Positions 1-64,000 of a stretch of DNA of 64,000 bases are shown here, piece after piece (the first letter of the stretch is position 1; each line of letters opens with the position of its first letter). The notes under the pieces are model-generated. The model worked only from the letters and a program-made list of their open reading frames with translations. It did no database searches and was not told the origin of the DNA. This DNA comes from Shimia sagamensis (GTDB lineage: Bacteria > Pseudomonadota > Alphaproteobacteria > Rhodobacterales > Rhodobacteraceae). The position numbers and the translations under genes are program-made. Where the stretch lies: NCBI RefSeq assembly GCF_900182745.1, contig NZ_FXTY01000003.1:248001-312000 (forward strand), given 5' to 3'.

Positions 1-218
1 GGCGCGGCAGTCTGAAATCGAGCGGCAAATACGCATTTCTTGCCTGTCTCCCTTCAAGGTGGTTGTGGGGTGTAATGCCCCCGCTGCGATGCAGCAAGGC
101 TTTTTGCGCCAACGTCGCGTCGCAATTGTGCAATCAAGCGTCGGCTGGACCGTGCGTAAAATCGCCAATCCAGTACAGTTTGCGCAAAAGACCTATGCTC
201 AGGGGAGTCGCCTGTCTC

Positions 219-2726
219 ATGAAAACCAACGTAAAAGCCCTTGTTGTTGGCGGCGGTGCCGTCGGCACCTCGATTGCCTATCACCTTGCCAAAGCGGGCT
301 GGGATGATGTGATGCTGATTGAGCGAGATGAGCTGACATCCGGCTCAACCTGGCACGCGGCGGGCCTGTTGCCGCTGTTTAACATGTCATATGCGACCAC
401 GCATATTCACCAATACTCGGTGGATTTCTACAAACAGCTGGAAGAAGAAACCGGCTTGAACGCTGGGTTTGCCGTGGTGGGTAACCTGCGCATGGCGCAG
501 ACGCAGGAGCGCATGGATGAGTTTATGCTCTACGCGTCAACTGCGGAGACCTGCGGCGTGGCTTACGAGTGGTTGACCCCGGATGAGATCAAAAGCCGTT
601 GGCCACTCATTCGTACCGACGACCTAAAAGGCGCGATTTATCACACTGAGGACGGCTATATTAACCCGGCGGATGTGACCATGGCGATGGCCAAAGGCGC
701 GCGTCAACGGGGTGTGGAAATTGTGCGCAAGATGCAGGCGGATTCGTTCCATTGGACTGGCACCCACTGGGAAGTCAGCTGCACCAAGATGGTGGAAAAA
801 GGCGGCAACCTGGTTGAGAGCGACGAGAAGGTTGTGATTACGGCAGAGCATGTGGTGACCGCCTCTGGCAACCACGCGCAGCGCACAGCCAAAATGCTGG
901 GCATCAAAATGCCAGCCATCCCGGTGGAGCACACCTTCATTGTGATGGATCAGGATCCGGAGCTGGTGAAGTGGCGGGAAGCGGGCAATCCTGAGCATCC
1001 TGTGGTGCGGGATGCGGACTCGGAATCTTATGCGCGTGAGGAGCGTGGCGGTTGGATTTTGGGCATCTACGAGCACGGCGCCCCAGCGCGGTTTGAGCAC
1101 GGCGTGCCAGACAGCTTTCGCGCGGACCTGTTCCCGCTCGATCTCGACCGGATTGCGGAACAGTATATGGCGATGACGGAGCGCGTGCCGTCCTGTGCTG
1201 ACTCGGGTTTGAAAGACGATTTCAACGGGCCGATTTGTTACACGCCGGATGGTAACCCGTTGGTTGGCCCTGCGCCTGGGCTGCGCAACATGTGGCTGGC
1301 TGAGGGCTTCAGCTTTGGAATCACCGCTGCGGGTGGCACCGGTTACTATTTGGCGCAGATGATGGTCGATGGCGAAGCTGAAATCGACATGGCGAGCCTT
1401 GATCCCAAACGCTACAGCAGCAATTGGATGACCACCGAATTTGCCGCGCGCAAAAACGAAGAGTGCTATGAGCACGTGTATATCCTGCACCACCCAGATG
1501 AGGAACGCCCTGCGGCGCGTCCATTGCGGACTTCACCGGCGTTTGACCGTCAGAAAGCCAAAGGCGCGCAGTTTGGTTGGGTCAATGGCTGGGAACGTCC
1601 AAACTACTACGGCCCTCTGGACGCACCCTCTAACTTTGACGAGGAGGCGCGTAGCTTCCGCCGCGGTGGCTGGTGGCAACATGCTGTGGATGAGGCCAAG
1701 GCAATCCGCGAAAATGTGGGTCTGATCGACGCAACAGCCTTTACCAAACATGTGGTCAAAGGCCCCGGTGCCACCCAGTTCCTCGACTGGTTCACCTGCA
1801 ACAAGCTGCCAAAGGTTGGCCGCATCAACCTGACTTATGCACTGACGGCGGCGGGCACCACACGCACTGAATACACCATCGTGCGCAATGGCGAGGACAA
1901 CTATTATCTTGTCTCCGCAGGGGCTTGGACCGAATACGACGCGGACTTCCTGCGCAAGGCGGCCGAGGACAAGATGGAAGAGTTTGGCTACATCGAGATC
2001 CAGGATGTGACCACCCAGTGGGGCGTGTTTGCCATTGCGGGGCCAAAATCGCGCGATGTGCTGAAGAAAGTTATCAGTGATGCGGAGCCAGAGACTGCGT
2101 TGACCAACAAGCGGTTCCCATGGCTGTCGGCGCGTCAGATTGAGCTGGGCATGTGTCCGGTGAATGCGATCCGTGTGGCTTACACGGGCGAACTGGGCTG
2201 GGAGCTGCACCATCCAATTGAGATGCAAAACTACCTGTGGGATCTGCTGACCGAGGCAGGGGCAGAGTTTGATATGAAGCTGGTTGGCGCGCGGGCGCAG
2301 AACTGGCTGCGTCAGGAGAAGAGCTATCGTGCCTTTGGCACCGAGCTGGGCCGGGATGCCACACCAGCGGAGGCTGACCTGCCGCGCTTTATCGACCTGT
2401 CCAAAGACTTCCATGGCAAAGCTGAGATGGAAGCGCTGGGCGTGCGGGTGAAGTGCTGCACCTTGCTGATCGATGGGCCGGAAGATGCAGACCCATGGGG
2501 CCGCGAGGTGCTTTACACGCCGGAAGGTGAACGCGTTGGTCGTTTGACGTCTGGCGGGTACTCGGTGGCTTTTGAGAAGAGCATTGGCATGGGCTACGTG
2601 AAGCCCGATCTGGCGGTGGAAGGCACCAAATTAAAGGTCAAAATGCTGGATCAATTGTGGGATGCCACTGTGACCTGTGACAGCCCGTATGATCCGAAAA
2701 ACGAGACCATCCGGCAGAACGGCTAA
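219..2726 (+). CDS. FAD-dependent dehydrogenase fused to GcvT-type aminomethyltransferase (dimethylglycine/sarcosine dehydrogenase-like)
   Basis: This 835-residue protein has an N-terminal DAO-type FAD domain and a C-terminal GcvT-like folate-binding domain, the layout of dimethylglycine and sarcosine dehydrogenases. These enzymes oxidise N-methyl groups and pass the one-carbon unit to tetrahydrofolate. The dinucleotide motif VVGGGAVG lies at residues 9-16. The segment SGSTWHAAGL (41-50) includes His46, which aligns with the histidine that covalently holds FAD in dimethylglycine dehydrogenase. The GcvT half covers roughly residues 430-830. The ATG at 219 was chosen because AGGGGAG lies 12 bases upstream and the Rossmann motif begins at residue 9; in-frame codons upstream would add an unrelated tail. 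The gene stands alone and ends in a hairpin terminator. The family is clear, but substrate (dimethylglycine, sarcosine or another N-methylated compound) cannot be fixed from sequence. Confidence 0.9.
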   Translation: MKTNVKALVVGGGAVGTSIAYHLAKAGWDDVMLIERDELTSGSTWHAAGLLPLFNMSYATTHIHQYSVDFYKQLEEETGLNAGFAVVGNLRMAQTQERMDEFMLYASTAETCGVAYEWLTPDEIKSRWPLIRTDDLKGAIYHTEDGYINPADVTMAMAKGARQRGVEIVRKMQADSFHWTGTHWEVSCTKMVEKGGNLVESDEKVVITAEHVVTASGNHAQRTAKMLGIKMPAIPVEHTFIVMDQDPELVKWREAGNPEHPVVRDADSESYAREERGGWILGIYEHGAPARFEHGVPDSFRADLFPLDLDRIAEQYMAMTERVPSCADSGLKDDFNGPICYTPDGNPLVGPAPGLRNMWLAEGFSFGITAAGGTGYYLAQMMVDGEAEIDMASLDPKRYSSNWMTTEFAARKNEECYEHVYILHHPDEERPAARPLRTSPAFDRQKAKGAQFGWVNGWERPNYYGPLDAPSNFDEEARSFRRGGWWQHAVDEAKAIRENVGLIDATAFTKHVVKGPGATQFLDWFTCNKLPKVGRINLTYALTAAGTTRTEYTIVRNGEDNYYLVSAGAWTEYDADFLRKAAEDKMEEFGYIEIQDVTTQWGVFAIAGPKSRDVLKKVISDAEPETALTNKRFPWLSARQIELGMCPVNAIRVAYTGELGWELHHPIEMQNYLWDLLTEAGAEFDMKLVGARAQNWLRQEKSYRAFGTELGRDATPAEADLPRFIDLSKDFHGKAEMEALGVRVKCCTLLIDGPEDADPWGREVLYTPEGERVGRLTSGGYSVAFEKSIGMGYVKPDLAVEGTKLKVKMLDQLWDATVTCDSPYDPKNETIRQNG

Positions 2727-2747
2727 GTCCCTAAACAAAAAAGAAAA

Positions 2748-2774
2748 CGCCTCGCCCATGTGCGGGGCGTTTTT
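2748..2774 (+). terminator. Rho-independent terminator of the FAD/GcvT dehydrogenase gene
   Basis: The stem CGCCTCGC / GCGGGGCG is 8 bp with one T-G wobble, has a 6-base loop, and is followed by TTTTT. It starts 21 bases after the stop codon. Confidence 0.85.
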
Positions 2775-2994
2775 ACGTAAAGGGAACAATCCAACTTCTC
2801 CCGAAACCATCGACAAGGGCCAGCCTTTGCACCAAGCCGTTGATGTCGGGCCAAAGCCACGGCCGTTGCCAAGCGTTGGATGGTCCGGTGTCTTAACCAG
2901 TTGCCCTTTGAGGTATTATGGAATTCCTTCCTTGCGCACGGCCTCACAAACACACTAGTTCGGAAGGCATGCCAAACACTTAGCAGGATCTATT

Positions 2995-4077
2995 ATGAAA
3001 GCAGTTCGTCGCCCGCAGTTCTGGTTCAATCTGGCCATGTGGGTCATGACCCTCGTGATTTCGTCTTTGCTCATCCAGTTGGGCGCATTGGTCATGTCCG
3101 ATGTGCCGACCGCCGGCAAACGTATTAGCCAGGCCGATTTTGTGAATGCCGACCAACTTGCGGATGTTGAACATCGCATCGTGAGCAATGATAAGGCCCT
3201 GCTCAACACGCAAAGAGATATTGAGGACGCGGAGTTTGTTCTGTCCTCTCGGACGCTTGATTATACCAACCAACGCGCCTCTTTCGAAAACTGGGTCAAG
3301 ACGCGCTCTGCGACGGAAGCGGACAGCCAGAATGCTGAAGTGGTGGCACGTGCCCAAGGTATCGAAGAGTTGAAAATCGCCGAGCGTGATGCCCAGCGAA
3401 TAATCGAAGACTTGCGCGTGACCGAACGGTCTTTGCTCCGCACCCAGCAAGACCTGCGCACCGAAGAATACGCCATTAACGATGCCTCATTTGAGCCTTA
3501 TCAGAAGGCCCGTAGCCGTGAGGTTTTAAAGGTGTTTGGCCTGCGCCTTGCGCTCACGTTGCCGCTACTGTTGATATCGGGTTGGTTTGTCGCCAAAAAG
3601 CGCGGTTCCCAATATTGGCCAGTCTATCGCGGTTTTGTGGTGTTTTCCCTCTTCGCCTTCTTTGTCGAGCTTGTCCCCTACCTGCCGTCCTATGGCGGCT
3701 ACGTCCGCAATGTTGTGGGCATCCTCTTGGCGCTTCTGTTTGCGCATTTTGTGATCAAGGGCATGAACCGTTATCTGGCCCGGAAGCGGTCCGAAGAACA
3801 ACGGCCTGAAAGTGAAAAGCGCAAAGCCATCGCTTATGAAACGGCGGTCAAGAAGATCTCCGAAGGGGTCTGTCCGAGTTGTGACCGTCGTTTTGGGGCG
3901 GTTAAATTGCGTAAGGGAGAAAAACCGGATGAGGATCCGGTTGATTTCTGCGTGCACTGTGGATTTTGTCTGTTTGATCGATGCACAAATTGCAACACGC
4001 GCGAAAACTCTTTTTTCAAGTTCTGCGGGTCTTGCGGGACGCCATCGGAAAACGATCCATCTGCTCAGGTAAGCTAG
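2995..4077 (+). CDS. Membrane protein with coiled coil and C-terminal double zinc ribbon
   Basis: This 360-residue protein matches no family I can name. A hydrophobic segment lies at about residues 13-35. Residues 45-175 are charged and heptad-like (coiled coil), and three more hydrophobic segments lie at about 187-205, 215-233 and 240-258. The C-terminus holds two treble-clef or zinc-ribbon units: CxxC pairs at 293/296 and 319/322, and again at 330/333 and 344/347. The expected topology is a helical sensor or stalk domain outside the membrane and a cytoplasmic zinc module, but orientation is inference. The gene is monocistronic, with its own 220-bp upstream region and a downstream bidirectional terminator. 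Zinc-ribbon membrane proteins of this kind often act as adaptors. No enzymatic motif was seen. Confidence 0.75.
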   Translation: MKAVRRPQFWFNLAMWVMTLVISSLLIQLGALVMSDVPTAGKRISQADFVNADQLADVEHRIVSNDKALLNTQRDIEDAEFVLSSRTLDYTNQRASFENWVKTRSATEADSQNAEVVARAQGIEELKIAERDAQRIIEDLRVTERSLLRTQQDLRTEEYAINDASFEPYQKARSREVLKVFGLRLALTLPLLLISGWFVAKKRGSQYWPVYRGFVVFSLFAFFVELVPYLPSYGGYVRNVVGILLALLFAHFVIKGMNRYLARKRSEEQRPESEKRKAIAYETAVKKISEGVCPSCDRRFGAVKLRKGEKPDEDPVDFCVHCGFCLFDRCTNCNTRENSFFKFCGSCGTPSENDPSAQVS

Positions 4078-4121
4078 GACGGCAGTCTTGGCACCGCGGT
4101 CAGAGCATCCTCAAAGAACAA

Positions 4122-4151
4122 AAAACGCCCCGCTCTTGAGTAGGGCGTTTT
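4122..4151. terminator. Bidirectional terminator between the zinc-ribbon and EF-hand genes
   Basis: AAAACGCCC at 4122-4130 pairs with GGGCGTTTT at 4143-4151 across a 12-base loop. The A-tract on one side and T-tract on the other allow use from both convergent genes. Confidence 0.85.
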
Positions 4152-4155
4152 GGGT

Positions 4156-4554
4156 TTAGTATTCGCCTTTTGTTATGACGCCGTCTTTGTTGGTGTCCAC
4201 ACGTTCAAACCATGTGCGCAGCGCAGTTTCCATCTCAGAACGTGTCACGGACCCATCAAGGTTCAGATCGGTGTTTTCGCGTCCCAAGCCAGACACGGCG
4301 CGCAGCAGCAGAGAGGATGCATCTTTGCCTGCTGCCTCTGCGCGGGCTTTGTCAAAGGCGGTGTATTCTTCGTTGCTCAATGCACCGTCGCCGTCTGTGT
4401 CAAAGGTTTCAAAGATTGTTTTGCGCAGGTCTTCTACGTCGCCCCAGGTGATGGTTCCATCGGAGCCAAAGCTCCAGCTGGAGATGTCAGAGGCCTGTGC
4501 TGAAAAGGCGGAGGTGCAAGCCAGAAAGCTGGCCAAGGCAAGGGTGCGTCGCAT
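4156..4554 (-). CDS. Exported EF-hand calcium-binding protein
   Basis: The 132-residue protein begins with a signal peptide (MRRTLALASFLACTSAFSA, cleavage near residue 21). Three well-formed EF-hand loops follow: DTDGDGALSNEE, DLNLDGSVTRSE and DTNKDGVITKGE. An earlier weak loop around GSDGTITWGD suggests two EF-hand pairs in a calmodulin-like arrangement. The likely role is calcium binding in the periplasm. The start at 4554 was chosen over an in-frame ATG 39 bases upstream because it gives a normal signal peptide; neither start has a clear ribosome binding site. The gene is convergent with the zinc-ribbon gene and shares its terminator. Confidence 0.85.
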   Translation of the reverse strand: MRRTLALASFLACTSAFSAQASDISSWSFGSDGTITWGDVEDLRKTIFETFDTDGDGALSNEEYTAFDKARAEAAGKDASSLLLRAVSGLGRENTDLNLDGSVTRSEMETALRTWFERVDTNKDGVITKGEY

Positions 4555-4613
4555 GGTGGGTCCAATGTGTAGCGGATCAATTGAACCCACCATAGGTGGC
4601 GTGCAACAGAGTG

Positions 4614-4952
4614 TCAGCCCGCGGACAGCTCTTCAAAACACTCCTGTGCTTTTGCGGCATACATCATGGCGGGGCCTCCGCCCATTTGGATGGCCATGGC
4701 CAGAACATCGGCCACTTCTTCTTTGGTGGCACCTGCCCGAACCAGCGCGTCGCAGTGCAGAGAAATGCAGGGTTCACAGCGGCTGACAACCGCCATGCCA
4801 AGCGCGACAAACTCCTTGGTTTTGACATCTAGCACGCCGCCTTCTTTCACCGATTTGCTCAATCCGCCAAAGGCGCGAGCGGTGTCGGGGATGGCTTTGT
4901 TCAGGCCGCGCAGTTGGGTGCGGGTTTCAGAAATCTTGTCAGTCCAGCTCAT
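4614..4952 (-). CDS. Carboxymuconolactone decarboxylase / AhpD-like protein
   Basis: This 112-residue single-domain protein has the CMD/AhpD signature CxxCxxxH (C59, C62, H66, in RCEPCISLHCDA). In AhpD the cysteine pair reduces peroxiredoxin adaptors. In related single-domain proteins it defines a general peroxidase-like thiol redox function, so that is inferred here rather than decarboxylation. AGGAGA lies 6-11 bases before the ATG. No peroxiredoxin gene is adjacent, so the partner is unknown. Confidence 0.88.
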   Translation of the reverse strand: MSWTDKISETRTQLRGLNKAIPDTARAFGGLSKSVKEGGVLDVKTKEFVALGMAVVSRCEPCISLHCDALVRAGATKEEVADVLAMAIQMGGGPAMMYAAKAQECFEELSAG

Positions 4953-5050
4953 GGGAATCTCCTATTTTCACGCAGATCATATTCCATTGGGGGAATGTGA
5001 ATTTGATTTTGATCATGTGGCGTCGAAAAAGAGGATATGACGTGGCGTAG

Positions 5051-5710
5051 TTAGGAGGACGCCTGCCATGTCAGGAGCAGATTGTTGGCGGGCATCTCAA
5101 CGGTTTGGGTGTTTACGAGGCCACAGGATTCGCCGAAGGCTTGGATGGCGGTGTCGGATTTGTACCCGAGCTCAGGATCTTGGTCCCGCAAGCTGGCATC
5201 AAATTGAATGTCTCCGTCGCTGATAAGTAAGCCGTCGCGTGAGAATGGACCATAGATTACAAGGCATCCGCGTGGTGCCAATGCTTGTGCCGCTTCTGAA
5301 AGCAGAACTTCGGCTTCGGTTTGGCTGACCAGATGCAGCAGGTTGCTGAGCAAGATCAGATCAACGGAGCCGGTCTGTGCGCCCCATCCAGGCGTGGTGG
5401 CGTCAAGTTGTATAGGCGCTTGAACATTGGGTAGGGAGGCCTCGGCCAGATAAGTGGCAATGCTGTTGATCCGGTCCAACGCAATTTCCGTTGGTTGCCA
5501 CTGGGTGTCCGGGTAAGCCTGTGCGTAGGCGACCACATGTTGCCCGGTGCCGCTGGCAATTTCCAACGCGCGGCCTTGGGGTGGCACAAAGGGTGCAAGA
5601 GCTTTTGTTAGCGGTTCGCTGTTACGTGCGGCAGAGGGGGCAAAAAGTTTACCATCCGCCTCTGGCGTCGCAACGGAGGCGCTGTCTGGCAGGTTGAGGC
5701 GGCGGGGCAT
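5051..5710 (-). CDS. DUF938 family S-adenosylmethionine-dependent methyltransferase
   Basis: The 219-residue protein has the class I methyltransferase motif ALEIASGTGQH at about residues 48-58, followed by the motif II/IV region (LILLSNLLHLVSQTEAEVLL) typical of DUF938 proteins. The substrate of this family is not established. It is the last gene of a three-gene minus-strand operon: its ATG overlaps the stop codon of the FAD oxidoreductase gene as TAATG, indicating translational coupling. Confidence 0.88.
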   Translation of the reverse strand: MPRRLNLPDSASVATPEADGKLFAPSAARNSEPLTKALAPFVPPQGRALEIASGTGQHVVAYAQAYPDTQWQPTEIALDRINSIATYLAEASLPNVQAPIQLDATTPGWGAQTGSVDLILLSNLLHLVSQTEAEVLLSEAAQALAPRGCLVIYGPFSRDGLLISDGDIQFDASLRDQDPELGYKSDTAIQAFGESCGLVNTQTVEMPANNLLLTWQASS

Positions 5711-6786
5711 TAGGCGTACCTCGCTGGGTCAAGGGCTTGTATGACCTTTCGGTCGATGGTGGGGGCTTGGCCAGCGATCATATCTGCGACCAGTTGAGAG
5801 GCGGCAGGGCAGGATTGGAAACCGTAGCCGCCTTGACAGGCCACCCAGAAGAAACTGGGGTCTGCCGCGTCTGGCCCAATCACCAGATTGCGGTCTGGTG
5901 AGAACGTGCGCAGTCCCGCCCAGATGGCTTCAACGCGGGTGACCTCTTCGGTGACAAATTCTTGATACCGCGCAAGGCCTTCGGCGATGACCATATCGTC
6001 AGGCCAGGCGTCAAACGGTTGCATCGGGTCCTCTTCGGCTGGAGACACGATCAAGCTGCCAGCATCAGGTTTGGCGTACCAGTTTTCATGGATGTCCAAC
6101 AACATGGGCCACTGGGAGACGTCATGCCCACCTGGCGCGGGGATTCGTGCCATGGAGCGACGCAGTGGATTGACGTTGAGAGGGGGGATGCCGGCCAGAA
6201 TGGCAATCTCATCGACCCAAGCACCAGCGGCGTTGAGGAGCATCTTGGCGGTGTAGGCCTCGCCGTTTGCCACCACTTCCCAACCATTGGACTGTTTGGT
6301 GATTTTGGTGACCTCTTGACCGGTGTGCACGTCACCACCGTAAGCACGGCAGGATTTGGCAAACCATTGGATCAACCGGTCGGTGTCGATGTCTTCACCG
6401 GAATGGTGGTGTGCGATATTACCAATGGCGTCAACGTTGAGGATTGGCACCATGTCGACGGCTTGTTGCAGCTCCATCGGGGCGGCGTCAAAGCTTTCAC
6501 AGCTGCGTTTGAAAGCCTCGTCTTCGCCTTTGGCGGCGAGGAACATCACCCCGCGTGGAGAGAGAAAACCACCGTCTTCCTGTTTGAAAAGCTCGCCACT
6601 GGCGTGGCTGAGTTCGACGGTGCTGGGCGCGCCGTAATTGGGCTCAAACATCGCAGCCGAGCGACCGGAGGCGTGGTAACCAAGGGCAGATTCCCGTTCC
6701 AAAACAACGGTTTTACCCAGAGGTGCAAGACGGGCTGCGGTGGAGATGCCGCCAATGCCACCGCCGATGATAAGAAAATCAATCAT
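5710..6786 (-). CDS. FAD-dependent oxidoreductase, DAO family
   Basis: This 358-residue flavoprotein has the N-terminal nucleotide-binding motif IIGGGIGG and the FAD-linked segment YHASGRSAAMFEPNYG. The C-terminal region has the DAO-family sequence GLRTFSPDRNLVIGPD and the ACQGGYGFQSCPAAS segment. Members oxidise amino acids or hydroxyacids (D-amino acid dehydrogenase, glycine oxidase, L-2-hydroxyglutarate dehydrogenase types), and the substrate cannot be assigned. It lies between an aldo/keto reductase (ATGA overlap) and the DUF938 gene (TAATG overlap), so the three are almost certainly co-transcribed and co-translated. Confidence 0.9.
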   Translation of the reverse strand: MIDFLIIGGGIGGISTAARLAPLGKTVVLERESALGYHASGRSAAMFEPNYGAPSTVELSHASGELFKQEDGGFLSPRGVMFLAAKGEDEAFKRSCESFDAAPMELQQAVDMVPILNVDAIGNIAHHHSGEDIDTDRLIQWFAKSCRAYGGDVHTGQEVTKITKQSNGWEVVANGEAYTAKMLLNAAGAWVDEIAILAGIPPLNVNPLRRSMARIPAPGGHDVSQWPMLLDIHENWYAKPDAGSLIVSPAEEDPMQPFDAWPDDMVIAEGLARYQEFVTEEVTRVEAIWAGLRTFSPDRNLVIGPDAADPSFFWVACQGGYGFQSCPAASQLVADMIAGQAPTIDRKVIQALDPARYA

Positions 6787-7721
6787 GCTTCGTCCAATCG
6801 ATCTGTTGCGGGCGCGGGCGTTTGGCTGAGTGCGGTGATGCCTGCGTAGAGGGCGTCGTCCATGTCAAAGCTGGTGGCCGCAAGAGATGGTTCGAGTTGA
6901 GCAAGGTTGCGAGCTGAGAGAATGGGGCTAGGCGCAGCCTTGTGCTTGGCGACCCAAGCGGCGGCCAAGGTGGCGGGATGCAGGCCGCGAGAGGCGGCCA
7001 ATTCAGACAGTTGCACGGCGGTTCTGTGCATCCAATCAACATCATAGCGGGCTGCGTAGCGCTCATCCGTGGCTAAGCGGCCTTGCGCATCTTGGGCGCT
7101 GTACTTGCCGGTGAGCAGCCCGCCGCCAAGCGGGGAATAGGTGGCGGGCAGGATGCCAAGATCAGCACACATGGGCAGAATTTCGACCTCGGCCTGACGT
7201 TTCACAAGGCTGTACATCGGTTGCAACAGATCGATTGTGAGGTCCAGTTTTGACGCAGCCCAAGCGGCTTTCACCACCTGCCAAGCGGCAAAGTTTGAGA
7301 GGCCAACATGTGAAATTTTTCCGTCCGCCTTGAATTTCGCAAAGGTTTCAAGGGTTTCTTCAATGGGGGTCTCTGCATCAAAGCGGTGCAGATAGAGGAT
7401 GTCGACGTGATCCATGTTCAAGCGTTTGCGGGACACATCGAATTGTGAGCGAAGATTTTCGGCACCTGCGCCACCCCTGTAGCCAACTTTGGTGGCGATC
7501 ACCAAATCATCGCGATTGGGGGCGGCGAGTGTGCCTAGAATCTCTTCGCTGCGTCCATCTGTATATAGGAAAGCAGTGTCAAAATGGGTGATGCCAGCGG
7601 CAAGGCAGGCGTCAAACATCTCAATGCTGTCGCGCTCGGAGGCGGTGCCGCCAAATTGCATGGTGCCAAAGGCATAGCGACTGATCGGGGTGCCGTTCGG
7701 GCTGGTGATGGTCTGCGTCAT
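6783..7721 (-). CDS. Aldo/keto reductase
   Basis: The 312-residue protein has the AKR (alpha/beta)8 signature and all four catalytic positions: Asp and Tyr in FDTAFLYTDGRSEE, Lys in VIATKVGY, and His in VDILYLHRFD. It should be an NAD(P)H-dependent carbonyl reductase. The C-terminal part (SARNLAQLEPSLAA) resembles the L-fucose/D-threo-aldose 1-dehydrogenase branch. The start at 7721 was chosen because homologous sequence begins there; an in-frame ATG at 7823 would add 34 unrelated residues. It is the first gene of the operon with the FAD oxidoreductase and DUF938 genes. Confidence 0.9.
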   Translation of the reverse strand: MTQTITSPNGTPISRYAFGTMQFGGTASERDSIEMFDACLAAGITHFDTAFLYTDGRSEEILGTLAAPNRDDLVIATKVGYRGGAGAENLRSQFDVSRKRLNMDHVDILYLHRFDAETPIEETLETFAKFKADGKISHVGLSNFAAWQVVKAAWAASKLDLTIDLLQPMYSLVKRQAEVEILPMCADLGILPATYSPLGGGLLTGKYSAQDAQGRLATDERYAARYDVDWMHRTAVQLSELAASRGLHPATLAAAWVAKHKAAPSPILSARNLAQLEPSLAATSFDMDDALYAGITALSQTPAPATDRLDEA

Positions 7722-8016
7722 GGCGCGACGTTGCCATGATGGCGCGTGGGTTGGAAGAGGGAATGGGCAGGCCGCGGATTTGCTGTGTGAAGCGAAGGTA
7801 AGCGTGCATGTCGTGTTGCCCAATTAACTTGCGCGCAGGGCCTTGGCGCCAGCTAAAACCAACGTCGGTTTTACGTTGGTATCGCGGCTGTATTGCGGAG
7901 GTGGGTTTTGGACCCATCGTGCGCTTTCGTAGATGTTTGAGCGCTGAACCCGGTGGTCGCCGCGCGACGACCGAAAAGTGGCGCAGGGCGGGTTTTGAGG
8001 CGGGCTGCAGACGGAC
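7722..8016. other. Structured intergenic region with two hairpins
   Basis: This stretch of 295 bases lies upstream of the aldo/keto reductase operon and has no credible gene. ACCAACG (7858-7864) pairs with CGTTGGT (7874-7880). GGTGGTCGC (7952-7960) pairs with GCGACGACC (7964-7972) with one mismatch and a 3-base loop. The region is open in several frames, but none of the translations resembles a protein. It should contain the promoter of the operon and the end of the quinone reductase transcript. Confidence 0.5.
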
Positions 8017-8610
8017 CTATGCCGGAGTAGGTGGTGGCAGGGTGAGGCCGCAAGTGTAGCTCTGTTCCAAAAGCGCCTTGCGCCGGGCTTCGGAGCCTTT
8101 GGAGCCGTAAAGAAGTTCCATACGGCGGGGTGAGAAGCCAAAAAAACCAAACGTGCCTTGTGTCCAGCAGGTGTCGAGTGCGGCGCGATAGCCTTTGCCT
8201 TCCACTTCATCAGAGCGTGCGCCCGCAGGGATCAACAACAGACCGCTGCGGTTGCGTTGCATGGATTGTTCGGGGTCCCCCAGCTGGTCATAAGCCCAGC
8301 CCCAGCTCCAAACCCGATCCACCCAGCCTTTGGTCATGGCGGGCATGCCCCACCAGAATAACGGGAAGATCAGACAGATGGCATCAGCGCGGGCAATGCG
8401 GGCCTGTTCGCGAACCACATCCGATGGCACGTTGCTGTGCCCGTCACTTTCGTTGTCTGCCATCGTCCACAACGGATTGAAGCCTTCGGCGTGCAGATCT
8501 GCCAGCTCGGTTGTGTGACCTGCTGCCTCTGCTCCCATCATGAAGTGGTGTGCTGCTGCGTGGCTGAATGACTTGGGGTTGGGGTGATCCAGTACGGTGA
8601 GTACGTGCAT
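8017..8610 (-). CDS. NAD(P)H dehydrogenase (quinone), flavodoxin-like fold
   Basis: The 197-residue protein begins MHVLTVLDHPNPKSFSHAAA, the phosphate-binding start of the NQO1/KefF/MdaB family. It contains the FPLFWWGMPAMTKGWVDRVW motif of the FMN/FAD-binding site. The family reduces quinones or similar compounds by two-electron transfer using NAD(P)H. The gene stands alone, divergent in function from its neighbours, and is separated from the Lrp gene by a terminator. Confidence 0.9.
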   Translation of the reverse strand: MHVLTVLDHPNPKSFSHAAAHHFMMGAEAAGHTTELADLHAEGFNPLWTMADNESDGHSNVPSDVVREQARIARADAICLIFPLFWWGMPAMTKGWVDRVWSWGWAYDQLGDPEQSMQRNRSGLLLIPAGARSDEVEGKGYRAALDTCWTQGTFGFFGFSPRRMELLYGSKGSEARRKALLEQSYTCGLTLPPPTPA

Positions 8611-8704
8611 TGAGACTTTGCCTGTTTTGTAGTGTTGGAGAACTTTAAGATCTCAAGTTCCCTTGAAGTCAAAGGCAAAGAATTGTTTGGTTGTAACAGG
8701 ATGT

Positions 8705-8735
8705 AAAAAAACCGCCTGGCCAATTTTGGAGGCGG
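8705..8735 (-). terminator. Terminator of the Lrp/AsnC gene
   Basis: On the minus strand CCGCC(T)CCAA pairs with TTGG..(A)GGCGG and is followed by TTTTTTT. It lies about 30 bases past the Lrp stop codon. Confidence 0.8.
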
Positions 8736-8763
8736 CTTTGAATTTGGCGCATGGAAAGGCGTT

Positions 8764-9264
8764 TTATGCGTCGCGGCTCAGTCGCTCTTCGAGCACTTCA
8801 AAAGGCACGCCTGGCGCGTCTTTGGCACCGCGGATCACCAGTGAAGTTTTCACGCTGGCAACGTTGGGCGCGGAGGTCAGGTCTTCGGTGAGGAAGGTCT
8901 GGAAAGTGCTCAGGTCTGGTGCGACACACTTCAAGACAAAGTCGACCTCGCCGTTGAGCATGTGGCACTCACGCACCAAGGGCCAATCGCGGCAACGATC
9001 TTCAAACGCCGACAGATCTGCTTCGGCCTGACTGACAAGCCCAACCATGGCAAAGACCTGCACCTCAAAGCCCAAAGCGCGGCTATCGACATCGGCGTGA
9101 TAGCCACGAATGTAGCCTGCATCCTCAAGCGTGCGCACGCGGCGCAGGCACGGTGGTGCGGAGATGCCGACTCGTTTGGCAAGCTCGACATTGGTCATGC
9201 GACCGTCAGCCTGAAGTTCTGCGAGGATTTTGCGATCGATGGGGTCTAGCCGGTGTCCGGGCAT
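8764..9264 (-). CDS. Lrp/AsnC family transcriptional regulator
   Basis: The 166-residue protein has the AsnC-type helix-turn-helix (LDPIDRKILAELQADGRMTN, then VELAKRVGISAPPCLRRV) at residues 6-50. The C-terminal RAM/AsnC ligand-binding domain (FAMVGLVSQ ... GEVDFVLKCVAPDL) follows at about 75-150. Such proteins sense amino acids and often repress their own gene and activate a divergent one. The divergent neighbour is trxB, and the shared region holds a phased direct repeat at 9318-9346. Confidence 0.93.
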   Translation of the reverse strand: MPGHRLDPIDRKILAELQADGRMTNVELAKRVGISAPPCLRRVRTLEDAGYIRGYHADVDSRALGFEVQVFAMVGLVSQAEADLSAFEDRCRDWPLVRECHMLNGEVDFVLKCVAPDLSTFQTFLTEDLTSAPNVASVKTSLVIRGAKDAPGVPFEVLEERLSRDA

Positions 9265-9317
9265 GTAGCTCGTCTCGTTGGTCGGTTTTGCGGTTGTTAT
9301 ATCACTTAAGGTCGTAT

Positions 9318-9346
9318 GCGCAATAATGTTTCGTGTTAGCGCAATA
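9318..9346. promoter_or_regulatory. Phased direct repeat GCGCAATA in the lrp-trxB intergenic region
   Basis: GCGCAATA occurs at 9318-9325 and again at 9339-9346, exactly 21 bases apart, which is two helical turns. Each copy sits in a near-palindromic TNGCGCAA context. Spacing on one DNA face and position between divergent genes suggest a regulator site, most simply for the Lrp protein itself. This is inference. Confidence 0.4.
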
Positions 9347-9482
9347 TCCTTTTACGGATTTCCGCGCATTGGCACTTTGGGAGACCATACGTTTCACTTT
9401 TTTGTCTTGGGCTTTTCCTGATGCACGGGGAGGGCTATATCGGCTAGCGACTAAGACTTTGCAACGCGGAAAGGTGCCTTTC

Positions 9483-10424
9483 ATGGCCGACACTAAACAC
9501 ACCAAGGTTCTGATTATTGGGTCCGGGCCTGCGGGCTACACCGCGGGCGTCTACGCCAGCCGCGCGATGTTGGAGCCGGTGCTGGTGCAGGGCATCGAGC
9601 CGGGTGGGCAATTGACCACCACAACTGAGGTCGAGAACTACCCATCGTTTGTGGAAGTGCAGGGGCCGGAGCTCATGATGAAGATGGAAGAGCACGCCAA
9701 GGCCATGGGGTGTGAGATCATTGGTGATATCATCACGGATCTGGATCTGAGTGAGCGTCCGTTTAAAGCCAAAGGCGACAGCGGCACGTTGTACACCGCG
9801 GATGCGGTTATTCTGGCAACCGGTGCGCGGGCCAAGTGGCTGGGGCTGGAGAGCGAAGAAGCCTTTAAAGGCTTTGGTGTCTCGGCCTGTGCCACCTGTG
9901 ACGGGTTCTTCTATCGCGGTCAGGAGATTGTGGTTGTGGGTGGCGGCAACACGGCCGTTGAGGAAGCGCTGTTTTTGACCAACTTTGCCTCCAAAGTGAC
10001 CTTGATCCACCGTCGCGATGAGCTGCGGGCGGAGAAAATTCTGCAGGATCGCCTGTTCAAGAATGAGAAGATCGAGACTCTTTGGTTCCATCAGCTGGAA
10101 GAGGTGGTTGGTGACGACATGCCCAAGGGTGTGACCGGCGTGAAAGTGAAGCACGTGGAAACCGGTGAGATCAGCGAGATCCCGGCGAAAGGTGTGTTCA
10201 TTGCGATTGGCCATGCGCCAGCCAGCGAGTTGGTGAAAGACCAGTTGGAGCTGCACAACGGTGGCTATGTGAAGGTTGAGGCGGGCACGTCCAAGACATC
10301 CATTCCAGGTGTGTTTGCTGCGGGTGACTTGACGGACCACGTTTATCGTCAGGCGGTCACGTCGGCGGGCATGGGCTGTATGGCGGCACTGGATGCGGAA
10401 CGGTTTATCGCTGAAACCGAGTGA
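9483..10424 (+). CDS. trxB: Thioredoxin reductase
   Basis: The 313-residue protein has the FAD motif [12 protein letters not shown] at residues 11-22, the redox-active disulfide ACATCDG (C136, C139) and the NADPH motif [15 protein letters not shown]. This is the low-molecular-weight thioredoxin reductase layout and length. The C-terminal FAD motif [21 protein letters not shown] is intact. It transfers electrons from NADPH to thioredoxin in the cytoplasm. The ATG at 9483 was chosen over an upstream in-frame codon at 9333 because the family starts here and GGAAAGG lies about 10 bases before it. A terminator follows. Confidence 0.96.
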
Positions 10425-10447
10425 GTTCTTGCGTAAGTGAGATTGAG

Positions 10448-10475
10448 ACGGGGTCGCTTGGGCGGCCCCGTTTTT
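10448..10475 (+). terminator. Terminator of trxB
   Basis: ACGGGG and CCCCGT pair around a 12-base loop and are followed by TTTT. It lies 24 bases after the trxB stop. Confidence 0.85.
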
Positions 10476-10575
10476 GTTTGGGGTTGTGCGATAATGCGCA
10501 GAGCGCTGCGCCTTGACCGCGGGGGTGGGGTTGGTCAGTCTCTGAGCCAGGGACACCAGGTAAAGGACGGCACCG

Positions 10576-12258
10576 TTGAACAGATTGTGGCAGGGCAATT
10601 GGCGCACCAAGGCGCGCATTGTGTCGGGGTTGATCCTGTTTTGCTATGTGCTGTGGCACTTCACCAATGTGGGGCTCGGGTTGTTTTCGCTCGAATTGAT
10701 GCATGGTGGACAGGAACTTCTGGAAGAGCTCACTGAGGGACCTTTGGGTGGCGTTGTGCTTTATGGGGCTTTGCTGACCCATATGGGGTTGGCGCTCTAT
10801 CGGTTGGCGCGCAAGCGGACGTTGCGCATGCCTGCCTCGGAAGCGGGGCAGGTGATTTTGGGGCTGACGATCCCGTTGTTGCTGATGACCCATATTGTGC
10901 ACACGCGGGTGGCGGAGAACCGGTTTGAGGTGGAGCCGGAGATGGGTTTCATAGCTGGGCTGATCTGGAACTCACCCAGTGGATGGCAGCAGGCGACCCT
11001 ATTGTTGGTGGTCTGGATTCACGCCTGTATTGGCCTGCATATGTGGCTGCGGGTGCTGCCCGGCTGGCGACGGGTGCTGCCGGTGATGCTGTCGTTGGCG
11101 ACTTTAATACCCGCCTTTGCCCTGGCCGGGTTTCTGGTGCAGGGGCGGTTGCAGAATGCACGGCTGTTTGACCCGGAGGGTGGCGCGGCGTTGCGTGAGA
11201 GTTACGGTTTTCCGACAGCGGAGACCTTTGCGCGGTTGGCGGAGATCAATCGTGGCATGCTGGGAATTTTTGTCGGCCTCGTTGGGGTCACGATGATGGT
11301 GCACTACGGACGGCGCTTTATCGGCGCGCGGCGGGCGGTGCGTATTCGCTATGTCGATGGGCCGGAGATTTCGGGACAGCCGGGCATGACACTTTTGGAG
11401 ATGTCGCGGGTGGCTGGCGTGCCGCATATGGCGCTGTGCGGTGGGCGTGGCCGTTGCACGACATGTCGGGTGATTGTTGAAGAGGGAGGCGGCTTATTAC
11501 ATCCTCCGGAAAAGGCAGAGGCAGACAGTCTGGCGGCCGTCAACGCCCCGCCCAATGCGCGGTTGGCATGTCAGTTGCGGCCCAGAGAGCCAGCCACCGT
11601 TCTGCGGGTGTTTCGCAGTGACGGGCAGCAGGCGCGGGCGCACCAAAGTCTGGGGCAAGAGCGGCGCTTGGCGATCTTGTTTCTGGATATGCGCAGCTTT
11701 ACGGCACGTACCACCGGGCAGCTGCCGTACGATGTGGTGTTTCTGTTGAACCGGTTCTTTGATGCCATTGTGCCGTCGATAACAGGGGCAGGGGGCACGG
11801 TGGATAAGTATCTCGGTGACGGATTGCTGGCGGTGTTTGAGCTGGACAGTGAAGAGGCTTCGGCCAAGGCGGCGATTGAGGCAGCGGCGGGGATCAGTTC
11901 GGCGTTGCAAGTGTTTAACCAGGCCCTGAAGGCGGAGAATGCGCAGCCAGTGGCGATTGGTATGGGGCTGCATCTGGGGGATTTGGTGTTGGGTGAGATT
12001 GGTGCGGCCAATTTGGCGCCACGCACCATTATTGGCGACACGGTGAATGCGGCGAGCCGCCTGGAAGGGCAGACCAAGGCGCTGGGCGTGGAAGTGCTGG
12101 TGTCCGAAGCAGTTCTTGCGGCGGCGGGACATGATCCGGAGGTGCATCATCTCGAGGTGCTGGAGTTGCGTGGTGTGGCGCAGCCAGTGCGGGCTTTGGC
12201 GTTGAAGCGCGCGGCGGCCTTGCCTGCGGTGCTGTCCAAGCAGGCTGAGATGGTGTGA
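10576..12258 (+). CDS. Membrane-anchored adenylate cyclase with [2Fe-2S] ferredoxin domain (CyaC-like)
   Basis: The 560-residue protein has three modules. Residues 1-255 hold about six hydrophobic helices with histidines at helix ends (WHFTNV, LLTHMG, MTHIVHTRV, WIHACIGLH, MVHYGRR), as in succinate-dehydrogenase-type b-heme anchors. Residues 260-345 form a plant-type [2Fe-2S] domain with cysteines at 288, 294, 297 and 332. Residues 360-545 are a class III cyclase catalytic domain: metal aspartates lie in LFLDMRSF and KYLGDG, and the Lys before LGDG together with VNAASRLE favour ATP. The organisation matches CyaC of Sinorhizobium meliloti, a quinone/redox-responsive diheme cyclase. Redox control of cAMP is therefore inferred. 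Translation appears to start at TTG (10576), 6 bases after AAAGGA. No ATG in frame is near. Confidence 0.88.
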   Translation: MNRLWQGNWRTKARIVSGLILFCYVLWHFTNVGLGLFSLELMHGGQELLEELTEGPLGGVVLYGALLTHMGLALYRLARKRTLRMPASEAGQVILGLTIPLLLMTHIVHTRVAENRFEVEPEMGFIAGLIWNSPSGWQQATLLLVVWIHACIGLHMWLRVLPGWRRVLPVMLSLATLIPAFALAGFLVQGRLQNARLFDPEGGAALRESYGFPTAETFARLAEINRGMLGIFVGLVGVTMMVHYGRRFIGARRAVRIRYVDGPEISGQPGMTLLEMSRVAGVPHMALCGGRGRCTTCRVIVEEGGGLLHPPEKAEADSLAAVNAPPNARLACQLRPREPATVLRVFRSDGQQARAHQSLGQERRLAILFLDMRSFTARTTGQLPYDVVFLLNRFFDAIVPSITGAGGTVDKYLGDGLLAVFELDSEEASAKAAIEAAAGISSALQVFNQALKAENAQPVAIGMGLHLGDLVLGEIGAANLAPRTIIGDTVNAASRLEGQTKALGVEVLVSEAVLAAAGHDPEVHHLEVLELRGVAQPVRALALKRAAALPAVLSKQAEMV

Positions 12259-12345
12259 TGTCGCGCTGCGTTGCAGCATTGCAACGGCAGCATGTTTGCT
12301 ATGCAAATGCCAAATAGGGCTTTGAGATTTCACCAAATCACCCTA

Positions 12346-12365
12346 TGTGTTCACGCGTGAACACA
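12346..12365. promoter_or_regulatory. Perfect 20-bp palindrome, candidate operator
   Basis: TGTGTTCACGCGTGAACACA is its own reverse complement over all 20 bases. It ends 16 bases before the ATG of the MarR-sulfurylase fusion gene, where a repressor would block transcription. The fused protein itself carries a winged helix, so autoregulation is the simplest reading. I found no second copy in the window, only a partial, probably chance, match inside the coding region at about 41390. Confidence 0.6.
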
Positions 12366-12381
12366 CTTTGAGTCGTTTGTA

Positions 12382-14457
12382 ATGTCGTTTCAGACCGCCA
12401 AACCCACATCAGATGAGGAAGACGTGCTCTTCCGCCTTCTGCGCCAGCTTGATCAGGCGCCGGACGCATCTCAGCGCGCCACTGCGGCGGCTGTCGGGAT
12501 TTCTTTGGGGCGTCTGAATGCGCAACTGCGTGCTGCGGCAGAAGCCGGGTTGATTACTATTAGTGATCGCGCAGGCCCGGACAAACGACAGAGGTTTGCC
12601 TATTCGCTCACCCGGCGTGGTGCAGTGGAGAAAGTGCGGCTCACCGATCAATTCCTCGCCCGCAAGCTCGCAGACTACAACGCGCTGCACGCGGAACTGA
12701 CAGGCTCGGCAAGCGGCCTGGTCCCTATCAAACACAGGACACATCCAATGCAAAACAACCTGGCTCCTATTCCTGAGCTCTATGTTTCTTACGAGAGCGC
12801 TCAGAAACTGAAAACTGAAGCGGCTGATCTGGTCAGCTGGGATCTGACACCGCGTCAGATCTGCGATCTTGAGCTGTTGATGAACGGTGGTTTCAACCCA
12901 CTCAAGGGCTTCCTGACCGAGGAAGACTACACCGGTGTGGTGGAAAACATGCGTCTGGCAGACGGCTCGCTGTGGCCAATGCCCATCAACCTGGATGTGT
13001 CCGAAGAGTTCGCGGCCGACCTACAAGACGGCCAGGACATCGCGCTGCGCGACCAAGAGGGTGTGATCCTCGCAACCATGACTGTGACCGACAACTTTGT
13101 ACCAAACAAAGCGCGCGAAGCGGAAATGGTGTTTGGTGCAGATGACGATGCGCACCCTGCTGTGAACTACCTGCACAACCAAGCGGGCAAAGTGTACCTC
13201 GGCGGTCCGGTGACTGGCATTCAACAACCGGTGCACTATGATTTCCGTGCCCGTCGCGACACACCAAATGAGCTGCGCGCCTACTTCCGCAAAATGGGCT
13301 GGCGCAAAGTGGTTGCGTTCCAAACCCGCAACCCGCTGCACCGCGCGCACCAGGAACTGACCTTCCGCGCCGCAAAAGAAGCGCAGGCCAACCTGCTGAT
13401 CCACCCGGTTGTAGGTTTGACCAAGCCAGGTGACGTGGACCACTTCACCCGCGTGCGTTGCTATGAAGCTGTGTTAGACAAGTATCCTCAGTCGACCACC
13501 TCTATGTCATTGCTGAACCTCGCCATGCGTATGGCAGGTCCACGCGAAGCGGTTTGGCACGGTCTGATCCGCGCCAACCACGGCTGCACCCACTTCATCG
13601 TTGGCCGTGACCACGCTGGCCCCGGCAAAAATTCTGCAGGCGAAGACTTCTACGGCCCGTATGACGCACAGGAATTGTTCCGTGCGAACGAAGAAGAAAT
13701 CGGCATCACTATGGTCGACTTCAAACACATGGTTTGGGTGCAAGAGCGCGCGCAGTATGAGCCAATGGATGAAATTCAGGACAAAGACGACGTCACCATC
13801 CTGAACATTTCCGGCACCGAGCTGCGCCGCCGTTTGGCTGAAGGTTTGGAAATTCCTGAGTGGTTCTCCTTCCCAGAAGTTGTGAAAGAGCTGCGCAAAA
13901 CCCGTCCACCACGGGCACAGCAGGGTTTCACCGTGTTCTTCACAGGTTTCTCCGGCTCCGGTAAATCCACCATTGCAAACGCGCTGATGGTCAAGCTGAT
14001 GGAAATGGGTGGCCGCCCTGTGACTCTGCTGGATGGCGACATTGTGCGGAAGAACCTGTCCTCCGAGCTGGGTTTCTCCAAAGAGCACCGTGATCTGAAC
14101 ATTCGTCGTATTGGCTATGTGGCGTCCGAGATCACCAAAAACGGTGGTATCGCCATCTGTGCGCCGATCGCGCCTTATGCCACCACCCGTCGCGCGGTGC
14201 GTGAAGACGTTGAAGCCTTTGGTGCCTTTGTTGAAGTGCACGTTGCGACCTCGATTGACGAATGTGAACGCCGCGACCGCAAAGGCCTCTACAAGCTGGC
14301 GCGCGAAGGCAAGATCAAAGAGTTTACCGGTATTTCTGACCCATACGACGTGCCGGCCAACCCTGAGCTGAGCGTGGAAACCGAAGGTGCGGACGTGGAC
14401 AACTGTGCCCACCAGGTGATCCTGAAGCTGGAAAGCCTGGGTTTGATCTCCGGCTAA
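12382..14457 (+). CDS. Bifunctional ATP sulfurylase/APS kinase with N-terminal EPS-type MarR winged helix
   Basis: The 691-residue reading frame has three parts. Residues 1-115 match the EPS-associated MarR family (QRATAAAVGISLGRLNAQL, then FAYSLTRRGAVEKVRLTDQF). Residues 123-515 are ATP sulfurylase, with QTRNPLHRAH at 314-323 and IVGRDHAGPG. Residues 523-690 are APS kinase, with Walker A GFSGSGKST and DGDIVRKNLSSELGFS. Together the enzymes convert sulfate to APS and then PAPS, the sulfate donor for sulfotransferases or reductive assimilation. The usual protein begins at the internal Met (12748), which has its own AGGA 8 bases upstream, so a second shorter product is possible. No stop or frameshift separates the modules. 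A palindrome lies just upstream. Confidence 0.9.
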   Translation: MSFQTAKPTSDEEDVLFRLLRQLDQAPDASQRATAAAVGISLGRLNAQLRAAAEAGLITISDRAGPDKRQRFAYSLTRRGAVEKVRLTDQFLARKLADYNALHAELTGSASGLVPIKHRTHPMQNNLAPIPELYVSYESAQKLKTEAADLVSWDLTPRQICDLELLMNGGFNPLKGFLTEEDYTGVVENMRLADGSLWPMPINLDVSEEFAADLQDGQDIALRDQEGVILATMTVTDNFVPNKAREAEMVFGADDDAHPAVNYLHNQAGKVYLGGPVTGIQQPVHYDFRARRDTPNELRAYFRKMGWRKVVAFQTRNPLHRAHQELTFRAAKEAQANLLIHPVVGLTKPGDVDHFTRVRCYEAVLDKYPQSTTSMSLLNLAMRMAGPREAVWHGLIRANHGCTHFIVGRDHAGPGKNSAGEDFYGPYDAQELFRANEEEIGITMVDFKHMVWVQERAQYEPMDEIQDKDDVTILNISGTELRRRLAEGLEIPEWFSFPEVVKELRKTRPPRAQQGFTVFFTGFSGSGKSTIANALMVKLMEMGGRPVTLLDGDIVRKNLSSELGFSKEHRDLNIRRIGYVASEITKNGGIAICAPIAPYATTRRAVREDVEAFGAFVEVHVATSIDECERRDRKGLYKLAREGKIKEFTGISDPYDVPANPELSVETEGADVDNCAHQVILKLESLGLISG

Positions 14458-14482
14458 GTCTGCTGGACAGTCGAAATAGGAA

Positions 14483-14508
14483 AAGGCTCGCTTTTGGCGG
14501 GCCTTTTT
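14483..14508 (+). terminator. Terminator of the ATP sulfurylase/APS kinase gene
   Basis: AAGGCTCGC pairs with GCGGGCCTT (9 bp, one T-G wobble) over a TTTTG loop, followed by a T-rich run. Confidence 0.85.
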
Positions 14509-14531
14509 GGTTTTTTGGAAGTTTAGCGTGT

Positions 14532-16319
14532 CTAGTTTCTACGTGTGGCCGCGTGGGCCACGTCCAGAATATGGTGGCCCATAGGTGCAAGAAAATCAGC
14601 TTTCTGGGGGCCATCTGGCGCGCGATAGATTTCTTTGTCGTGTTTGATGGTGACCTGCACCTTGATGTCAGCCAGCGTTTCCGGGTCCACGGCAGTTGGG
14701 TCGTCGGACAGGATCACAAAATCCGCCACTTTACCCACTTCGATGCTGCCTTTTGTGCTCTCCTCGAAGTGTTGGTAGGCAGGCCAAAGCGTCATAGCCT
14801 TGAGCGCAGTCATCACATCAACACGGTGGTGTGGGCCCAGGATGTCGCCGGAACGGGTGCGGCGGGTCACAGTTGCTGACAACACCCGCATGCTGTTGGG
14901 GAAAGCAACAGGGGCGTCGTGATGGGTGCCAAACATCATACCGCGCTCGCGCACCCAGCCGGTCGGGGAGATATTGTCTGCGTTGATCGGGCCGACAGTG
15001 TGATCGCGGTGCCAATCCCCCCAATAAAACGTGTGCATCGGGAACAGGGACGGGAAGACGTTGAGCTGGTTCATCTCCGCCACTTGGTCTTCGCGCAGGA
15101 ACTGGCCGTGGATCAGCACGGGCCGGCGGTCCGCCGTGCCGTGTTTGGCTTCTGCGGCTTTGATGGCAGCAAGCAGCATGTCGGAGGCGCCTTCGCCATT
15201 GGAGTGTGTCAGAATTTGGATGTTGTTTTCAAACGCCCACTCGATGGCGGCGTTGACCTGATTTTCGCTGGCGGCCGAATAGCCCTTGTAGCCGGGGGGA
15301 TAGCTGCCCACCGGGTCATAATAGGGGCGGTCACGCAGGGCGGTGAAGCCTTGTGGTGAGCCGTCGATGGTGAGTTTTGCGCCAGCGATGCGCACGCCGT
15401 TTTCATAGGTGTCTGATTGGTTGGCGAGGATGTAGTCCCGGTCGACCAGCACGTCAGGATAGATTGCTAAGTCGACGGGTATATCCCCAGCCGCGGCCAC
15501 GGCGCGGGCGATTCCTGCAACTTGTGGCGTGGCCCGGCCTTCTTGCGCGGTGGTGTAGCCAAAGCTGGCCCAGAGTTGTGTGCCTGCGCGGGCAAAGGCC
15601 TTGAAGCCCTCCTCACCAACCCCGCCCATGAGCTTACCTAAGACGAGGAAGAAGGCGTTTTCTTCGAGCACGCCGTTGGGCGTGCCGTCGCTGGCGTAGC
15701 GGATCACCCCACCGGACGGTGTGGGGGTCTCGCGGGTGATGTCGGCGGCGGCCAAGGCGGCAGAGTTGGCCGCGCCAAAGTGGCCGGATTGGTGCACAAT
15801 GATGATGGGCACGTCCTTGGAGACCGCGTCGAGGTCTTCCTTGGTGGGGTGGCGCAGTTCAGCCAGTTGGGATTGGTCATAGCCAAAACCCACAATCAGG
15901 TTGGCGGCGTCAATAGCGGGCTGGTTGTTGGCGATCCAGTCACGCAGGGTGTCTTGCAGGGAGGCGATGTCCTGCACCTCGCCGTCCGGGGGGGCGAGCA
16001 GGTTGGCGGAGAGGGCTTGCAGACCGCCCATCACCGCGTGGCCGTGGCTGTCAACAAAACCGGGCAACATGGTGCCGCCGTCCAGATCAAAGACTTTGGT
16101 GGTGTCGCCCTGGTGGGCGAGCATGTCGGAGAGGGTTCCCACGGCAAGGATGCGCCCGTCTTTCACGGCCACAGCTTCTGCATGAGGGGCGGCGTCGTTG
16201 ATGGTTAGAATGGGGCCGCCAGAATAAATTGTGTCGGCAATCTCCTCGGCAACAAGGGGCGCGGATAGAAAAGTGGAAAGCACAAGTCCGCCAAACGTGG
16301 CTGTCAAACGAGTCATCAC
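14532..16319 (-). CDS. Exported amidohydrolase, YtcJ-like
   Basis: The 595-residue protein starts with a signal peptide (MMTRLTATFGGLVLSTFLSA, cleavage near PLVA). Its metal-dependent hydrolase domain is of the YtcJ type: the metal ligand motif FVDSHGHAVMGG, then HQSGHFGAANSAAL, a later ILTHSNGEGA histidine, and a terminal AMTLWPAYQHFEESTKGSIE. Members hydrolyse amide or ester bonds in imides, formamides and similar compounds, and the substrate is unknown. AAGGAT precedes the ATG. It lies downstream of the BMP transporter operon in the same direction, but a strong terminator separates them, so it probably has its own promoter within 16320-16400. Confidence 0.88.
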   Translation of the reverse strand: MMTRLTATFGGLVLSTFLSAPLVAEEIADTIYSGGPILTINDAAPHAEAVAVKDGRILAVGTLSDMLAHQGDTTKVFDLDGGTMLPGFVDSHGHAVMGGLQALSANLLAPPDGEVQDIASLQDTLRDWIANNQPAIDAANLIVGFGYDQSQLAELRHPTKEDLDAVSKDVPIIIVHQSGHFGAANSAALAAADITRETPTPSGGVIRYASDGTPNGVLEENAFFLVLGKLMGGVGEEGFKAFARAGTQLWASFGYTTAQEGRATPQVAGIARAVAAAGDIPVDLAIYPDVLVDRDYILANQSDTYENGVRIAGAKLTIDGSPQGFTALRDRPYYDPVGSYPPGYKGYSAASENQVNAAIEWAFENNIQILTHSNGEGASDMLLAAIKAAEAKHGTADRRPVLIHGQFLREDQVAEMNQLNVFPSLFPMHTFYWGDWHRDHTVGPINADNISPTGWVRERGMMFGTHHDAPVAFPNSMRVLSATVTRRTRSGDILGPHHRVDVMTALKAMTLWPAYQHFEESTKGSIEVGKVADFVILSDDPTAVDPETLADIKVQVTIKHDKEIYRAPDGPQKADFLAPMGHHILDVAHAATRRN

Positions 16320-16402
16320 AAAATCCTTCTGGGTTATGAGATGACTGTGCGGGGTGGGCTAAAGCCTGTCAATCGTCGGTTGAGTACGGGGCTGCAAAAG
16401 GA

Positions 16403-16429
16403 AAAGGCCCGCCGAGGGGGCGGGCCTTT
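16403..16429 (-). terminator. Terminator of the BMP transporter operon
   Basis: AAAGGCCCGCC and GGCGGGCCTTT form a perfect 11-bp stem with a 5-base loop. It lies just past the binding-protein stop codon on the minus strand. Confidence 0.88.
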
Positions 16430-16452
16430 GTAGCAATCAAATAAAGATCAGC

Positions 16453-17532
16453 TTAGTTTGGGATCTCGGCTGTGATGCCTTCAACATAGAAGTTCAGACC
16501 GGCCAGACCGTTGTCGCCATAGTCAGCTGCGGTTTCACCTTCTGCCAACCATGCGGAGCCGTCCTGCTTGTTCAGCGGGCCGGTGAAGGCGTGGTAGGAA
16601 CCGTCTGCGAGGGACTCTTTCAGAGCCAGCGCGGAGGCTTTGACGTCCGCTGGAACCGCGTCGGAAATTTCACCGATGCCAACCATGCCAGCGCCGATGC
16701 CGTCCCATGTGGACACGGATTCCCATGTGCCATCCATGACGGCTTGGGTGCGGGCCACGTAGTAAGGTGCCCAGTCATCGATGATGGAGGACACGCGTGG
16801 GAATGGAGCGTATTCGCCCATGTCAGACGCCTGACCAAAAGTGATCACGTTGCCAGCGGCCTGAGCGGCGGCCTGTGGTGCGGTGGAGTCGGTGTGCTGC
16901 AGGATCACGTCAGCACCTTGCTCGATCAGAGCTTTGGCAGCGTCAGCTTCCTTGGCTGGATCAAACCATGTGTAGGCCCAGATCACGGAGAACTCGATGT
17001 CCGGGTTCACTTTCTTGGCGTGGATATAGGCAGAGTTGATGCCACGGATCACTTCCGGAATTGGGAAAGACGCGATGTAGCCAACTTTGTTGGTTTTGCT
17101 CATGTGGCCCGCGATGTGGCCCTGAACAGCGCGGCCTTCGTAGAAGCGTGCGGAGTAAACGGATACGTTGTCAGCCTGCTTGTAGCCGGTGGCGTGCTCG
17201 AACTTCACCTTTGGGAATTTTTTGGCAACGTTGATGGTTGGGTCCATGTAGCCAAAGGAGGTGGTGAAGATCAGGTCTGCGCCTTGCAAAGCCATCTGAG
17301 TGATCACGCGTTCAGCGTCGGCACCTTCTGGCACGCTTTCAACAAAGGTGGTTTCCACTTTGTCGCCAAATTTGGCTTCTACAGCCTGACGGCCTTTGTC
17401 GTGTTCATAGGTCCAGCCGCCGTCGCCCACTGGGCCAACGTAGACAAAGCCCACTTTGGTGGTGTCAGCCATGGCGGTGGTTGCCAGACCCAGCGCAACA
17501 GCTGCGCTTGTGAAAAGTTTGGTCAGTTTCAT
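16453..17532 (-). CDS. BMP family ABC transporter substrate-binding protein
   Basis: The 359-residue protein has a signal peptide (MKLTKLFTSAAVALGLATTA, cleavage after AMA) and the BMP/PnrA fold: KVGFVYVGPVGDGGWTYEHD at the mature N-terminus, then DLIFTTSFGYMDP and VGYIASFPIPEVIRGINSAY. Known family members bind purine nucleosides in the periplasm. The start at 17532 was chosen because it gives the signal peptide and follows AGGGGGAC; an in-frame ATG at 17619 is inside the permease gene. It is the last gene of the operon after the ATPase and two permeases. Being the most abundant component, it is often expressed higher than the rest, and the 43-base gap before it may allow that. Confidence 0.93.
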   Translation of the reverse strand: MKLTKLFTSAAVALGLATTAMADTTKVGFVYVGPVGDGGWTYEHDKGRQAVEAKFGDKVETTFVESVPEGADAERVITQMALQGADLIFTTSFGYMDPTINVAKKFPKVKFEHATGYKQADNVSVYSARFYEGRAVQGHIAGHMSKTNKVGYIASFPIPEVIRGINSAYIHAKKVNPDIEFSVIWAYTWFDPAKEADAAKALIEQGADVILQHTDSTAPQAAAQAAGNVITFGQASDMGEYAPFPRVSSIIDDWAPYYVARTQAVMDGTWESVSTWDGIGAGMVGIGEISDAVPADVKASALALKESLADGSYHAFTGPLNKQDGSAWLAEGETAADYGDNGLAGLNFYVEGITAEIPN

Positions 17533-17575
17533 TTTGGGAAGTCCCCCTGTTGGTGGCAGTTTTTTATGTGTTGCC

Positions 17576-18496
17576 TCATTGTGAGGCGTGGAAGGTGCGG
17601 CCAAGAGAGGCGGGTGCACCGCTTTTGTCAGCCGACATAATAACCAGAACGAGGATGGTTATCAGATAGGGCGACATTGCCAAGTATTCGACTGGGATGG
17701 CAATACCCGCCGCCTGTAGATTGAGCTGTAAAACATTGATTCCGCCGAAAAGATAGGCACCCAGCAGCACACGCCATGGCTTCCAGCTTGCGAACACCAC
17801 CAGTGCCAGTGCGATCCAGCCGATCCCGGCGGTCATGCCTTCGGTCCACTGTGGGACGCGGATCAAGGAAATATAAGCCCCGCCGAGACCAGCACAGGCG
17901 CCGCCAAACATGATGGCAAGGATGCGCACGCGGATCACGTTGTAGCCAAGCGCGTGGGCGGCATCATGGCTTTCACCCACCGCCCGCAGGATCAGACCTC
18001 CGCGGGATTTCTTCAGAAACCAGTAGACCGCTCCGGTCAAGGCGATGCCAAGGTAGAGAACCGGGTCGTGGCTAAACAGGATCGGGCCAAGCACCGGGAT
18101 GTCCGACAGCACCGGGATGTCGAGCTTGGCCATCGCGGGTGGTTTGATGCCCACGTAAGACTGGCCCATGAGCGCGGAGAGGCCGAGGCCAAACAGGGTG
18201 AGCGCCAAACCGGAAGCCACTTGGTTGGCCAAGGCAAACTGTGTGAGGAAGGCAAACAGCAGTGACAGTACAGCGCCTGCGAGCATGGCGGCCACAAGGC
18301 CCAGCATTGGTGAGGTGGTTTCCACCGAAATGGCAAAGCCTGCGATGGCGCCGATGATCATCATGCCCTCGACGCCGAGGTTCAGAACCCCAGCGCGTTC
18401 GACCACAAGTTCACCAATGGCGGCCAGCAGGAGCGGGGTGGCTGCGACCATCAGAGAGGCGATCAGCAGGACGGGGTTGATAGCGGAAAGATCCAT
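17576..18496 (-). CDS. ABC transporter permease, nucleoside type (YufQ/NupQ-like)
   Basis: The 306-residue protein is strongly hydrophobic, with about eight membrane helices, and carries the branched-chain/ribose-type permease loop GGLILRAVGESHDAAHALGYNV. It begins MDLSAINPVLLIASLMVAATPLLLAAIGELV, characteristic of the second permease of BMP-linked transporters. Its ATG overlaps the stop of the first permease gene (TAATG at 18494-18498). Confidence 0.92.
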   Translation of the reverse strand: MDLSAINPVLLIASLMVAATPLLLAAIGELVVERAGVLNLGVEGMMIIGAIAGFAISVETTSPMLGLVAAMLAGAVLSLLFAFLTQFALANQVASGLALTLFGLGLSALMGQSYVGIKPPAMAKLDIPVLSDIPVLGPILFSHDPVLYLGIALTGAVYWFLKKSRGGLILRAVGESHDAAHALGYNVIRVRILAIMFGGACAGLGGAYISLIRVPQWTEGMTAGIGWIALALVVFASWKPWRVLLGAYLFGGINVLQLNLQAAGIAIPVEYLAMSPYLITILVLVIMSADKSGAPASLGRTFHASQ

Positions 18497-19575
18497 TATG
18501 CGGCTCCCTTAGATTTAAGCACCACGCGGTAGTTGGTGAGCAGGTCGAGGGCGAGCAGGAAAAACAACAACATGCCCTGAAAGACCTGAATGGCGGCGGA
18601 CGGAAGACCAAGGTTGCCTTGGGCCAGATCGCCACCCACATAGGTCAGCGCCATCAGCAAAGCTGCGAGCAGAATGCCGACCGGGTGTAGGCGACCCAAG
18701 AAGGCCACGATGATGGCGGTGAAGCCATAGCCAGACGCGAAGTCGATGTTGATCTGGCCGGAGGGGCCGGTGACTTCGAAAAATCCAGCCAACCCAGCCA
18801 ATGCACCGGAGGTGCCGAGGCAGAACAGGATCAGGCGGGTGGGGTTCACCCCTGCAAAACGCGCCGCGCGCGGGGCTTCGCCGGTGAGGCGGATGTTGAA
18901 GCCAAGGATGTGGCGGTTGAGCAGAATGTAGGAGAAAATCACTGCGATGAAGGCAAAAGCCATGCCCCAGTGCAAACCTGCGGCCTCGTTGATCCAGCTG
19001 CTGCCGGCGGGGAAGTCAGAGAAGTTGCGCGAGCCGGGGAAGCCCATGCCTTCGGGGTTGCGCAACAGGCCCAGCGACATGGAGGCCAGCAGTTGGTCTG
19101 CGACATAGACCAGCATCAGCGAGACAAGGATCTCATTGGTGCCAAAACGGACTTTTAGGAGCGCGGGGATCATGCCCCAGGCCCAGCCACCCAACGCACC
19201 AGCAATGATCATCAAGGGGAAGATCAGGCGGCTTTCCGTGGGATAGAAGGCCAGGCCCACGGCGGCGCCACAGATCGCGCCCATGATGTATTGGCCTTCG
19301 GCCCCAATGTTCCAGATGCCCGCTTTAAAGCCAAGAGACAGGCCAATGGCGATCAGCACCAGAGGTGCGGCTTTCACCAGAAGCTGGGGGCGGTAATAGA
19401 AGGCAAATTCGCCAAACACCGGATCCCAGAAGATGGTGCGGATGGCTTCAATCGGGTTTTTGCCCAGCACAGAAAACAGCAAACCACCCATGATCATGGT
19501 AATGATCACCGCGATCAGCGGGGTGGAGAGCGACAGGGCGCGGGACGGTGTGGGGCGTTTCTCCAGCGCGATCAT
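18496..19575 (-). CDS. ABC transporter permease, nucleoside type (YufP/NupP-like)
   Basis: The 359-residue membrane protein has about nine to ten helices and the inner-membrane permease segments GFKAGIWNIGAEGQYIMGAI and GYGFTAIIVAFLGRLHPVGI. It is the larger permease of the pair and forms the heterodimeric channel with its neighbour. The start overlaps the ATPase stop by ATGA (19572-19575). Confidence 0.92.
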   Translation of the reverse strand: MIALEKRPTPSRALSLSTPLIAVIITMIMGGLLFSVLGKNPIEAIRTIFWDPVFGEFAFYYRPQLLVKAAPLVLIAIGLSLGFKAGIWNIGAEGQYIMGAICGAAVGLAFYPTESRLIFPLMIIAGALGGWAWGMIPALLKVRFGTNEILVSLMLVYVADQLLASMSLGLLRNPEGMGFPGSRNFSDFPAGSSWINEAAGLHWGMAFAFIAVIFSYILLNRHILGFNIRLTGEAPRAARFAGVNPTRLILFCLGTSGALAGLAGFFEVTGPSGQINIDFASGYGFTAIIVAFLGRLHPVGILLAALLMALTYVGGDLAQGNLGLPSAAIQVFQGMLLFFLLALDLLTNYRVVLKSKGAA

Positions 19576-21119
19576 GCGCTTGCTCCTTCTTTTTCTTCAT
19601 CGCCAACATGGGCGACTTCCATGCCGTGGGCACCGCCCATCATCAGGCCAATTTCATCAATCGAGAGGCCCGCAGCCGGGCGGAGGTCGGACAAGCGACC
19701 TTCGTTGAGCGCACCAAAACGATCAGAGATTTCCATAAGTTCGTCGAGGTCTTGAGAGATCACCACAATTGCGGCACCCCCTGCGGCCAGATCCAGCAAA
19801 GCTTGGCGGATCGAAGCGGCGGCAGCGGCGTCCACACCCCATGTGGGCTGGTTCACCACCAGCACTTCGGGGCGTTGCAGCACTTCGCGGCCAATCACAA
19901 ATTTTTGCAGGTTACCGCCAGAGAGGGCGCGGGCTGCCACGTGGTTGCCGGGTGTGCGCACGTCAAACTCTTTGATGATGGTGTCGGCGAACTCGGTGGT
20001 TTTGGACCAGTTCACAAAGCCATTGTTGGTCAATCCTTCGCGGATCGCACCGGTGAGTAAGGCGTTTTCCGTCAGGCTCAGATCAGGTGCGGCTGCGTGG
20101 CCAAGACGCTCTTCTGGCGCGGCAAGGATACCCATCCCGCGGCGGGCATTGGGGCCGAGATTGGCCACATCTTGGCCGTTGACCTTGATTGAGTCGGGCC
20201 AGGTGAGGGATTCACCGGAGAGCGCAGAAAGCAGCTCGTCCTGACCGTTGCCCGCGACACCGCCGATGCCAAGGATCTCGCCAGCGCGCACCGTGAAGTG
20301 GATGTTCTTGAGTGTCGTGCCATAGTCGTTGGTTGGCTCAAGTGTGAGGCCGGACACATCCAAAACAACGGCACCAGCTTTCTCGGTGGTGCGTGTTGGG
20401 GTTTGCAAGGTGTCGCCCACCATCAATTCCGCCATGTCCCGCGCGGAGGTGTCCGCGGGCACACATTCGCCAACGTTTTTACCAAGACGCAGAATAGTAG
20501 CGTGGTCACACAGGGCGCGAATTTCTTCGAGCTTGTGGGAGATGTAAAGGATCGAGGTACCTTCGGCTTTCAGCTTGTTCAGCGTCTGGAACAGGATCTC
20601 GACTTCTTGTGGAGTCAGAACCGAGGTGGGTTCGTCCATGATCAAAAGCTTGGGGTCTTGGAGCAGGCAGCGGATGATCTCCACACGCTGGCGTTCACCA
20701 GCGGAGAGGTCACCCACAGTGCGGTTTGGATCAAGCGGCAGGCCGTAGGTTTCAGAGACACGGCGGATGCGGCGGGCGAGGTCGCGCATGGCTGGCGGGT
20801 TCTCCATGCCAAGTGCCACGTTCTCCGCAACCGACAGCGCGTCAAACAGCGAGAAGTGCTGAAACACCATCGCCACGCCTGAGGCGCGGGCGGCTTTGGG
20901 TTCGGGTGGGGCAAAGAGTTGCCCGTTCCACGTCATGGTGCCGCTGTCCGGTTTCACCAGGCCGTAGATCATTTTCACAAGCGTGGATTTACCGGCGCCA
21001 TTTTCGCCAAGCAGGGCGTGCACTTCATTGGTGCCGATGTCGAACGAGACATCGTCATTGGCCACCACGCCGGGGTAGGTCTTCGTCAACCCCTTGATGG
21101 AGAGTAGTGGTGTGCTCAT
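19572..21119 (-). CDS. ABC transporter ATP-binding protein with two nucleotide-binding domains (NupO/YufO-like)
   Basis: The 515-residue protein has two ABC domains, as in sugar and nucleoside importers of this class. The first has Walker A LLGENGAGKSTL, signature LSAGERQRVEI and Walker B LLIMDEPTSVLTP. The second has a degenerate Walker A (GIGGVAGNGQDELL) and signature LSGGNLQKFVIGR, the normal asymmetric pattern. It begins at ATG 21119, 5 bases after AGGGGACAG; an in-frame ATG at 21155 lacks homology. It is the first gene of the four-gene operon ATPase-permease-permease-binding protein, read toward lower coordinates. Confidence 0.93.
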   Translation of the reverse strand: MSTPLLSIKGLTKTYPGVVANDDVSFDIGTNEVHALLGENGAGKSTLVKMIYGLVKPDSGTMTWNGQLFAPPEPKAARASGVAMVFQHFSLFDALSVAENVALGMENPPAMRDLARRIRRVSETYGLPLDPNRTVGDLSAGERQRVEIIRCLLQDPKLLIMDEPTSVLTPQEVEILFQTLNKLKAEGTSILYISHKLEEIRALCDHATILRLGKNVGECVPADTSARDMAELMVGDTLQTPTRTTEKAGAVVLDVSGLTLEPTNDYGTTLKNIHFTVRAGEILGIGGVAGNGQDELLSALSGESLTWPDSIKVNGQDVANLGPNARRGMGILAAPEERLGHAAAPDLSLTENALLTGAIREGLTNNGFVNWSKTTEFADTIIKEFDVRTPGNHVAARALSGGNLQKFVIGREVLQRPEVLVVNQPTWGVDAAAAASIRQALLDLAAGGAAIVVISQDLDELMEISDRFGALNEGRLSDLRPAAGLSIDEIGLMMGGAHGMEVAHVGDEEKEGASA

Positions 21120-21555
21120 ATCTGTCCCCTTGGCTGCAGGTCTTGCGCTCCGCAAAACGCAAAACCGCTGAAATTCTTACGCATTCACCCTAGAAACTGG
21201 CCTGCCGTGTCTGCAAGATAAACTTCGGCGACGCCTTTCCCTCAGGCCGTTAACAGCCCGTACGGCATTTGCTGGATACCCTCCATATCCTTGGTTTTTA
21301 AGGGTTAGGCCAGAGTATTTTCAATGATTTGTAGAAAGAGTTGCAGGGCTGAACGCCAAGCAGTTGCCTAAGATTTGCACTGACATTGAGGCGTTTGAGA
21401 GCGCGACTCTGCAATCAAGAGGGGACACAGGGAGTCGTTTTTGCTTGGTTTGTGCCAAAATTGCGGTAGCGTGACAGCATAATACACCGATCACATTTCA
21501 ATTCTCGCAGTCCCGTATGCTTGGGCTGTTCTGATTTCTATTTGGGAGTAGTTGA
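21120..21555. other. Intergenic region between the divergent BMP operon and DUF3604 gene
   Basis: These 436 bases contain no plausible gene on either strand. They should hold the divergent promoters of the transporter operon and the DUF3604 gene. I looked for a -35/-10 pair with 16-18 base spacing and found nothing convincing. No riboswitch or repeat was recognised. Confidence 0.5.
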
Positions 21556-23532
21556 ATGACGCATGTTGGTTCCGCATTTTACCCCGTAACCCTGTCTCGC
21601 GCGAAAACCTGTGTGGCTGCACTGAGTACCGCCACCCTGCTATTGGCCGCGCCGGGCAATGCCCAGGTTGTGCCGTCTGAAGAGGCGGCGGAAAGTGGGT
21701 TTGCCGACGCGCCGTATTCCCCCTATGCCAACCGGTCTTTCCCGACGTTTCCGTTGTGGGGTGAGACCCATTTGCACACCGGTCTGTCACTGGATGCGGG
21801 GGCCTTTGGCAACATCCTTGGACCCGACGATGCCTGGCGGTTTGCCAAGGGTGAACAGGTGGTGTCCTCCACCGGTCAGCCAGTAAAGCTCAGCCGCCCG
21901 CTGGATTGGATGGTGCTGACAGATCACACCGACCTGATGGGTTTTGCGCCAGATTTGCAGGCGGGAAAACCAGGTGTTTTGGCCGACCCCAAAGGGCGCG
22001 AATGGTATGAGGGCTATAAAAAGGGCGGGGCCGAGGCCGGGAAGACGGCTTTTGACCTGATCACCAACTTCGCGCAGATGACGTTGCCTGAATTGCTGGT
22101 GGAGAGTTACAGCCCCGGTGCTGACCCATTTGCCTTTACCTGGGAAAAAATTGTGAATGCGGCTGAAGAGCACAATGATCCGGGGCGGTTCACAGCCTTT
22201 ATTGGCTTTGAATGGACCTCCGTGCCCAAGGGCTTCAACCTGCACCGCAATGTGATGCTGCGCGACGGGCCAACGCGCGCCTTGCAGGTGGTGCCGCCGG
22301 TCACACAGCCGCCCATGGGGGACACCGACCCGTTCCACCTTTGGGATTGGCTAGAAACATATCAGGAAAAAACCGGCGGACGTGCTGTGGCCTTTGCGCA
22401 CAATGGCAACCTGTCCAATGGCTGGATGTTCCCAACCGAAGACACCTACCACGGCGGTAAGGTGGATGAGCAATACGTGCAGTTGCGGGCCAAATGGGAG
22501 CCGCATTATGAGATCACGCAGATTAAAGGCGACGGCGAGGCGCACCCTTTCCTAAGCCCTGATGATGAGTTTGCGGACTATGAGAACTGGGACACCGGCA
22601 ACCTCGATCTGACTGAGTTAAAAACCGAAGACATGCTTGGCCGCGAGTATGCCCGAGAGGCCCTGAAGCAGGGTCTTGCTCTGGAAAAGAAACTCGGCGT
22701 GAACCCGTATAAATTTGGCATTGGTGGGGCCACAGACAGCCACACAGGGCTGGCCACTGCTGAGGAAGAGAACTTCTTCTCCAAGTCGGTGAGTGTGGAA
22801 CCATCGCCAACGCGGATTGATCACCCGTTTATTGCCAGCGATCTGGGCAGAATCGAAGGCCACCAGCTTGTGGCGTCAGGGTACACAGCGGTTTGGGCGA
22901 CAGAAAACACACGCTCCGCGATCTTTGATGCTTTCAAGCGCCGCGAAACTTATGCCACCACCGGCCCACGCATGGGTTTGCGGTTCTTTGGCGGCTGGGA
23001 GTTTGACGAAAATGACATGCGCACCCGCAACCCTGCGGTTGTTGGCTATGCCAAGGGTGTTCCGATGGGGGGCGATCTACAAGCCAATGAAGGTGGTGGC
23101 AGTGCGCCAAGCTTCTTGCTGGCAGCATTGCGTGATCCCATTGGGGCCAACCTCGACCGGATGCAGGTGATCAAGGGTTGGATGGATGCGGACGGAGGTT
23201 TGCACGAAAAGGTCTATGATGTCGCGTGGTCAGGTGATCGCGAGATGGATGCCAACGGCAAAGTGCCCGAGGTGGGCAACACTGTTGATCTGGAAACCGC
23301 CAGTTGGGCCAATACCATTGGTGCGTCAGAGTTGACCTCGGTGTGGACGGACCCGGATTTTGATCCTGCGCAACCGGCGTTCTACTATGTGCGGGTGCTG
23401 GAGATTCCAACCCCGCGCTGGGTGGTCTACGACAAACTTCGGTTTGGGATCGACCTGCCTGCGGAGGCGCAGCTGATCCATCAGGAGCGGGCGTATTCGT
23501 CACCAATCTGGTACACACCGCCGAAGGGGTAA
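21556..23532 (+). CDS. Exported DUF3604 domain protein
   Basis: This 658-residue protein begins with a signal peptide ending at about residue 36 (LLAAPGNAQ). The rest matches DUF3604: [21 protein letters not shown] near residue 65, [64 protein letters not shown] and the C-terminal PIWYTPPKG. The His/Asp clusters resemble a PHP-type metal-dependent hydrolase, so a periplasmic phosphatase or hydrolase role is plausible but unproven. GGGAG precedes the ATG by 6 bases. A strong terminator follows, so it is probably monocistronic. Confidence 0.88.
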
Positions 23533-23555
23533 GGCTCTTTATCGCAAGGTCATTG

Positions 23556-23583
23556 GGGGCGCCTGAGTAGGCGCCCCTTTTTT
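23556..23583 (+). terminator. Terminator of the DUF3604 gene
   Basis: GGGGCGCC and GGCGCCCC form a perfect 8-bp stem around TGAGTA and are followed by TTTTTT. The convergent aldolase gene ends two bases later. Confidence 0.9.
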
Positions 23584-23584
23584 G

Positions 23585-24361
23585 TTATGAGATCAGAGCC
23601 TTGGCGTCTTTGCTCAGTGCCCGCGCCGCGGTGGCCAGAATCACCGTGTCGATACCCACTGCCACAAAAGTCGCACCCAAATCGAGGTAGGTTTTGGCGG
23701 CCTCTATTGAGAACGTCAGTATGCCCGGCGCTTTACGGGCTGCCGCGATGCGGGTGATGGCGTCTTTGATGATCGCCTGCATCTCGGGTGCTTCGGGTTG
23801 GCCGGGGAAGCCCATGTCAGCCGAAAGGTCGGCGGGGCCGACGAAAACGCCATCCACACCCTCAACAGCCAGAATGTCATCGAGGTTCTCGATGGCGGTG
23901 CGGGTTTCGGCTTGCACCAGCACGCAGATTTCTGCGTTGGCGGTGGTGGCGTAGTCTGAAATGGCAGCAAATTGGGTCACGCGCGATCCGTAGCCGCCCA
24001 TACCTCGCACGCCGTCGGGCGCATAGCGGCAGGCGCGCACAATGGCGGCTGCCTGAGCGCCGGTGTCAATCATCGGCACCAGCACTGTTTGCGCACCTGC
24101 ATCCAGAACCTGTTTGAGCACCCAATCCTCACCAATCGGCACACGAACGACCGCGTGGCTGTTTGTGGGTTCCAAGGCACGGACTTGGTCGGTGATTGAG
24201 CGCAGATCGTTGGGGCCGTGTTCACCATCCACCACCAGCCAGTCAAAACCGGTGGTGCTCATCAGCTCGGCCGCAATGGTCTCACCAAAACTCATCCAAC
24301 ACCCAATTTGGGGCTGTTTGGCGGCAAGGGCGGCTTTGAAAGGGTTGTGAGGCGCTGGCAT
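23585..24361 (-). CDS. HpcH/HpaI family class II aldolase
   Basis: The 258-residue protein has the HpaI signature: GCWMSFGETIAAELMSTTGF, DWLVVDGEHGPNDL, VRVPIGEDWVLKQVLDAGAQ, and the metal-site segments CVLVQAETRTAIENLDDILA and GVFVGPADLSADMG. HpaI aldolases are metal-dependent and cleave 4-hydroxy-2-oxoacids to pyruvate or similar plus an aldehyde. The substrate of this copy (hydroxy-oxoheptanedioate, rhamnonate, glucarate or other) is not clear, because no degradation cluster surrounds it. GGAGCC precedes the ATG. Confidence 0.9.
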   Translation of the reverse strand: MPAPHNPFKAALAAKQPQIGCWMSFGETIAAELMSTTGFDWLVVDGEHGPNDLRSITDQVRALEPTNSHAVVRVPIGEDWVLKQVLDAGAQTVLVPMIDTGAQAAAIVRACRYAPDGVRGMGGYGSRVTQFAAISDYATTANAEICVLVQAETRTAIENLDDILAVEGVDGVFVGPADLSADMGFPGQPEAPEMQAIIKDAITRIAAARKAPGILTFSIEAAKTYLDLGATFVAVGIDTVILATAARALSKDAKALIS

Positions 24362-24443
24362 AAGAGGCTCCGGTCAGAACTTTGCGTGTTAAGCAAATTG
24401 ACGGCATTCCTCCGCGACTGTCCAGCCTTGGTTTGTCATCCCA

Positions 24444-24476
24444 AAAACGAGAAAGGCCGACCCGAAGGTCGACCTC
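24444..24476 (-). terminator. Probable terminator of the RTX/Hint gene
   Basis: On the minus strand AGGTCGACC pairs with GGTCGGCCT (one mismatch) around a tetraloop, followed by TTTCTCGTTTTT. It lies 28 bases past the stop codon. Confidence 0.7.
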
Positions 24477-24503
24477 TCCCATAGCGAACTTTTGACTGTG
24501 GGG

Positions 24504-26432
24504 TTAGCCCAGCAGTTTGGCCTCGTGACGCTTCAGCGACAGGCGGGCGGCGGTGTAACCCACCAGACCGTCACGTTGCTGCAGCTCGGGGAACAGAGCG
24601 TAGATTTCGTCGCGCTGTTCTTTGCCGATGCCGTTCATAGAGTATTCACCTGGCTGGAAGCTTTCGCTCCATGCGCCGTCTGCGAGCACCACTTCGTGGT
24701 TGTCACAGAGGAAGTGAATGTAGTCCACGCCAACCACGTCGATCTGCTCCACACCATCAAGGTGGGTCAGGTGCTTCGCCGCCACCAGAACTTCGCGCTC
24801 TTCAAAGAGCAGCTCGGCTTGCTCGGACACCAGCAACATGCGGTGAGATGGGGAGACCATCATGTCGCGCTCTGGCTGATTTGGACCCAGCGCACCCTGT
24901 TTGATCAGGATCGGACGCAGTTCAGCACGTGCCATCAGGTCGCGGCCAGAGACATGCTTGCGGCCAGCCCAGCGGATGGTTTGCAGACCATTGTCGCGGG
25001 TCACCACTTGGTCGCCTTCGCTCAGGTTTTCAACCGCCACTTCGCCCATTGGGGTCAGGATGCGGGTGCCTGGTGTGAAGCACACAATCTCTTCGATGTT
25101 CTCAAACGTTGCGGTGCCAGTCACATAAGGTTCGTCACCGGTGCTGTCGAGGAACTCGACCGTGCCGTCGATGCCATTACCGTCGCTGTCGGTGGTCTCG
25201 TCCACGATGCGCCAGTCGACACCTTCGGTGCCTTCAATCTGCAGCACGTCGTGGTCGTCACCGGTGGAGCCGCCGCGGATGACGTCGCCGTCACCCTCTT
25301 CGCCGGAGCCAATGATAAAGCGGTCTGCGTCTTCGCCGCCTTCCATGGTGTCGGCGCCTGCGCCACCGTCGATGGTGTCGTCGCCTTGCTGGCCGTAAAT
25401 GACGTCATCGCCATCTTCGCCCATTAGCGAGTCGTCAGCCTCAAAGATCGAGGTCGGTGCAACGCCGTCAAAGAACACGTCAGACACAACAACGTCAGAT
25501 GGCTCACCATCCAGGTTGACGTTGATGATCTCCATCCGCGCCACTGGGCCAGGAATGGCAACCAGAACGGAGTTGTCGATGTCTTCGGCGTCGCTTGGGT
25601 TGGTGCCGTCAGAAATGGCAGCTTCGGTTGTACCGTCACCGTTGATGTCCACCAAGTGCAAGTTGGTGTCACCGCTGGCATACATGGTCACTTCGATTTC
25701 GTTACCGTTAGCGTCCCATGCGCGGACCTTAACAACGGCGGACTCGTCAATGTCGCTGATGCGGAACAGCACGTTCTCAACGGGTTCGGAGAAATCCACA
25801 CCCTTGGTCACGGTGGCATTGGTGCCGGTGCCGGTGGTCAGATTTGCGCCGGAGTTGACGTTGGCGTCTTCGTCGCCTGTGTCCACGTCCGTAAGCAGTT
25901 GTGTAGTTGTCGCAAAGCTGGTGTCGCCGCCGCCAGAAGTTGTGGTTGATATGGACACGCTCACAGAGCCGGTGTCCTGTGAATAGCCGGTTGGCACTGC
26001 TGCGCCATCCGCAAAGCCAGTCACTTCGCTCCAGTTGAAGCTTTCGCGGGCTCCCTCAGGGCTGGCGCCATCCGGATTGATGTCCCCAAAGATGGTGTCG
26101 TTGCCACCACCGCCATATACTGTGTCATTGCCTGCGTCACCGGTGATGAAGTCGTCACCTGGTTCGCTGCCGTCAGCAGGGCCTTCGGCGTGGTCGGTTT
26201 CATCACCGTATACCACATCGTCGCCGCCGCCAGCGCTGACGTCATCGGCGCCATCACCCGCATAGATGGTGTCGTCGCCATTGCCTGCGGTGATTTCATC
26301 ATCGCCGTCTTGGGCACTGATGACGTTGCCGCTGTTATCAATTGTATCGCCGTCAACGTCTACATAGCCAACCGACATGGTGTCGTCGTTCTCTGTACCG
26401 TCAACAATTCCCGGACCGTTTGGATCAGCCAT
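24504..26432 (-). CDS. Acidic RTX calcium-binding protein with C-terminal Hint domain
   Basis: The 642-residue protein is very acidic. Hemolysin-type calcium repeats (GGxGxDxxx: AGNGDDTIYAGDGADDVSAG, GGGGNDTIFGD) occupy residues 30-110. A second group (MGEDGDDVIYGQQGDDTIDG) lies at about 340-390. The middle resembles a beta-sandwich found in secreted RTX proteins. Residues 460-640 are a Hint_2 domain: catalytic Cys in VCFTPGTRILT, SPSHRMLL in place of the TxxH motif, and HEVVLADG. It is the kind of protein that leaves by a type I system, but no ABC exporter is adjacent. The start at 26432 follows AGAGGG; an upstream in-frame ATG at 26456 is possible. No intein junction is obvious, so self-processing is unproven. 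Confidence 0.85.
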   Translation of the reverse strand: MADPNGPGIVDGTENDDTMSVGYVDVDGDTIDNSGNVISAQDGDDEITAGNGDDTIYAGDGADDVSAGGGDDVVYGDETDHAEGPADGSEPGDDFITGDAGNDTVYGGGGNDTIFGDINPDGASPEGARESFNWSEVTGFADGAAVPTGYSQDTGSVSVSISTTTSGGGDTSFATTTQLLTDVDTGDEDANVNSGANLTTGTGTNATVTKGVDFSEPVENVLFRISDIDESAVVKVRAWDANGNEIEVTMYASGDTNLHLVDINGDGTTEAAISDGTNPSDAEDIDNSVLVAIPGPVARMEIINVNLDGEPSDVVVSDVFFDGVAPTSIFEADDSLMGEDGDDVIYGQQGDDTIDGGAGADTMEGGEDADRFIIGSGEEGDGDVIRGGSTGDDHDVLQIEGTEGVDWRIVDETTDSDGNGIDGTVEFLDSTGDEPYVTGTATFENIEEIVCFTPGTRILTPMGEVAVENLSEGDQVVTRDNGLQTIRWAGRKHVSGRDLMARAELRPILIKQGALGPNQPERDMMVSPSHRMLLVSEQAELLFEEREVLVAAKHLTHLDGVEQIDVVGVDYIHFLCDNHEVVLADGAWSESFQPGEYSMNGIGKEQRDEIYALFPELQQRDGLVGYTAARLSLKRHEAKLLG

Positions 26433-27210
26433 TGTACCCTCTTTCTCATCATGCAAGCCGCGGGCGTCGCCAACCTAGCCAAAAACCCAAAAATCGGGTT
26501 CGCAGCGCCGTTTGGCGTTCATCACGCGGCATCGCTGGATGCCCTCTACATGTCGTTTGGCTGCCCCAAGCCAGAACTCGTCCCCCAGTTGGACTTGCTA
26601 CAAATATGATGCAATCGAGGCGAGGAAGAAACAAAAACCTGAAAAATTTGACGAAAAGCGCCGCAATTACGGCGCCATTGAGTGTTAAATTTTGGTTAAT
26701 GCCCGTTGGGGTGCTGGCGCTATTGTTTCCGAATTTGGGCGCAATCATGGCATGAAATGAGGCTTTTGTCTGCCGGAGGGGAACATATTTGAGCCTTTAT
26801 TGGCTTGGGCTTCCCTGAGGTCACTTCGTTGGGCAAGTTGTCGTTTCCAAGTGTGAACCAATGGCGGAAGGTTAAGCCGAAAATCGGTTGTGGTACGCCA
26901 GACACAGGCGGGCGTTTGGGATTGTTGATTAAATGAGGACAAGCTGAGGTTAGGTGAGTAATTGACCCCGGATTGGGAACGATGTCGCTCGAATCGCCGG
27001 GCGAAAAATCAGGAGATGGCGCGGTCTATTGCCACATAAGAGCGAATCTCATGTTGGGCGATTCTGTCCGTGGTTTTTCCGTTGATCTGACAAGCGTCAC
27101 GAGATCTCAAAGCGGTGCGGAAAAGGTGGTGGCCCGGCGGCGCCGACGCAAGTGCGCCAACGCAAACTCTGCCGAAGCATGTGTTGTGTGTTACCAGTAT
27201 TGGGGACCGG
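26433..27210. other. Long intergenic region without recognisable gene
   Basis: Nearly 780 bases separate the RTX/Hint gene from tRNA-Thr. Short open frames occur on both strands (for example 26973-27221) but none looks like a protein, has a ribosome binding site or shows family motifs. I recognised no sRNA, riboswitch or repeat. It may hold the RTX gene's promoter and possibly decayed sequence. Confidence 0.5.
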
Positions 27211-27285
27211 TGGTGCTGTGAGGGAGGATCGAACTCCCGACCTCACCCTTACCAAGGGTGTGCTCTACCACTGAGCTACCACAGC
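27211..27285 (-). tRNA. tRNA-Thr (anticodon GGT)
   Basis: The minus strand folds into a complete cloverleaf of 75 bases. It has a 7-bp acceptor stem (one G-T pair at its base), D-arm GCTC-AGTGGTA-GAGC, anticodon stem CACCC/GGGTG with loop TTGGTAA (anticodon GGT), 5-base variable loop, T-arm GGGAG-TTCGATC-CTCCC, discriminator A and an encoded CCA. Confidence 0.97.
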
Positions 27286-27372
27286 ATGACCGTGGCGCGG
27301 TGTTTAGGACCAAACTTCATCATGTGCAAGCGCAATCTGGACCCTTTTTTGCGGGTCATGTAAAGAAACTGC

Positions 27373-27549
27373 ATGGAACGTAAAACGACCCCAGTAAATA
27401 AAGCCAAAAAATCTGCCAACAGCCGTGACGATCGGCTAAAGGCAGCGTTAAAAGCGAATATGGGTCGCCGCAAAGCGCAGGCCAAAGCGCGTGCGCAAAG
27501 CGATGCGTCCGACTCAAATGAGGCAGTGAAGAGTGAAGGGCAGGATTAA
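27373..27549 (+). CDS. Small basic protein upstream of murA
   Basis: This 58-codon reading frame gives MERKTTPVNKAKKSANSRDD..., rich in Lys, Arg and Ala with an acidic C-terminal tail. Its stop codon is directly followed by the murA ATG, so the two are translationally adjacent. It has no recognisable motif. The basic, low-hydrophobic composition suggests a nucleic-acid or ribosome-associated role, which is conjecture. The coding assignment rests on the exact abutment with murA, an uninterrupted frame and unbiased local codon use. Confidence 0.75.
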   Translation: MERKTTPVNKAKKSANSRDDRLKAALKANMGRRKAQAKARAQSDASDSNEAVKSEGQD

Positions 27550-28818
27550 ATGGATTCGATAGTTGTACGCGGCAACGGGCCGCTAAAGGGGCAAATCCCA
27601 ATTGCGGGGGCCAAAAACGCCTGTCTGACGCTGATGCCGGCCACGTTGCTGAGCGAAGAACCGCTGACGCTGACCAACGCGCCACGGCTGAGTGACATCA
27701 AGACCATGAGCGAGTTGCTTGGCTCATTGGGTGCGGAAGTGACCAGCTTGCAGGATGGCAAGGTGTTGGCCATGTCGAGCCATGACATCAACAACCACAT
27801 CGCTGACTATGACATCGTACGCAAGATGCGCGCCTCCAACCTTGTGCTTGGCCCGATGCTGGCGCGTCTGGGCCATGCGGTTGTGTCGCTGCCCGGCGGG
27901 TGTGCCATTGGCGCCCGTCCGATGGATTTGCACATCTTTGGTCTGGAGAAGCTGGGCGCAGAGATTGAGCTGAAAGATGGATACCTGCATGCCAAGGCGC
28001 CAAACGGCCTCAAAGGTGCGGTGATCGAACTGGCCTTTGCCTCTGTTGGGGCAACCGAAAATATCCTGATGGCGGCCACGCTGGCCAAGGGCACAACAGT
28101 GATCAAAAACGCCGCGCGGGAGCCGGAGATTGTTGATCTGGCGACCTGCCTGCGCGCGATGGGCGCACAAATTGAGGGTGACGGCACCTCTGACATCACC
28201 ATTCAGGGTGTCGATCGTCTGCATGGTGCAACGCACCCTGTTGTGACCGATCGGATTGAGCTGGGCACCTTTATGTTGGCGCCAGCGTTCTGTGGCGGCG
28301 AAGTGGAATTGCTGGGCGGACGTCTGGATCTGGTGGAGAGCTTTGTCGCCAAGCTGCACGAAGCGGGGATCGACGTGGAAGAGACCGATAAAGGTCTCAA
28401 GGTGGCCCGCAAGAACGGCCGCGTGAAGGCTGTGGATGTGACCACCGAGCCGTTCCCGGGTTTCCCGACCGATCTGCAGGCGCAGTTCATGGCGATGATG
28501 TGTACGGCCGCAGGTACGTCGGTGCTGGAAGAGAAGATTTTTGAGAACCGCTTTATGCACGCCCCTGAACTTATTCGTATGGGCGCCAATATTGAGGTGC
28601 ACGGCGGCACCGCAACAGTGCATGGTGTGGAGAAGCTCAAAGGCGCGCGCGTTATGGCGACTGATTTGCGCGCCTCTGTTTCGTTGATCCTGGCTGGGTT
28701 GGCGGCGGAAGGCGAAACCATTGTCAGCCGGGTGTATCATCTGGATCGCGGGTATGAGCGCATTGAAGAGAAGCTGGGCGGCGTTGGTGCCCATATTGAA
28801 AGGGTACAGGAACAGTGA
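27550..28818 (+). CDS. murA: UDP-N-acetylglucosamine 1-carboxyvinyltransferase
   Basis: The 422-residue enzyme catalyses the first committed step of peptidoglycan synthesis, transferring enolpyruvate from PEP to UDP-GlcNAc in the cytoplasm. The catalytic loop [15 protein letters not shown] has the active-site cysteine at residue 118, so fosfomycin sensitivity at this residue is expected. The N-terminal [15 protein letters not shown] and C-terminal [23 protein letters not shown] match the family end to end. It follows the small basic ORF without a gap, and its stop overlaps the DUF2948 start as GTGA. Confidence 0.97.
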
Positions 28819-29297
28819 CGCAGCAGGATGCACGGTTTGAAGATGGCGGCGATCACCCGCTCAATCTCGGCGCGTTGGATGCGGAGGATCCGCAAGTCCT
28901 CTCCACGCTGGCGCAGGATGCCGTTTTTCCGGCGTCCGAGATGCAGTGGCTGGCCAAAGAGCGCCGCTTTGCCGTGTTGCTGAATCGGTTCCGCTGGGAA
29001 GACCAAACAGCAGCAAATCGCCGCAAACGTTCGGTGGAGCGGGTGCAGAGCCTGATGGTGGTGGACAATGTTGTGCGCGTCGCATCCCAGGGTGTGGAGC
29101 GCGGTGATGCGGACACCATCCTGTCGGTTTTGTCTGTGACATTTGAGCCGGGCGAAGACGCCGACGGCGCGGTGATTCTAACTTTGGCAGGCGACGGGGC
29201 GATCCGGTTGCAAGTGGAAGCGCTTGAAGTGTCCCTAAAAGACGTGACGCGGCCTTATATTGCACCTTCCAGATCCACGCCAAACCATCCAGAATGA
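28815..29297 (+). CDS. DUF2948 family protein
   Basis: The 160-residue protein matches DUF2948, which has no known function: [29 protein letters not shown] at residues 15-43, then [18 protein letters not shown] and the C-terminal [20 protein letters not shown]. Translation starts at GTG 28815, overlapping the murA stop by GTGA. The next gene again overlaps by ATGA. The family usually lies between murA and hisD in alphaproteobacteria, as here. Confidence 0.88.
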
Positions 29298-29785
29298 TCC
29301 GCGCTCTTACGGCCGGTAATTTGAATGCCTACCGCAGTCTTTGGCTGCACGGGCTGAGCGCCGATCCATCAGCGTTTCTGCTGACCGCGGCTGAAGCGGT
29401 GGCCACAGCTGACAGCGCTCTGGTGGCCAAGCTTTCTGCGGGTGAGGTGATTGGTGCGTTTGATAGCGAGGCGCTTGTAGGCTTTGTGGCGCTGCGGCGG
29501 GGTGGGCCCGAACGTATGCGACATATGGCAGATGTTGGCCCTTTATATGTGCATCCGTCTGCGCGGCGGCGCGGATTGGCGCGGGCGTTGTTAGATGCCG
29601 CTGTGGACGCGGCCTTGCAAATGGGCGTGTTGCAACTGGAGCTCTGCGTCGACAGCCAGAACCTTGGCGCGCAGGTGCTTTATCAGGCCTGTGGCTTTGA
29701 GCAGATTGGTCTGCGACCTCGCTCAGTGATTGTGGATGGCGTGGCGCGCAATGATCTGTTGATGCTGAGACAGCTTGACGCTTGA
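29294..29785 (+). CDS. GNAT family N-acetyltransferase
   Basis: The 163-residue protein has the GNAT acetyl-CoA site: VGPLYVHPSARRRGLARALLDA at about residues 79-100 with the R/Q-x-x-G-x-G/A signature, then QLELCVDSQNLGAQVLYQACGF, the usual C-terminal strand. It starts at ATG 29294 inside the DUF2948 stop (ATGA). Its substrate is unknown. It sits between DUF2948 and hisD, which are often direct neighbours in related genomes, so it may be an insertion in the block. Confidence 0.9.
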   Translation: MIRALTAGNLNAYRSLWLHGLSADPSAFLLTAAEAVATADSALVAKLSAGEVIGAFDSEALVGFVALRRGGPERMRHMADVGPLYVHPSARRRGLARALLDAAVDAALQMGVLQLELCVDSQNLGAQVLYQACGFEQIGLRPRSVIVDGVARNDLLMLRQLDA

Positions 29786-29835
29786 GCCTCCAAGGGGCGC
29801 GGTCTAAGAAGGCGTGACCTTTACGGAGAGACCAA

Positions 29836-31137
29836 ATGCCCGTTTTTCTTGATGCGCAAGCTGCTGATTTTGAAGCCGCCTTCACCACCCTTTTGGGGGC
29901 GAAACGTGAAGACAGCCCGGATGTCGACGCCATTGTGGCAGACATCATCGCAGACGTGCGCCATCGCGGGGACGCGGCGGTTATTGAGCTGACGGCGAAG
30001 TTTGATCGTCTGGAGCTGACACCGGAGACGCTGCGGTTTTCTGAGGACGAGATCGAAGCCTACTGTGCACAAGTGAGTGACGCCGATCGCGCCGCATTGG
30101 AGTTGGCGGCGGAGCGGGTGACAGCCTACCATGCACGTCAAATGCCAAGTGACGAGAGCTGGACCGATGAAAGTGGCGCCACACTTGGGTGGCGTTGGAC
30201 ACCGGTGTCCGCTGCAGGGCTTTATGTGCCTGGTGGTTTGGCGAGCTACCCGTCGTCCGTGCTGATGAACGCGATCCCGGCCAAAGTTGCCGGTGTGGAA
30301 CGGTTGGCGATTGTGGTTCCAACACCGGATGGCGTGGCCAATCCGCTGGTCTTGCTGGCGGCACGGTTAGCCGGGGTGGACGAAGTTTATCGCATTGGGG
30401 GCGCGCAGGCCGTGGCCGCGCTGGCGTATGGCACCGACACAATTGCACCGGTGGATAAGATCACCGGGCCGGGCAACGCCTTTGTGGCAGCAGCCAAACG
30501 GCGCGTGTTTGGCAAGGTGGGTATTGATATGATTGCCGGACCAAGTGAAATTCTGGTGATCGCGGACAAAGATAATAACGCGGATTGGATTGCGCTCGAC
30601 CTGCTAAGTCAGGCGGAGCACGACGAAAGTGCGCAGTCACTGTTGATCACCGACGATGCCGACTTTGGTCAGGCGGTTGCTGCGGCCGTTGATAAACGTT
30701 TGGAAACGCTGGAGCGGCGTGAGATTGCCGGGGCCAGTTGGCGTGACTTTGGTGCGGTGATCACCGTAGCGGATTTGGATGAGGCGGCGGCTCTGTCGAA
30801 CCGGATTGCGCCGGAGCACCTGGAGCTCTGCGTGGCGGACCCAGATGCGCTGTGTGAAAAAATCACCCACGCGGGTGCGATTTTTCTGGGTCAATTCACG
30901 CCGGAGGCGATAGGCGATTATGTTGGCGGGCCGAACCACGTGCTGCCCACCGCCCGCTCTGCGCGGTTCAGCTCCGGCCTGTCGGTGATGGATTTTATAA
31001 AACGCACCACCCTGTCGAAGATGACACCGGAGGCCTTGAAGGCGATTGGTCCGGCGGCAGAGGCGCTGGCAATTTCTGAGAGCCTTGAGGCGCATGGTCT
31101 AAGTGTGCGTGCGCGTTTGGATGCATTGAACAAGTAA
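29836..31137 (+). CDS. hisD: Histidinol dehydrogenase
   Basis: The 433-residue protein oxidises L-histidinol to histidine in two NAD-dependent steps, the last stage of histidine synthesis. The motifs are SQAEHDES (zinc ligands Gln and His), GPGNAFVAAAKRRVFGKVGI, IAPEHLEL (catalytic Glu-His) and GGPNHVLPTARSARF. It is the canonical HisD; a second histidinol-dehydrogenase-family gene at 60885 differs in the zinc-site sequence. Its neighbours on both sides are the murA-block genes, not other his genes. Confidence 0.96.
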   Translation: MPVFLDAQAADFEAAFTTLLGAKREDSPDVDAIVADIIADVRHRGDAAVIELTAKFDRLELTPETLRFSEDEIEAYCAQVSDADRAALELAAERVTAYHARQMPSDESWTDESGATLGWRWTPVSAAGLYVPGGLASYPSSVLMNAIPAKVAGVERLAIVVPTPDGVANPLVLLAARLAGVDEVYRIGGAQAVAALAYGTDTIAPVDKITGPGNAFVAAAKRRVFGKVGIDMIAGPSEILVIADKDNNADWIALDLLSQAEHDESAQSLLITDDADFGQAVAAAVDKRLETLERREIAGASWRDFGAVITVADLDEAAALSNRIAPEHLELCVADPDALCEKITHAGAIFLGQFTPEAIGDYVGGPNHVLPTARSARFSSGLSVMDFIKRTTLSKMTPEALKAIGPAAEALAISESLEAHGLSVRARLDALNK

Positions 31138-31154
31138 GAGGGGGCGTTGCCCCG

Positions 31155-31189
31155 TCACAGCCATCTGTGATCCCCCAGGATATTGGGGG
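31155..31189. terminator. Tandem hairpins between convergent hisD and SDR genes
   Basis: TCACAG/CTGTGA (31155-31170) is followed immediately by CCCCCA/TGGGGG (31172-31189). There is no T-run on either side, so this may be a weak bidirectional terminator or an RNA-stabilising element. Confidence 0.5.
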
Positions 31190-31208
31190 AATATGAATGT
31201 GATTAGCC

Positions 31209-31979
31209 TCAATAATGGCTGGTGTAGCCGCCATCCACGGCCCAGACCTGTCCCGTCACATAGCTGGCAGCGGCGCTGGCGAGGAAGAGGATGGTGGGGG
31301 CAAGCTCTTCGGGATTGCCCCAGCGTTTGAGAGCGGTGGCGTTTTGTAGTTTCTCCAAAAGAGCAGGGTCTTCGGCCGCCGCCGCGTTGGGCTCAGTTTT
31401 GAAGAAGCCTGGTGCCACAGCGTTCACGTTTATGCCATCTGTCCCAAGTTCGGCAGCCAAAGCTTTGGTCATTCCGTTTATGCCCGCTTTGGCCGATGTA
31501 TACGCCGCGTCGCCGGATTGCGCGATGAGGCCCGCTATGGATGAGATGTTCACGATGCGCCCATACCCGTTGGCGCGCATTTGGTCCGCGGCGCGTTGGG
31601 ACAGGCGAAAAGGCGAGATCAGGTCGACGTTCAGCAGGGATTGTAAGTCGTTGCGAGTGAACTTTGGTAGAGTCCGACGGTCGCGTTGCCCAACATTGTT
31701 CACCAGGATGGAGAGCCCTCCGGCGGTGGCCAGTGTTTGAAATGCCAGTTCAGCGGCAGTTTCATCCGCAACATCAAAGGGCAGGGATGTGGCTTTTAGA
31801 CCTGCCTTGCGCAACTTGGCCGCAACTTGGTCGCAACGTGTTTCGCTGCGTCCGTTGATCCAGACGTGTGCGCCGGCTTGTGCGAGCAGTTCAGCGGCGG
31901 CCTTGCCGAGCCCATCGGTGCTGCCGGTGATCAAGGCGTTTTGATTATTGAGATCAAAGGCGGGCAGGGGCGACGGCAT
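31209..31979 (-). CDS. Short-chain dehydrogenase/reductase
   Basis: The 256-residue classical SDR has the cofactor motif ITGSTDGLGKA, NNVG, the catalytic Ser (VNISSIAGL), Tyr-x-x-x-Lys (YTSAKAG) and the C-terminal WAVDGGYTS. The sequence is close to the gluconate 5-dehydrogenase type, but the substrate is not decided. The ATG at 31979 is preceded by AAAGGACAC; an in-frame ATG at 32006 lacks family sequence. It lies on the opposite strand between hisD and UPF0262, interrupting an otherwise plus-strand block. Confidence 0.9.
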   Translation of the reverse strand: MPSPLPAFDLNNQNALITGSTDGLGKAAAELLAQAGAHVWINGRSETRCDQVAAKLRKAGLKATSLPFDVADETAAELAFQTLATAGGLSILVNNVGQRDRRTLPKFTRNDLQSLLNVDLISPFRLSQRAADQMRANGYGRIVNISSIAGLIAQSGDAAYTSAKAGINGMTKALAAELGTDGINVNAVAPGFFKTEPNAAAAEDPALLEKLQNATALKRWGNPEELAPTILFLASAAASYVTGQVWAVDGGYTSHY

Positions 31980-32123
31980 GGCGTGTCCTTTCAGTGGGTT
32001 GGGCATGGATTGCGCAGGGCACGCTGTCTGTCAATGCGCCGTAAGTGCGACCGTGGCAACCGATGGACAAAGCGGGGGGTGGTGCGCTACTCATGCTGCA
32101 TCGCAAAAACGCAAGAGACTGAC

Positions 32124-32603
32124 ATGTCCCGGATCAGCCACATCCAAATTGACGACCGCAACCTGCCGCCTCCCACGCCGGAGATTGATCAGGAGCGCAA
32201 GGTGGCGATTTTTGATCTGTTGGAGGAGAATAGTTTCTCACTACCCAAGCGCGATGATCGTGTGGTCCCGGACGGGCCATTTTCCGTCGATCTGTCGATC
32301 CGCGAAAAACGGTTGGTGTTTGATGTGACCAGCGAAGGGGGCGACAAGGCGGCGGAGTTTCATTTGAGCCTGTCGCCGTTCCGCCAGGTGGTGAAAGACT
32401 ATTGGGCCATTTGTGAGAGCTATTTCGATGCTGTGAAAAACCTGCCGCCAAGTCAGATTGAGACTATCGATATGGCGCGACGCGGCATTCACAACGAAGG
32501 GGCGCGGGTGTTGCAGGAACGGCTGGAAGGTAAGGCTGAAATTGACACAGATACGGCGCGCCGTTTGTTTACCTTGATCTGCGTTCTGCACTTCGGGGGC
32601 TGA
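32124..32603 (+). CDS. UPF0262 family protein
   Basis: This 159-residue protein belongs to UPF0262, an alphaproteobacterial family of unknown function. Diagnostic segments are ERKVAIFDLLEENSFSLP, GPFSVDLSIREKRLVFDVTS and MARRGIHNEGARVLQERLEG. The start at 32124 was chosen because the family begins MSRI; upstream in-frame codons belong to antisense of the SDR gene. Five bases separate it from the phosphatase gene, so the pair should be co-transcribed. Confidence 0.9.
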   Translation: MSRISHIQIDDRNLPPPTPEIDQERKVAIFDLLEENSFSLPKRDDRVVPDGPFSVDLSIREKRLVFDVTSEGGDKAAEFHLSLSPFRQVVKDYWAICESYFDAVKNLPPSQIETIDMARRGIHNEGARVLQERLEGKAEIDTDTARRLFTLICVLHFGG

Positions 32604-32608
32604 GCTAA

Positions 32609-33082
32609 GTGGCGGATCCCGATCAGAAGCAGGTTTTGCCACAATCGGTGCTGTTCTGTTGTGACCAGAACGCGGTGCGCTCCCCCATGGCGGAGGGCAT
32701 CATGAAGAAGTTCTATGGCCAGGACGTCTATGTGCAATCGGCCGGGATTCGCAGTGATCTGGAAATTGACGGCTTTGCCATTGCGGTGTGTTCCGAGATT
32801 GGCGTGGAGCTGGACCGGCACCGCACCCGCAGCTTTGAAGAGATGGAAAAGCTGGGCGATGAGCTGTCCAGTTTTGACATGGTGGTGGCACTCACGCCGG
32901 CCAGCCGCAGCCAGGCAGAGGAACTGACGCGGTTTGATCATCTTGAGCTGGAGTATTGGCCAGTGACGGATCCCAGCGGGGCGCAAGCCGGAGATGGGCG
33001 TGAGGCGAAGTTGGCTGCATACCGCGTCGCGCGGGATGAGATTGTGACCTATCTGCAAGGCCGCTGGGGTCCCCCGAGTTAA
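32609..33082 (+). CDS. Low-molecular-weight phosphotyrosine phosphatase family protein
   Basis: The 157-residue protein has the phosphate-binding loop CDQNAVRSPMAEG (C-x5-R-S) near its N-terminus and the SAGI segment, the LMW-PTP/arsenate reductase fold. The C-terminal YWPVTDPSGAQ provides the catalytic Asp. Phosphatase activity on tyrosine-phosphorylated proteins is the family function, and arsenate reduction is an alternative. Translation starts at GTG 32609. It is directly downstream of UPF0262, the standard order. Confidence 0.88.
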   Translation: MADPDQKQVLPQSVLFCCDQNAVRSPMAEGIMKKFYGQDVYVQSAGIRSDLEIDGFAIAVCSEIGVELDRHRTRSFEEMEKLGDELSSFDMVVALTPASRSQAEELTRFDHLELEYWPVTDPSGAQAGDGREAKLAAYRVARDEIVTYLQGRWGPPS

Positions 33083-33156
33083 GAATTTGTGTGCCTGCTA
33101 ACTTTTTGTTTGCCATAATTGGCGATGCTTGCGGTGGTTTCAGCAAAGGACTCACC

Positions 33157-34920
33157 ATGCGGCAGAATTCGCCAAACGTTTCGAAGACCCAAGCAATGGA
33201 TCTTGGTGTGATCCAATCGCTTTATGATAAAGGTGAGTTTCGCAAAGTTGTGTTTCGTGCGCAAAAGGCCCTAAAGATACGCCCGGGTCATGTGGGTTTG
33301 CACGCGCTGGCTGGGTTTTCGGCGCAGCAATTGGGCGATGATGGGATCGCCGAGACTCTGCTGTTCAAGGCCGCGCAGCTAGCGCAAGAGGAGGGAAATA
33401 CCTCCCTTGAGTTGCCGTTAGGGCTTGTGCAGGCAGGGCGCCATGCGCTGGCCGTGCCGCTTTTTGTTGCGTGCCTGAAAGAAACACCAGAACACGCAGC
33501 GGCTCTCAATGGTCTTGGTCGGTCCTTGCTTGCACTGGGTGAGGTGGAAAACGCGATTGTTCTGCTTGGCGATGCGCTTAAACATGGTGCCGATCAGCCG
33601 AGATACGCAGCTGATCTTGGCGCCGCGTTTGAAGCCTCGGGCCAGCCGGTTTTGGCGTTGGAGTGTTATGAAATTGCGAGAAAACTGGCCCCCAAGCTGG
33701 GCCGTTTTACGCGTTCTGCGAAGGTGATGTACGGCCTGGGGCAGTTTGGTAAAGCGGTTGAGTGTTTGGAAGAAGGGCTTGCTCTTTGGCCGGATGATCC
33801 TGCGCTGTTGAGCAATTATGCGTCGGTCCTAAATGCGCTCGGGCGCCGCGCCGACGCCTTGACGCAGTGGCAAAAGGTGCTGGAGGCACACCCTTCCTAC
33901 AGCATTGCCTATTCGAACTTTGCCAACAGTCAGAAGCCGTCCTTGATTGAGGGGTTTGAGGATCGGATTGACGCCCAATTGAAGCGCAACTCCGCCAAAA
34001 CCGATGTGCTCAAGTTTCGCTATGCCAAAGTTGCCGTGCTTGAAGAGCGCGGTGACTATGAGGTGGCCTATCGCAATTTGTTGACCGCAAATGCGCTTCG
34101 ATTTGAAGAAGCCGGTTTTGATATCGAGGCAGAGGCGCGTCTGTTTGATCAAATTAAGCAGCAGTTTGAGGATCAGCCCGAGCTTGAGCTTGCTGTCGGA
34201 GAATCCGAGGCCACACCGATCTTTATTCTTGGCATGCCGCGGGCTGGGTCGTCTTTGACGGAAACCATTATTGGCCGGCATTCTGAGGTCGAACAAAAAG
34301 GTGAATTGGATTACCTTGCATTGCTGGTCAATCAGCTGGGGCTGCTCGGCAACCCATTTGACAGCGCGCAAGCCAACTTGTTTCGGCAAACTTATTTGTC
34401 CCGTCTGACCCAAACCGGCGGAGGCGCTTTCATCACCGACAAAATGCCACAAAACTTTCGTCTGATTGGGCATATCGCGACGGCTATGCCCATGGCGCGA
34501 ATCGTGCATGTGCACCGCGATCCCAAAGCCTGTTGCTGGTCCAATTTCCGTCATTTCTTTGCCAGCGACAGCCTTGGCTTTACCAACGATGTTGACTGTC
34601 TGATCCGCTACTATGACATGTATTGTGACATGATGAGGTTCTGGTCTGAGCGGTTTCCTGGGCGGATTATTGATGTCAATTATGAGAACTTAGTTGCGGA
34701 TCCAGGAGCGCAGATTCCCGTTTTAATTCAATCACTTGGCTTGGAGTGGCAGGAAGAATGCCTTGCGCCGCAAGACAGTGCCACAGTGGTGCGCACAGCC
34801 TCTCAGGATCAGGTGCGTCAGAAAATCTACAAGGGCAGCGCCCAAGGTTGGCGCAAGTATGAAGCGCAAGCTGGTAAATGGCTTGACCGCCTCCCATCAC
34901 ATCAGCCAATTGGCGGGTAA
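33157..34920 (+). CDS. TPR-containing sulfotransferase family protein
   Basis: The 587-residue protein has an N-terminal array of about seven tetratricopeptide units (residues 15-290) and a C-terminal sulfotransferase domain. The PAPS phosphosulfate loop is ILGMPRAGSSL at about residues 355-365. The 3'-phosphate site region contains IVHVHRDPKACCWSN. The family transfers sulfate from PAPS to carbohydrates or proteins, and TPR fusions are common in marine alphaproteobacteria. The ATG at 33157 follows AAAGGACTCACC; a GTG at 33091 would add an unlikely N-terminus. It separates the phosphatase and infA genes. The substrate is unknown. Confidence 0.88.
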   Translation: MRQNSPNVSKTQAMDLGVIQSLYDKGEFRKVVFRAQKALKIRPGHVGLHALAGFSAQQLGDDGIAETLLFKAAQLAQEEGNTSLELPLGLVQAGRHALAVPLFVACLKETPEHAAALNGLGRSLLALGEVENAIVLLGDALKHGADQPRYAADLGAAFEASGQPVLALECYEIARKLAPKLGRFTRSAKVMYGLGQFGKAVECLEEGLALWPDDPALLSNYASVLNALGRRADALTQWQKVLEAHPSYSIAYSNFANSQKPSLIEGFEDRIDAQLKRNSAKTDVLKFRYAKVAVLEERGDYEVAYRNLLTANALRFEEAGFDIEAEARLFDQIKQQFEDQPELELAVGESEATPIFILGMPRAGSSLTETIIGRHSEVEQKGELDYLALLVNQLGLLGNPFDSAQANLFRQTYLSRLTQTGGGAFITDKMPQNFRLIGHIATAMPMARIVHVHRDPKACCWSNFRHFFASDSLGFTNDVDCLIRYYDMYCDMMRFWSERFPGRIIDVNYENLVADPGAQIPVLIQSLGLEWQEECLAPQDSATVVRTASQDQVRQKIYKGSAQGWRKYEAQAGKWLDRLPSHQPIGG

Positions 34921-35052
34921 TATGATGGTTTCGCTGGAGTATCTTCGGATAATTCGGCTTCTTTTGGTTTTGGCCCTTGAAAAAAAGGGAAAAAGCCCTC
35001 ATTTAGGCGCACGTCCTGCAACATGCTGCAGGTGCTAATCAAAGGAGAGACC

Positions 35053-35271
35053 ATGGCGAAGGAAGAACTGCTCGAATTTCCCGGTGTTGTGAAGGAACTC
35101 CTGCCCAATGCGACGTTTCGGGTCGAGCTGGAAAACGGCCATGAGATCATCGCACATACGGCAGGCAAGATGCGCAAAAACCGCATCCGTGTTCTGGCTG
35201 GCGACAAGGTTCAAGTCGAGATGACACCTTATGATTTGACCAAAGGTCGGATCAACTACCGCTTCAAATAA
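35053..35271 (+). CDS. infA: Translation initiation factor IF-1
   Basis: The 72-residue S1/OB-fold protein ([20 protein letters not shown] ... GRINYRFK) is the full-length IF-1, which binds the ribosomal A site during initiation. AAAGGAGAG lies just before the ATG. A terminator follows, so it is probably separately controlled. Confidence 0.97.
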
Positions 35272-35293
35272 GCGAACTACATCAAGACACTGC

Positions 35294-35317
35294 GCGGCCC
35301 CAAGCGGGCCGCCTTTT
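35294..35317 (+). terminator. Terminator of infA
   Basis: GCGGCCC and GGGCCGC form a perfect 7-bp stem around CAAGC, followed by CTTTT. It begins 23 bases past the infA stop codon. Confidence 0.8.
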
Positions 35318-35336
35318 CGCATTTAAGAGGTCCGGC

Positions 35337-35915
35337 ATGCGGTTGATACTTGGCTCGGGCAGTCCGCGCCGCAAAGAATTGTTGGCGCAGATTGGGGTGG
35401 TGGCAGATGCTGTTTGCCCGCCTGACATCAACGAAGACCCCGATAAGAATGAGTTGCCGCGCCCGTATTGTGTGCGTATCGCGCGTGAGAAAGCACTGGC
35501 GGTTGAGGCTGCGGCCTCTGACGTTGTGCTGTGCGCGGATACAACGGTGGCCTTGGGGCGCCGCATTATGGGCAAGCCGCGTGATTCTGATGAAGCGGCC
35601 GCGTTTCTCAGGGCGCTGTCGGGCCGTCGCCATCGGGTGATCACCGCCGTTGCTCTGCGCAAGGGCGATCAGCTGTTTGAGCGCGATGTGGTCAGCGCGG
35701 TGAAAATGAAACGCCTGTCCACCGAAGAGCTCAACGCCTACCTTGCCACCAATGATTGGCAGGGCAAGGCAGGCGGATATGCTATTCAAGGCCCGGCCGG
35801 GGCTTTCATCCCGTGGATTTCCGGCTCGTTTACCGGCATTGTTGGCCTGCCCGTGGCCGAAACCGCTGGCCTGCTGCAAGCGGCCGGCTACCCGCTTTAC
35901 AAGGAGCGCACATGA
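35337..35915 (+). CDS. maf: Maf family nucleotide pyrophosphatase
   Basis: The 192-residue protein has the Maf signature [12 protein letters not shown] at residues 5-16 and the catalytic segments [11 protein letters not shown] and [15 protein letters not shown]. Maf proteins hydrolyse non-canonical or modified nucleoside triphosphates. The stop overlaps the start of the RNase gene by ATGA. Confidence 0.94.
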
Positions 35916-36934
35916 ACGGACGTCAGATCATTTTGGACCACATTGAGGGGCGCGAAGCCGCCGCCTTGATGGTGGATGGCCAGCTCGATGACCTGCTGAT
36001 TGACAGCGATATGCCACGCCCCGGTACAATCTACCGCGCGGTGGCGGATCGGCCTGTCAAAGGGCAGGGCGGGATGTTCTTAAAAACCCCGGATGGCATG
36101 GCTTTTTTGCGCCAGGTCAAAGGCCTTGCACCCGGCGATGTGCTGTTGGTGCAGGCGACTGGTCTGGCCGAGCCGGGCAAGGCAATCCCGGTGACGCAGA
36201 AAGTGCTGTTCAAAAGCCGCTATGCCATTGTTACCCCGGGGGCGCCGGGAGTGAATGTGAGCCGCTCCATCCGTGAGGAGGAGCGCCGTGACGCCCTTCT
36301 CGGGGTGGCCCATGGGGTGGTGGAAACACCGGATGCCGGGATCATCCTGCGATCTGCCTGTGCCGAGGCGGATGATGCAGATGTGGCCGAAGACATTGCC
36401 GCCATGCTCGATCTGGCGGAGCAGGTTTTGGCGGACGCCGACGGCCCTGCGGAGAAACTGATCGACGGCGACGGTCCGCATGTCGCAGCTTGGCGGGATT
36501 GGTCTGAGCCTGCTGAGGTGGTGACCGAGGCTGGCAGTTTTAACACCCACGGTGTGCTTGATGCGCTGGAGGCGGCACAAGGCGCGCAGGTGTCCTTGGG
36601 CGGCGGTGCCTATATGTATGTCGAACCCACCCGCGCGCTTGTTGCGGTGGATGTGAACACCGGCAAAGACACCTCGCCTGCGGCAGGCACAAAAACAAAT
36701 TTTGCCGTCGCCAAAGCGCTGCCGCGGGCCTTACGCGTGCGCGGACTAGGCGGGCAAATTGTGCTGGATCTTGCGCCCATGCCCAAGAAAGACCGCCGCG
36801 GCTTTGAGAGCACGCTGCGCGCGGCGTTCAAGCGGGACACGATTGACACCGCTTTGGTGGGCTGGACCCCTTTGGGGCACTTTGAATTGCAACGCAAAAA
36901 CGCCCGTGTGCCTCTTGCGGAGTTGCTAAATTGA
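35912..36934 (+). CDS. Short ribonuclease E/G family protein
   Basis: The 340-residue protein is a compact RNase E/G. The metal-binding aspartate motifs [11 protein letters not shown] (about residues 247-257) and [15 protein letters not shown] are intact, so it should cleave RNA 5' of AU-rich sites. It is shorter than Escherichia coli RNase G and lacks the long C-terminal scaffold of RNase E, as is usual for the copy in this position. The ATG at 35912 overlaps the maf stop; the open frame upstream of it is inside maf and was rejected. It overlaps yacG by TTGA. Confidence 0.9.
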
Positions 36935-37113
36935 GCTGCCCGATCTGTAAGAAATTCACGGTGCAAAGCTATCGTCCGTTCTGCTCCAAGCGCTGTGCGG
37001 ACATTGATCTGGGCAAGTGGTTTGGCGGCGACTATGCGGTCCCCTCACACGATCCGGAAGAGGCGATTGAGGCTTTGGAAGCGATTGAAAAGCAGTCATC
37101 GCGATTGCATTGA
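36931..37113 (+). CDS. yacG: DNA gyrase inhibitor YacG
   Basis: The 60-residue zinc protein has four cysteines in the CxxC-x11-CxxxC arrangement (C3, C6, C18, C22; CPIC and FCSKRCADIDLGKW). YacG binds GyrB and inhibits gyrase. It starts at TTG 36931, which overlaps the RNase stop (TTGA). It ends the murA block, and tRNA-Phe follows 79 bases later. Confidence 0.93.
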   Translation: MSCPICKKFTVQSYRPFCSKRCADIDLGKWFGGDYAVPSHDPEEAIEALEAIEKQSSRLH

Positions 37114-37192
37114 ATTTTTTGTCGAATCCCTCTGGACAGCCCTTGTTGGCTGTCATAGAAGGCCTGCACCCAAGGCGAACAAGCCTTCCCGT

Positions 37193-37267
37193 GCCCGGGT
37201 AGCTCAGGGGTAGAGCAGTGGATTGAAAATCCTCGTGTCGGTGGTTCGATTCCGCCCCTGGGCACCA
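37193..37267 (+). tRNA. tRNA-Phe (anticodon GAA), likely integration site
   Basis: The cloverleaf has 75 bases: acceptor GCCCGGG/CCTGGGC, D-arm GCTC-AGGGGTA-GAGC, anticodon loop TTGAAAA (GAA), T-arm GGTGG-TTCGATT-CCGCC, discriminator A and encoded CCA. The integrase gene begins 166 bases downstream, the typical place for a tRNA-targeted island. I could not find a duplicated tRNA 3' end elsewhere in the window. Confidence 0.96.
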
Positions 37268-37432
37268 CTATTACTTCCAAGATAATCTATCGTGGTCCTG
37301 AAAACGTCAGGGTATATGGACTTATTGCACTTTGGTCGTCCAGAATAGTGCATTGCAGTCCATCGGTATCTACCCCCATTGAGGGTGCATTTGGGGGTAC
37401 CGCTGGCTAAGTTCAGAAAGGATACCCCCACG

Positions 37433-38629
37433 TTGTCCAACTTGACCGATGCGAAGATTCGCGCACTCAAGCCAAGAGAGAAGAGTTTTAAGGTTTCTGA
37501 CTTTGATGGCCTCTATGTGCTCGTGGCAAAATCTGGCTCCAAGCTGTGGCGATTCAAGTACAGAATTCACGGCAAAGAGAAGTTGCTCGCGTTTGGCCGG
37601 TACCCTGAAATTGGGTTAAAGCAAGCCCGAGCAATGCGTGATGCCGCTAGGGAGGCTGTTGCCCAAGGATTGGATCCCTCCGAGCTTCGTAAGGAAAGTG
37701 CATGGCTAGAGCAGGAGGCTCAGGGGCTGACATTTGCAGCGATTGCTAAAGAAGTGCTCGAGAAAAAGGTTAAAGAGGGTAAGGCGCCAGCGACTTTGAG
37801 TAAAACTGAGTGGTTGCATGGACTTCTTTGCGCAGACCTTGGCGGGCGTCCAATTGGTAAGATCACACCGCGGGAAGTGCTGGTTCCCTTGAAGAGGCAA
37901 GAGAGCCGCGGAAAGTTCGAAACCGCCCTGCGTATGCGTGCTGCCGCGAGCGCTGTCTTCCGGTATGCGATTGCAGTTGGCCATCTGGACAACGACCCGA
38001 CCTACGCGCTCAAGGCTGCGCTCGTCAGGCCGCAGGTAAAGCATCGGTCTGCGATCACGGATCCTGCGAAGGTAGGCGGCCTTCTGCGCGCGATAGATGG
38101 GTATGAGGGGGATCCCTTAACCCGGATCGCTCTTTCCTTACTTGCCTATACAGCGTTGCGTCCGGGAGAAGTGCGTTTTGCCGAGTGGAACCACATAAAC
38201 TTGAGTGCGGCGGTTTGGACTGTACCTGAGAAACTGGCGAAAACTCGGCGCGAACATACAATACCTTTGTCAAAGCAGGCCTTGGATCTGCTGGTTGAAT
38301 TGCAGGCCTATACCGCAGGGCGGACCGAACTCCTGTACTCATCGAGATCGAAGAGTAGGGTCATGAGTGAAAACACTCTGAACGCTGCGTTACGCACGAT
38401 GGGTTACAGCGGTAACAGAATGACTTCACACGGCTTTCGATCAACATTCTCCACCTTGGCCAACGAAAGCGGAATGTGGCACCCGGATGCGGTTGAACGT
38501 GCTTTGGCTCATGTCGAAAGCAATGAGGTTCGCAAGGCTTACGCGCGCGGAGCGCATTGGGAGGAGCGAGTGAGGATGGCGCAGTGGTGGGGGAACTACC
38601 TAGATGAACTCAAGGCACCTGGTGCCTGA
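37433..38629 (+). CDS. P4-type tyrosine integrase
   Basis: The 398-residue recombinase has the DUF4102 N-terminal arm-binding domain (TDAKIRALKPREKSFKVSDF) at residues 4-80 and a tyrosine recombinase catalytic domain. All key residues are visible: Arg in ALRPGEVRF, HGFRSTF (His-x-x-Arg), HVESNEVRKAYARG (Tyr). It should therefore be active in excision or integration. TTG 37433 was chosen because the family N-terminus begins there and AAAGGA lies 11 bases upstream; an in-frame TTG at 37379 would add 18 residues. It lies beside its probable target tRNA. Confidence 0.92.
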   Translation: MSNLTDAKIRALKPREKSFKVSDFDGLYVLVAKSGSKLWRFKYRIHGKEKLLAFGRYPEIGLKQARAMRDAAREAVAQGLDPSELRKESAWLEQEAQGLTFAAIAKEVLEKKVKEGKAPATLSKTEWLHGLLCADLGGRPIGKITPREVLVPLKRQESRGKFETALRMRAAASAVFRYAIAVGHLDNDPTYALKAALVRPQVKHRSAITDPAKVGGLLRAIDGYEGDPLTRIALSLLAYTALRPGEVRFAEWNHINLSAAVWTVPEKLAKTRREHTIPLSKQALDLLVELQAYTAGRTELLYSSRSKSRVMSENTLNAALRTMGYSGNRMTSHGFRSTFSTLANESGMWHPDAVERALAHVESNEVRKAYARGAHWEERVRMAQWWGNYLDELKAPGA

Positions 38630-39152
38630 AGACACGAAAAGAAGTCTGCTACCCAATCGCCAAAAAAATTCGCAGATTCGCAGATTCGCAAGGCGTATGC
38701 TGTATTTCCATTTGAAGAGTTTGACGAAGCAATGCCAAAAGGGTCGCCTTCCTGCCTGGCCGTCGGGAGGGATTGATGAATTTGACCTCGTTGTCGAAGT
38801 GGGGTGTAAGGCGGTATCTCGCTGCCTTCATTCTCAGAGTTTCATCTGCTCTGTTATTGGCTTGAAAATTGGGGTTGCCGCGCCTGTCTTTCGACCGTGA
38901 ACGGCCCACAAGAGACATTCATCACAATCGATGTTGACGCAGTGCGGCTTCACCAGACCGGACTTTCTCTGCGGCTGCATGATCCGGGGGCTCTTGAACT
39001 TGCAGTCTGCGGGTTTTGCTGCCTTTCAGACAACATCTTCAATGGCGGATTTTCGAAACTACTTGCGTTCTGCCCTTGGAATTGGCCAGCCGTTAGTGGG
39101 ATTACTAAGTAATAAAGCCGTCGGGCAACTTGTCTTCTCATCGTGCCTTAAC
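38630..39152. other. Gene-free stretch at island left, with a short tandem repeat
   Basis: About 520 bases between the integrase and AraC gene contain no recognised gene. ATTCGCAG occurs three times in tandem at 38668-38691 (the last with one change). Open frames on both strands (for example 38604-38900 and 38649-38918) resemble no family and may be decayed mobile-element sequence. Confidence 0.5.
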
Positions 39153-40100
39153 CTAGTCGCGGGCGAATGTAGAAAGACTCCGTTCTTGTTGTTTGGACAA
39201 GTTGCGTTGTCGAGAAGCTTTGCGATATTTCGAGGGAGTCATTCCTGTCTTTCGCAAGAACGTTCTATTGAAGTTGGCGATATTGTTGAAACCTGCTTCG
39301 AAACAGATCGAGGTGATCGCGTCGTCGGTTTCGAGCAACAGCTTCCCGGCCATCCAAAGGCGCAGCGAGGTCATGTGCTCTGAGAAAGTATTGCCTGTCT
39401 TGCTTTTGAAGAAGCGCGAAAAGGCGCTTTCTGACATGCCTACGACCTCAGCCACCTCTTTGAGGGAAGGGGAGTCCAGAAAGTTTCGCTGCAGGTAGTC
39501 AAGAGCCGCTTCGATCACCTTGTGATCTTTGACCCCTTTGATGTGGTCTTCGACGCTGAAGGCCTCGGAAGAGAGCACCGACACGTCTTCCGAGCGGGAC
39601 AACACTGAAAGCAGTTCAATCATTTTGGACAAATCGGCCAGACTCCCGGACCCATCCATGCTTTCCAGGATTCTCCGTCCGACGTCTCGCGTATCGCCAA
39701 TGAACTCCAGACCCCGAGCAGCCTTTGCAAACATCTCTTCGACCCGTTTTAGTTCCGGAAACCCATTTGCAGCATTCAAAAAGACATGAGGGTCAAACTG
39801 CAGCACGATATCCCGCGCTTCGAGGAGTTCGTCGCCGATATAGGGCGTAATCCAATTGTGCGGCAGGTCTGATCCGACCAAATAGAGGTGTCCTGCTTCG
39901 AACTGGCCGATGTGATCACCAACATAGGCAAGCCCCGAGGAATGGCGAATCAAGTGAATCTCGAACTCGGGATGATAGTTCCAAACGTTCCTCTCCCAAG
40001 GATAGTCATCAACGCGCCAGAGAAAGCTGTGACCGGGCTGGATTTCGACCTGTTCAAAAAACGCATGTGTTTCAGTTGGGTTTATGGGTTCTGGCCGCAT
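39153..40100 (-). CDS. AraC family transcriptional regulator
   Basis: The 315-residue protein has an N-terminal cupin-like sensing domain (HPEFEIHLIRHSSGLAYVGD, GHLYLVGSDLPHNW) and a C-terminal pair of helix-turn-helix motifs (SPSLKEVAEVVGMSESAFSR, then TSICFEAGFNNIANFNRTF) in the last 100 residues. It is divergent from the binding-protein gene, and an inverted repeat lies in the shared region. It probably activates the downstream operon in response to a sugar alcohol, which is inference from position. Confidence 0.92.
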   Translation of the reverse strand: MRPEPINPTETHAFFEQVEIQPGHSFLWRVDDYPWERNVWNYHPEFEIHLIRHSSGLAYVGDHIGQFEAGHLYLVGSDLPHNWITPYIGDELLEARDIVLQFDPHVFLNAANGFPELKRVEEMFAKAARGLEFIGDTRDVGRRILESMDGSGSLADLSKMIELLSVLSRSEDVSVLSSEAFSVEDHIKGVKDHKVIEAALDYLQRNFLDSPSLKEVAEVVGMSESAFSRFFKSKTGNTFSEHMTSLRLWMAGKLLLETDDAITSICFEAGFNNIANFNRTFLRKTGMTPSKYRKASRQRNLSKQQERSLSTFARD

Positions 40101-40139
40101 GGAAAACTCCAGTTAGAATCAATCTGTCTGTCTTGTAGT

Positions 40140-40156
40140 GCGGAAGTGATTTCCGC
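40140..40156. promoter_or_regulatory. Inverted repeat GCGGAA-N5-TTCCGC in the araC-binding protein intergenic region
   Basis: GCGGAA at 40140-40145 and TTCCGC at 40151-40156 form a perfect inverted repeat. It lies 39 bases from the AraC start and 90 bases before the binding protein start, so it may control both divergent genes. Confidence 0.4.
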
Positions 40157-40246
40157 AAAATAGTATAGAAGTGTCGCATGGGGAACTGTAGTCTTGGAAT
40201 TCGCAAGCACGCATAGTCTAGGTCAAGCCCGATCGGAGGAGAGGGC

Positions 40247-41542
40247 ATGAAAAACCTTTGGGAGGAATACCTAGTGAAAATTAAGAGCCACCTCAAAACC
40301 ACTGCGACTTCCGTTGCCGTGATTCTTGCAAGTCAGGCTGCTTTGGCAGCTGGTGTTTGTACTGATGACGTGCGCATCCTTGCGCAGCCTCAGGCGGGGC
40401 TGACGACCACTGAAGGTTTCGCAAGCGAGTTTGAAGAACTGGCAGGTGTCGGCTTTCAGATCGACTACCTGAACGAGAACGACCGCCGCGCGAAATCTCG
40501 TGCCGACGCGTCTGTCATCGGCAAGTACAATGTGTACTATGTTGACGAGGCTAATCTGGCACAATTCGCATCAACAGGTTGGATTGCGCCACTTCTCGAC
40601 CACTACCCCGCAGAATACGACTTCGAAGATTTCGATTCCGGTCGTCAGACGACTGCGACATTTGACGGTAAAGTCTGGTTCGCCCCGATCACCGGCGGTG
40701 GCGACCTGATGGTTTACCGTACAGACGTCTTCGAGGCTGCTGGTGTTGAGCCTCCGAAAACCCTCGAAGAGCTGTTCGAAGTGGTCGAAAAAATCCACGA
40801 TCCAGAGAATGGCATTTACGGATATGCCCTTCGTGGCCAGCGCGGTTCGGGTGCAAACGTATGGCGTTGGATGCCTTACTTCCGTGGCTTCGGCGGTGAG
40901 TGGTTCAACGAAGACGGCACACCAGCGTTCAACAGCGAGGCAGCTGTCAAAGCCACTGAAACCTACCTGAAGCTGTTCGAATACTCCCCTCCCGGCACAC
41001 GTACCGGCAGCTGGGATGAATCGACCGGTGCTTTCAATTCTGGCCAAGTTGCTCTGATCGTTGAATCCGCGCCATTGGGCGGCATGTCGTTGAACCCTGA
41101 CAACTCAAACGTTTCAGACAAAGTTGCCTTTGGCACACCTCCTGCGCCTTTGACTGGCGGCGGTTATGCGCACGGTTTCGCCATTGGTTCCAAAGCCAAC
41201 GAAACAGATGCGGAGCGTGACTGTGCTGCACTTTGGATCGCTTGGGCGACATCGAAAGAGAACGAGTTGCGCCGTCTGGAAGCTGGTCAATCCGGCGAGC
41301 TGAACCGCGTCAGCGTGTTCAACAGCCCCGAGTTTGCGGAGGCATTCGGCGAGGAGCTTCCTGCTGCTCTCGAAGCAACCGCTCCGTTCACGCGTGTGAA
41401 CTTCTGGCAGAATGAAAAATGGCCTGATCTGGGCAACCGATGGGGTATCATTCTGGAAGAGCTGATCACGGGTCAGCGTACGGACATCAACGAAGCTCTC
41501 GCCGAGTTGGAAGCCTACGCAATCGAACTGAACTCAGACTAA
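40247..41542 (+). CDS. ABC transporter substrate-binding protein, family 1 (sugar/polyol)
   Basis: This 431-residue protein has an export signal ending near AALAAG and the family 1 extracellular solute-binding fold (motifs YYVDEANLAQFASTGWIAPL, DGKVWFAPITGGGDLMVYRT, FGTPPAPLTGGGYAHGFAIG). It should bind a sugar alcohol or sugar in the periplasm and deliver it to the two permeases. Two starts are plausible. ATG 40247 has GGAGGAG 5 bases upstream, and GTG 40274 has GGAGGA 7 bases upstream and gives a more typical signal peptide without the leading MKNLWEEYL. It heads the operon. Confidence 0.9.
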   Translation: MKNLWEEYLVKIKSHLKTTATSVAVILASQAALAAGVCTDDVRILAQPQAGLTTTEGFASEFEELAGVGFQIDYLNENDRRAKSRADASVIGKYNVYYVDEANLAQFASTGWIAPLLDHYPAEYDFEDFDSGRQTTATFDGKVWFAPITGGGDLMVYRTDVFEAAGVEPPKTLEELFEVVEKIHDPENGIYGYALRGQRGSGANVWRWMPYFRGFGGEWFNEDGTPAFNSEAAVKATETYLKLFEYSPPGTRTGSWDESTGAFNSGQVALIVESAPLGGMSLNPDNSNVSDKVAFGTPPAPLTGGGYAHGFAIGSKANETDAERDCAALWIAWATSKENELRRLEAGQSGELNRVSVFNSPEFAEAFGEELPAALEATAPFTRVNFWQNEKWPDLGNRWGIILEELITGQRTDINEALAELEAYAIELNSD

Positions 41543-41658
41543 GTACTTCCTCCCTACTGCAGTACGTCTGCAGTGCCACCCGGGTAGCTGCGAGGTTACC
41601 CGGGCAAGCGTACACGATTAGATTTTTGAAATCCTGGGAGCACATGAAGGGGGGCGAA

Positions 41659-42522
41659 ATGAACCGCCGCAGTTCACTGCCATATACATTCCTGATACCG
41701 ACAGTTGCATTGCTTGCAATTCTTGCACTGACACCAACGATTTACGCGTTGAATGTGTCATTCACTGACAGAACTCTGTTCTCGAGCAGCTCAAACTACA
41801 TCGGCTTCGAGAACTACATCGACCTGCTGAGCGACCGTCGCTTCGTAAACTCTGCATACGTTTCTTTGAAGTGGGAGATCATGACTGTCACAACGACGAT
41901 GATCATGGCGGTCGGGCTAGGTGTCTTGATGTTCGAATGCGCATCTCCAAAGATGCGAAACCTCTATTGTCTGATCTTTTTGATCCCCGTCTTGTTGCCC
42001 CGGGTTTGTGCGGCTTTCGTCTGGAAGTTTGCCTTTCACCCGCTGTACGGCATCGTGACCTATCCCTATCGGGCAATCACAGGCCAACCTCTGGACTTGC
42101 TCGCGGACCCGACAACCGCGCTGATGGTTGTTGGCTTTGTCGACGTCTGGCAGTGGGGATTCTTCTTCGCCGTCATTATCGTGAAACTCCTGGAATCTCT
42201 GCCACCTCAACCGATCGAAGCGGCCCGTCTGGACAACGCCAAGCCGTGGCAGATCCACTTCTATGTGACGATCCCGATGCTGAAAGCGCCGTTGATCAGT
42301 CTGGCGTTGGTGAAAGCAATTGAGTCGTTGCGTTCCTTTGACCTGATCTACGTCATGACACGCGGTGGCCCGGGTATCGCGACCGAAACCCTGGATATGT
42401 ACGCCTTTTCCCAAGGCTTCATCGAAGCTGGGAAGATTGGCTATGCCTCCAGTATCGCCGTGATCATGCTGTTGACGACGATCATTACCTTCACAATCAT
42501 CTGGAAAAGGGTGAATAAATGA
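41659..42522 (+). CDS. ABC transporter permease, carbohydrate type (first)
   Basis: The 287-residue protein has six predicted membrane helices, starting with PYTFLIPTVALLAILALTPT, and the binding-protein-dependent permease EAA-loop region (EAARLDNAKPWQIHFYVTIP). It pairs with the next permease as in MalF/MalG. The ATG at 41659 follows AGGGGGG by 6 bases; upstream in-frame codons lie in the binding-protein gene. Confidence 0.93.
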   Translation: MNRRSSLPYTFLIPTVALLAILALTPTIYALNVSFTDRTLFSSSSNYIGFENYIDLLSDRRFVNSAYVSLKWEIMTVTTTMIMAVGLGVLMFECASPKMRNLYCLIFLIPVLLPRVCAAFVWKFAFHPLYGIVTYPYRAITGQPLDLLADPTTALMVVGFVDVWQWGFFFAVIIVKLLESLPPQPIEAARLDNAKPWQIHFYVTIPMLKAPLISLALVKAIESLRSFDLIYVMTRGGPGIATETLDMYAFSQGFIEAGKIGYASSIAVIMLLTTIITFTIIWKRVNK

Positions 42523-43328
42523 TCACGCGTTTTCTCGGGAAATCCCTTCTGGTGTTCTGTGCGGCTTGCGTCCTGGTTCCCTTGCTCTGGACCTTGATGA
42601 ATGCCTTCAAAGTCAACGCAGACCTGCTCACGCCTGTGCCGCAGTTCTTCTTCGACCCGACCTTTGAGAACATCACTTATGTATTGAGCCGGCAGAGCGT
42701 TTTCGGCGCACTCTATAACTCGCTCATCATCTGCCTGTCCGCGGTGGGGCTGGGGCTGGTTCTCGGGCTGCCGGCGGCCTACGCCATTGCGCGGAACCCG
42801 AACCGGATTACACAAGAGATCCAGTTCTTTGTCCTGTCGCTGCGGTTCTTGCCCCCGGTCGCAGTCGCGATCCCGTTCATGGTGATTTGGCTGAACCTCG
42901 GCATGTATGACACCCGCTGGTCGATGATCATCACCTATTCGCTGATCACGATCTCCATCACGATTTGGCTGTCGATCCCGGGATTCCAGCAGGTTCCCAA
43001 GGAGATAGAAGAGGCCGCACGTGTCGATGGTTATGGACCCTATGCGGTGTTTGCGAAAGTGGCTCTGCCCGTTGCAATGAAATCGCTCCTTGGCGCGCTG
43101 GCCTTCAGTTTTGTGCTGGTCTGGAACGAGTTCATGCTCGCCCTGATGCTCACGACAAGTGACGCAAAAACACTTCCGATCGTGGCATCCGAAATGTCGC
43201 AACAGGGCCTGAACGTGCCCTGGGGCATCCTGAACGCCGCTGTTGTTTTACTCAGCATCCCACCTCTTTTGCTCCTCGGCCTCCTGAGCAGTTTCCTGAA
43301 CCGCTCCTTCGCCCAGAAAAATCGGTAG
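42519..43328 (+). CDS. ABC transporter permease, carbohydrate type (second)
   Basis: The 269-residue MalG-type permease has about six helices and the EAA loop (EIEEAARVDGYGPYAVFAKV). It is the partner of the preceding permease and overlaps it by ATGA. Confidence 0.93.
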   Translation: MITRFLGKSLLVFCAACVLVPLLWTLMNAFKVNADLLTPVPQFFFDPTFENITYVLSRQSVFGALYNSLIICLSAVGLGLVLGLPAAYAIARNPNRITQEIQFFVLSLRFLPPVAVAIPFMVIWLNLGMYDTRWSMIITYSLITISITIWLSIPGFQQVPKEIEEAARVDGYGPYAVFAKVALPVAMKSLLGALAFSFVLVWNEFMLALMLTTSDAKTLPIVASEMSQQGLNVPWGILNAAVVLLSIPPLLLLGLLSSFLNRSFAQKNR

Positions 43329-43340
43329 AAAGTTATCACC

Positions 43341-44387
43341 ATGAAAGCACTTGTTTTAGAGCGGGTCGGAGAGCTGTCGATCAGAGACATCGATCTTCCC
43401 GATACGGTTGGAGCCAACGACGTAAAGATTGCAATCGATACAGTTGGTGTCTGCGGGAGCGATGTCCATTATTACACACACGGCCGGATTGGCGATTTTG
43501 TCGTCAAGGACCCTATGGTCCTTGGCCACGAAGGGGCAGGGACAGTCATTGAGGTTGGCGGTGCTGTTAAACACCTCGAGGTTGGAGACCGTGTCTGTAT
43601 GGAGCCAGGGGTCCCCGATCCAACATCCCGCGCTTCAAAGCTAGGGATCTACAATGTTGACCCCGCGGTGACCTTCTGGGCGACGCCACCAGACCACGGT
43701 ATCTTGACAAATGAAGTAGTGCATCCCGCCGCCTTCACATACCGGTTGCCTGACGCAGTCAGCTTCGCCGAAGGTGCGATGGTCGAACCATTTGCGATCG
43801 GCATGCAGGCTGCCGCACGGGCAAAGATCACTCCCGGCGATGTTGCAGTCGTCACTGGCTGCGGAACCATCGGGATCATGGTCGCTTTGGCTGCACTTGC
43901 GGGTGGGTGTAGCAAAGTGATTATCTCTGATGTCAGCGCAGAAAAACTTGAAATCGCTGTTCGGTATGACGGCGTTATTCCGGTCAACGTCGCTGAAGGT
44001 ACACTCCAAGCTGCTGTCGACGAACACACGTCGGGCTGGGGCGCCGATGTTGTGTTCGAGGCGAGCGGCGCGCCTAGCGTGTTGAACGATGCGGTGCGCG
44101 CCGTGCGACCCGGTGGATGCCTGGTTATGGTCGGCATGCCGCCCAGTGAAATCCCATTCGATTTGAACGCGGCAATCGCGCGGGAAATCCGTATCGAAAC
44201 CGTGTTTCGCTATGCCAACGTCTTTGATCGCGCGCTGGAGCTGATCGCCTCCGGCAAGGTCGATTTGAAGCCTCTGATTTCGGAGACTTTTTCTTTCGAC
44301 CAGAGCATCGAGGCGTTTGAACGAGCCGCAAAAGGCTTGCCCACTGATATTAAACTGCAAATCAAAATTGCAGTTTCAGGAGACTAA
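43341..44387 (+). CDS. Zinc-dependent polyol dehydrogenase, xylitol/sorbitol dehydrogenase family
   Basis: The 348-residue medium-chain dehydrogenase has the catalytic zinc site [11 protein letters not shown] (C38), LGHEGAGTV and a third ligand Glu at about 149, and the NAD motif [19 protein letters not shown]. It should oxidise a sugar alcohol such as xylitol, D-arabinitol or sorbitol to a ketose using NAD. The structural zinc lobe is degenerate: the four conserved cysteines are missing in [20 protein letters not shown], as in some polyol dehydrogenases that have only catalytic zinc. It lies between the permeases and the ATPase gene in the operon. Confidence 0.92.
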
Positions 44388-44390
44388 GTT

Positions 44391-45476
44391 ATGGCTGAGA
44401 TCGTGTGCCAAAATATAAAGAAAAACTATGGTGCGGTCGAGGTTGTTCCCGACTTCAGCCTGCATGTGGAAGACCATGAGTTCATCGTCTTCCTAGGCCC
44501 GTCTGGTTGCGGGAAATCAACGATGCTGCGCATGTTGGCTGGCCTTGAGGAAATCACCGGCGGCCAACTCATGATTGGCGGCAAGGTTGTTAATGATCTT
44601 GAACCGCGGGATCGTGGCATCGCGATGGTGTTCCAGAACTATGCGCTCTATCCGCATATGACGATCCGTGACAACATCGCGTTCGGACTGCGTCGCATCA
44701 AGGTGCCTGAACACGAAATCAAATCACGAACCGAGGACGTGACATCGGTCTTGGGTTTGGGGCCCTATCTGGACCGAAAGCCCACGGAACTGTCTGGTGG
44801 TCAGCAGCAGCGTGTCGCCATTGCACGTGCTATGATCAAAACGCCTGACGTGTTCCTCTTTGATGAACCTTTGTCCAACCTTGACGCAAAACTACGTGCA
44901 ACAATGCGTGAAGAGATCGCGCGGCTACACAAGAAGCTGCGCACAACGACCGTCTACGTGACTCATGACCAGATGGAAGCCATGACACTCGCCGATCGCA
45001 TCGTCTTGATGAAAGACGGTCAAATTGAGCAGGTCGGAAGTCCTGAAGAAATATACGAGCGCCCGGTTTCGCGCTTTGTTGCGAGCTTCATCGGCACGCC
45101 GGCTATGAACTTCATAGAATTGAAGGTCGAGCAGTCCGGCACAGAATGGTTCGTGGTCGGCGAAGGTGTGAAGTTAACATTCGATTCGTCGCGCTTCGAT
45201 GTCTCAGTTGGGCAGCAAGTCACGCTGGGTGTGCGGCCAAGTGATTTCGAGGCAGTCAGTGAAGTCACTGATCGGACTTTGGCCGGTGAATGCGACTTGA
45301 TTGAATATCATGGCGATCAGGCTCTTGTCAGCTTCAGGGTCGGCAGTGTTCACCTTCATGCTCTCGTTGCTGCACGGCAAAGGCCGTCTGAGGACGAGCA
45401 TGTTTTGTTCCAGATCCGTCAGAACACCTCGCATCTGTTTGACGCGACAACGGGGCGGTCTTTGCTTAAGCAATGA
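44391..45476 (+). CDS. ABC transporter ATP-binding protein (MalK/UgpC type)
   Basis: The 361-residue ATPase has Walker A GPSGCGKST, Q-loop NYALYPHMTI, signature LSGGQQQRVAIARA, Walker B FLFDEPLSNLDAKLR and switch His (TVYVTHDQMEA). A C-terminal TOBE/OB regulatory domain lies at residues 240-361. It completes the sugar importer. It is followed by a perfect hairpin before xylB. Confidence 0.94.
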   Translation: MAEIVCQNIKKNYGAVEVVPDFSLHVEDHEFIVFLGPSGCGKSTMLRMLAGLEEITGGQLMIGGKVVNDLEPRDRGIAMVFQNYALYPHMTIRDNIAFGLRRIKVPEHEIKSRTEDVTSVLGLGPYLDRKPTELSGGQQQRVAIARAMIKTPDVFLFDEPLSNLDAKLRATMREEIARLHKKLRTTTVYVTHDQMEAMTLADRIVLMKDGQIEQVGSPEEIYERPVSRFVASFIGTPAMNFIELKVEQSGTEWFVVGEGVKLTFDSSRFDVSVGQQVTLGVRPSDFEAVSEVTDRTLAGECDLIEYHGDQALVSFRVGSVHLHALVAARQRPSEDEHVLFQIRQNTSHLFDATTGRSLLKQ

Positions 45477-45494
45477 TCCCTTAATGTACCAACA

Positions 45495-45519
45495 GATTGG
45501 TCGGGCACTCCGACCAATC
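45495..45519 (+). promoter_or_regulatory. Perfect 10-bp hairpin between ABC ATPase and xylulokinase genes
   Basis: GATTGGTCGG and CCGACCAATC flank a GCACT loop with no mismatch. There is no following T-run, so it is not a classical terminator. It may limit read-through or stabilise the upstream mRNA, separating transporter from catabolic gene expression. Confidence 0.6.
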
Positions 45520-45655
45520 GCTCTGACTGGGGGGCGTGCGGCATGAGACATCAGCGCCGCTGGCGCAGAAACAATAAAAGGTTTCGCTCGCTGAGCCACT
45601 CAATCCGCCCACCACCGACTGAACGACAACGGCACCATAAACTGCGGAGTATCAT

Positions 45656-47110
45656 ATGAGTTATCTTGGGGTTGACCTTGGTACGTCTGGCTTGCGGGCT
45701 TTGTTGGTTGATGCCGACGGCGCCCCTATTGGCTCCGCGGAAAGCTACTATGCGGTATCCAATCCTGCTTCTGGATGGTCTGAGCAAGACCCGTCTGACT
45801 GGCTTGCTGCACTAGACGAGGTTGTCGCGAAGTTGAGCTCCAACCACAGCGCAGCCTTCAAGGCATTGCGCGGCATTGGCGTCGCTGGGCACATGCATGG
45901 TGCAACGCTTTTAGATGATGCTGGCGATGTTTTGCGACCTTGTATACTTTGGAATGACACACGATCTGAAGCCGAGGCCGCTGAACTCGATCAGACCACT
46001 GAAGTAAGAGAACTTTCTGCCAATATTGTCTTTCCCGGATTTACGGCACCCAAACTTGTTTGGGTCAAAAATAATGAATCCGAAACCTTTGAAAAAGTGG
46101 CCAAAGTGCTGCTGCCTGCCGCTTACCTCAACTATCATCTTACCGGCGAATATGTGGCCGATAGGTCCGACAGCTCAGGCACGTCTTGGCTGGATGTCAA
46201 ACAACGCGCTTGGTCGGATCTTTTGTTGAAAGCAAGTACGATGTCTCTGGACCAAATGCCGAACTTGGTAGAAGGCAGCGAGACAGCGGGTGTTTTGCGG
46301 TCCGAACTGAAAAGCCGATGGGGCCTGACCGGAGAAGTTGTCGTCTGTGGCGGAGCGGGAGACAACGCCGCCGCCGCCTGTGGAATAGGGGCGCTGCGCG
46401 AAGGCGACGGATTTGTGTCCTTGGGCACCTCAGGCGTTGTTCTCGCTGCACGAGACAGTTTTAACCCTGCGCCAGACACAGCTCTGCATACGTTTTGTCA
46501 CGCCGTGCCCGACCAGTGGTATCAGATGGGCGTGATGCTATCTGCGACTGACAGTTTGAATTGGCTCTCGCGCATCATGGCGACACCGCCCGCGGATCTG
46601 ACAAAGGCGCTCGGTACGGACCTCAAAGCGCCGGGAGATGTGCGGTTCCTGCCATATCTGTCAGGAGAGCGCACGCCACACAATGACGCCCGCATTCGCG
46701 GAGCCTTCACAGGTCTGTCGATGAATAGTGACAAAGAGGAACTTACGCGTGCGGTCATAGAGGGCGTCAGTTTCGGCCTGAAAGATTCACTCGACGCGCT
46801 CAAATCGACAGGCGCGAAAATTGACGCTCTGACGGCCATTGGTGGGGGAAGCGCGTCGGGCTACTGGCTGAACCTTTTGGCTACAGTGCTTGATGTGCCA
46901 CTTAAGATTCCAACAGGGCGAGAGTTCGGCGCCGCCCTTGGTGCGGCGCGTCTGGCGATGATCGCGGCCACCGGTGCATCGCCCAGCGACATTGTCGCCG
47001 CCCCTGAAACGGGTTTTGTTATGCAGCCGAATTCCGACCTTACCGCAGCATTCGCAGACGCATATCAAGCGTTCCGTACCGCTTATCCAGCTGTGAAAAA
47101 CATTCAATAG
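45656..47110 (+). CDS. xylB: Xylulokinase
   Basis: The 484-residue FGGY kinase has the phosphate-1 motif GVDLGTSGLRALLVD, GIGVAGHMHGATLLD and ILWNDTRSEAEAAELD near its N-terminus, and the C-terminal GGSASGYWLNLLATVLDVP. Length and motifs fit xylulokinase, which phosphorylates D-xylulose to D-xylulose-5-phosphate. CGGAG precedes the ATG. It is the enzymatic step following the polyol dehydrogenase. Confidence 0.93.
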   Translation: MSYLGVDLGTSGLRALLVDADGAPIGSAESYYAVSNPASGWSEQDPSDWLAALDEVVAKLSSNHSAAFKALRGIGVAGHMHGATLLDDAGDVLRPCILWNDTRSEAEAAELDQTTEVRELSANIVFPGFTAPKLVWVKNNESETFEKVAKVLLPAAYLNYHLTGEYVADRSDSSGTSWLDVKQRAWSDLLLKASTMSLDQMPNLVEGSETAGVLRSELKSRWGLTGEVVVCGGAGDNAAAACGIGALREGDGFVSLGTSGVVLAARDSFNPAPDTALHTFCHAVPDQWYQMGVMLSATDSLNWLSRIMATPPADLTKALGTDLKAPGDVRFLPYLSGERTPHNDARIRGAFTGLSMNSDKEELTRAVIEGVSFGLKDSLDALKSTGAKIDALTAIGGGSASGYWLNLLATVLDVPLKIPTGREFGAALGAARLAMIAATGASPSDIVAAPETGFVMQPNSDLTAAFADAYQAFRTAYPAVKNIQ

Positions 47111-47158
47111 CGCGCTTTTCGAGCGTGACGACGAAGCTTTAACAGGACGTTTTATCAG

Positions 47159-49156
47159 ATGACCAATCTTTCAAAAAATCTGGAGCCACTCGCAAATGTA
47201 ATCCGTGGCCTTGCGATCGACGCCGTTGAAACGGCTGGGCATGGTCACCCCGGTGCTGCGATGGGAATGGCCGATATCGCAACCGTTCTTTATGCGAACC
47301 ATCTCAAATTTTTAGGGACCTCCCCTGACTGGCATGATCGTGACAGAGTTGTTCTCTCGAACGGTCATGCCTCCATTCTTCACTATTCGCTGCTCTACTT
47401 GACGGGCGTGCCGGGGGTTGAACTGGATGATATCAAGGCGTTTCGAAAGAGCGGGTCGATTACACCCGGCCACCCAGAAGTCGGGCATACCCCCGGTATC
47501 GAGGTAACGACCGGCCCACTTGGTCAAGGGCTTGGCATGTCTGTCGGCTTGGCGCTCGCGGAACAACGTCTTCGCGACGAGTTCGGTTCTGATGTTTGCA
47601 ACCACAGAACTTGGGTGTTCGCAGGCGATGGGTGCTTAATGGAAGGTGTCGGACAAGAGGCCGCATCCCTTGCGGGGCATCTTGGTTTGGGACACCTGAA
47701 CGTGCTTTACGATAGCAACCAAATCACAATTGATGGCAGCACTGCAATCTCGTTCACAGAAGATACCGCAGCCAAATTCAAGGCTATTGGGTGGCACGTC
47801 TTGGAAGCCTGCGGGCATACCCATGCTGAAATTAACGAGGCTCTATCGTCTGCGAAAGCCGAAGTCTCCAAGCCGTCATTGGTGATCCTGCGCACCACAA
47901 TTGGCTATGGTGCGCCGACGAAATCAGGAACGTCAGGTATTCACGGATCCAAGCTTGGAGGCGAAGAAGCGGCTGCGGCCAAAGGCGCGCTTGGGTTGCC
48001 ACCCAAACCATTCGAAATCCCTGCCGAGCATTTGAAAGCCTGGCGCACGTTCGGAGCGCAAGGCGCAGCAGCACATAAGGCCTGGCAGGCACGCATCTCG
48101 AAACTCAAGGCCGACGTTGCGAAAGACTATGCGCGCCGTATGCAGGGTGACCTGCCTATGGGCCTTCACGATGCTCTTGAGAAAACGAAGCACTTCTATT
48201 TCTTAGAACCCAAGACGCTCGCAACGCGAAAAGCCAGTCAGCTTGCTCTTGAGGTATTCACAGAAAAGATGCCGGAAATGATCGGCGGATCGGCTGATTT
48301 GACTGGCTCAAATCTGACAAAAACATCTGCGACAGACACAGTCTTTTCTGCTGCTGCGAGTGGGCGTTACGTCAATTATGGTGTGCGCGAATTCGCGATG
48401 GCCGCTGCCATGAACGGCTTGGCGCTTCACGGGGGGATCATACCCTATGGTGGAACGTTCCTCGTCTTCTCTGACTATATGCGCAACGCGATCCGGCTTG
48501 CGGCTTTGATGAAAGCCAAGACACTTTTCGTGATGACACACGATTCCATCGGGCTTGGTGAAGACGGGCCGACCCACCAACCTGTCGAACATTTGGCCAG
48601 CTTGCGTGCCATTCCAGGTCTCCATGTTTTCCGTCCGGCTGACGTCATAGAGACGATCGAAGCCTATGAGGCCGCAATGACAGCAAACGGCCCGTCGCTC
48701 TTTGCCTTTTCTCGACAGGGGGTTGCGCAAGTTCGGTTGAGGCAAAGCACTGAAAATCTGACATCCAAAGGAGGCTACGTTCTTGTTAAACCGGATGCGC
48801 CGCGTGATGTCACACTCATCGCAACCGGCACCGAAGTGACGCTTGCGGTCGAAGCGGCGAAGATACTGGCTGAACGTGGCGTCCACGCCGCAGTTGTGTC
48901 CTTACCATGCTGGTCTTTGTTTGATCGCCAAGGGAAAGACTACCGAGATAGCGTGCTGGGAGATGTGCCACGTATCGCCGTAGAAGCGGCCAGCACCTTC
49001 GGTTGGACGCGATATGTAAACAGCGAAGAGGATGTTCTCGGCGTTGCGGAGTTTGGCGCGTCGGCTAGCGACAAAGAGCTATATGCAAAGTTTGGGCTGA
49101 CACCCGAGAATATCGCTCGGCAGGCACACAAAAAAGTCGAGGCCAGCTTCGTTTGA
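47159..49156 (+). CDS. tkt: Transketolase
   Basis: The 665-residue enzyme has the thiamine pyrophosphate motif GDGCLMEGVGQEA (Mg2+ and TPP binding), HGHPGAAMGMADI at residues 22-34, DSNQITIDG, NYGVREFAM (catalytic Glu) and HDSIGLGEDGPTHQPVE. It moves two-carbon units between xylulose-5-phosphate and aldoses in the non-oxidative pentose phosphate pathway. Its gene neighbours xylB and transaldolase supply and use its substrates. Being inside an integrase-linked island, it is probably an accessory copy in addition to a chromosomal one, which lies outside this window. Confidence 0.95.
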   Translation: MTNLSKNLEPLANVIRGLAIDAVETAGHGHPGAAMGMADIATVLYANHLKFLGTSPDWHDRDRVVLSNGHASILHYSLLYLTGVPGVELDDIKAFRKSGSITPGHPEVGHTPGIEVTTGPLGQGLGMSVGLALAEQRLRDEFGSDVCNHRTWVFAGDGCLMEGVGQEAASLAGHLGLGHLNVLYDSNQITIDGSTAISFTEDTAAKFKAIGWHVLEACGHTHAEINEALSSAKAEVSKPSLVILRTTIGYGAPTKSGTSGIHGSKLGGEEAAAAKGALGLPPKPFEIPAEHLKAWRTFGAQGAAAHKAWQARISKLKADVAKDYARRMQGDLPMGLHDALEKTKHFYFLEPKTLATRKASQLALEVFTEKMPEMIGGSADLTGSNLTKTSATDTVFSAAASGRYVNYGVREFAMAAAMNGLALHGGIIPYGGTFLVFSDYMRNAIRLAALMKAKTLFVMTHDSIGLGEDGPTHQPVEHLASLRAIPGLHVFRPADVIETIEAYEAAMTANGPSLFAFSRQGVAQVRLRQSTENLTSKGGYVLVKPDAPRDVTLIATGTEVTLAVEAAKILAERGVHAAVVSLPCWSLFDRQGKDYRDSVLGDVPRIAVEAASTFGWTRYVNSEEDVLGVAEFGASASDKELYAKFGLTPENIARQAHKKVEASFV

Positions 49157-49231
49157 GGCCAGTAGGGAAATGTCCCCAAAGTCTGCCTTTTCTCTCCTTG
49201 TGTCCCAGAATACTGAAATCTTATACGAAAG

Positions 49232-50182
49232 ATGGTTCCTTTGATTAGCGCACTCCAACAGCTTGAACAGATGACTATGATTGTCGCCGATACTGGTGAC
49301 GCCGGCCTTGTGAAAAAGCACAAGCCTCTAGATTGCACAACCAACCCGTCCCTTGTGCTTGCCGCATTGAACAGTCCAGACTCACAAGATCTTATTGAGC
49401 AGGAAATTTCAGCGGCACGTAGTGCGTCCATGGATGCTGCGGCCCTGTGTGACACGCTGACCGTGTCCATCGGTGCGAACCTGACAACTTTGGTGCCGGG
49501 CCGTGTTTCAACTGAGGTCGACGCACGATTGTCGTTTGACGTCGATGCCTCAGTGCGTAGGGCGCATGCGATTGTTGAGGACTATGCCAAGCGCGGAGTT
49601 TCAAAGGGTCGCATCCTGATCAAGCTTGCCTCAACTTGGGAAGGTATTCGCGCAGCTGAAGTGTTAGAGCGCGAAGGGATCAACTGTAACCTCACGCTGC
49701 TATTTACCTTAGAGCAAGCCAAGGCATGTGCAGATGCTGGCGCATTTTTGATTTCGCCGTTTGTGGGCCGGATCACGGATTGGTACAAAAAAGCCGAAGG
49801 TGTTTCTGAATACGCACCCGAAGAGGACCCAGGCGTCAAATCTGTCCGTGAAATCTATACCTATTTCAAAGAGCATGGGATCGAAACAGTTGTGATGGGC
49901 GCATCGTTCCGCCACATTGGCCAGATCAAAGCTCTGGCGGGTTGCGATAGGCTCACGATCTCTCCTGATCTCCTTACTGAGCTGGCGGATGACACCAGTA
50001 TCGTTGACCGCGCCTTGTTGCCTGTCGACGGCAGTAAACGAACGCCTGTTGCAATCTCAGAAGAGGACTTCCGCTGGGACATGAACCAAAATGCCATGGG
50101 AACCGAAAAGCTAGCAGAAGGTATCCGAAAATTCGATGCAGATCACCTGATGCTGCTCAATATACTGGCGGACCGCATATAG
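49232..50182 (+). CDS. tal: Transaldolase
   Basis: The 316-residue enzyme matches the TalB type: CTTNPSLVLAALNS near residue 30, Schiff-base lysine in RILIKLASTWEG, SPFVGRITDWYKK and MGASFRHIGQIKALAGCDRLT. It exchanges three-carbon units between sedoheptulose-7-phosphate and glyceraldehyde-3-phosphate. It follows transketolase by 75 bases and is the last gene of the catabolic operon. Confidence 0.95.
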   Translation: MVPLISALQQLEQMTMIVADTGDAGLVKKHKPLDCTTNPSLVLAALNSPDSQDLIEQEISAARSASMDAAALCDTLTVSIGANLTTLVPGRVSTEVDARLSFDVDASVRRAHAIVEDYAKRGVSKGRILIKLASTWEGIRAAEVLEREGINCNLTLLFTLEQAKACADAGAFLISPFVGRITDWYKKAEGVSEYAPEEDPGVKSVREIYTYFKEHGIETVVMGASFRHIGQIKALAGCDRLTISPDLLTELADDTSIVDRALLPVDGSKRTPVAISEEDFRWDMNQNAMGTEKLAEGIRKFDADHLMLLNILADRI

Positions 50183-50441
50183 TCATTCAGTGGACCATCT
50201 GCTCGTTCTTAGAGCTTGAGCAATCAGATCATTTTTGACCTGTTTCTCAAAGTGCCGGGCGTTGCTCCGCAGGCAGAAACTTGAATTTCTACTCATCTGT
50301 CTTGGTGCGCATCTTGGCACTGCCTTGAATGGGTGTGAGGTGGAGTTTTCCGAAAATCAGCCGTTCGTTCCTCGTACCGCCTTCAGCGATTTGGGCTCAT
50401 TGCGGACATTCTCTGCAGGCGCGTGAACTGTCCCCCCCAAC
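50183..50441. other. Gene-free stretch at the island right edge
   Basis: About 260 bases after the transaldolase gene, extending to the terminator of the zf-CHCC gene, contain no supported gene. A 4-frame set of open frames (for example 50329-50739) matches nothing. No copy of the tRNA-Phe 3' end was seen, so the attachment site is not located. Confidence 0.5.
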
Positions 50442-50466
50442 AAAAAAAACCGCCCCACCGGACGGT
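50442..50466 (-). terminator. Terminator of the zf-CHCC gene
   Basis: On the minus strand ACCGTCC pairs with GGGCGGT (one T-G wobble) and is followed by TTTTTTTT. It lies 31 bases past the stop codon. Confidence 0.8.
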
Positions 50467-50496
50467 CTTCCCAATCTCTCAATCCAATGGCGACCC

Positions 50497-50673
50497 TCAA
50501 GCCACCTTGTCTTTGAAATCCTCGTGGATGAACTTGCAGTCACAATACGGGCACTCCACCCAGCCGTGCTCATTTGGGATTTGCAGGTACACGCGCGGGT
50601 GGCCGCCCTCACCGCCGTCACAAGACACTCGGTAGCTGTCCACAATCTTGGTTTCTGGGGCGTCAATTGTCAT
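50497..50673 (-). CDS. zf-CHCC zinc-finger domain protein (NDUFS6-like)
   Basis: This 58-codon gene reads [21 protein letters not shown], then [12 protein letters not shown] and [10 protein letters not shown]. The C-x8-H...C-x2-C arrangement is the zf-CHCC (PF10276) signature of a small zinc protein related to the NDUFS6 subunit of complex I. It is on the minus strand and its terminator follows. Function is not settled, but alphaproteobacterial members are short stand-alone proteins like this. Confidence 0.9.
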
Positions 50674-50796
50674 CTGCGATGTCCTTTTTGGCTTCGGAGG
50701 TGCCCTCCGATGGCGGTGTTTTCTGTCGGCTGTGGTTGAGCTTCACATCCGCATTGATTAGGGCGAATAATAGGCATTGCGCAGCGGGGAGCAAGA

Positions 50797-51735
50797 GTGG
50801 CCATGACCAACAACGCGATTGAAATTCGAGGGTTGCAAAAGACCTACAAAGGTGGCCGCGGCACCCCCGCCAAACACGCACTCAAAGGCGTCGATCTGAC
50901 GGTGCCTGCAGGCAAGATTTTTGGCCTGCTTGGGCCCAACGGTGCGGGCAAATCGACCATGATCAACATCATGGCGGGTCTTGTGAACAAGTCGTCCGGT
51001 ACCGTGAAAATCTGGGGCTTTGATCAGGATGAAAACCCCCGCCAATCCCGCGCCGCGATCGGTGTGATGCCCCAAGAATTGAATCTTGATCCATTCTTCA
51101 CGCCGCGCGGTGCGCTGGAAGTACAGGCTGGTCTTTACGGCGTGCCCAAACACCAGCGCCAAAGTGACGACATCCTGCGCATGGTGGGCCTGTCAGACAA
51201 AGCTGAGGCTTACGCCCGCACACTTTCCGGTGGCATGCAGCGCCGGTTGCTGCTTGGCAAAGCGCTGGTGCACCAACCGCAGGTATTGGTTCTGGATGAG
51301 CCCACCGCTGGTGTGGATATTGAACTGCGCCAGATGCTGTGGTCCAACATTCGTCGCCTGAATGAGGAACGCGGCGTGACCGTGATCCTGACTACCCACT
51401 ACCTCGAAGAGGCGGAGGAGATGTGTGATGAGATTGCCATCATCAACCACGGCGAGGTGGTCGCGCGGGACAGCACCGCAAACCTGCTGGGACAGGTGGA
51501 CAGCAAATGTATGGTGATTGATCCGGTTGCGCCGGTGGAGACATTGCCATCCGCGCCCGGTATCGAGGTCACGCGCCGCGGTGACGGCCGCATCGCGCTG
51601 ACCTATCAGGCGCGCGAAACCTCAGCGGAGGATGTGCTTGGCGCGGTACGAGCTGCGGGCATCGCCATTGCTGATGTGAAAACAGAGCAGGCTGATCTGG
51701 AAGATGTATTTCTACAGCTGACCAAATCCACCTAG
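50797..51735 (+). CDS. ABC transporter ATP-binding protein (ABC-2 export type), orphan
   Basis: The 312-residue ATPase has Walker A LLGPNGAGKSTMINI, signature LSGGMQRRLLLG, Walker B VLVLDEPTAGVD and ILTTHYLEEAEEM. It resembles the CcmA/DrrA-like exporters for drugs, lipids or polysaccharides. A partner membrane protein would be expected beside it, but the next gene is dnaE on the other strand and the upstream gene is the zf-CHCC protein. The start is GTG 50797, 5 bases after GGGGAG; ATG 50803 is the alternative. Confidence 0.9.
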   Translation: MAMTNNAIEIRGLQKTYKGGRGTPAKHALKGVDLTVPAGKIFGLLGPNGAGKSTMINIMAGLVNKSSGTVKIWGFDQDENPRQSRAAIGVMPQELNLDPFFTPRGALEVQAGLYGVPKHQRQSDDILRMVGLSDKAEAYARTLSGGMQRRLLLGKALVHQPQVLVLDEPTAGVDIELRQMLWSNIRRLNEERGVTVILTTHYLEEAEEMCDEIAIINHGEVVARDSTANLLGQVDSKCMVIDPVAPVETLPSAPGIEVTRRGDGRIALTYQARETSAEDVLGAVRAAGIAIADVKTEQADLEDVFLQLTKST

Positions 51736-51748
51736 ATCAAAAGGGGCA

Positions 51749-51767
51749 GGGCGGTGCCACGCCGCCC
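51749..51767. terminator. Hairpin between convergent ABC ATPase and dnaE genes
   Basis: GGGCGG and CCGCCC enclose a 7-base loop, with outer AAGG/CCTT pairing possible. No T-run is present, so activity as a terminator is uncertain. Confidence 0.5.
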
Positions 51768-51772
51768 GCGCC

Positions 51773-54700
51773 TTAAATTTCCTCAACCGCCATCACGCCT
51801 TCAACAGACTTCAGCGCGCTTTTGATTTGGGGGTTCACCGGGAAGCCCACACCCGCATCAATCTCCACCTCGCCGGGCAGTTCCATATTGGTCAGGCAGA
51901 ACCAGATCGGCCCCTTGGGCAAGTTCTTCATGGTCTCTTTTGCGCCCTCAAGGATATTGGCCACCGGCCCCACCGCACTGGCATCATCCAGATAGATTTT
52001 CAGCCCCGTGTTGCCCGCATCCGCAACAATGGTCTCCACTGGCGTCATGGATTGCGCCAACAGCTTGAGCTGATCGCTCTCCATCTCCGCTTTCACGGTC
52101 ACCACCACCTTGGAACCGGTCTCGAGATGCTCGCGGCATTTCTCCAGCGTGTCCGAAAAGATTGTGACCTCATAAGCCCCTGTTGGATCAGACAGCTGCG
52201 CAAAGGCAAACCGGTTCCCCCGCGCCGATTTCCGCTCCTGCCGCCCGGAAACCCGCCCGGCGAGTTTGGCAATGCACGGCCCGCCGCGCGCCTTGTCGGT
52301 CAGCTCATCCAATGTCAGCACGTTCTTGCGCTTCAGCGGCGCCATAAAGTCCTCAAGCGGGTGACCCGACAGGAAGAACCCAATCGCTTTGGCCTCCTCA
52401 TCGAGCCGCTCCGCCTGCAGCCAATCTCCGGCTGGTGACAGCCGTGGCTCCGGCAAATCGTCCCCAGCTTCGCCAAACAGCGACACCTGATTGGAACTCT
52501 TCTGTTCATGAATTGCAGCGGAGTAGTTCACCAGCCCATCCAGACTTTCCATCACCCGCCGCCGGTTGCCATCCAGCTGATCAAACCCCCCGGACCGCGC
52601 CAGCATCTCCAAAGGCCGCTTGCCCACCTTTTTCAGATCCACCCGGCGGGCCATGTCAAACAGCGTGGCAAACGGCTTGTCCACACCGTGCACCTTGCGC
52701 CCCTCGGTCACCAGCTTCATCGCTTCCAAACCAACGTTTTTCAACGCGCCAAGCGCATAGACCAGCGCGCCATCCACCACCTTAAACGTCGCATCCGAGC
52801 GGTTCACACAAGGCGGCACATAAGGCAGTTTCAGCGCCTTCTTCACTTCTTCAAAATACACCGCCAACTTATCGGTCAGGTGAATATCGCAGTTCATCAC
52901 GCCGGCCATAAACTCCACCGGATGGTTCGCTTTCAGCCATGCGGTCTGGTAACTCACCACCGCATAGGCCGCCGCGTGCGATTTGTTAAAGCCGTAGTTC
53001 GCAAACTTCTCCAGAAGGTCAAACACCTCGCTGGCTTTCTTCGCCGGAACCCCGTTCTCGGCGGCGCCTTTCTCAAACTTCGGACGCTCCGCGTCCATCG
53101 CCTCTTTGATCTTCTTACCCATCGCCCGGCGCAACAGGTCCGCGCCGCCAAGCGAATAGCCCGCCATGACTTGCGCAATCTGCATCACCTGTTCCTGATA
53201 AACGATGATACCCTGTGTTTCTTCCAGAATGTGGTCAATCAGCGGGTGCACCGACTCGATCTCTTTGAGCCCGTTTTTCACCTCACAATAGGTTGGGATG
53301 TTCTCCATCGGCCCCGGACGGTAGAGCGCCACAAGCGCAACAATATCCTCGATGCAGTTGGGCTTCATACGCTTCAGCGCGTCCATCATGCCGGTGGATT
53401 CCACCTGGAACACCGCCACGGTTTTGGCCGCGGAATATAGCTTATAGGTCGGCTCATCATCCAGCGGGATGGCGTTGATCTGGTTCTCCGCACCCTCTGC
53501 TGGCTCATACAGCTGCGTGCCATCGGCGGCCACATGCAGCGGTCGGTTTGAACTGTGGATTTGTTCAATCGCGTTCTGAATGACGGTCAGGGTTTTCAGG
53601 CCCAAGAAGTCAAACTTCACCAGCCCCGCCTGTTCCACCCATTTCATGTTGAACTGGGTGGCTGGCATGTCGGAGCGCGGATCCTGATAAAGTGGCACCA
53701 GCGCATCCAAGGGCCGGTCGCCAATCACCACACCCGCCGCGTGGGTCGAGGCGTTCCGCAAAAGCCCCTCCACCTGCTGCCCATAGGTCAGCAATCGGTC
53801 CACCACCTCTTCGTTTTTGGCTTCTTCGCGCAGACGCGGTTCTTCTTTCAAAGAATCCGCAATCGACATCGGTTTCACGCCTTCGACCGGGATCAGCTTG
53901 GACAACCGGTCGACTTGGCCATACGGCATCTGCAACACCCGTCCAATGTCGCGTACGGCGGCTTTGGACAGCAGCGCACCAAAGGTGATGATCTGCCCCA
54001 CCTTGTCGCGGCCGTATTTCTGCTGCACAAACTTGATCACCTCTTCCCGGCGATCCATGCAGAAGTCGATGTCAAAGTCAGGCATCGACACCCGTTCCGG
54101 GTTTAGAAAACGTTCAAACAACAGGGAATAACGCAACGGGTCCAAGTCGGTGATGGTCAGCGCATAGGCCACCAGCGAGCCCGCCCCGGAGCCCCGGCCT
54201 GGACCAACCGGAATGTCGTTGTCTTTGCTCCACTGGATGAAGTCCGCAACAATCAAAAAGTAGCCCGGGAACCCCATGCCCTCAATGATGCCCAACTCAA
54301 AATCAAGCCGTTCCTGGTATTCCTCTACGGACACCGCATGGGGGATCACGGCCAATCGGTTTTGCAGGCCCTCATTTGCTATTCGGCGCAGTTCGGAAAC
54401 CTCGTCGTCGGCAAACTTAGGCAAAATTGGATCGCGCAGATAGGTGGCAAAGGCACAGCGTCTGGCAATCTCAACGGTGTTTTCAATCGCCTCTGGCAGA
54501 TCAGCAAACAGTGTGATCATCTCTTCTTGAGATTTGAAATAGTGCTGAGGCGTCAAACGCCGCCGCCCGTCCTGCTGATCGACATAAGCGCCCTCAGAGA
54601 TACAGATCAGCGCGTCATGTGCCTCATACATTTCGGTGGCCGGGAAATAGACGTCATTGGTCGCCACCAATGGCAGGTCCATGGCATAGGCCATTTCAAT

Positions 54701-55291
54701 GAACCCGCGTTCGGTCAGCTGTTCCGCTTCGGGCAAGCCGTTCTCGCCGGGGTGCCGCTGCAACTCGACGTACAGCCGGTCGCCAAAAATTTGCTTTAGG
54801 CGTGTCATCATGGCTTGGGCAGTCTCATGCTGCCCATCGCGCATCATCCGCCCCATTGGGCCATCTGGTCCACCGGTCAGACAGATCAAGCCGGCAGAGC
54901 GCTCTGCCAATTCTTCGAGCGTGACCTGCGGTACCTGCCCACCATTGTCCACGTACAGGCAGGACGACAGTTTCATCAGGTTCTCGTAGCCCTCTTCGCG
55001 CTGGGACAGCAGCACAATGGGGGCTGGTTTTGGTGGTAACGTGCGGCCAGATGGGTCGTCGTGCGGCATCCGCATGTCAACCTGACAGCCAACGATGGGC
55101 TGAATGCCCGCGCCTTGAGCGGTGACCGAGAACTCCAGCGCCGCAAACAAGCTATTGGTGTCGGTGATCGCCACAGCTGGCATGCCCATATCGGCACACA
55201 TGCCGGGCAGCTTTTTACAGCGCACCGCCCCCTCTAGCAGAGAGTATTCGGTGTGGGTGCGGAGGTGGATGAATCGAGGTGCGTTGGTCAT
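51773..55291 (-). CDS. dnaE: DNA polymerase III subunit alpha
   Basis: The 1172-residue replicative polymerase begins with the PHP domain (FIHLRTHTEYSLLEGAVR) and has the catalytic motif PDFDIDFCMDRREEVI in the palm, the NTP/tau-binding segments and an OB fold near the C-terminus (GGPCIAKLAGRVSGRQERKS). It is the catalytic subunit of the chromosomal replicase. The length fits DnaE1. It occupies a long minus-strand stretch and is not part of an operon with its neighbours here. Confidence 0.97.
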   Translation of the reverse strand: MTNAPRFIHLRTHTEYSLLEGAVRCKKLPGMCADMGMPAVAITDTNSLFAALEFSVTAQGAGIQPIVGCQVDMRMPHDDPSGRTLPPKPAPIVLLSQREEGYENLMKLSSCLYVDNGGQVPQVTLEELAERSAGLICLTGGPDGPMGRMMRDGQHETAQAMMTRLKQIFGDRLYVELQRHPGENGLPEAEQLTERGFIEMAYAMDLPLVATNDVYFPATEMYEAHDALICISEGAYVDQQDGRRRLTPQHYFKSQEEMITLFADLPEAIENTVEIARRCAFATYLRDPILPKFADDEVSELRRIANEGLQNRLAVIPHAVSVEEYQERLDFELGIIEGMGFPGYFLIVADFIQWSKDNDIPVGPGRGSGAGSLVAYALTITDLDPLRYSLLFERFLNPERVSMPDFDIDFCMDRREEVIKFVQQKYGRDKVGQIITFGALLSKAAVRDIGRVLQMPYGQVDRLSKLIPVEGVKPMSIADSLKEEPRLREEAKNEEVVDRLLTYGQQVEGLLRNASTHAAGVVIGDRPLDALVPLYQDPRSDMPATQFNMKWVEQAGLVKFDFLGLKTLTVIQNAIEQIHSSNRPLHVAADGTQLYEPAEGAENQINAIPLDDEPTYKLYSAAKTVAVFQVESTGMMDALKRMKPNCIEDIVALVALYRPGPMENIPTYCEVKNGLKEIESVHPLIDHILEETQGIIVYQEQVMQIAQVMAGYSLGGADLLRRAMGKKIKEAMDAERPKFEKGAAENGVPAKKASEVFDLLEKFANYGFNKSHAAAYAVVSYQTAWLKANHPVEFMAGVMNCDIHLTDKLAVYFEEVKKALKLPYVPPCVNRSDATFKVVDGALVYALGALKNVGLEAMKLVTEGRKVHGVDKPFATLFDMARRVDLKKVGKRPLEMLARSGGFDQLDGNRRRVMESLDGLVNYSAAIHEQKSSNQVSLFGEAGDDLPEPRLSPAGDWLQAERLDEEAKAIGFFLSGHPLEDFMAPLKRKNVLTLDELTDKARGGPCIAKLAGRVSGRQERKSARGNRFAFAQLSDPTGAYEVTIFSDTLEKCREHLETGSKVVVTVKAEMESDQLKLLAQSMTPVETIVADAGNTGLKIYLDDASAVGPVANILEGAKETMKNLPKGPIWFCLTNMELPGEVEIDAGVGFPVNPQIKSALKSVEGVMAVEEI

Positions 55292-55427
55292 CCCGATAAG
55301 CTATCTCAGCCGCTCTGGGGAAGAAACTGCTCTCGGCTTCATTTGGCCAAAAACTTCTTGGCGACACCACATCGTTGATGGGAAGGGGCGTTGCCCCTTG
55401 CGCGATACTGTGCGGGGTGTTGTGCGC

Positions 55428-55685
55428 TCAATAATGTGGCGGACGTTCGTCACCTACCACAATACCGCCGCCGCCGTCTTTCTCGCGACCGGCTTCTCGT
55501 TCCATCAACATCTGCACGCGCCGGGTCAAAAGCGCGATTTCTGTGTCCTGACGGGCGACAACGTCACTCAACTCCTCGACAGTGCGAGTCAGATGGGCAA
55601 TCTTTTCTTCAAGCTGTTCCATAGGGGCGGCATAGGCTGCGGCCCCTTGCGGGTCAAGCGACGCCGTGTCTTTCTTGCTTTGCAT
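55428..55685 (-). CDS. slyX: SlyX family protein
   Basis: The 85-residue protein is a predicted single coiled coil (MEQLEEKIAHLTRTVEELSDV, VARQDTEIALLTRRVQMLME), with the proline-rich SlyX C-terminal end (DERPPHY). Function is unknown. A shorter product starting at Met22 (55622) is possible; neither start has a strong ribosome binding site. Confidence 0.85.
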   Translation of the reverse strand: MQSKKDTASLDPQGAAAYAAPMEQLEEKIAHLTRTVEELSDVVARQDTEIALLTRRVQMLMEREAGREKDGGGGIVVGDERPPHY

Positions 55686-55720
55686 ATCAAGGTGCGGTCT
55701 GTGATCTAAGGAGGCGTCTC

Positions 55721-56524
55721 ATGTCGGTTATGGTTCAAACCAGAGGTCGAGTCAGGGTAGTGAGCATCAACCGCCCTGCTGTGCGCAACGCTGTGAACCC
55801 CGAAACGGCGCGGCTGTTGTTTGATGCCTTCATGGATTTTGAGACAGATGACTCTGTGGATGTGGCGATCCTAACCGGTGGCCAAGCGGGCTTCTGTGCG
55901 GGGTTTGATTTGAAAGCAGCGGCCAACATTCTTGGGAGCGATTGGCAAGACACTGTGGCAATCCCCGCCAATTGGCAGGACGCTCAGGCGCAGCCCATCC
56001 TTGGCCCGATGGGACCATCGCGCCTGATGTTGTCTAAACCTGTGATTGCGGCAGTTGAAGGCCATGCTGTGGCGGGGGGGCTTGAGCTGGCGGCATGGTG
56101 TGACATGCGGGTTGCATCGACGACCGCGGTGATGGGTGTTTTCTGTCGCCGCTGGGGCGTGCCACTGATTGACGGCGGCACCGTACGATTGCCGCGCATT
56201 CTTGGACAAGGTCGCGCAAATGATCTCATTCTGACAGGGCGTCCAGTGTCCGGTGACGAAGCGCATCGTATTGGTTTGGTGGATCGTCTTTGCCCCGAAG
56301 GCCACGCCATGGAAGAAGCGCTGATCTTGGCCGATAGTCTAACGCGGTTTCCACAAAACTGCATGCGGGCTGATTTCTTATCTGCACGCCCGAGCGGCAT
56401 TAAACTGGCGGCCGCTTTACATCGTGAATGGGCGTCGTTTGAGAGCTTTGTCGCTGAAGGTCAGAAAGGCGCAGCCAGCTTTGTGGCGGGGAAAGGCCGT
56501 GGTGGCGGCTTCTCTGACATATGA
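55721..56524 (+). CDS. Crotonase (enoyl-CoA hydratase/isomerase) family protein
   Basis: The 267-residue protein has the crotonase signature: FCAGFDLKAAAN and the oxyanion-hole region AAVEGHAVAGGLELAAWCDMRVAS, followed by GGTVRLPRILGQGRANDLILTGRPV. It acts on an acyl-CoA thioester, in beta-oxidation or aromatic degradation, but the exact reaction is not clear. A strong AAGGAGG lies 6 bases before the ATG. Confidence 0.9.
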   Translation: MSVMVQTRGRVRVVSINRPAVRNAVNPETARLLFDAFMDFETDDSVDVAILTGGQAGFCAGFDLKAAANILGSDWQDTVAIPANWQDAQAQPILGPMGPSRLMLSKPVIAAVEGHAVAGGLELAAWCDMRVASTTAVMGVFCRRWGVPLIDGGTVRLPRILGQGRANDLILTGRPVSGDEAHRIGLVDRLCPEGHAMEEALILADSLTRFPQNCMRADFLSARPSGIKLAAALHREWASFESFVAEGQKGAASFVAGKGRGGGFSDI

Positions 56525-56614
56525 TCTGCCCGGCAACAGTGTCGCACCTTGTGGTAAGGTTTTCTGTGAACACAAATCATGGTCCGAGACAAAACCGTCG
56601 TGTTACCGACATGA

Positions 56615-58792
<2,178 letters not shown>

Positions 58793-58818
58793 GCTTTATC
58801 GCAATGAGAAACGCGAAG

Positions 58819-58840
58819 GGGCGCCAGAGGCGCCCTTTTT
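58819..58840 (+). terminator. Terminator of the FadH-like gene
   Basis: GGGCGCC and GGCGCCC form a 7-bp stem with an AGA loop, followed by TTTTT. Confidence 0.88.
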
Positions 58841-58849
58841 CCTTTTCCG

Positions 58850-58882
58850 CAAAAAAGAAGGCCCGGACAAAACTGCCGGGCC
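58850..58882 (-). terminator. Terminator of the LysR gene
   Basis: GGCCCGG and CCGGGCC pair around a 9-base loop on the minus strand and a T-rich run follows. It lies 40 bases after the LysR stop. Confidence 0.75.
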
Positions 58883-58921
58883 AAGGTGCTTTCTCTTAGA
58901 AAGCCAGGGGAAAAATCAAAT

Positions 58922-59827
58922 TCACCATTCGGTGGGGCCTTTTTCAGCAAAGGCGTGCACCAGGAAGTCAATGAACGCGCGGACCTTTGGCTGGGTGAAG
59001 CGTCCGGGCGGGTAGACGGCATAGATGCCTTGTGTCTCAACCGGCAGATCCGGAATGGCTTCTTCAACCAAACCCTGTTCCAGCGCGTCAGCATAGAGGA
59101 AGCTTGGCAGATACGCGATGCCAAGACCCGCTTGTGCGGCGTTCAGCAAGGATTGTCCGTCATTTACCGACAGCCAGCCAGCGGTGCGCACTTGGCGCTT
59201 CTCACCGGATGGGGCGGTCAGCTTCCACACCGCGCCATTGGACTGGCTCGAGTAGTGCAGCAGCTTATGGTGGTTCAGGTCGTCAATCTTCTCTGGGCGA
59301 CCGTATTTCTCAAAATAGCCCGGGGAGGCGATCATGCGTTTGGTGGTCTCGGTCAGCTTGCGGGCCCGTAGGGTGCTGTCTTCCAGCTCCCCAATTCGAA
59401 TGGCCATGTCAAAGCCTTCGGAGATCAGCTCCACATACCGGTTGTTCAGCACCATATTCACTGTGATGTCTGGGAACTCGCTTAAGAAGTCCCCCAACAC
59501 AGGTGATAGGTGGTTCACGCCAAAGTCGGTGGCCACGGAGATGCGCAGCAAACCGGACGGTGCGGACTGCATGGACGTGACCAGTGCGTCTGCTTCCCCT
59601 GCGTCATTGAGAACGCGGCGGGCACGGTCGTAATAGGCTAGGCCAATTTCGGTTGGCGACACGCGGCGTGTTGTTCGGTTGAGTAGGCGTGCGCCCAGAC
59701 GGGCCTCTAGCGAGGACACATGTTTGGAAACGGCAGATTTTGAGATGCCCATCTTTCGTGCGGCATCTGTAAATCCCCCCTGATCCACCACAGTGGCGAA
59801 TGCTTCCATTTCGGTCAGGCGATCCAT
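58922..59827 (-). CDS. LysR family transcriptional regulator
   Basis: The 301-residue protein has the N-terminal winged helix (AFATVVDQGGFTDAARKMGI, SKSAVSKHVSSLEARLG) and the effector-binding domain. The target genes are unknown. It is convergent with the FadH-like gene, so it probably does not control that gene by shared promoter. Confidence 0.94.
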   Translation of the reverse strand: MDRLTEMEAFATVVDQGGFTDAARKMGISKSAVSKHVSSLEARLGARLLNRTTRRVSPTEIGLAYYDRARRVLNDAGEADALVTSMQSAPSGLLRISVATDFGVNHLSPVLGDFLSEFPDITVNMVLNNRYVELISEGFDMAIRIGELEDSTLRARKLTETTKRMIASPGYFEKYGRPEKIDDLNHHKLLHYSSQSNGAVWKLTAPSGEKRQVRTAGWLSVNDGQSLLNAAQAGLGIAYLPSFLYADALEQGLVEEAIPDLPVETQGIYAVYPPGRFTQPKVRAFIDFLVHAFAEKGPTEW

Positions 59828-59981
59828 GTTTTGATCCTCTAATGTCTTCCTTGGAGACTAGATATGCCGGTGAAATCGGGCAGGAAGAGGGCAGGGGCCG
59901 GACAATGTTGGGGTTTTGGAGGGATCGTTTTTATCTTGGAAACGCGGAAACGAAGTGTTTCTCTTCCGGGCATGTGCATTT

Positions 59982-60758
59982 CTAAGGCAGGATCTCCTGC
60001 TCAAACAGCGCATCACCCAGCCGTTGCGCCGAGGTTTGTAAAAACTCCACTTGTGACATTGCGTCTGTCAACGTCATTCGGGGTTTCGGGCCGTGAAAGG
60101 CAAGTGCTGCAAAGAACCGTCCACGTGAATCGGTCACTGGCACAGCAATTGCCACCATTCCTTCCATGAACTCTTCGCGGTCCAAGGCAAAGCCGTCTCG
60201 GGTGATCTGTGCAAGCTCTGCTAGGAGATCTTCTGGAGACACATGGGTCGCACTGGTGCGCGCGTCCAGTTTAAGTGACGCAACCATCTTTTTACGCGCG
60301 GTGGGCCCCAGGCTTGCGAGAAAGCACTTGCCACTCGCGGAGCAGTGGAACGGTACTTGGGTGCCGATCGGAAGCTGAATGCGGAAAGCCCAGTCGGTCT
60401 CTACACGATCCAGATACGTCATTCCTGTATCTTGCGGGACCACATAGTTCACGCTTTCGCCGACGGTGCGCGCAACGTCTTTAAGAATCTGATGGCGAAA
60501 CAAATGGTCTCTTGAGTTGTAGAGCAGACCAGCGCCCATTTCCCGCAGGCGTCGTGCAACTTGATACCGACGCGATGTGCCGCGCCGGGTGAGAAAGCCG
60601 TTCTCCTCAAGCGTTGCGCAAAGACGGTGCACGGTCTGTTTCGGCAATTGTAAGGATTCATTGATCTCTGTTGCGGTCATTGCTCGGTCACTTTTTCCCA
60701 GAATTTCAAGGATCAGAAGTGTGCGAAGATTGGTGGGGATCCTCTCAGGGATTGTCAT
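59982..60758 (-). CDS. IclR family transcriptional regulator
   Basis: The 258-residue protein has an N-terminal helix-turn-helix (MTATEINESLQLPKQTVHRL) and an IclR effector-binding domain with PFHCSASGKCFLASL and GMVAIAVPVTDSRGRFFAAL. It is divergent from the HpsN-like dehydrogenase gene and probably regulates it. Confidence 0.93.
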   Translation of the reverse strand: MTIPERIPTNLRTLLILEILGKSDRAMTATEINESLQLPKQTVHRLCATLEENGFLTRRGTSRRYQVARRLREMGAGLLYNSRDHLFRHQILKDVARTVGESVNYVVPQDTGMTYLDRVETDWAFRIQLPIGTQVPFHCSASGKCFLASLGPTARKKMVASLKLDARTSATHVSPEDLLAELAQITRDGFALDREEFMEGMVAIAVPVTDSRGRFFAALAFHGPKPRMTLTDAMSQVEFLQTSAQRLGDALFEQEILP

Positions 60759-60884
60759 GACATGGGCACTCTAAGTTTTGTTTTGAAATGGCTTGGAAAC
60801 ATTGTAGCGCCAAATTTCGCAAAAAATAGGATACTTAGTCTCATTTTTTGACAAAAATCGCAATTTGGGATGCTGGAGCAAAGG

Positions 60885-62195
60885 ATGCGGACATATCTAA
60901 AGGGAGCCCGCCGGAAGGTTGAAGCTGACACTCCTGACGTTCAGATCGCGGTTGCGAAAATTCTCGAAGATATCGAGCAGGGCGGGAATTCTGCGGCTTT
61001 GGCATACGCCGCCAAATTTGACAAATTCTCAGGTCAGACTTTGGTGTCTCGGGAAGAGATCGAGCGTGCCTCACGAAGCCTGTCTCAGGAACTCAAAGAT
61101 GATATCCATTTTGCACACGACAATGTGCGTCGATTTGCGGAGCTGCAAAAAACCACCGTGCAAGATTTCGAAACAGAAATTCTGCCGGGCTTTATCACGG
61201 GTCAAAAATCCATCCCGGTGGATTGCGCCGGATGTTACGTGCCGGGCGGACGCTATAGTCACATCTCAAGTGCCATTATGACGGTCACAACCGCCAAGGT
61301 GGCGGGGTGCCGCAAGATCACCGCGTGTTCACCACCGCACTCAACCGAAGGCATGCCGCCCGCAATCATCTATGCGGCGCATGTCTGCGGAGCGGACCAA
61401 ATTCTTGCCATGGGTGGGGTTCAGGGCGTTGCAGCAATGACCTTTGGTTTGTTTGGCTTGCCAAAAGCCAATATTCTGGTTGGGCCGGGCAACCAATTTG
61501 TAGCAGAAGCCAAACGCCAGCTCTTTGGTCGGGTTGGCATCGACATGGTGGCCGGCCCAACCGACAGTCTGATCTTGGCAGATGAAACGGCTGATGCGCA
61601 TCTTGTGGCCACGGATTTGGTGAGCCAAGCGGAACACGGCTACAACTCACCAGTGTGGCTGGTCACGAACAGTCTGGAGTTGGCAAAGAAGGTGCTCACT
61701 GCGGTTCCGGACTTGATCGCAGCCCTGCCGGATTTGAACCGCGTCAACGCTGAGGCGGCCTGGCGCGACTATGCGGAAGTAGTGCTGTGCTCCACACGCG
61801 AAGAGATGGCCGCGACCTCGGACGAATATGCGCCGGAGCATCTTACCGTACAAGCCGAAGATCTGGATTGGTGGCTGTCGCGACTAACGGCGTATGGCTC
61901 TCTATTCTTAGGTGAAGAGACAACCGTCTCTTATGGCGATAAAGCGGCAGGGACCAACCACGTTCTGCCAACTTCGCGAGCCGCGCACTACACCGGCGGG
62001 CTATCAGTGCACAAATTCATGAAAATTGTTACGTGGCAACGCACCTCGCGTGAGGGATCCAAAGCTGTCGCACGAGCTACATCTCGCCTGTCGCGCCTGG
62101 AAGGTATGGAAGGGCACGCGCGTGCTGCGGATGCGCGTTTGGCTAAATATTTTCCGACGGAAACCTCCGATTTGTCCGCCAGTGATCGTCCATAA
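60885..62195 (+). CDS. Histidinol dehydrogenase family protein (HpsN-like)
   Basis: The 436-residue protein is a homologue of HisD but differs from the canonical copy at 29836. It has SQAEHGYNSPVW at the zinc site, as in HpsN, in place of SQAEHDES. The other site motifs, GPGNQFVAEAKRQLFGRVGI, YAPEHLTV and GTNHVLPTSRAAHY, are kept. HpsN oxidises (R)-2,3-dihydroxypropane-1-sulfonate to sulfolactate, a route for organosulfonate breakdown common in marine bacteria. The substrate here is inferred, since no other sulfonate genes are near. ATG 60885 has GGAG 7 bases upstream; ATG 60870 is an alternative. Confidence 0.88.
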   Translation: MRTYLKGARRKVEADTPDVQIAVAKILEDIEQGGNSAALAYAAKFDKFSGQTLVSREEIERASRSLSQELKDDIHFAHDNVRRFAELQKTTVQDFETEILPGFITGQKSIPVDCAGCYVPGGRYSHISSAIMTVTTAKVAGCRKITACSPPHSTEGMPPAIIYAAHVCGADQILAMGGVQGVAAMTFGLFGLPKANILVGPGNQFVAEAKRQLFGRVGIDMVAGPTDSLILADETADAHLVATDLVSQAEHGYNSPVWLVTNSLELAKKVLTAVPDLIAALPDLNRVNAEAAWRDYAEVVLCSTREEMAATSDEYAPEHLTVQAEDLDWWLSRLTAYGSLFLGEETTVSYGDKAAGTNHVLPTSRAAHYTGGLSVHKFMKIVTWQRTSREGSKAVARATSRLSRLEGMEGHARAADARLAKYFPTETSDLSASDRP

Positions 62196-62213
62196 GGCTT
62201 TGCGGTTTGAATT

Positions 62214-63620
62214 TTAGAGAAGCGGTGAAAACAGCCGCGTAATTGGCGCACCAATCTGAATGCGGAGCGGTTGCTCATTCAGGGTCTTTTCCAGCAGGAA
62301 AGACTTAGCAAAATCGGTCTTGAACATGTCTTCAAGATCATTCGCGGCTCGCGCATCAAACATCACTGCCATCGTTTCGAAATTTAGAATAAAAGAACGG
62401 TTGTCCATGTTTGTGGTGCCAACGGCGGCCAGAGTGTCATCAACTAGAACCACTTTTTGGTGCATGAACCCATCTGTGTAGCGCCAGATCGTTGCGCCGG
62501 CCTCACGTACTTCGTCAAAATAGGCGAAGGCGGCCAGCCATACCATTTTGTGGTCAATGTTGTCCGGTACCAAAATCCGAACATCGACACCATTGAGCGC
62601 GGCATGCTTGATGGCCGTCAGCACATGCACGTCTGGAACAAAATAGGGGGAGGCAATCCATACGCGGTCCTTGGCATTAGCCAAAGCGGAGAAAAAGAAC
62701 ATCGCCCCGGTTTCGAGTTTATCGCCCGGTCCTGTTGGGACAACGAGGCCGGACATGTCTTCCTCCGCCCGTCCACTTTTCCAGTTGAGAACAGTGAGGA
62801 GATTTTCTTCTGTGGTCCAGTGCCAGTCTTCGGCGAAGATCAGCTGTAGCTGGCTCACCACAGGCCCTTTGAGTTGCACATGTGTATCTCGCCACTTGCC
62901 GAAGTAGGGGCTCAGCCCGAGGTATTCGTCGCCAACATTCAGGCCCCCGGTAAATGCGGTGGTGCCATCAATGACCACTGTCTTTCGGTGGTTTCGAAAG
63001 TTGAGTTGAAACCGATTCTTAGGCACGCGCATTTGAGATGGTTCGACAATCTGAACCCCTGCATCTCGCAGCGTTTGGCGGTAGGAGTGGGGCATTTTTA
63101 CGCACCCGATAGGGTCATATAGCACACGGACAACAACCCCACGATCCGCCGCCGCAATCAGATGGTTTTGCAGGCGTCGCCCTAATCCGTCGTCGTGAAT
63201 GATGTAGAATTGCAGCAAAACATAGTGCTGCGCACCATCAATGGCTGCGAAGATCGTGTCAAATGTCTCTTCGCCATCAATCAGCAATTCCATCGCATTG
63301 CCGCGCGTAACAGGCAGGTCGGAAATTGCTTCCAGTGCTTTGGTTGGAAATTCTGGCGGAACGTCCGGCTTGAGCGCTTCCTTGACCTCCTGAATGCGCT
63401 CAATCACATCTTCGCTGTCCCGCCGCCCGGTGACGTAATGCTGAAACTTGTGATGTCCCAAGAACAGATAGGCGGGAACAGAGATGTAGGGTGCGGCAAT
63501 CAGGAAGACTACCCATCCAACCGCACCCTGAGGGGTGCGGGAGTGTTGGACTGCGCGCCAAGCCATTACCAGAGCGGTCAACTCCAATATGACGAGGAAG
63601 ATCGCCAAAAATGTGCCCAA
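62214..63620 (-). CDS. cls: Cardiolipin synthase (phospholipase D family)
   Basis: The 468-residue membrane protein has two N-terminal helices and two PLD motifs: HRKTVVIDGTTAFTGG and HQKVVLVDDTLAAVGT (HxKxxxxD twice). These enzymes join two phosphatidylglycerol molecules to form cardiolipin at the inner membrane. The gene is convergent with the HpsN-like gene (18-base gap). Confidence 0.94.
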   Translation of the reverse strand: MGTFLAIFLVILELTALVMAWRAVQHSRTPQGAVGWVVFLIAAPYISVPAYLFLGHHKFQHYVTGRRDSEDVIERIQEVKEALKPDVPPEFPTKALEAISDLPVTRGNAMELLIDGEETFDTIFAAIDGAQHYVLLQFYIIHDDGLGRRLQNHLIAAADRGVVVRVLYDPIGCVKMPHSYRQTLRDAGVQIVEPSQMRVPKNRFQLNFRNHRKTVVIDGTTAFTGGLNVGDEYLGLSPYFGKWRDTHVQLKGPVVSQLQLIFAEDWHWTTEENLLTVLNWKSGRAEEDMSGLVVPTGPGDKLETGAMFFFSALANAKDRVWIASPYFVPDVHVLTAIKHAALNGVDVRILVPDNIDHKMVWLAAFAYFDEVREAGATIWRYTDGFMHQKVVLVDDTLAAVGTTNMDNRSFILNFETMAVMFDARAANDLEDMFKTDFAKSFLLEKTLNEQPLRIQIGAPITRLFSPLL

Positions 63621-63937
63621 TTGTGTCTCCTGGTACCGCGCTGGATAAAGGCCAGCATGCTCACAAAAAGCCTATCTCACAGATGCAGGTTGCGCCAACT
63701 GTGAAGTTTTTGTCGTCTTCTTCAAGCGCAGAGGTCGGGTTCAATAGGAGGTGTCGGGTGTGGTAACGTGTTTTATCTTTTCCAAAATGCTTGCCAGTTG
63801 TCGGAATCGTCTGTAAAGGGCGCGAGTTCCTTACTGGAATCTTGAGGCGGGGTGATTCCCGCCTTGTGGGTTCGACGAGGGTTTGCGGTGGTCGCGGATC
63901 CTCCTCTCAACTCCAACGCCTATACAAGGCTGACGAA
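63621..63937 (+). other. Intergenic and leader region upstream of rpsJ
   Basis: These 317 bases have no gene. AGGCGGG (63845-63851) pairs with CCCGCCT (63858-63864) in a 7-bp hairpin 74 bases before the rpsJ start. TTGCCA-N17-TAAAGG at 63791-63819 is a possible but weak promoter. No tuf gene precedes rpsJ. Confidence 0.45.
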
Positions 63938-64000
63938 ATGCAAAGTCAAAACATTCGCATTCGGCTGAAGGCTTTTGATTACCGTGTACTGGATGCCAGC
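63938..64000 (+). CDS. rpsJ: 30S ribosomal protein S10 (partial, cut by window end)
   Basis: The first 21 codons (MQSQNIRIRLKAFDYRVLDA plus S) match the conserved start of alphaproteobacterial S10. It assembles into the small ribosomal subunit and is also an antitermination factor. The window end truncates it. It would begin the S10 operon, which continues beyond the edge. Confidence 0.95.
   Translation, partial: MQSQNIRIRLKAFDYRVLDAS

Follow-up and report, generated by a model that had tools for sequence, protein, structure and literature searches.

The gene at positions 12382-14457 on the forward strand of the window, by which we mean the whole 64,000-nucleotide stretch of the Shimia sagamensis genome analyzed here, appears to encode a sulfate-activating enzyme that also regulates its own promoter and is produced in two versions, a reading to which we assign a probability of roughly three in four. 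Sulfate activation is the entry step to cysteine synthesis and to sulfation, and to our knowledge little has been established about its control in most alphaproteobacteria. This one gene is predicted to combine a regulator with both its operator and its target.

The frame is open throughout its 691 codons and, on the evidence of profile matches and its conservation, joins a MarR_EPS-like winged helix to an ATP sulfurylase and an APS kinase. Specifically, residues 121-690 matched the profile for bifunctional ATP sulfurylase/APS kinase proteins (NF004040) with 1035.8 bits, above the cut-off of 669, and comprised an ATP sulfurylase part with PUA_2 and ATP-sulfurylase domains (12748-13899, forward strand, from the domain search) and an APS kinase part (13918-14451, forward strand, from profile and domain searches). 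Catalytic motifs of both enzymes, QTRNPLHRAH and GFSGSGKS, were present in the translation, and correspond to what we take to be the patterns of ATP sulfurylases (QxRN/HxxH) and of the APS kinase P-loop (GxxGxGKS). Profiles, a structural model, and Foldseek together placed a winged-helix domain with a long C-terminal helix at residues 12-106 (12415-12699, forward strand). The initial annotation had described this as a MarR domain of the EPS type: it exceeded the cut-off of Pfam HTH_24, both within the whole protein and as the N-terminal part alone, and matched NCBIfam TIGR04176 (MarR_EPS) over the same residues, but the scores of the latter, 80.6 bits with the whole protein and 85.0 with the N-terminal part alone, lie slightly below the curated cut-off of 88 bits, and we therefore refer to the domain as MarR_EPS-like. 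A model of residues 1-118 (pLDDT 86.8) adopted a winged-helix fold of three helices, two strands, and a long helix, with the recognition helix predicted at residues 42-54, and of the 50 Foldseek matches listed for it most were members of the MarR family (best E-value 1.3e-4, TM-scores of about 0.5-0.6). For the full-length protein, AlphaFold gave a poor prediction (mean pLDDT 51.3) from which contacts between domains could not be read, and it was left unused. A linker of 14 codons (12706-12747, forward strand) separates the two parts, and its length did not vary among the 76 GTDB loci that parsed. Conservation across the relatives described below shows that a winged helix of the MarR_EPS type and a complete ATP sulfurylase/APS kinase form a single fused reading frame.

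With the N-terminal 122 residues as query, strong matches (E ≤ 2.5e-36) were recovered from 58 of 295 genomes of the family Rhodobacteraceae, 57 with an open frame of at least 690 aa and one, in G032, truncated where its contig ends. Weaker matches began at E 1.1e-24, had frames of 80-393 aa, and represented stand-alone genes or unrelated sequences. The enzyme part was detected in 277 of the 295 genomes at E 0.001, some of the weak matches likely being other proteins with an APS kinase domain. The same architecture was present in 111 of the 390 genomes in a draw from the order Rhodobacterales (counted by hand), as well as in 2 of 385 genomes of the class draw and 8 of 299 of the phylum draw, and all fused matches found, including those of the class and phylum draws, belonged to the one family. 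The uninterrupted fused frame reported in the initial annotation therefore stands, as a conserved feature. Among named GTDB genomes, 417 stretches matched and 336 encoded a relative; we retained the 80 best of these. In the N-terminal part, the six closest named records were 94-99% identical, five of them from Shimia and the sixth from a Rhodobacteraceae bacterium, and cultured marine genera with the fusion comprised Shimia, Leisingera, Phaeobacter, Roseovarius, and others. Of the 80 loci, 76 parsed as the same fusion; the remaining four (L125, L149, L150, L152, with YAELTG) were missed by the parsing pattern and are outside the counts over 76 GTDB loci and over 121 distinct genes, and their N-termini showed the same junction. 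The set of 121 distinct fused genes was obtained by removing twelve that were identical to others in the first 1500 nt. In the 57 family loci fetched, a set that lies apart from the truncated G032, the two parts and the junction between them were free of stops over the length covered by each locus, 29 of the loci ending before the gene does. A tblastn row from G237 crossed a TAG; the open frame there has 695 codons, and the TAG is therefore the gene's own end.

Selection has kept a second start inside this frame, as conservation at the junction shows. The initial annotation had noted an AGGA 8 bases upstream of Met 12748; this Shine-Dalgarno sequence lies at 12736-12739 (forward strand) and precedes the internal start by exactly 8 nt in 120 of the 121 distinct fused genes, the lone exception (L015) having CGGA. 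The codon for Arg119 was AGG in 119 of 120 cases, while no other column among the 42 conserved Arg columns compared had AGG more than 11 times, and its codon bias of 5.10 bits ranked at the top of 432 conserved columns (next highest 1.57, 99th percentile 0.90). Moreover, a Shine-Dalgarno word preceded 112 of the 113 junction ATGs, as opposed to 50 of 1836 other in-frame ATGs for which any of three such words was counted, and AGGA at the 8-nt spacing preceded none of those 1836. The first start, at 12382, has only a weak Shine-Dalgarno-like sequence before it, GAG at 12370-12372 (forward strand), which the sequence and the conservation profile place inside a conserved TTTGAGTCG. An arrangement in which the fusion is the sole product, and the junction AGGA with its rare AGG slows translation between the domains, would account for part of this pattern, since AGG is rare outside the site: the 57 family loci use it for 19 of 2848 other Arg codons, and the 76 GTDB loci for 25 of 3901. 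Such a pause, however, requires none of three further regularities: the base after the Arg119 codon was A in 121 of 121 genes despite a varying residue (T, N, S, I, or M), the spacing to the start was fixed, and the start codon was ATG in 113 genes and GTG in 8 but never another Val codon, even though GTC is nearly as common as GTG in the fused genes. These argue against the pause, which we regard as improbable. Most likely, judging by codon and spacing conservation, the fused gene gives rise to two proteins, one of 691 aa and a predicted second product of 569 aa, the plain ATP sulfurylase/APS kinase, from the internal ATG (12748-14457, forward strand). Initiation at two sites of a single mRNA, listed in the initial annotation as an alternative to a functional fusion, is hence strongly supported alongside it. 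Sequence alone thus suffices to detect selection for an internal start across a family, and this suggests that annotation may be missing a second product in other fused genes as well.

Upstream of the gene, a perfect palindrome that the initial annotation did not mention, TGTGTTCACGCGTGAACACA, with the core GTTCA-N4-TGAAC, occupies positions 12346-12365 and is very probably, given its conservation, the operator of the fused MarR_EPS-like domain. A search of the 120 nt upstream recovered the pattern GTTC-N6-GAAC in 56 of the 57 family loci and in all 76 GTDB loci that parsed; among the 121 distinct fused genes, 120 have it just upstream, and in the sole exception the contig is cut inside the site and a half site remains. 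Unfused enzyme genes had this pattern in 0 of 32 cases within 600 nt upstream. Among 26 stand-alone MarR_EPS genes, a sample of 20 chosen family regions and six from the class draw, the strict form GTTC-N5-7-GAAC was present in 12, and a relaxed palindrome allowing one transition per half in 24, compared to 1 of 32 controls. The palindrome, or a related form of it, accompanies fused and most stand-alone MarR_EPS domains and is absent from the 32 unfused genes, and is therefore tied to the domain and not to the enzyme.

In the conservation profile, a CTTT (12320-12323) that starts 29 nt upstream of the palindrome core and an AT (12345-12346) mark a putative promoter core at 12320-12349 (forward strand). 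The distance from the end of the operator to the start was 16-20 nt in 89 of 120 fused genes, and this short distance, with the position of the CTTT, suggests that the operator overlaps the promoter core, in what would be the -10/+1 region. The winged helix might alternatively activate its own gene, considering that the site was recognized through its conservation and that 13 of 57 fused genes have a second copy upstream. Yet the common site is close to the start and would overlap the promoter core, which is the position of a repressor, and activation is accordingly an unlikely reading. The second GTTC-N6-GAAC is located 29-49 nt further upstream (L018, L025, L027, L037, L039, L046, L049, L052, L053, L056, L059, L060, L061) and could reflect cooperative binding.

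The initial annotation had proposed that the fusion might act on other genes, perhaps those for sulfated polysaccharide, and this reading depends on where else the palindrome occurs. The domain family takes its name from EPS clusters, and presumably its members are expected near them; moreover, a stand-alone MarR_EPS gene with a similar palindrome was also present in 7 of the 58 fused genomes. On the other hand, the predicted operator precedes the fused gene itself, the 20-bp form of the palindrome occurred once in the genome, and of the five exact core sites (versus two for a reversed control pattern) only that at 12346-12365 was outside reading frames, the other four lying inside frames of at least 232 aa. 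Three one-mismatch sites also lay in reading frames, one of them only in a frame of 125 aa that is maybe not a gene. Across 72 genomes, namely 51 of the 58 fused ones (including that of Shimia sagamensis) and 21 unfused, 37 of 62 near-matches in the fused genomes were at the gene's own promoter (counted from the listing), and the 25 elsewhere were no denser than the 13 in the 21 unfused genomes; the reversed control pattern gave 12 and 3 matches in the same fused and unfused genomes, respectively. Neither the genome nor this survey therefore held an excess of sites pointing to a regulon beyond the gene's own promoter. The window's genome had no second MarR_EPS match, and as to an EPS-cluster neighborhood, trxB lies in the same stretch as the fusion and no EPS gene or other polysaccharide-like gene was among ten ORFs chosen between 27.5 and 49 kb of the window, though one of the ten encodes a sulfotransferase domain. 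We consider control of other genes highly unlikely, and these counts indicate that the predicted operator serves mainly one target, the gene's own promoter. Control of the sulfite reductase/CysH operon was a candidate that we rejected: in its 11-kb stretch no such operator was found upstream of these genes, and the lone GTTC-N6-GAAC lay downstream, inside a 153-aa frame. In the seven fused genomes with an additional stand-alone MarR_EPS gene (G142, G161, G165, G190, G202, G218, G237), the similarity of the palindromes makes cross-binding of the two regulators possible.

The MarR part is under purifying selection by the measure of substitution ratios, with dN/dS of 0.07-0.10 compared to about 0.05 for the enzyme in four relatives (a fifth row, L124, was misaligned and dropped). 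Unfused relatives lack the MarR part altogether. Fused and unfused genes share one neighborhood, judging from trxB, which matched in the fetched stretch of 103 of the 107 fused loci examined (29 short fused loci being outside this number) and of 32 of 32 unfused ones. A quick tree built from 57 fused and 32 unfused enzymes (89 in total), in which many branches were weak, did not group the fused enzymes in one clade; it involved 18 changes between the fused and unfused states, at least four of which were forced by starred branches, and a single clade of fused enzymes was rejected on this same weakly resolved tree by the AU test (p-AU 0.0138). Together, the tree and the common neighborhood are compatible with an old fusion that was lost several times, or with exchange by recombination. 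Unfused enzymes do begin near the residue equivalent to the internal start, as would be expected if the upstream frame were meaningless or a stop had been lost through mutation or assembly error, with the short enzyme alone mattering, but the conservation of the domain over many genera at these dN/dS values, the finding that no stop separates the two parts in those fused loci that were read, and the operator that accompanies the fusion lead us to reject a chance open frame, an assembly error, or the loss of a stop codon between adjacent genes raised by the initial annotation, and leave accidental read-through a negligible probability.

For the autoregulated enzyme in two versions, we propose the following course. 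The 691-aa form would bind the palindrome as a winged-helix dimer and repress transcription, repression being the expected outcome if, as seems likely, the palindrome and the promoter core overlap. Translation from the internal start would give the plain 569-aa enzyme, probably the more abundant form because the internal Shine-Dalgarno is the stronger one. The enzyme part is similar to fungal and bacterial ATP sulfurylases of known structure (relatives 1i2d, 1m8p, 2gks, 3cr8), which form oligomers; by this analogy, long and short chains likely assemble into mixed enzyme oligomers. Repression would then depend on what fraction of the chains can bind DNA and on which ligand state the enzyme is in (sulfate, APS, or PAPS), with the net effect that the supply of the sulfate-activating enzyme would follow demand in a closed loop. 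More tentatively, the protein might be a self-titrating sensor, in which long and short chains co-assemble and the ligand state spaces two winged helices for operator binding. Were this true, the ratio of the two starts would fix the threshold, and one gene would be enzyme, sensor, repressor, and its own anti-repressor.

Regarding the ligands, one protein in the genome exceeded the PAPS_reduct cut-off, a CysH with the NCBIfam name phosphoadenylyl-sulfate reductase that fell under the APS_reductase cut-off and had cysteine pairs that we take to be typical of APS reductases. Additionally, there were four matches to one sulfotransferase family. Based on these features, APS and PAPS may both have consumers in the genome. 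A possible user of PAPS is encoded at 33091-34920 of the window, a protein with TPR repeats and a sulfotransferase domain (132.7 bits).

By sequence and model, the fusion places an enzyme and a DNA-binding domain in one chain, the combination seen in trigger enzymes of the DNA-binding type. Known members of this kind include PutA, BirA, and NadR; in the portions of the two sources considered here, PutA is described as binding only the spacer between putA itself and putP, while BirA and NadR each have several targets (PMC8249747, PMC6978683). The fusion resembles all three in being a metabolic enzyme that is predicted to double as a transcription factor, and PutA, as portrayed there, is the nearest likeness, having a single site beside its own gene, although that of the fusion is known from its sequence. 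It differs from these three, as so described, in its MarR_EPS-like winged helix, in the pathway of sulfate activation, and in the predicted retention of an internal start for an enzyme devoid of the DNA-binding part. Pairs of N-terminal proteoforms from two in-frame starts are reported from ribosome profiling of Salmonella in the part of PMC11005335 considered here, and likewise constitute two proteins from one frame; in the present case conservation is the basis for predicting the pair, and what the shorter form would lack is an entire DNA-binding domain. We found no description of a MarR-ATP sulfurylase/APS kinase fusion in the openly licensed PMC literature, among the titles and abstract beginnings of the matches listed. 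A term search of the proteogenomic study of Ruegeria pomeroyi (PMC3305630) found the enzyme not named in the text covered, and the portion of a proteomic study of Roseobacter litoralis covered here names a sulfate adenylyltransferase subunit 1/adenylylsulfate kinase, which is another type of protein (PMC4103551).

Compared to other NF004040 proteins, the fusion contains the complete enzyme part, and adds the N-terminal winged helix, the linker, and its own predicted operator. With the TIGR04176 regulators it shares the winged helix and long C-terminal helix region and a related upstream palindrome; the regulators are stand-alone proteins of 105-154 aa (26 read), while in the fusion the domain belongs to a longer chain, and the fused copies differ from the stand-alone ones at the fixed positions R63, R69, H103, and L106.

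The gene upstream of the fusion (10576-12258 of the window) encodes 2Fe-2S ferredoxin and adenylate/guanylate cyclase domains in one chain, with an N-terminus that is hydrophobic by eye. Matches to it were present in the fetched stretches of 42 of the 80 fused loci from GTDB and 1 of the 27 from the family genomes, as well as in 8 of the 32 unfused loci.

Finally, the stand-alone MarR_EPS genes (L225-L244, L197-L202) had a feature of their own, GCGGTAGC/GCGGCAGC, located 9-58 nt before the start in 25 of 26 compared to 1 of 32 controls. We take this word to resemble the RfaH recruitment element (ops), which suggests that MarR_EPS operons are also under an antiterminator of the RfaH/NusG type.
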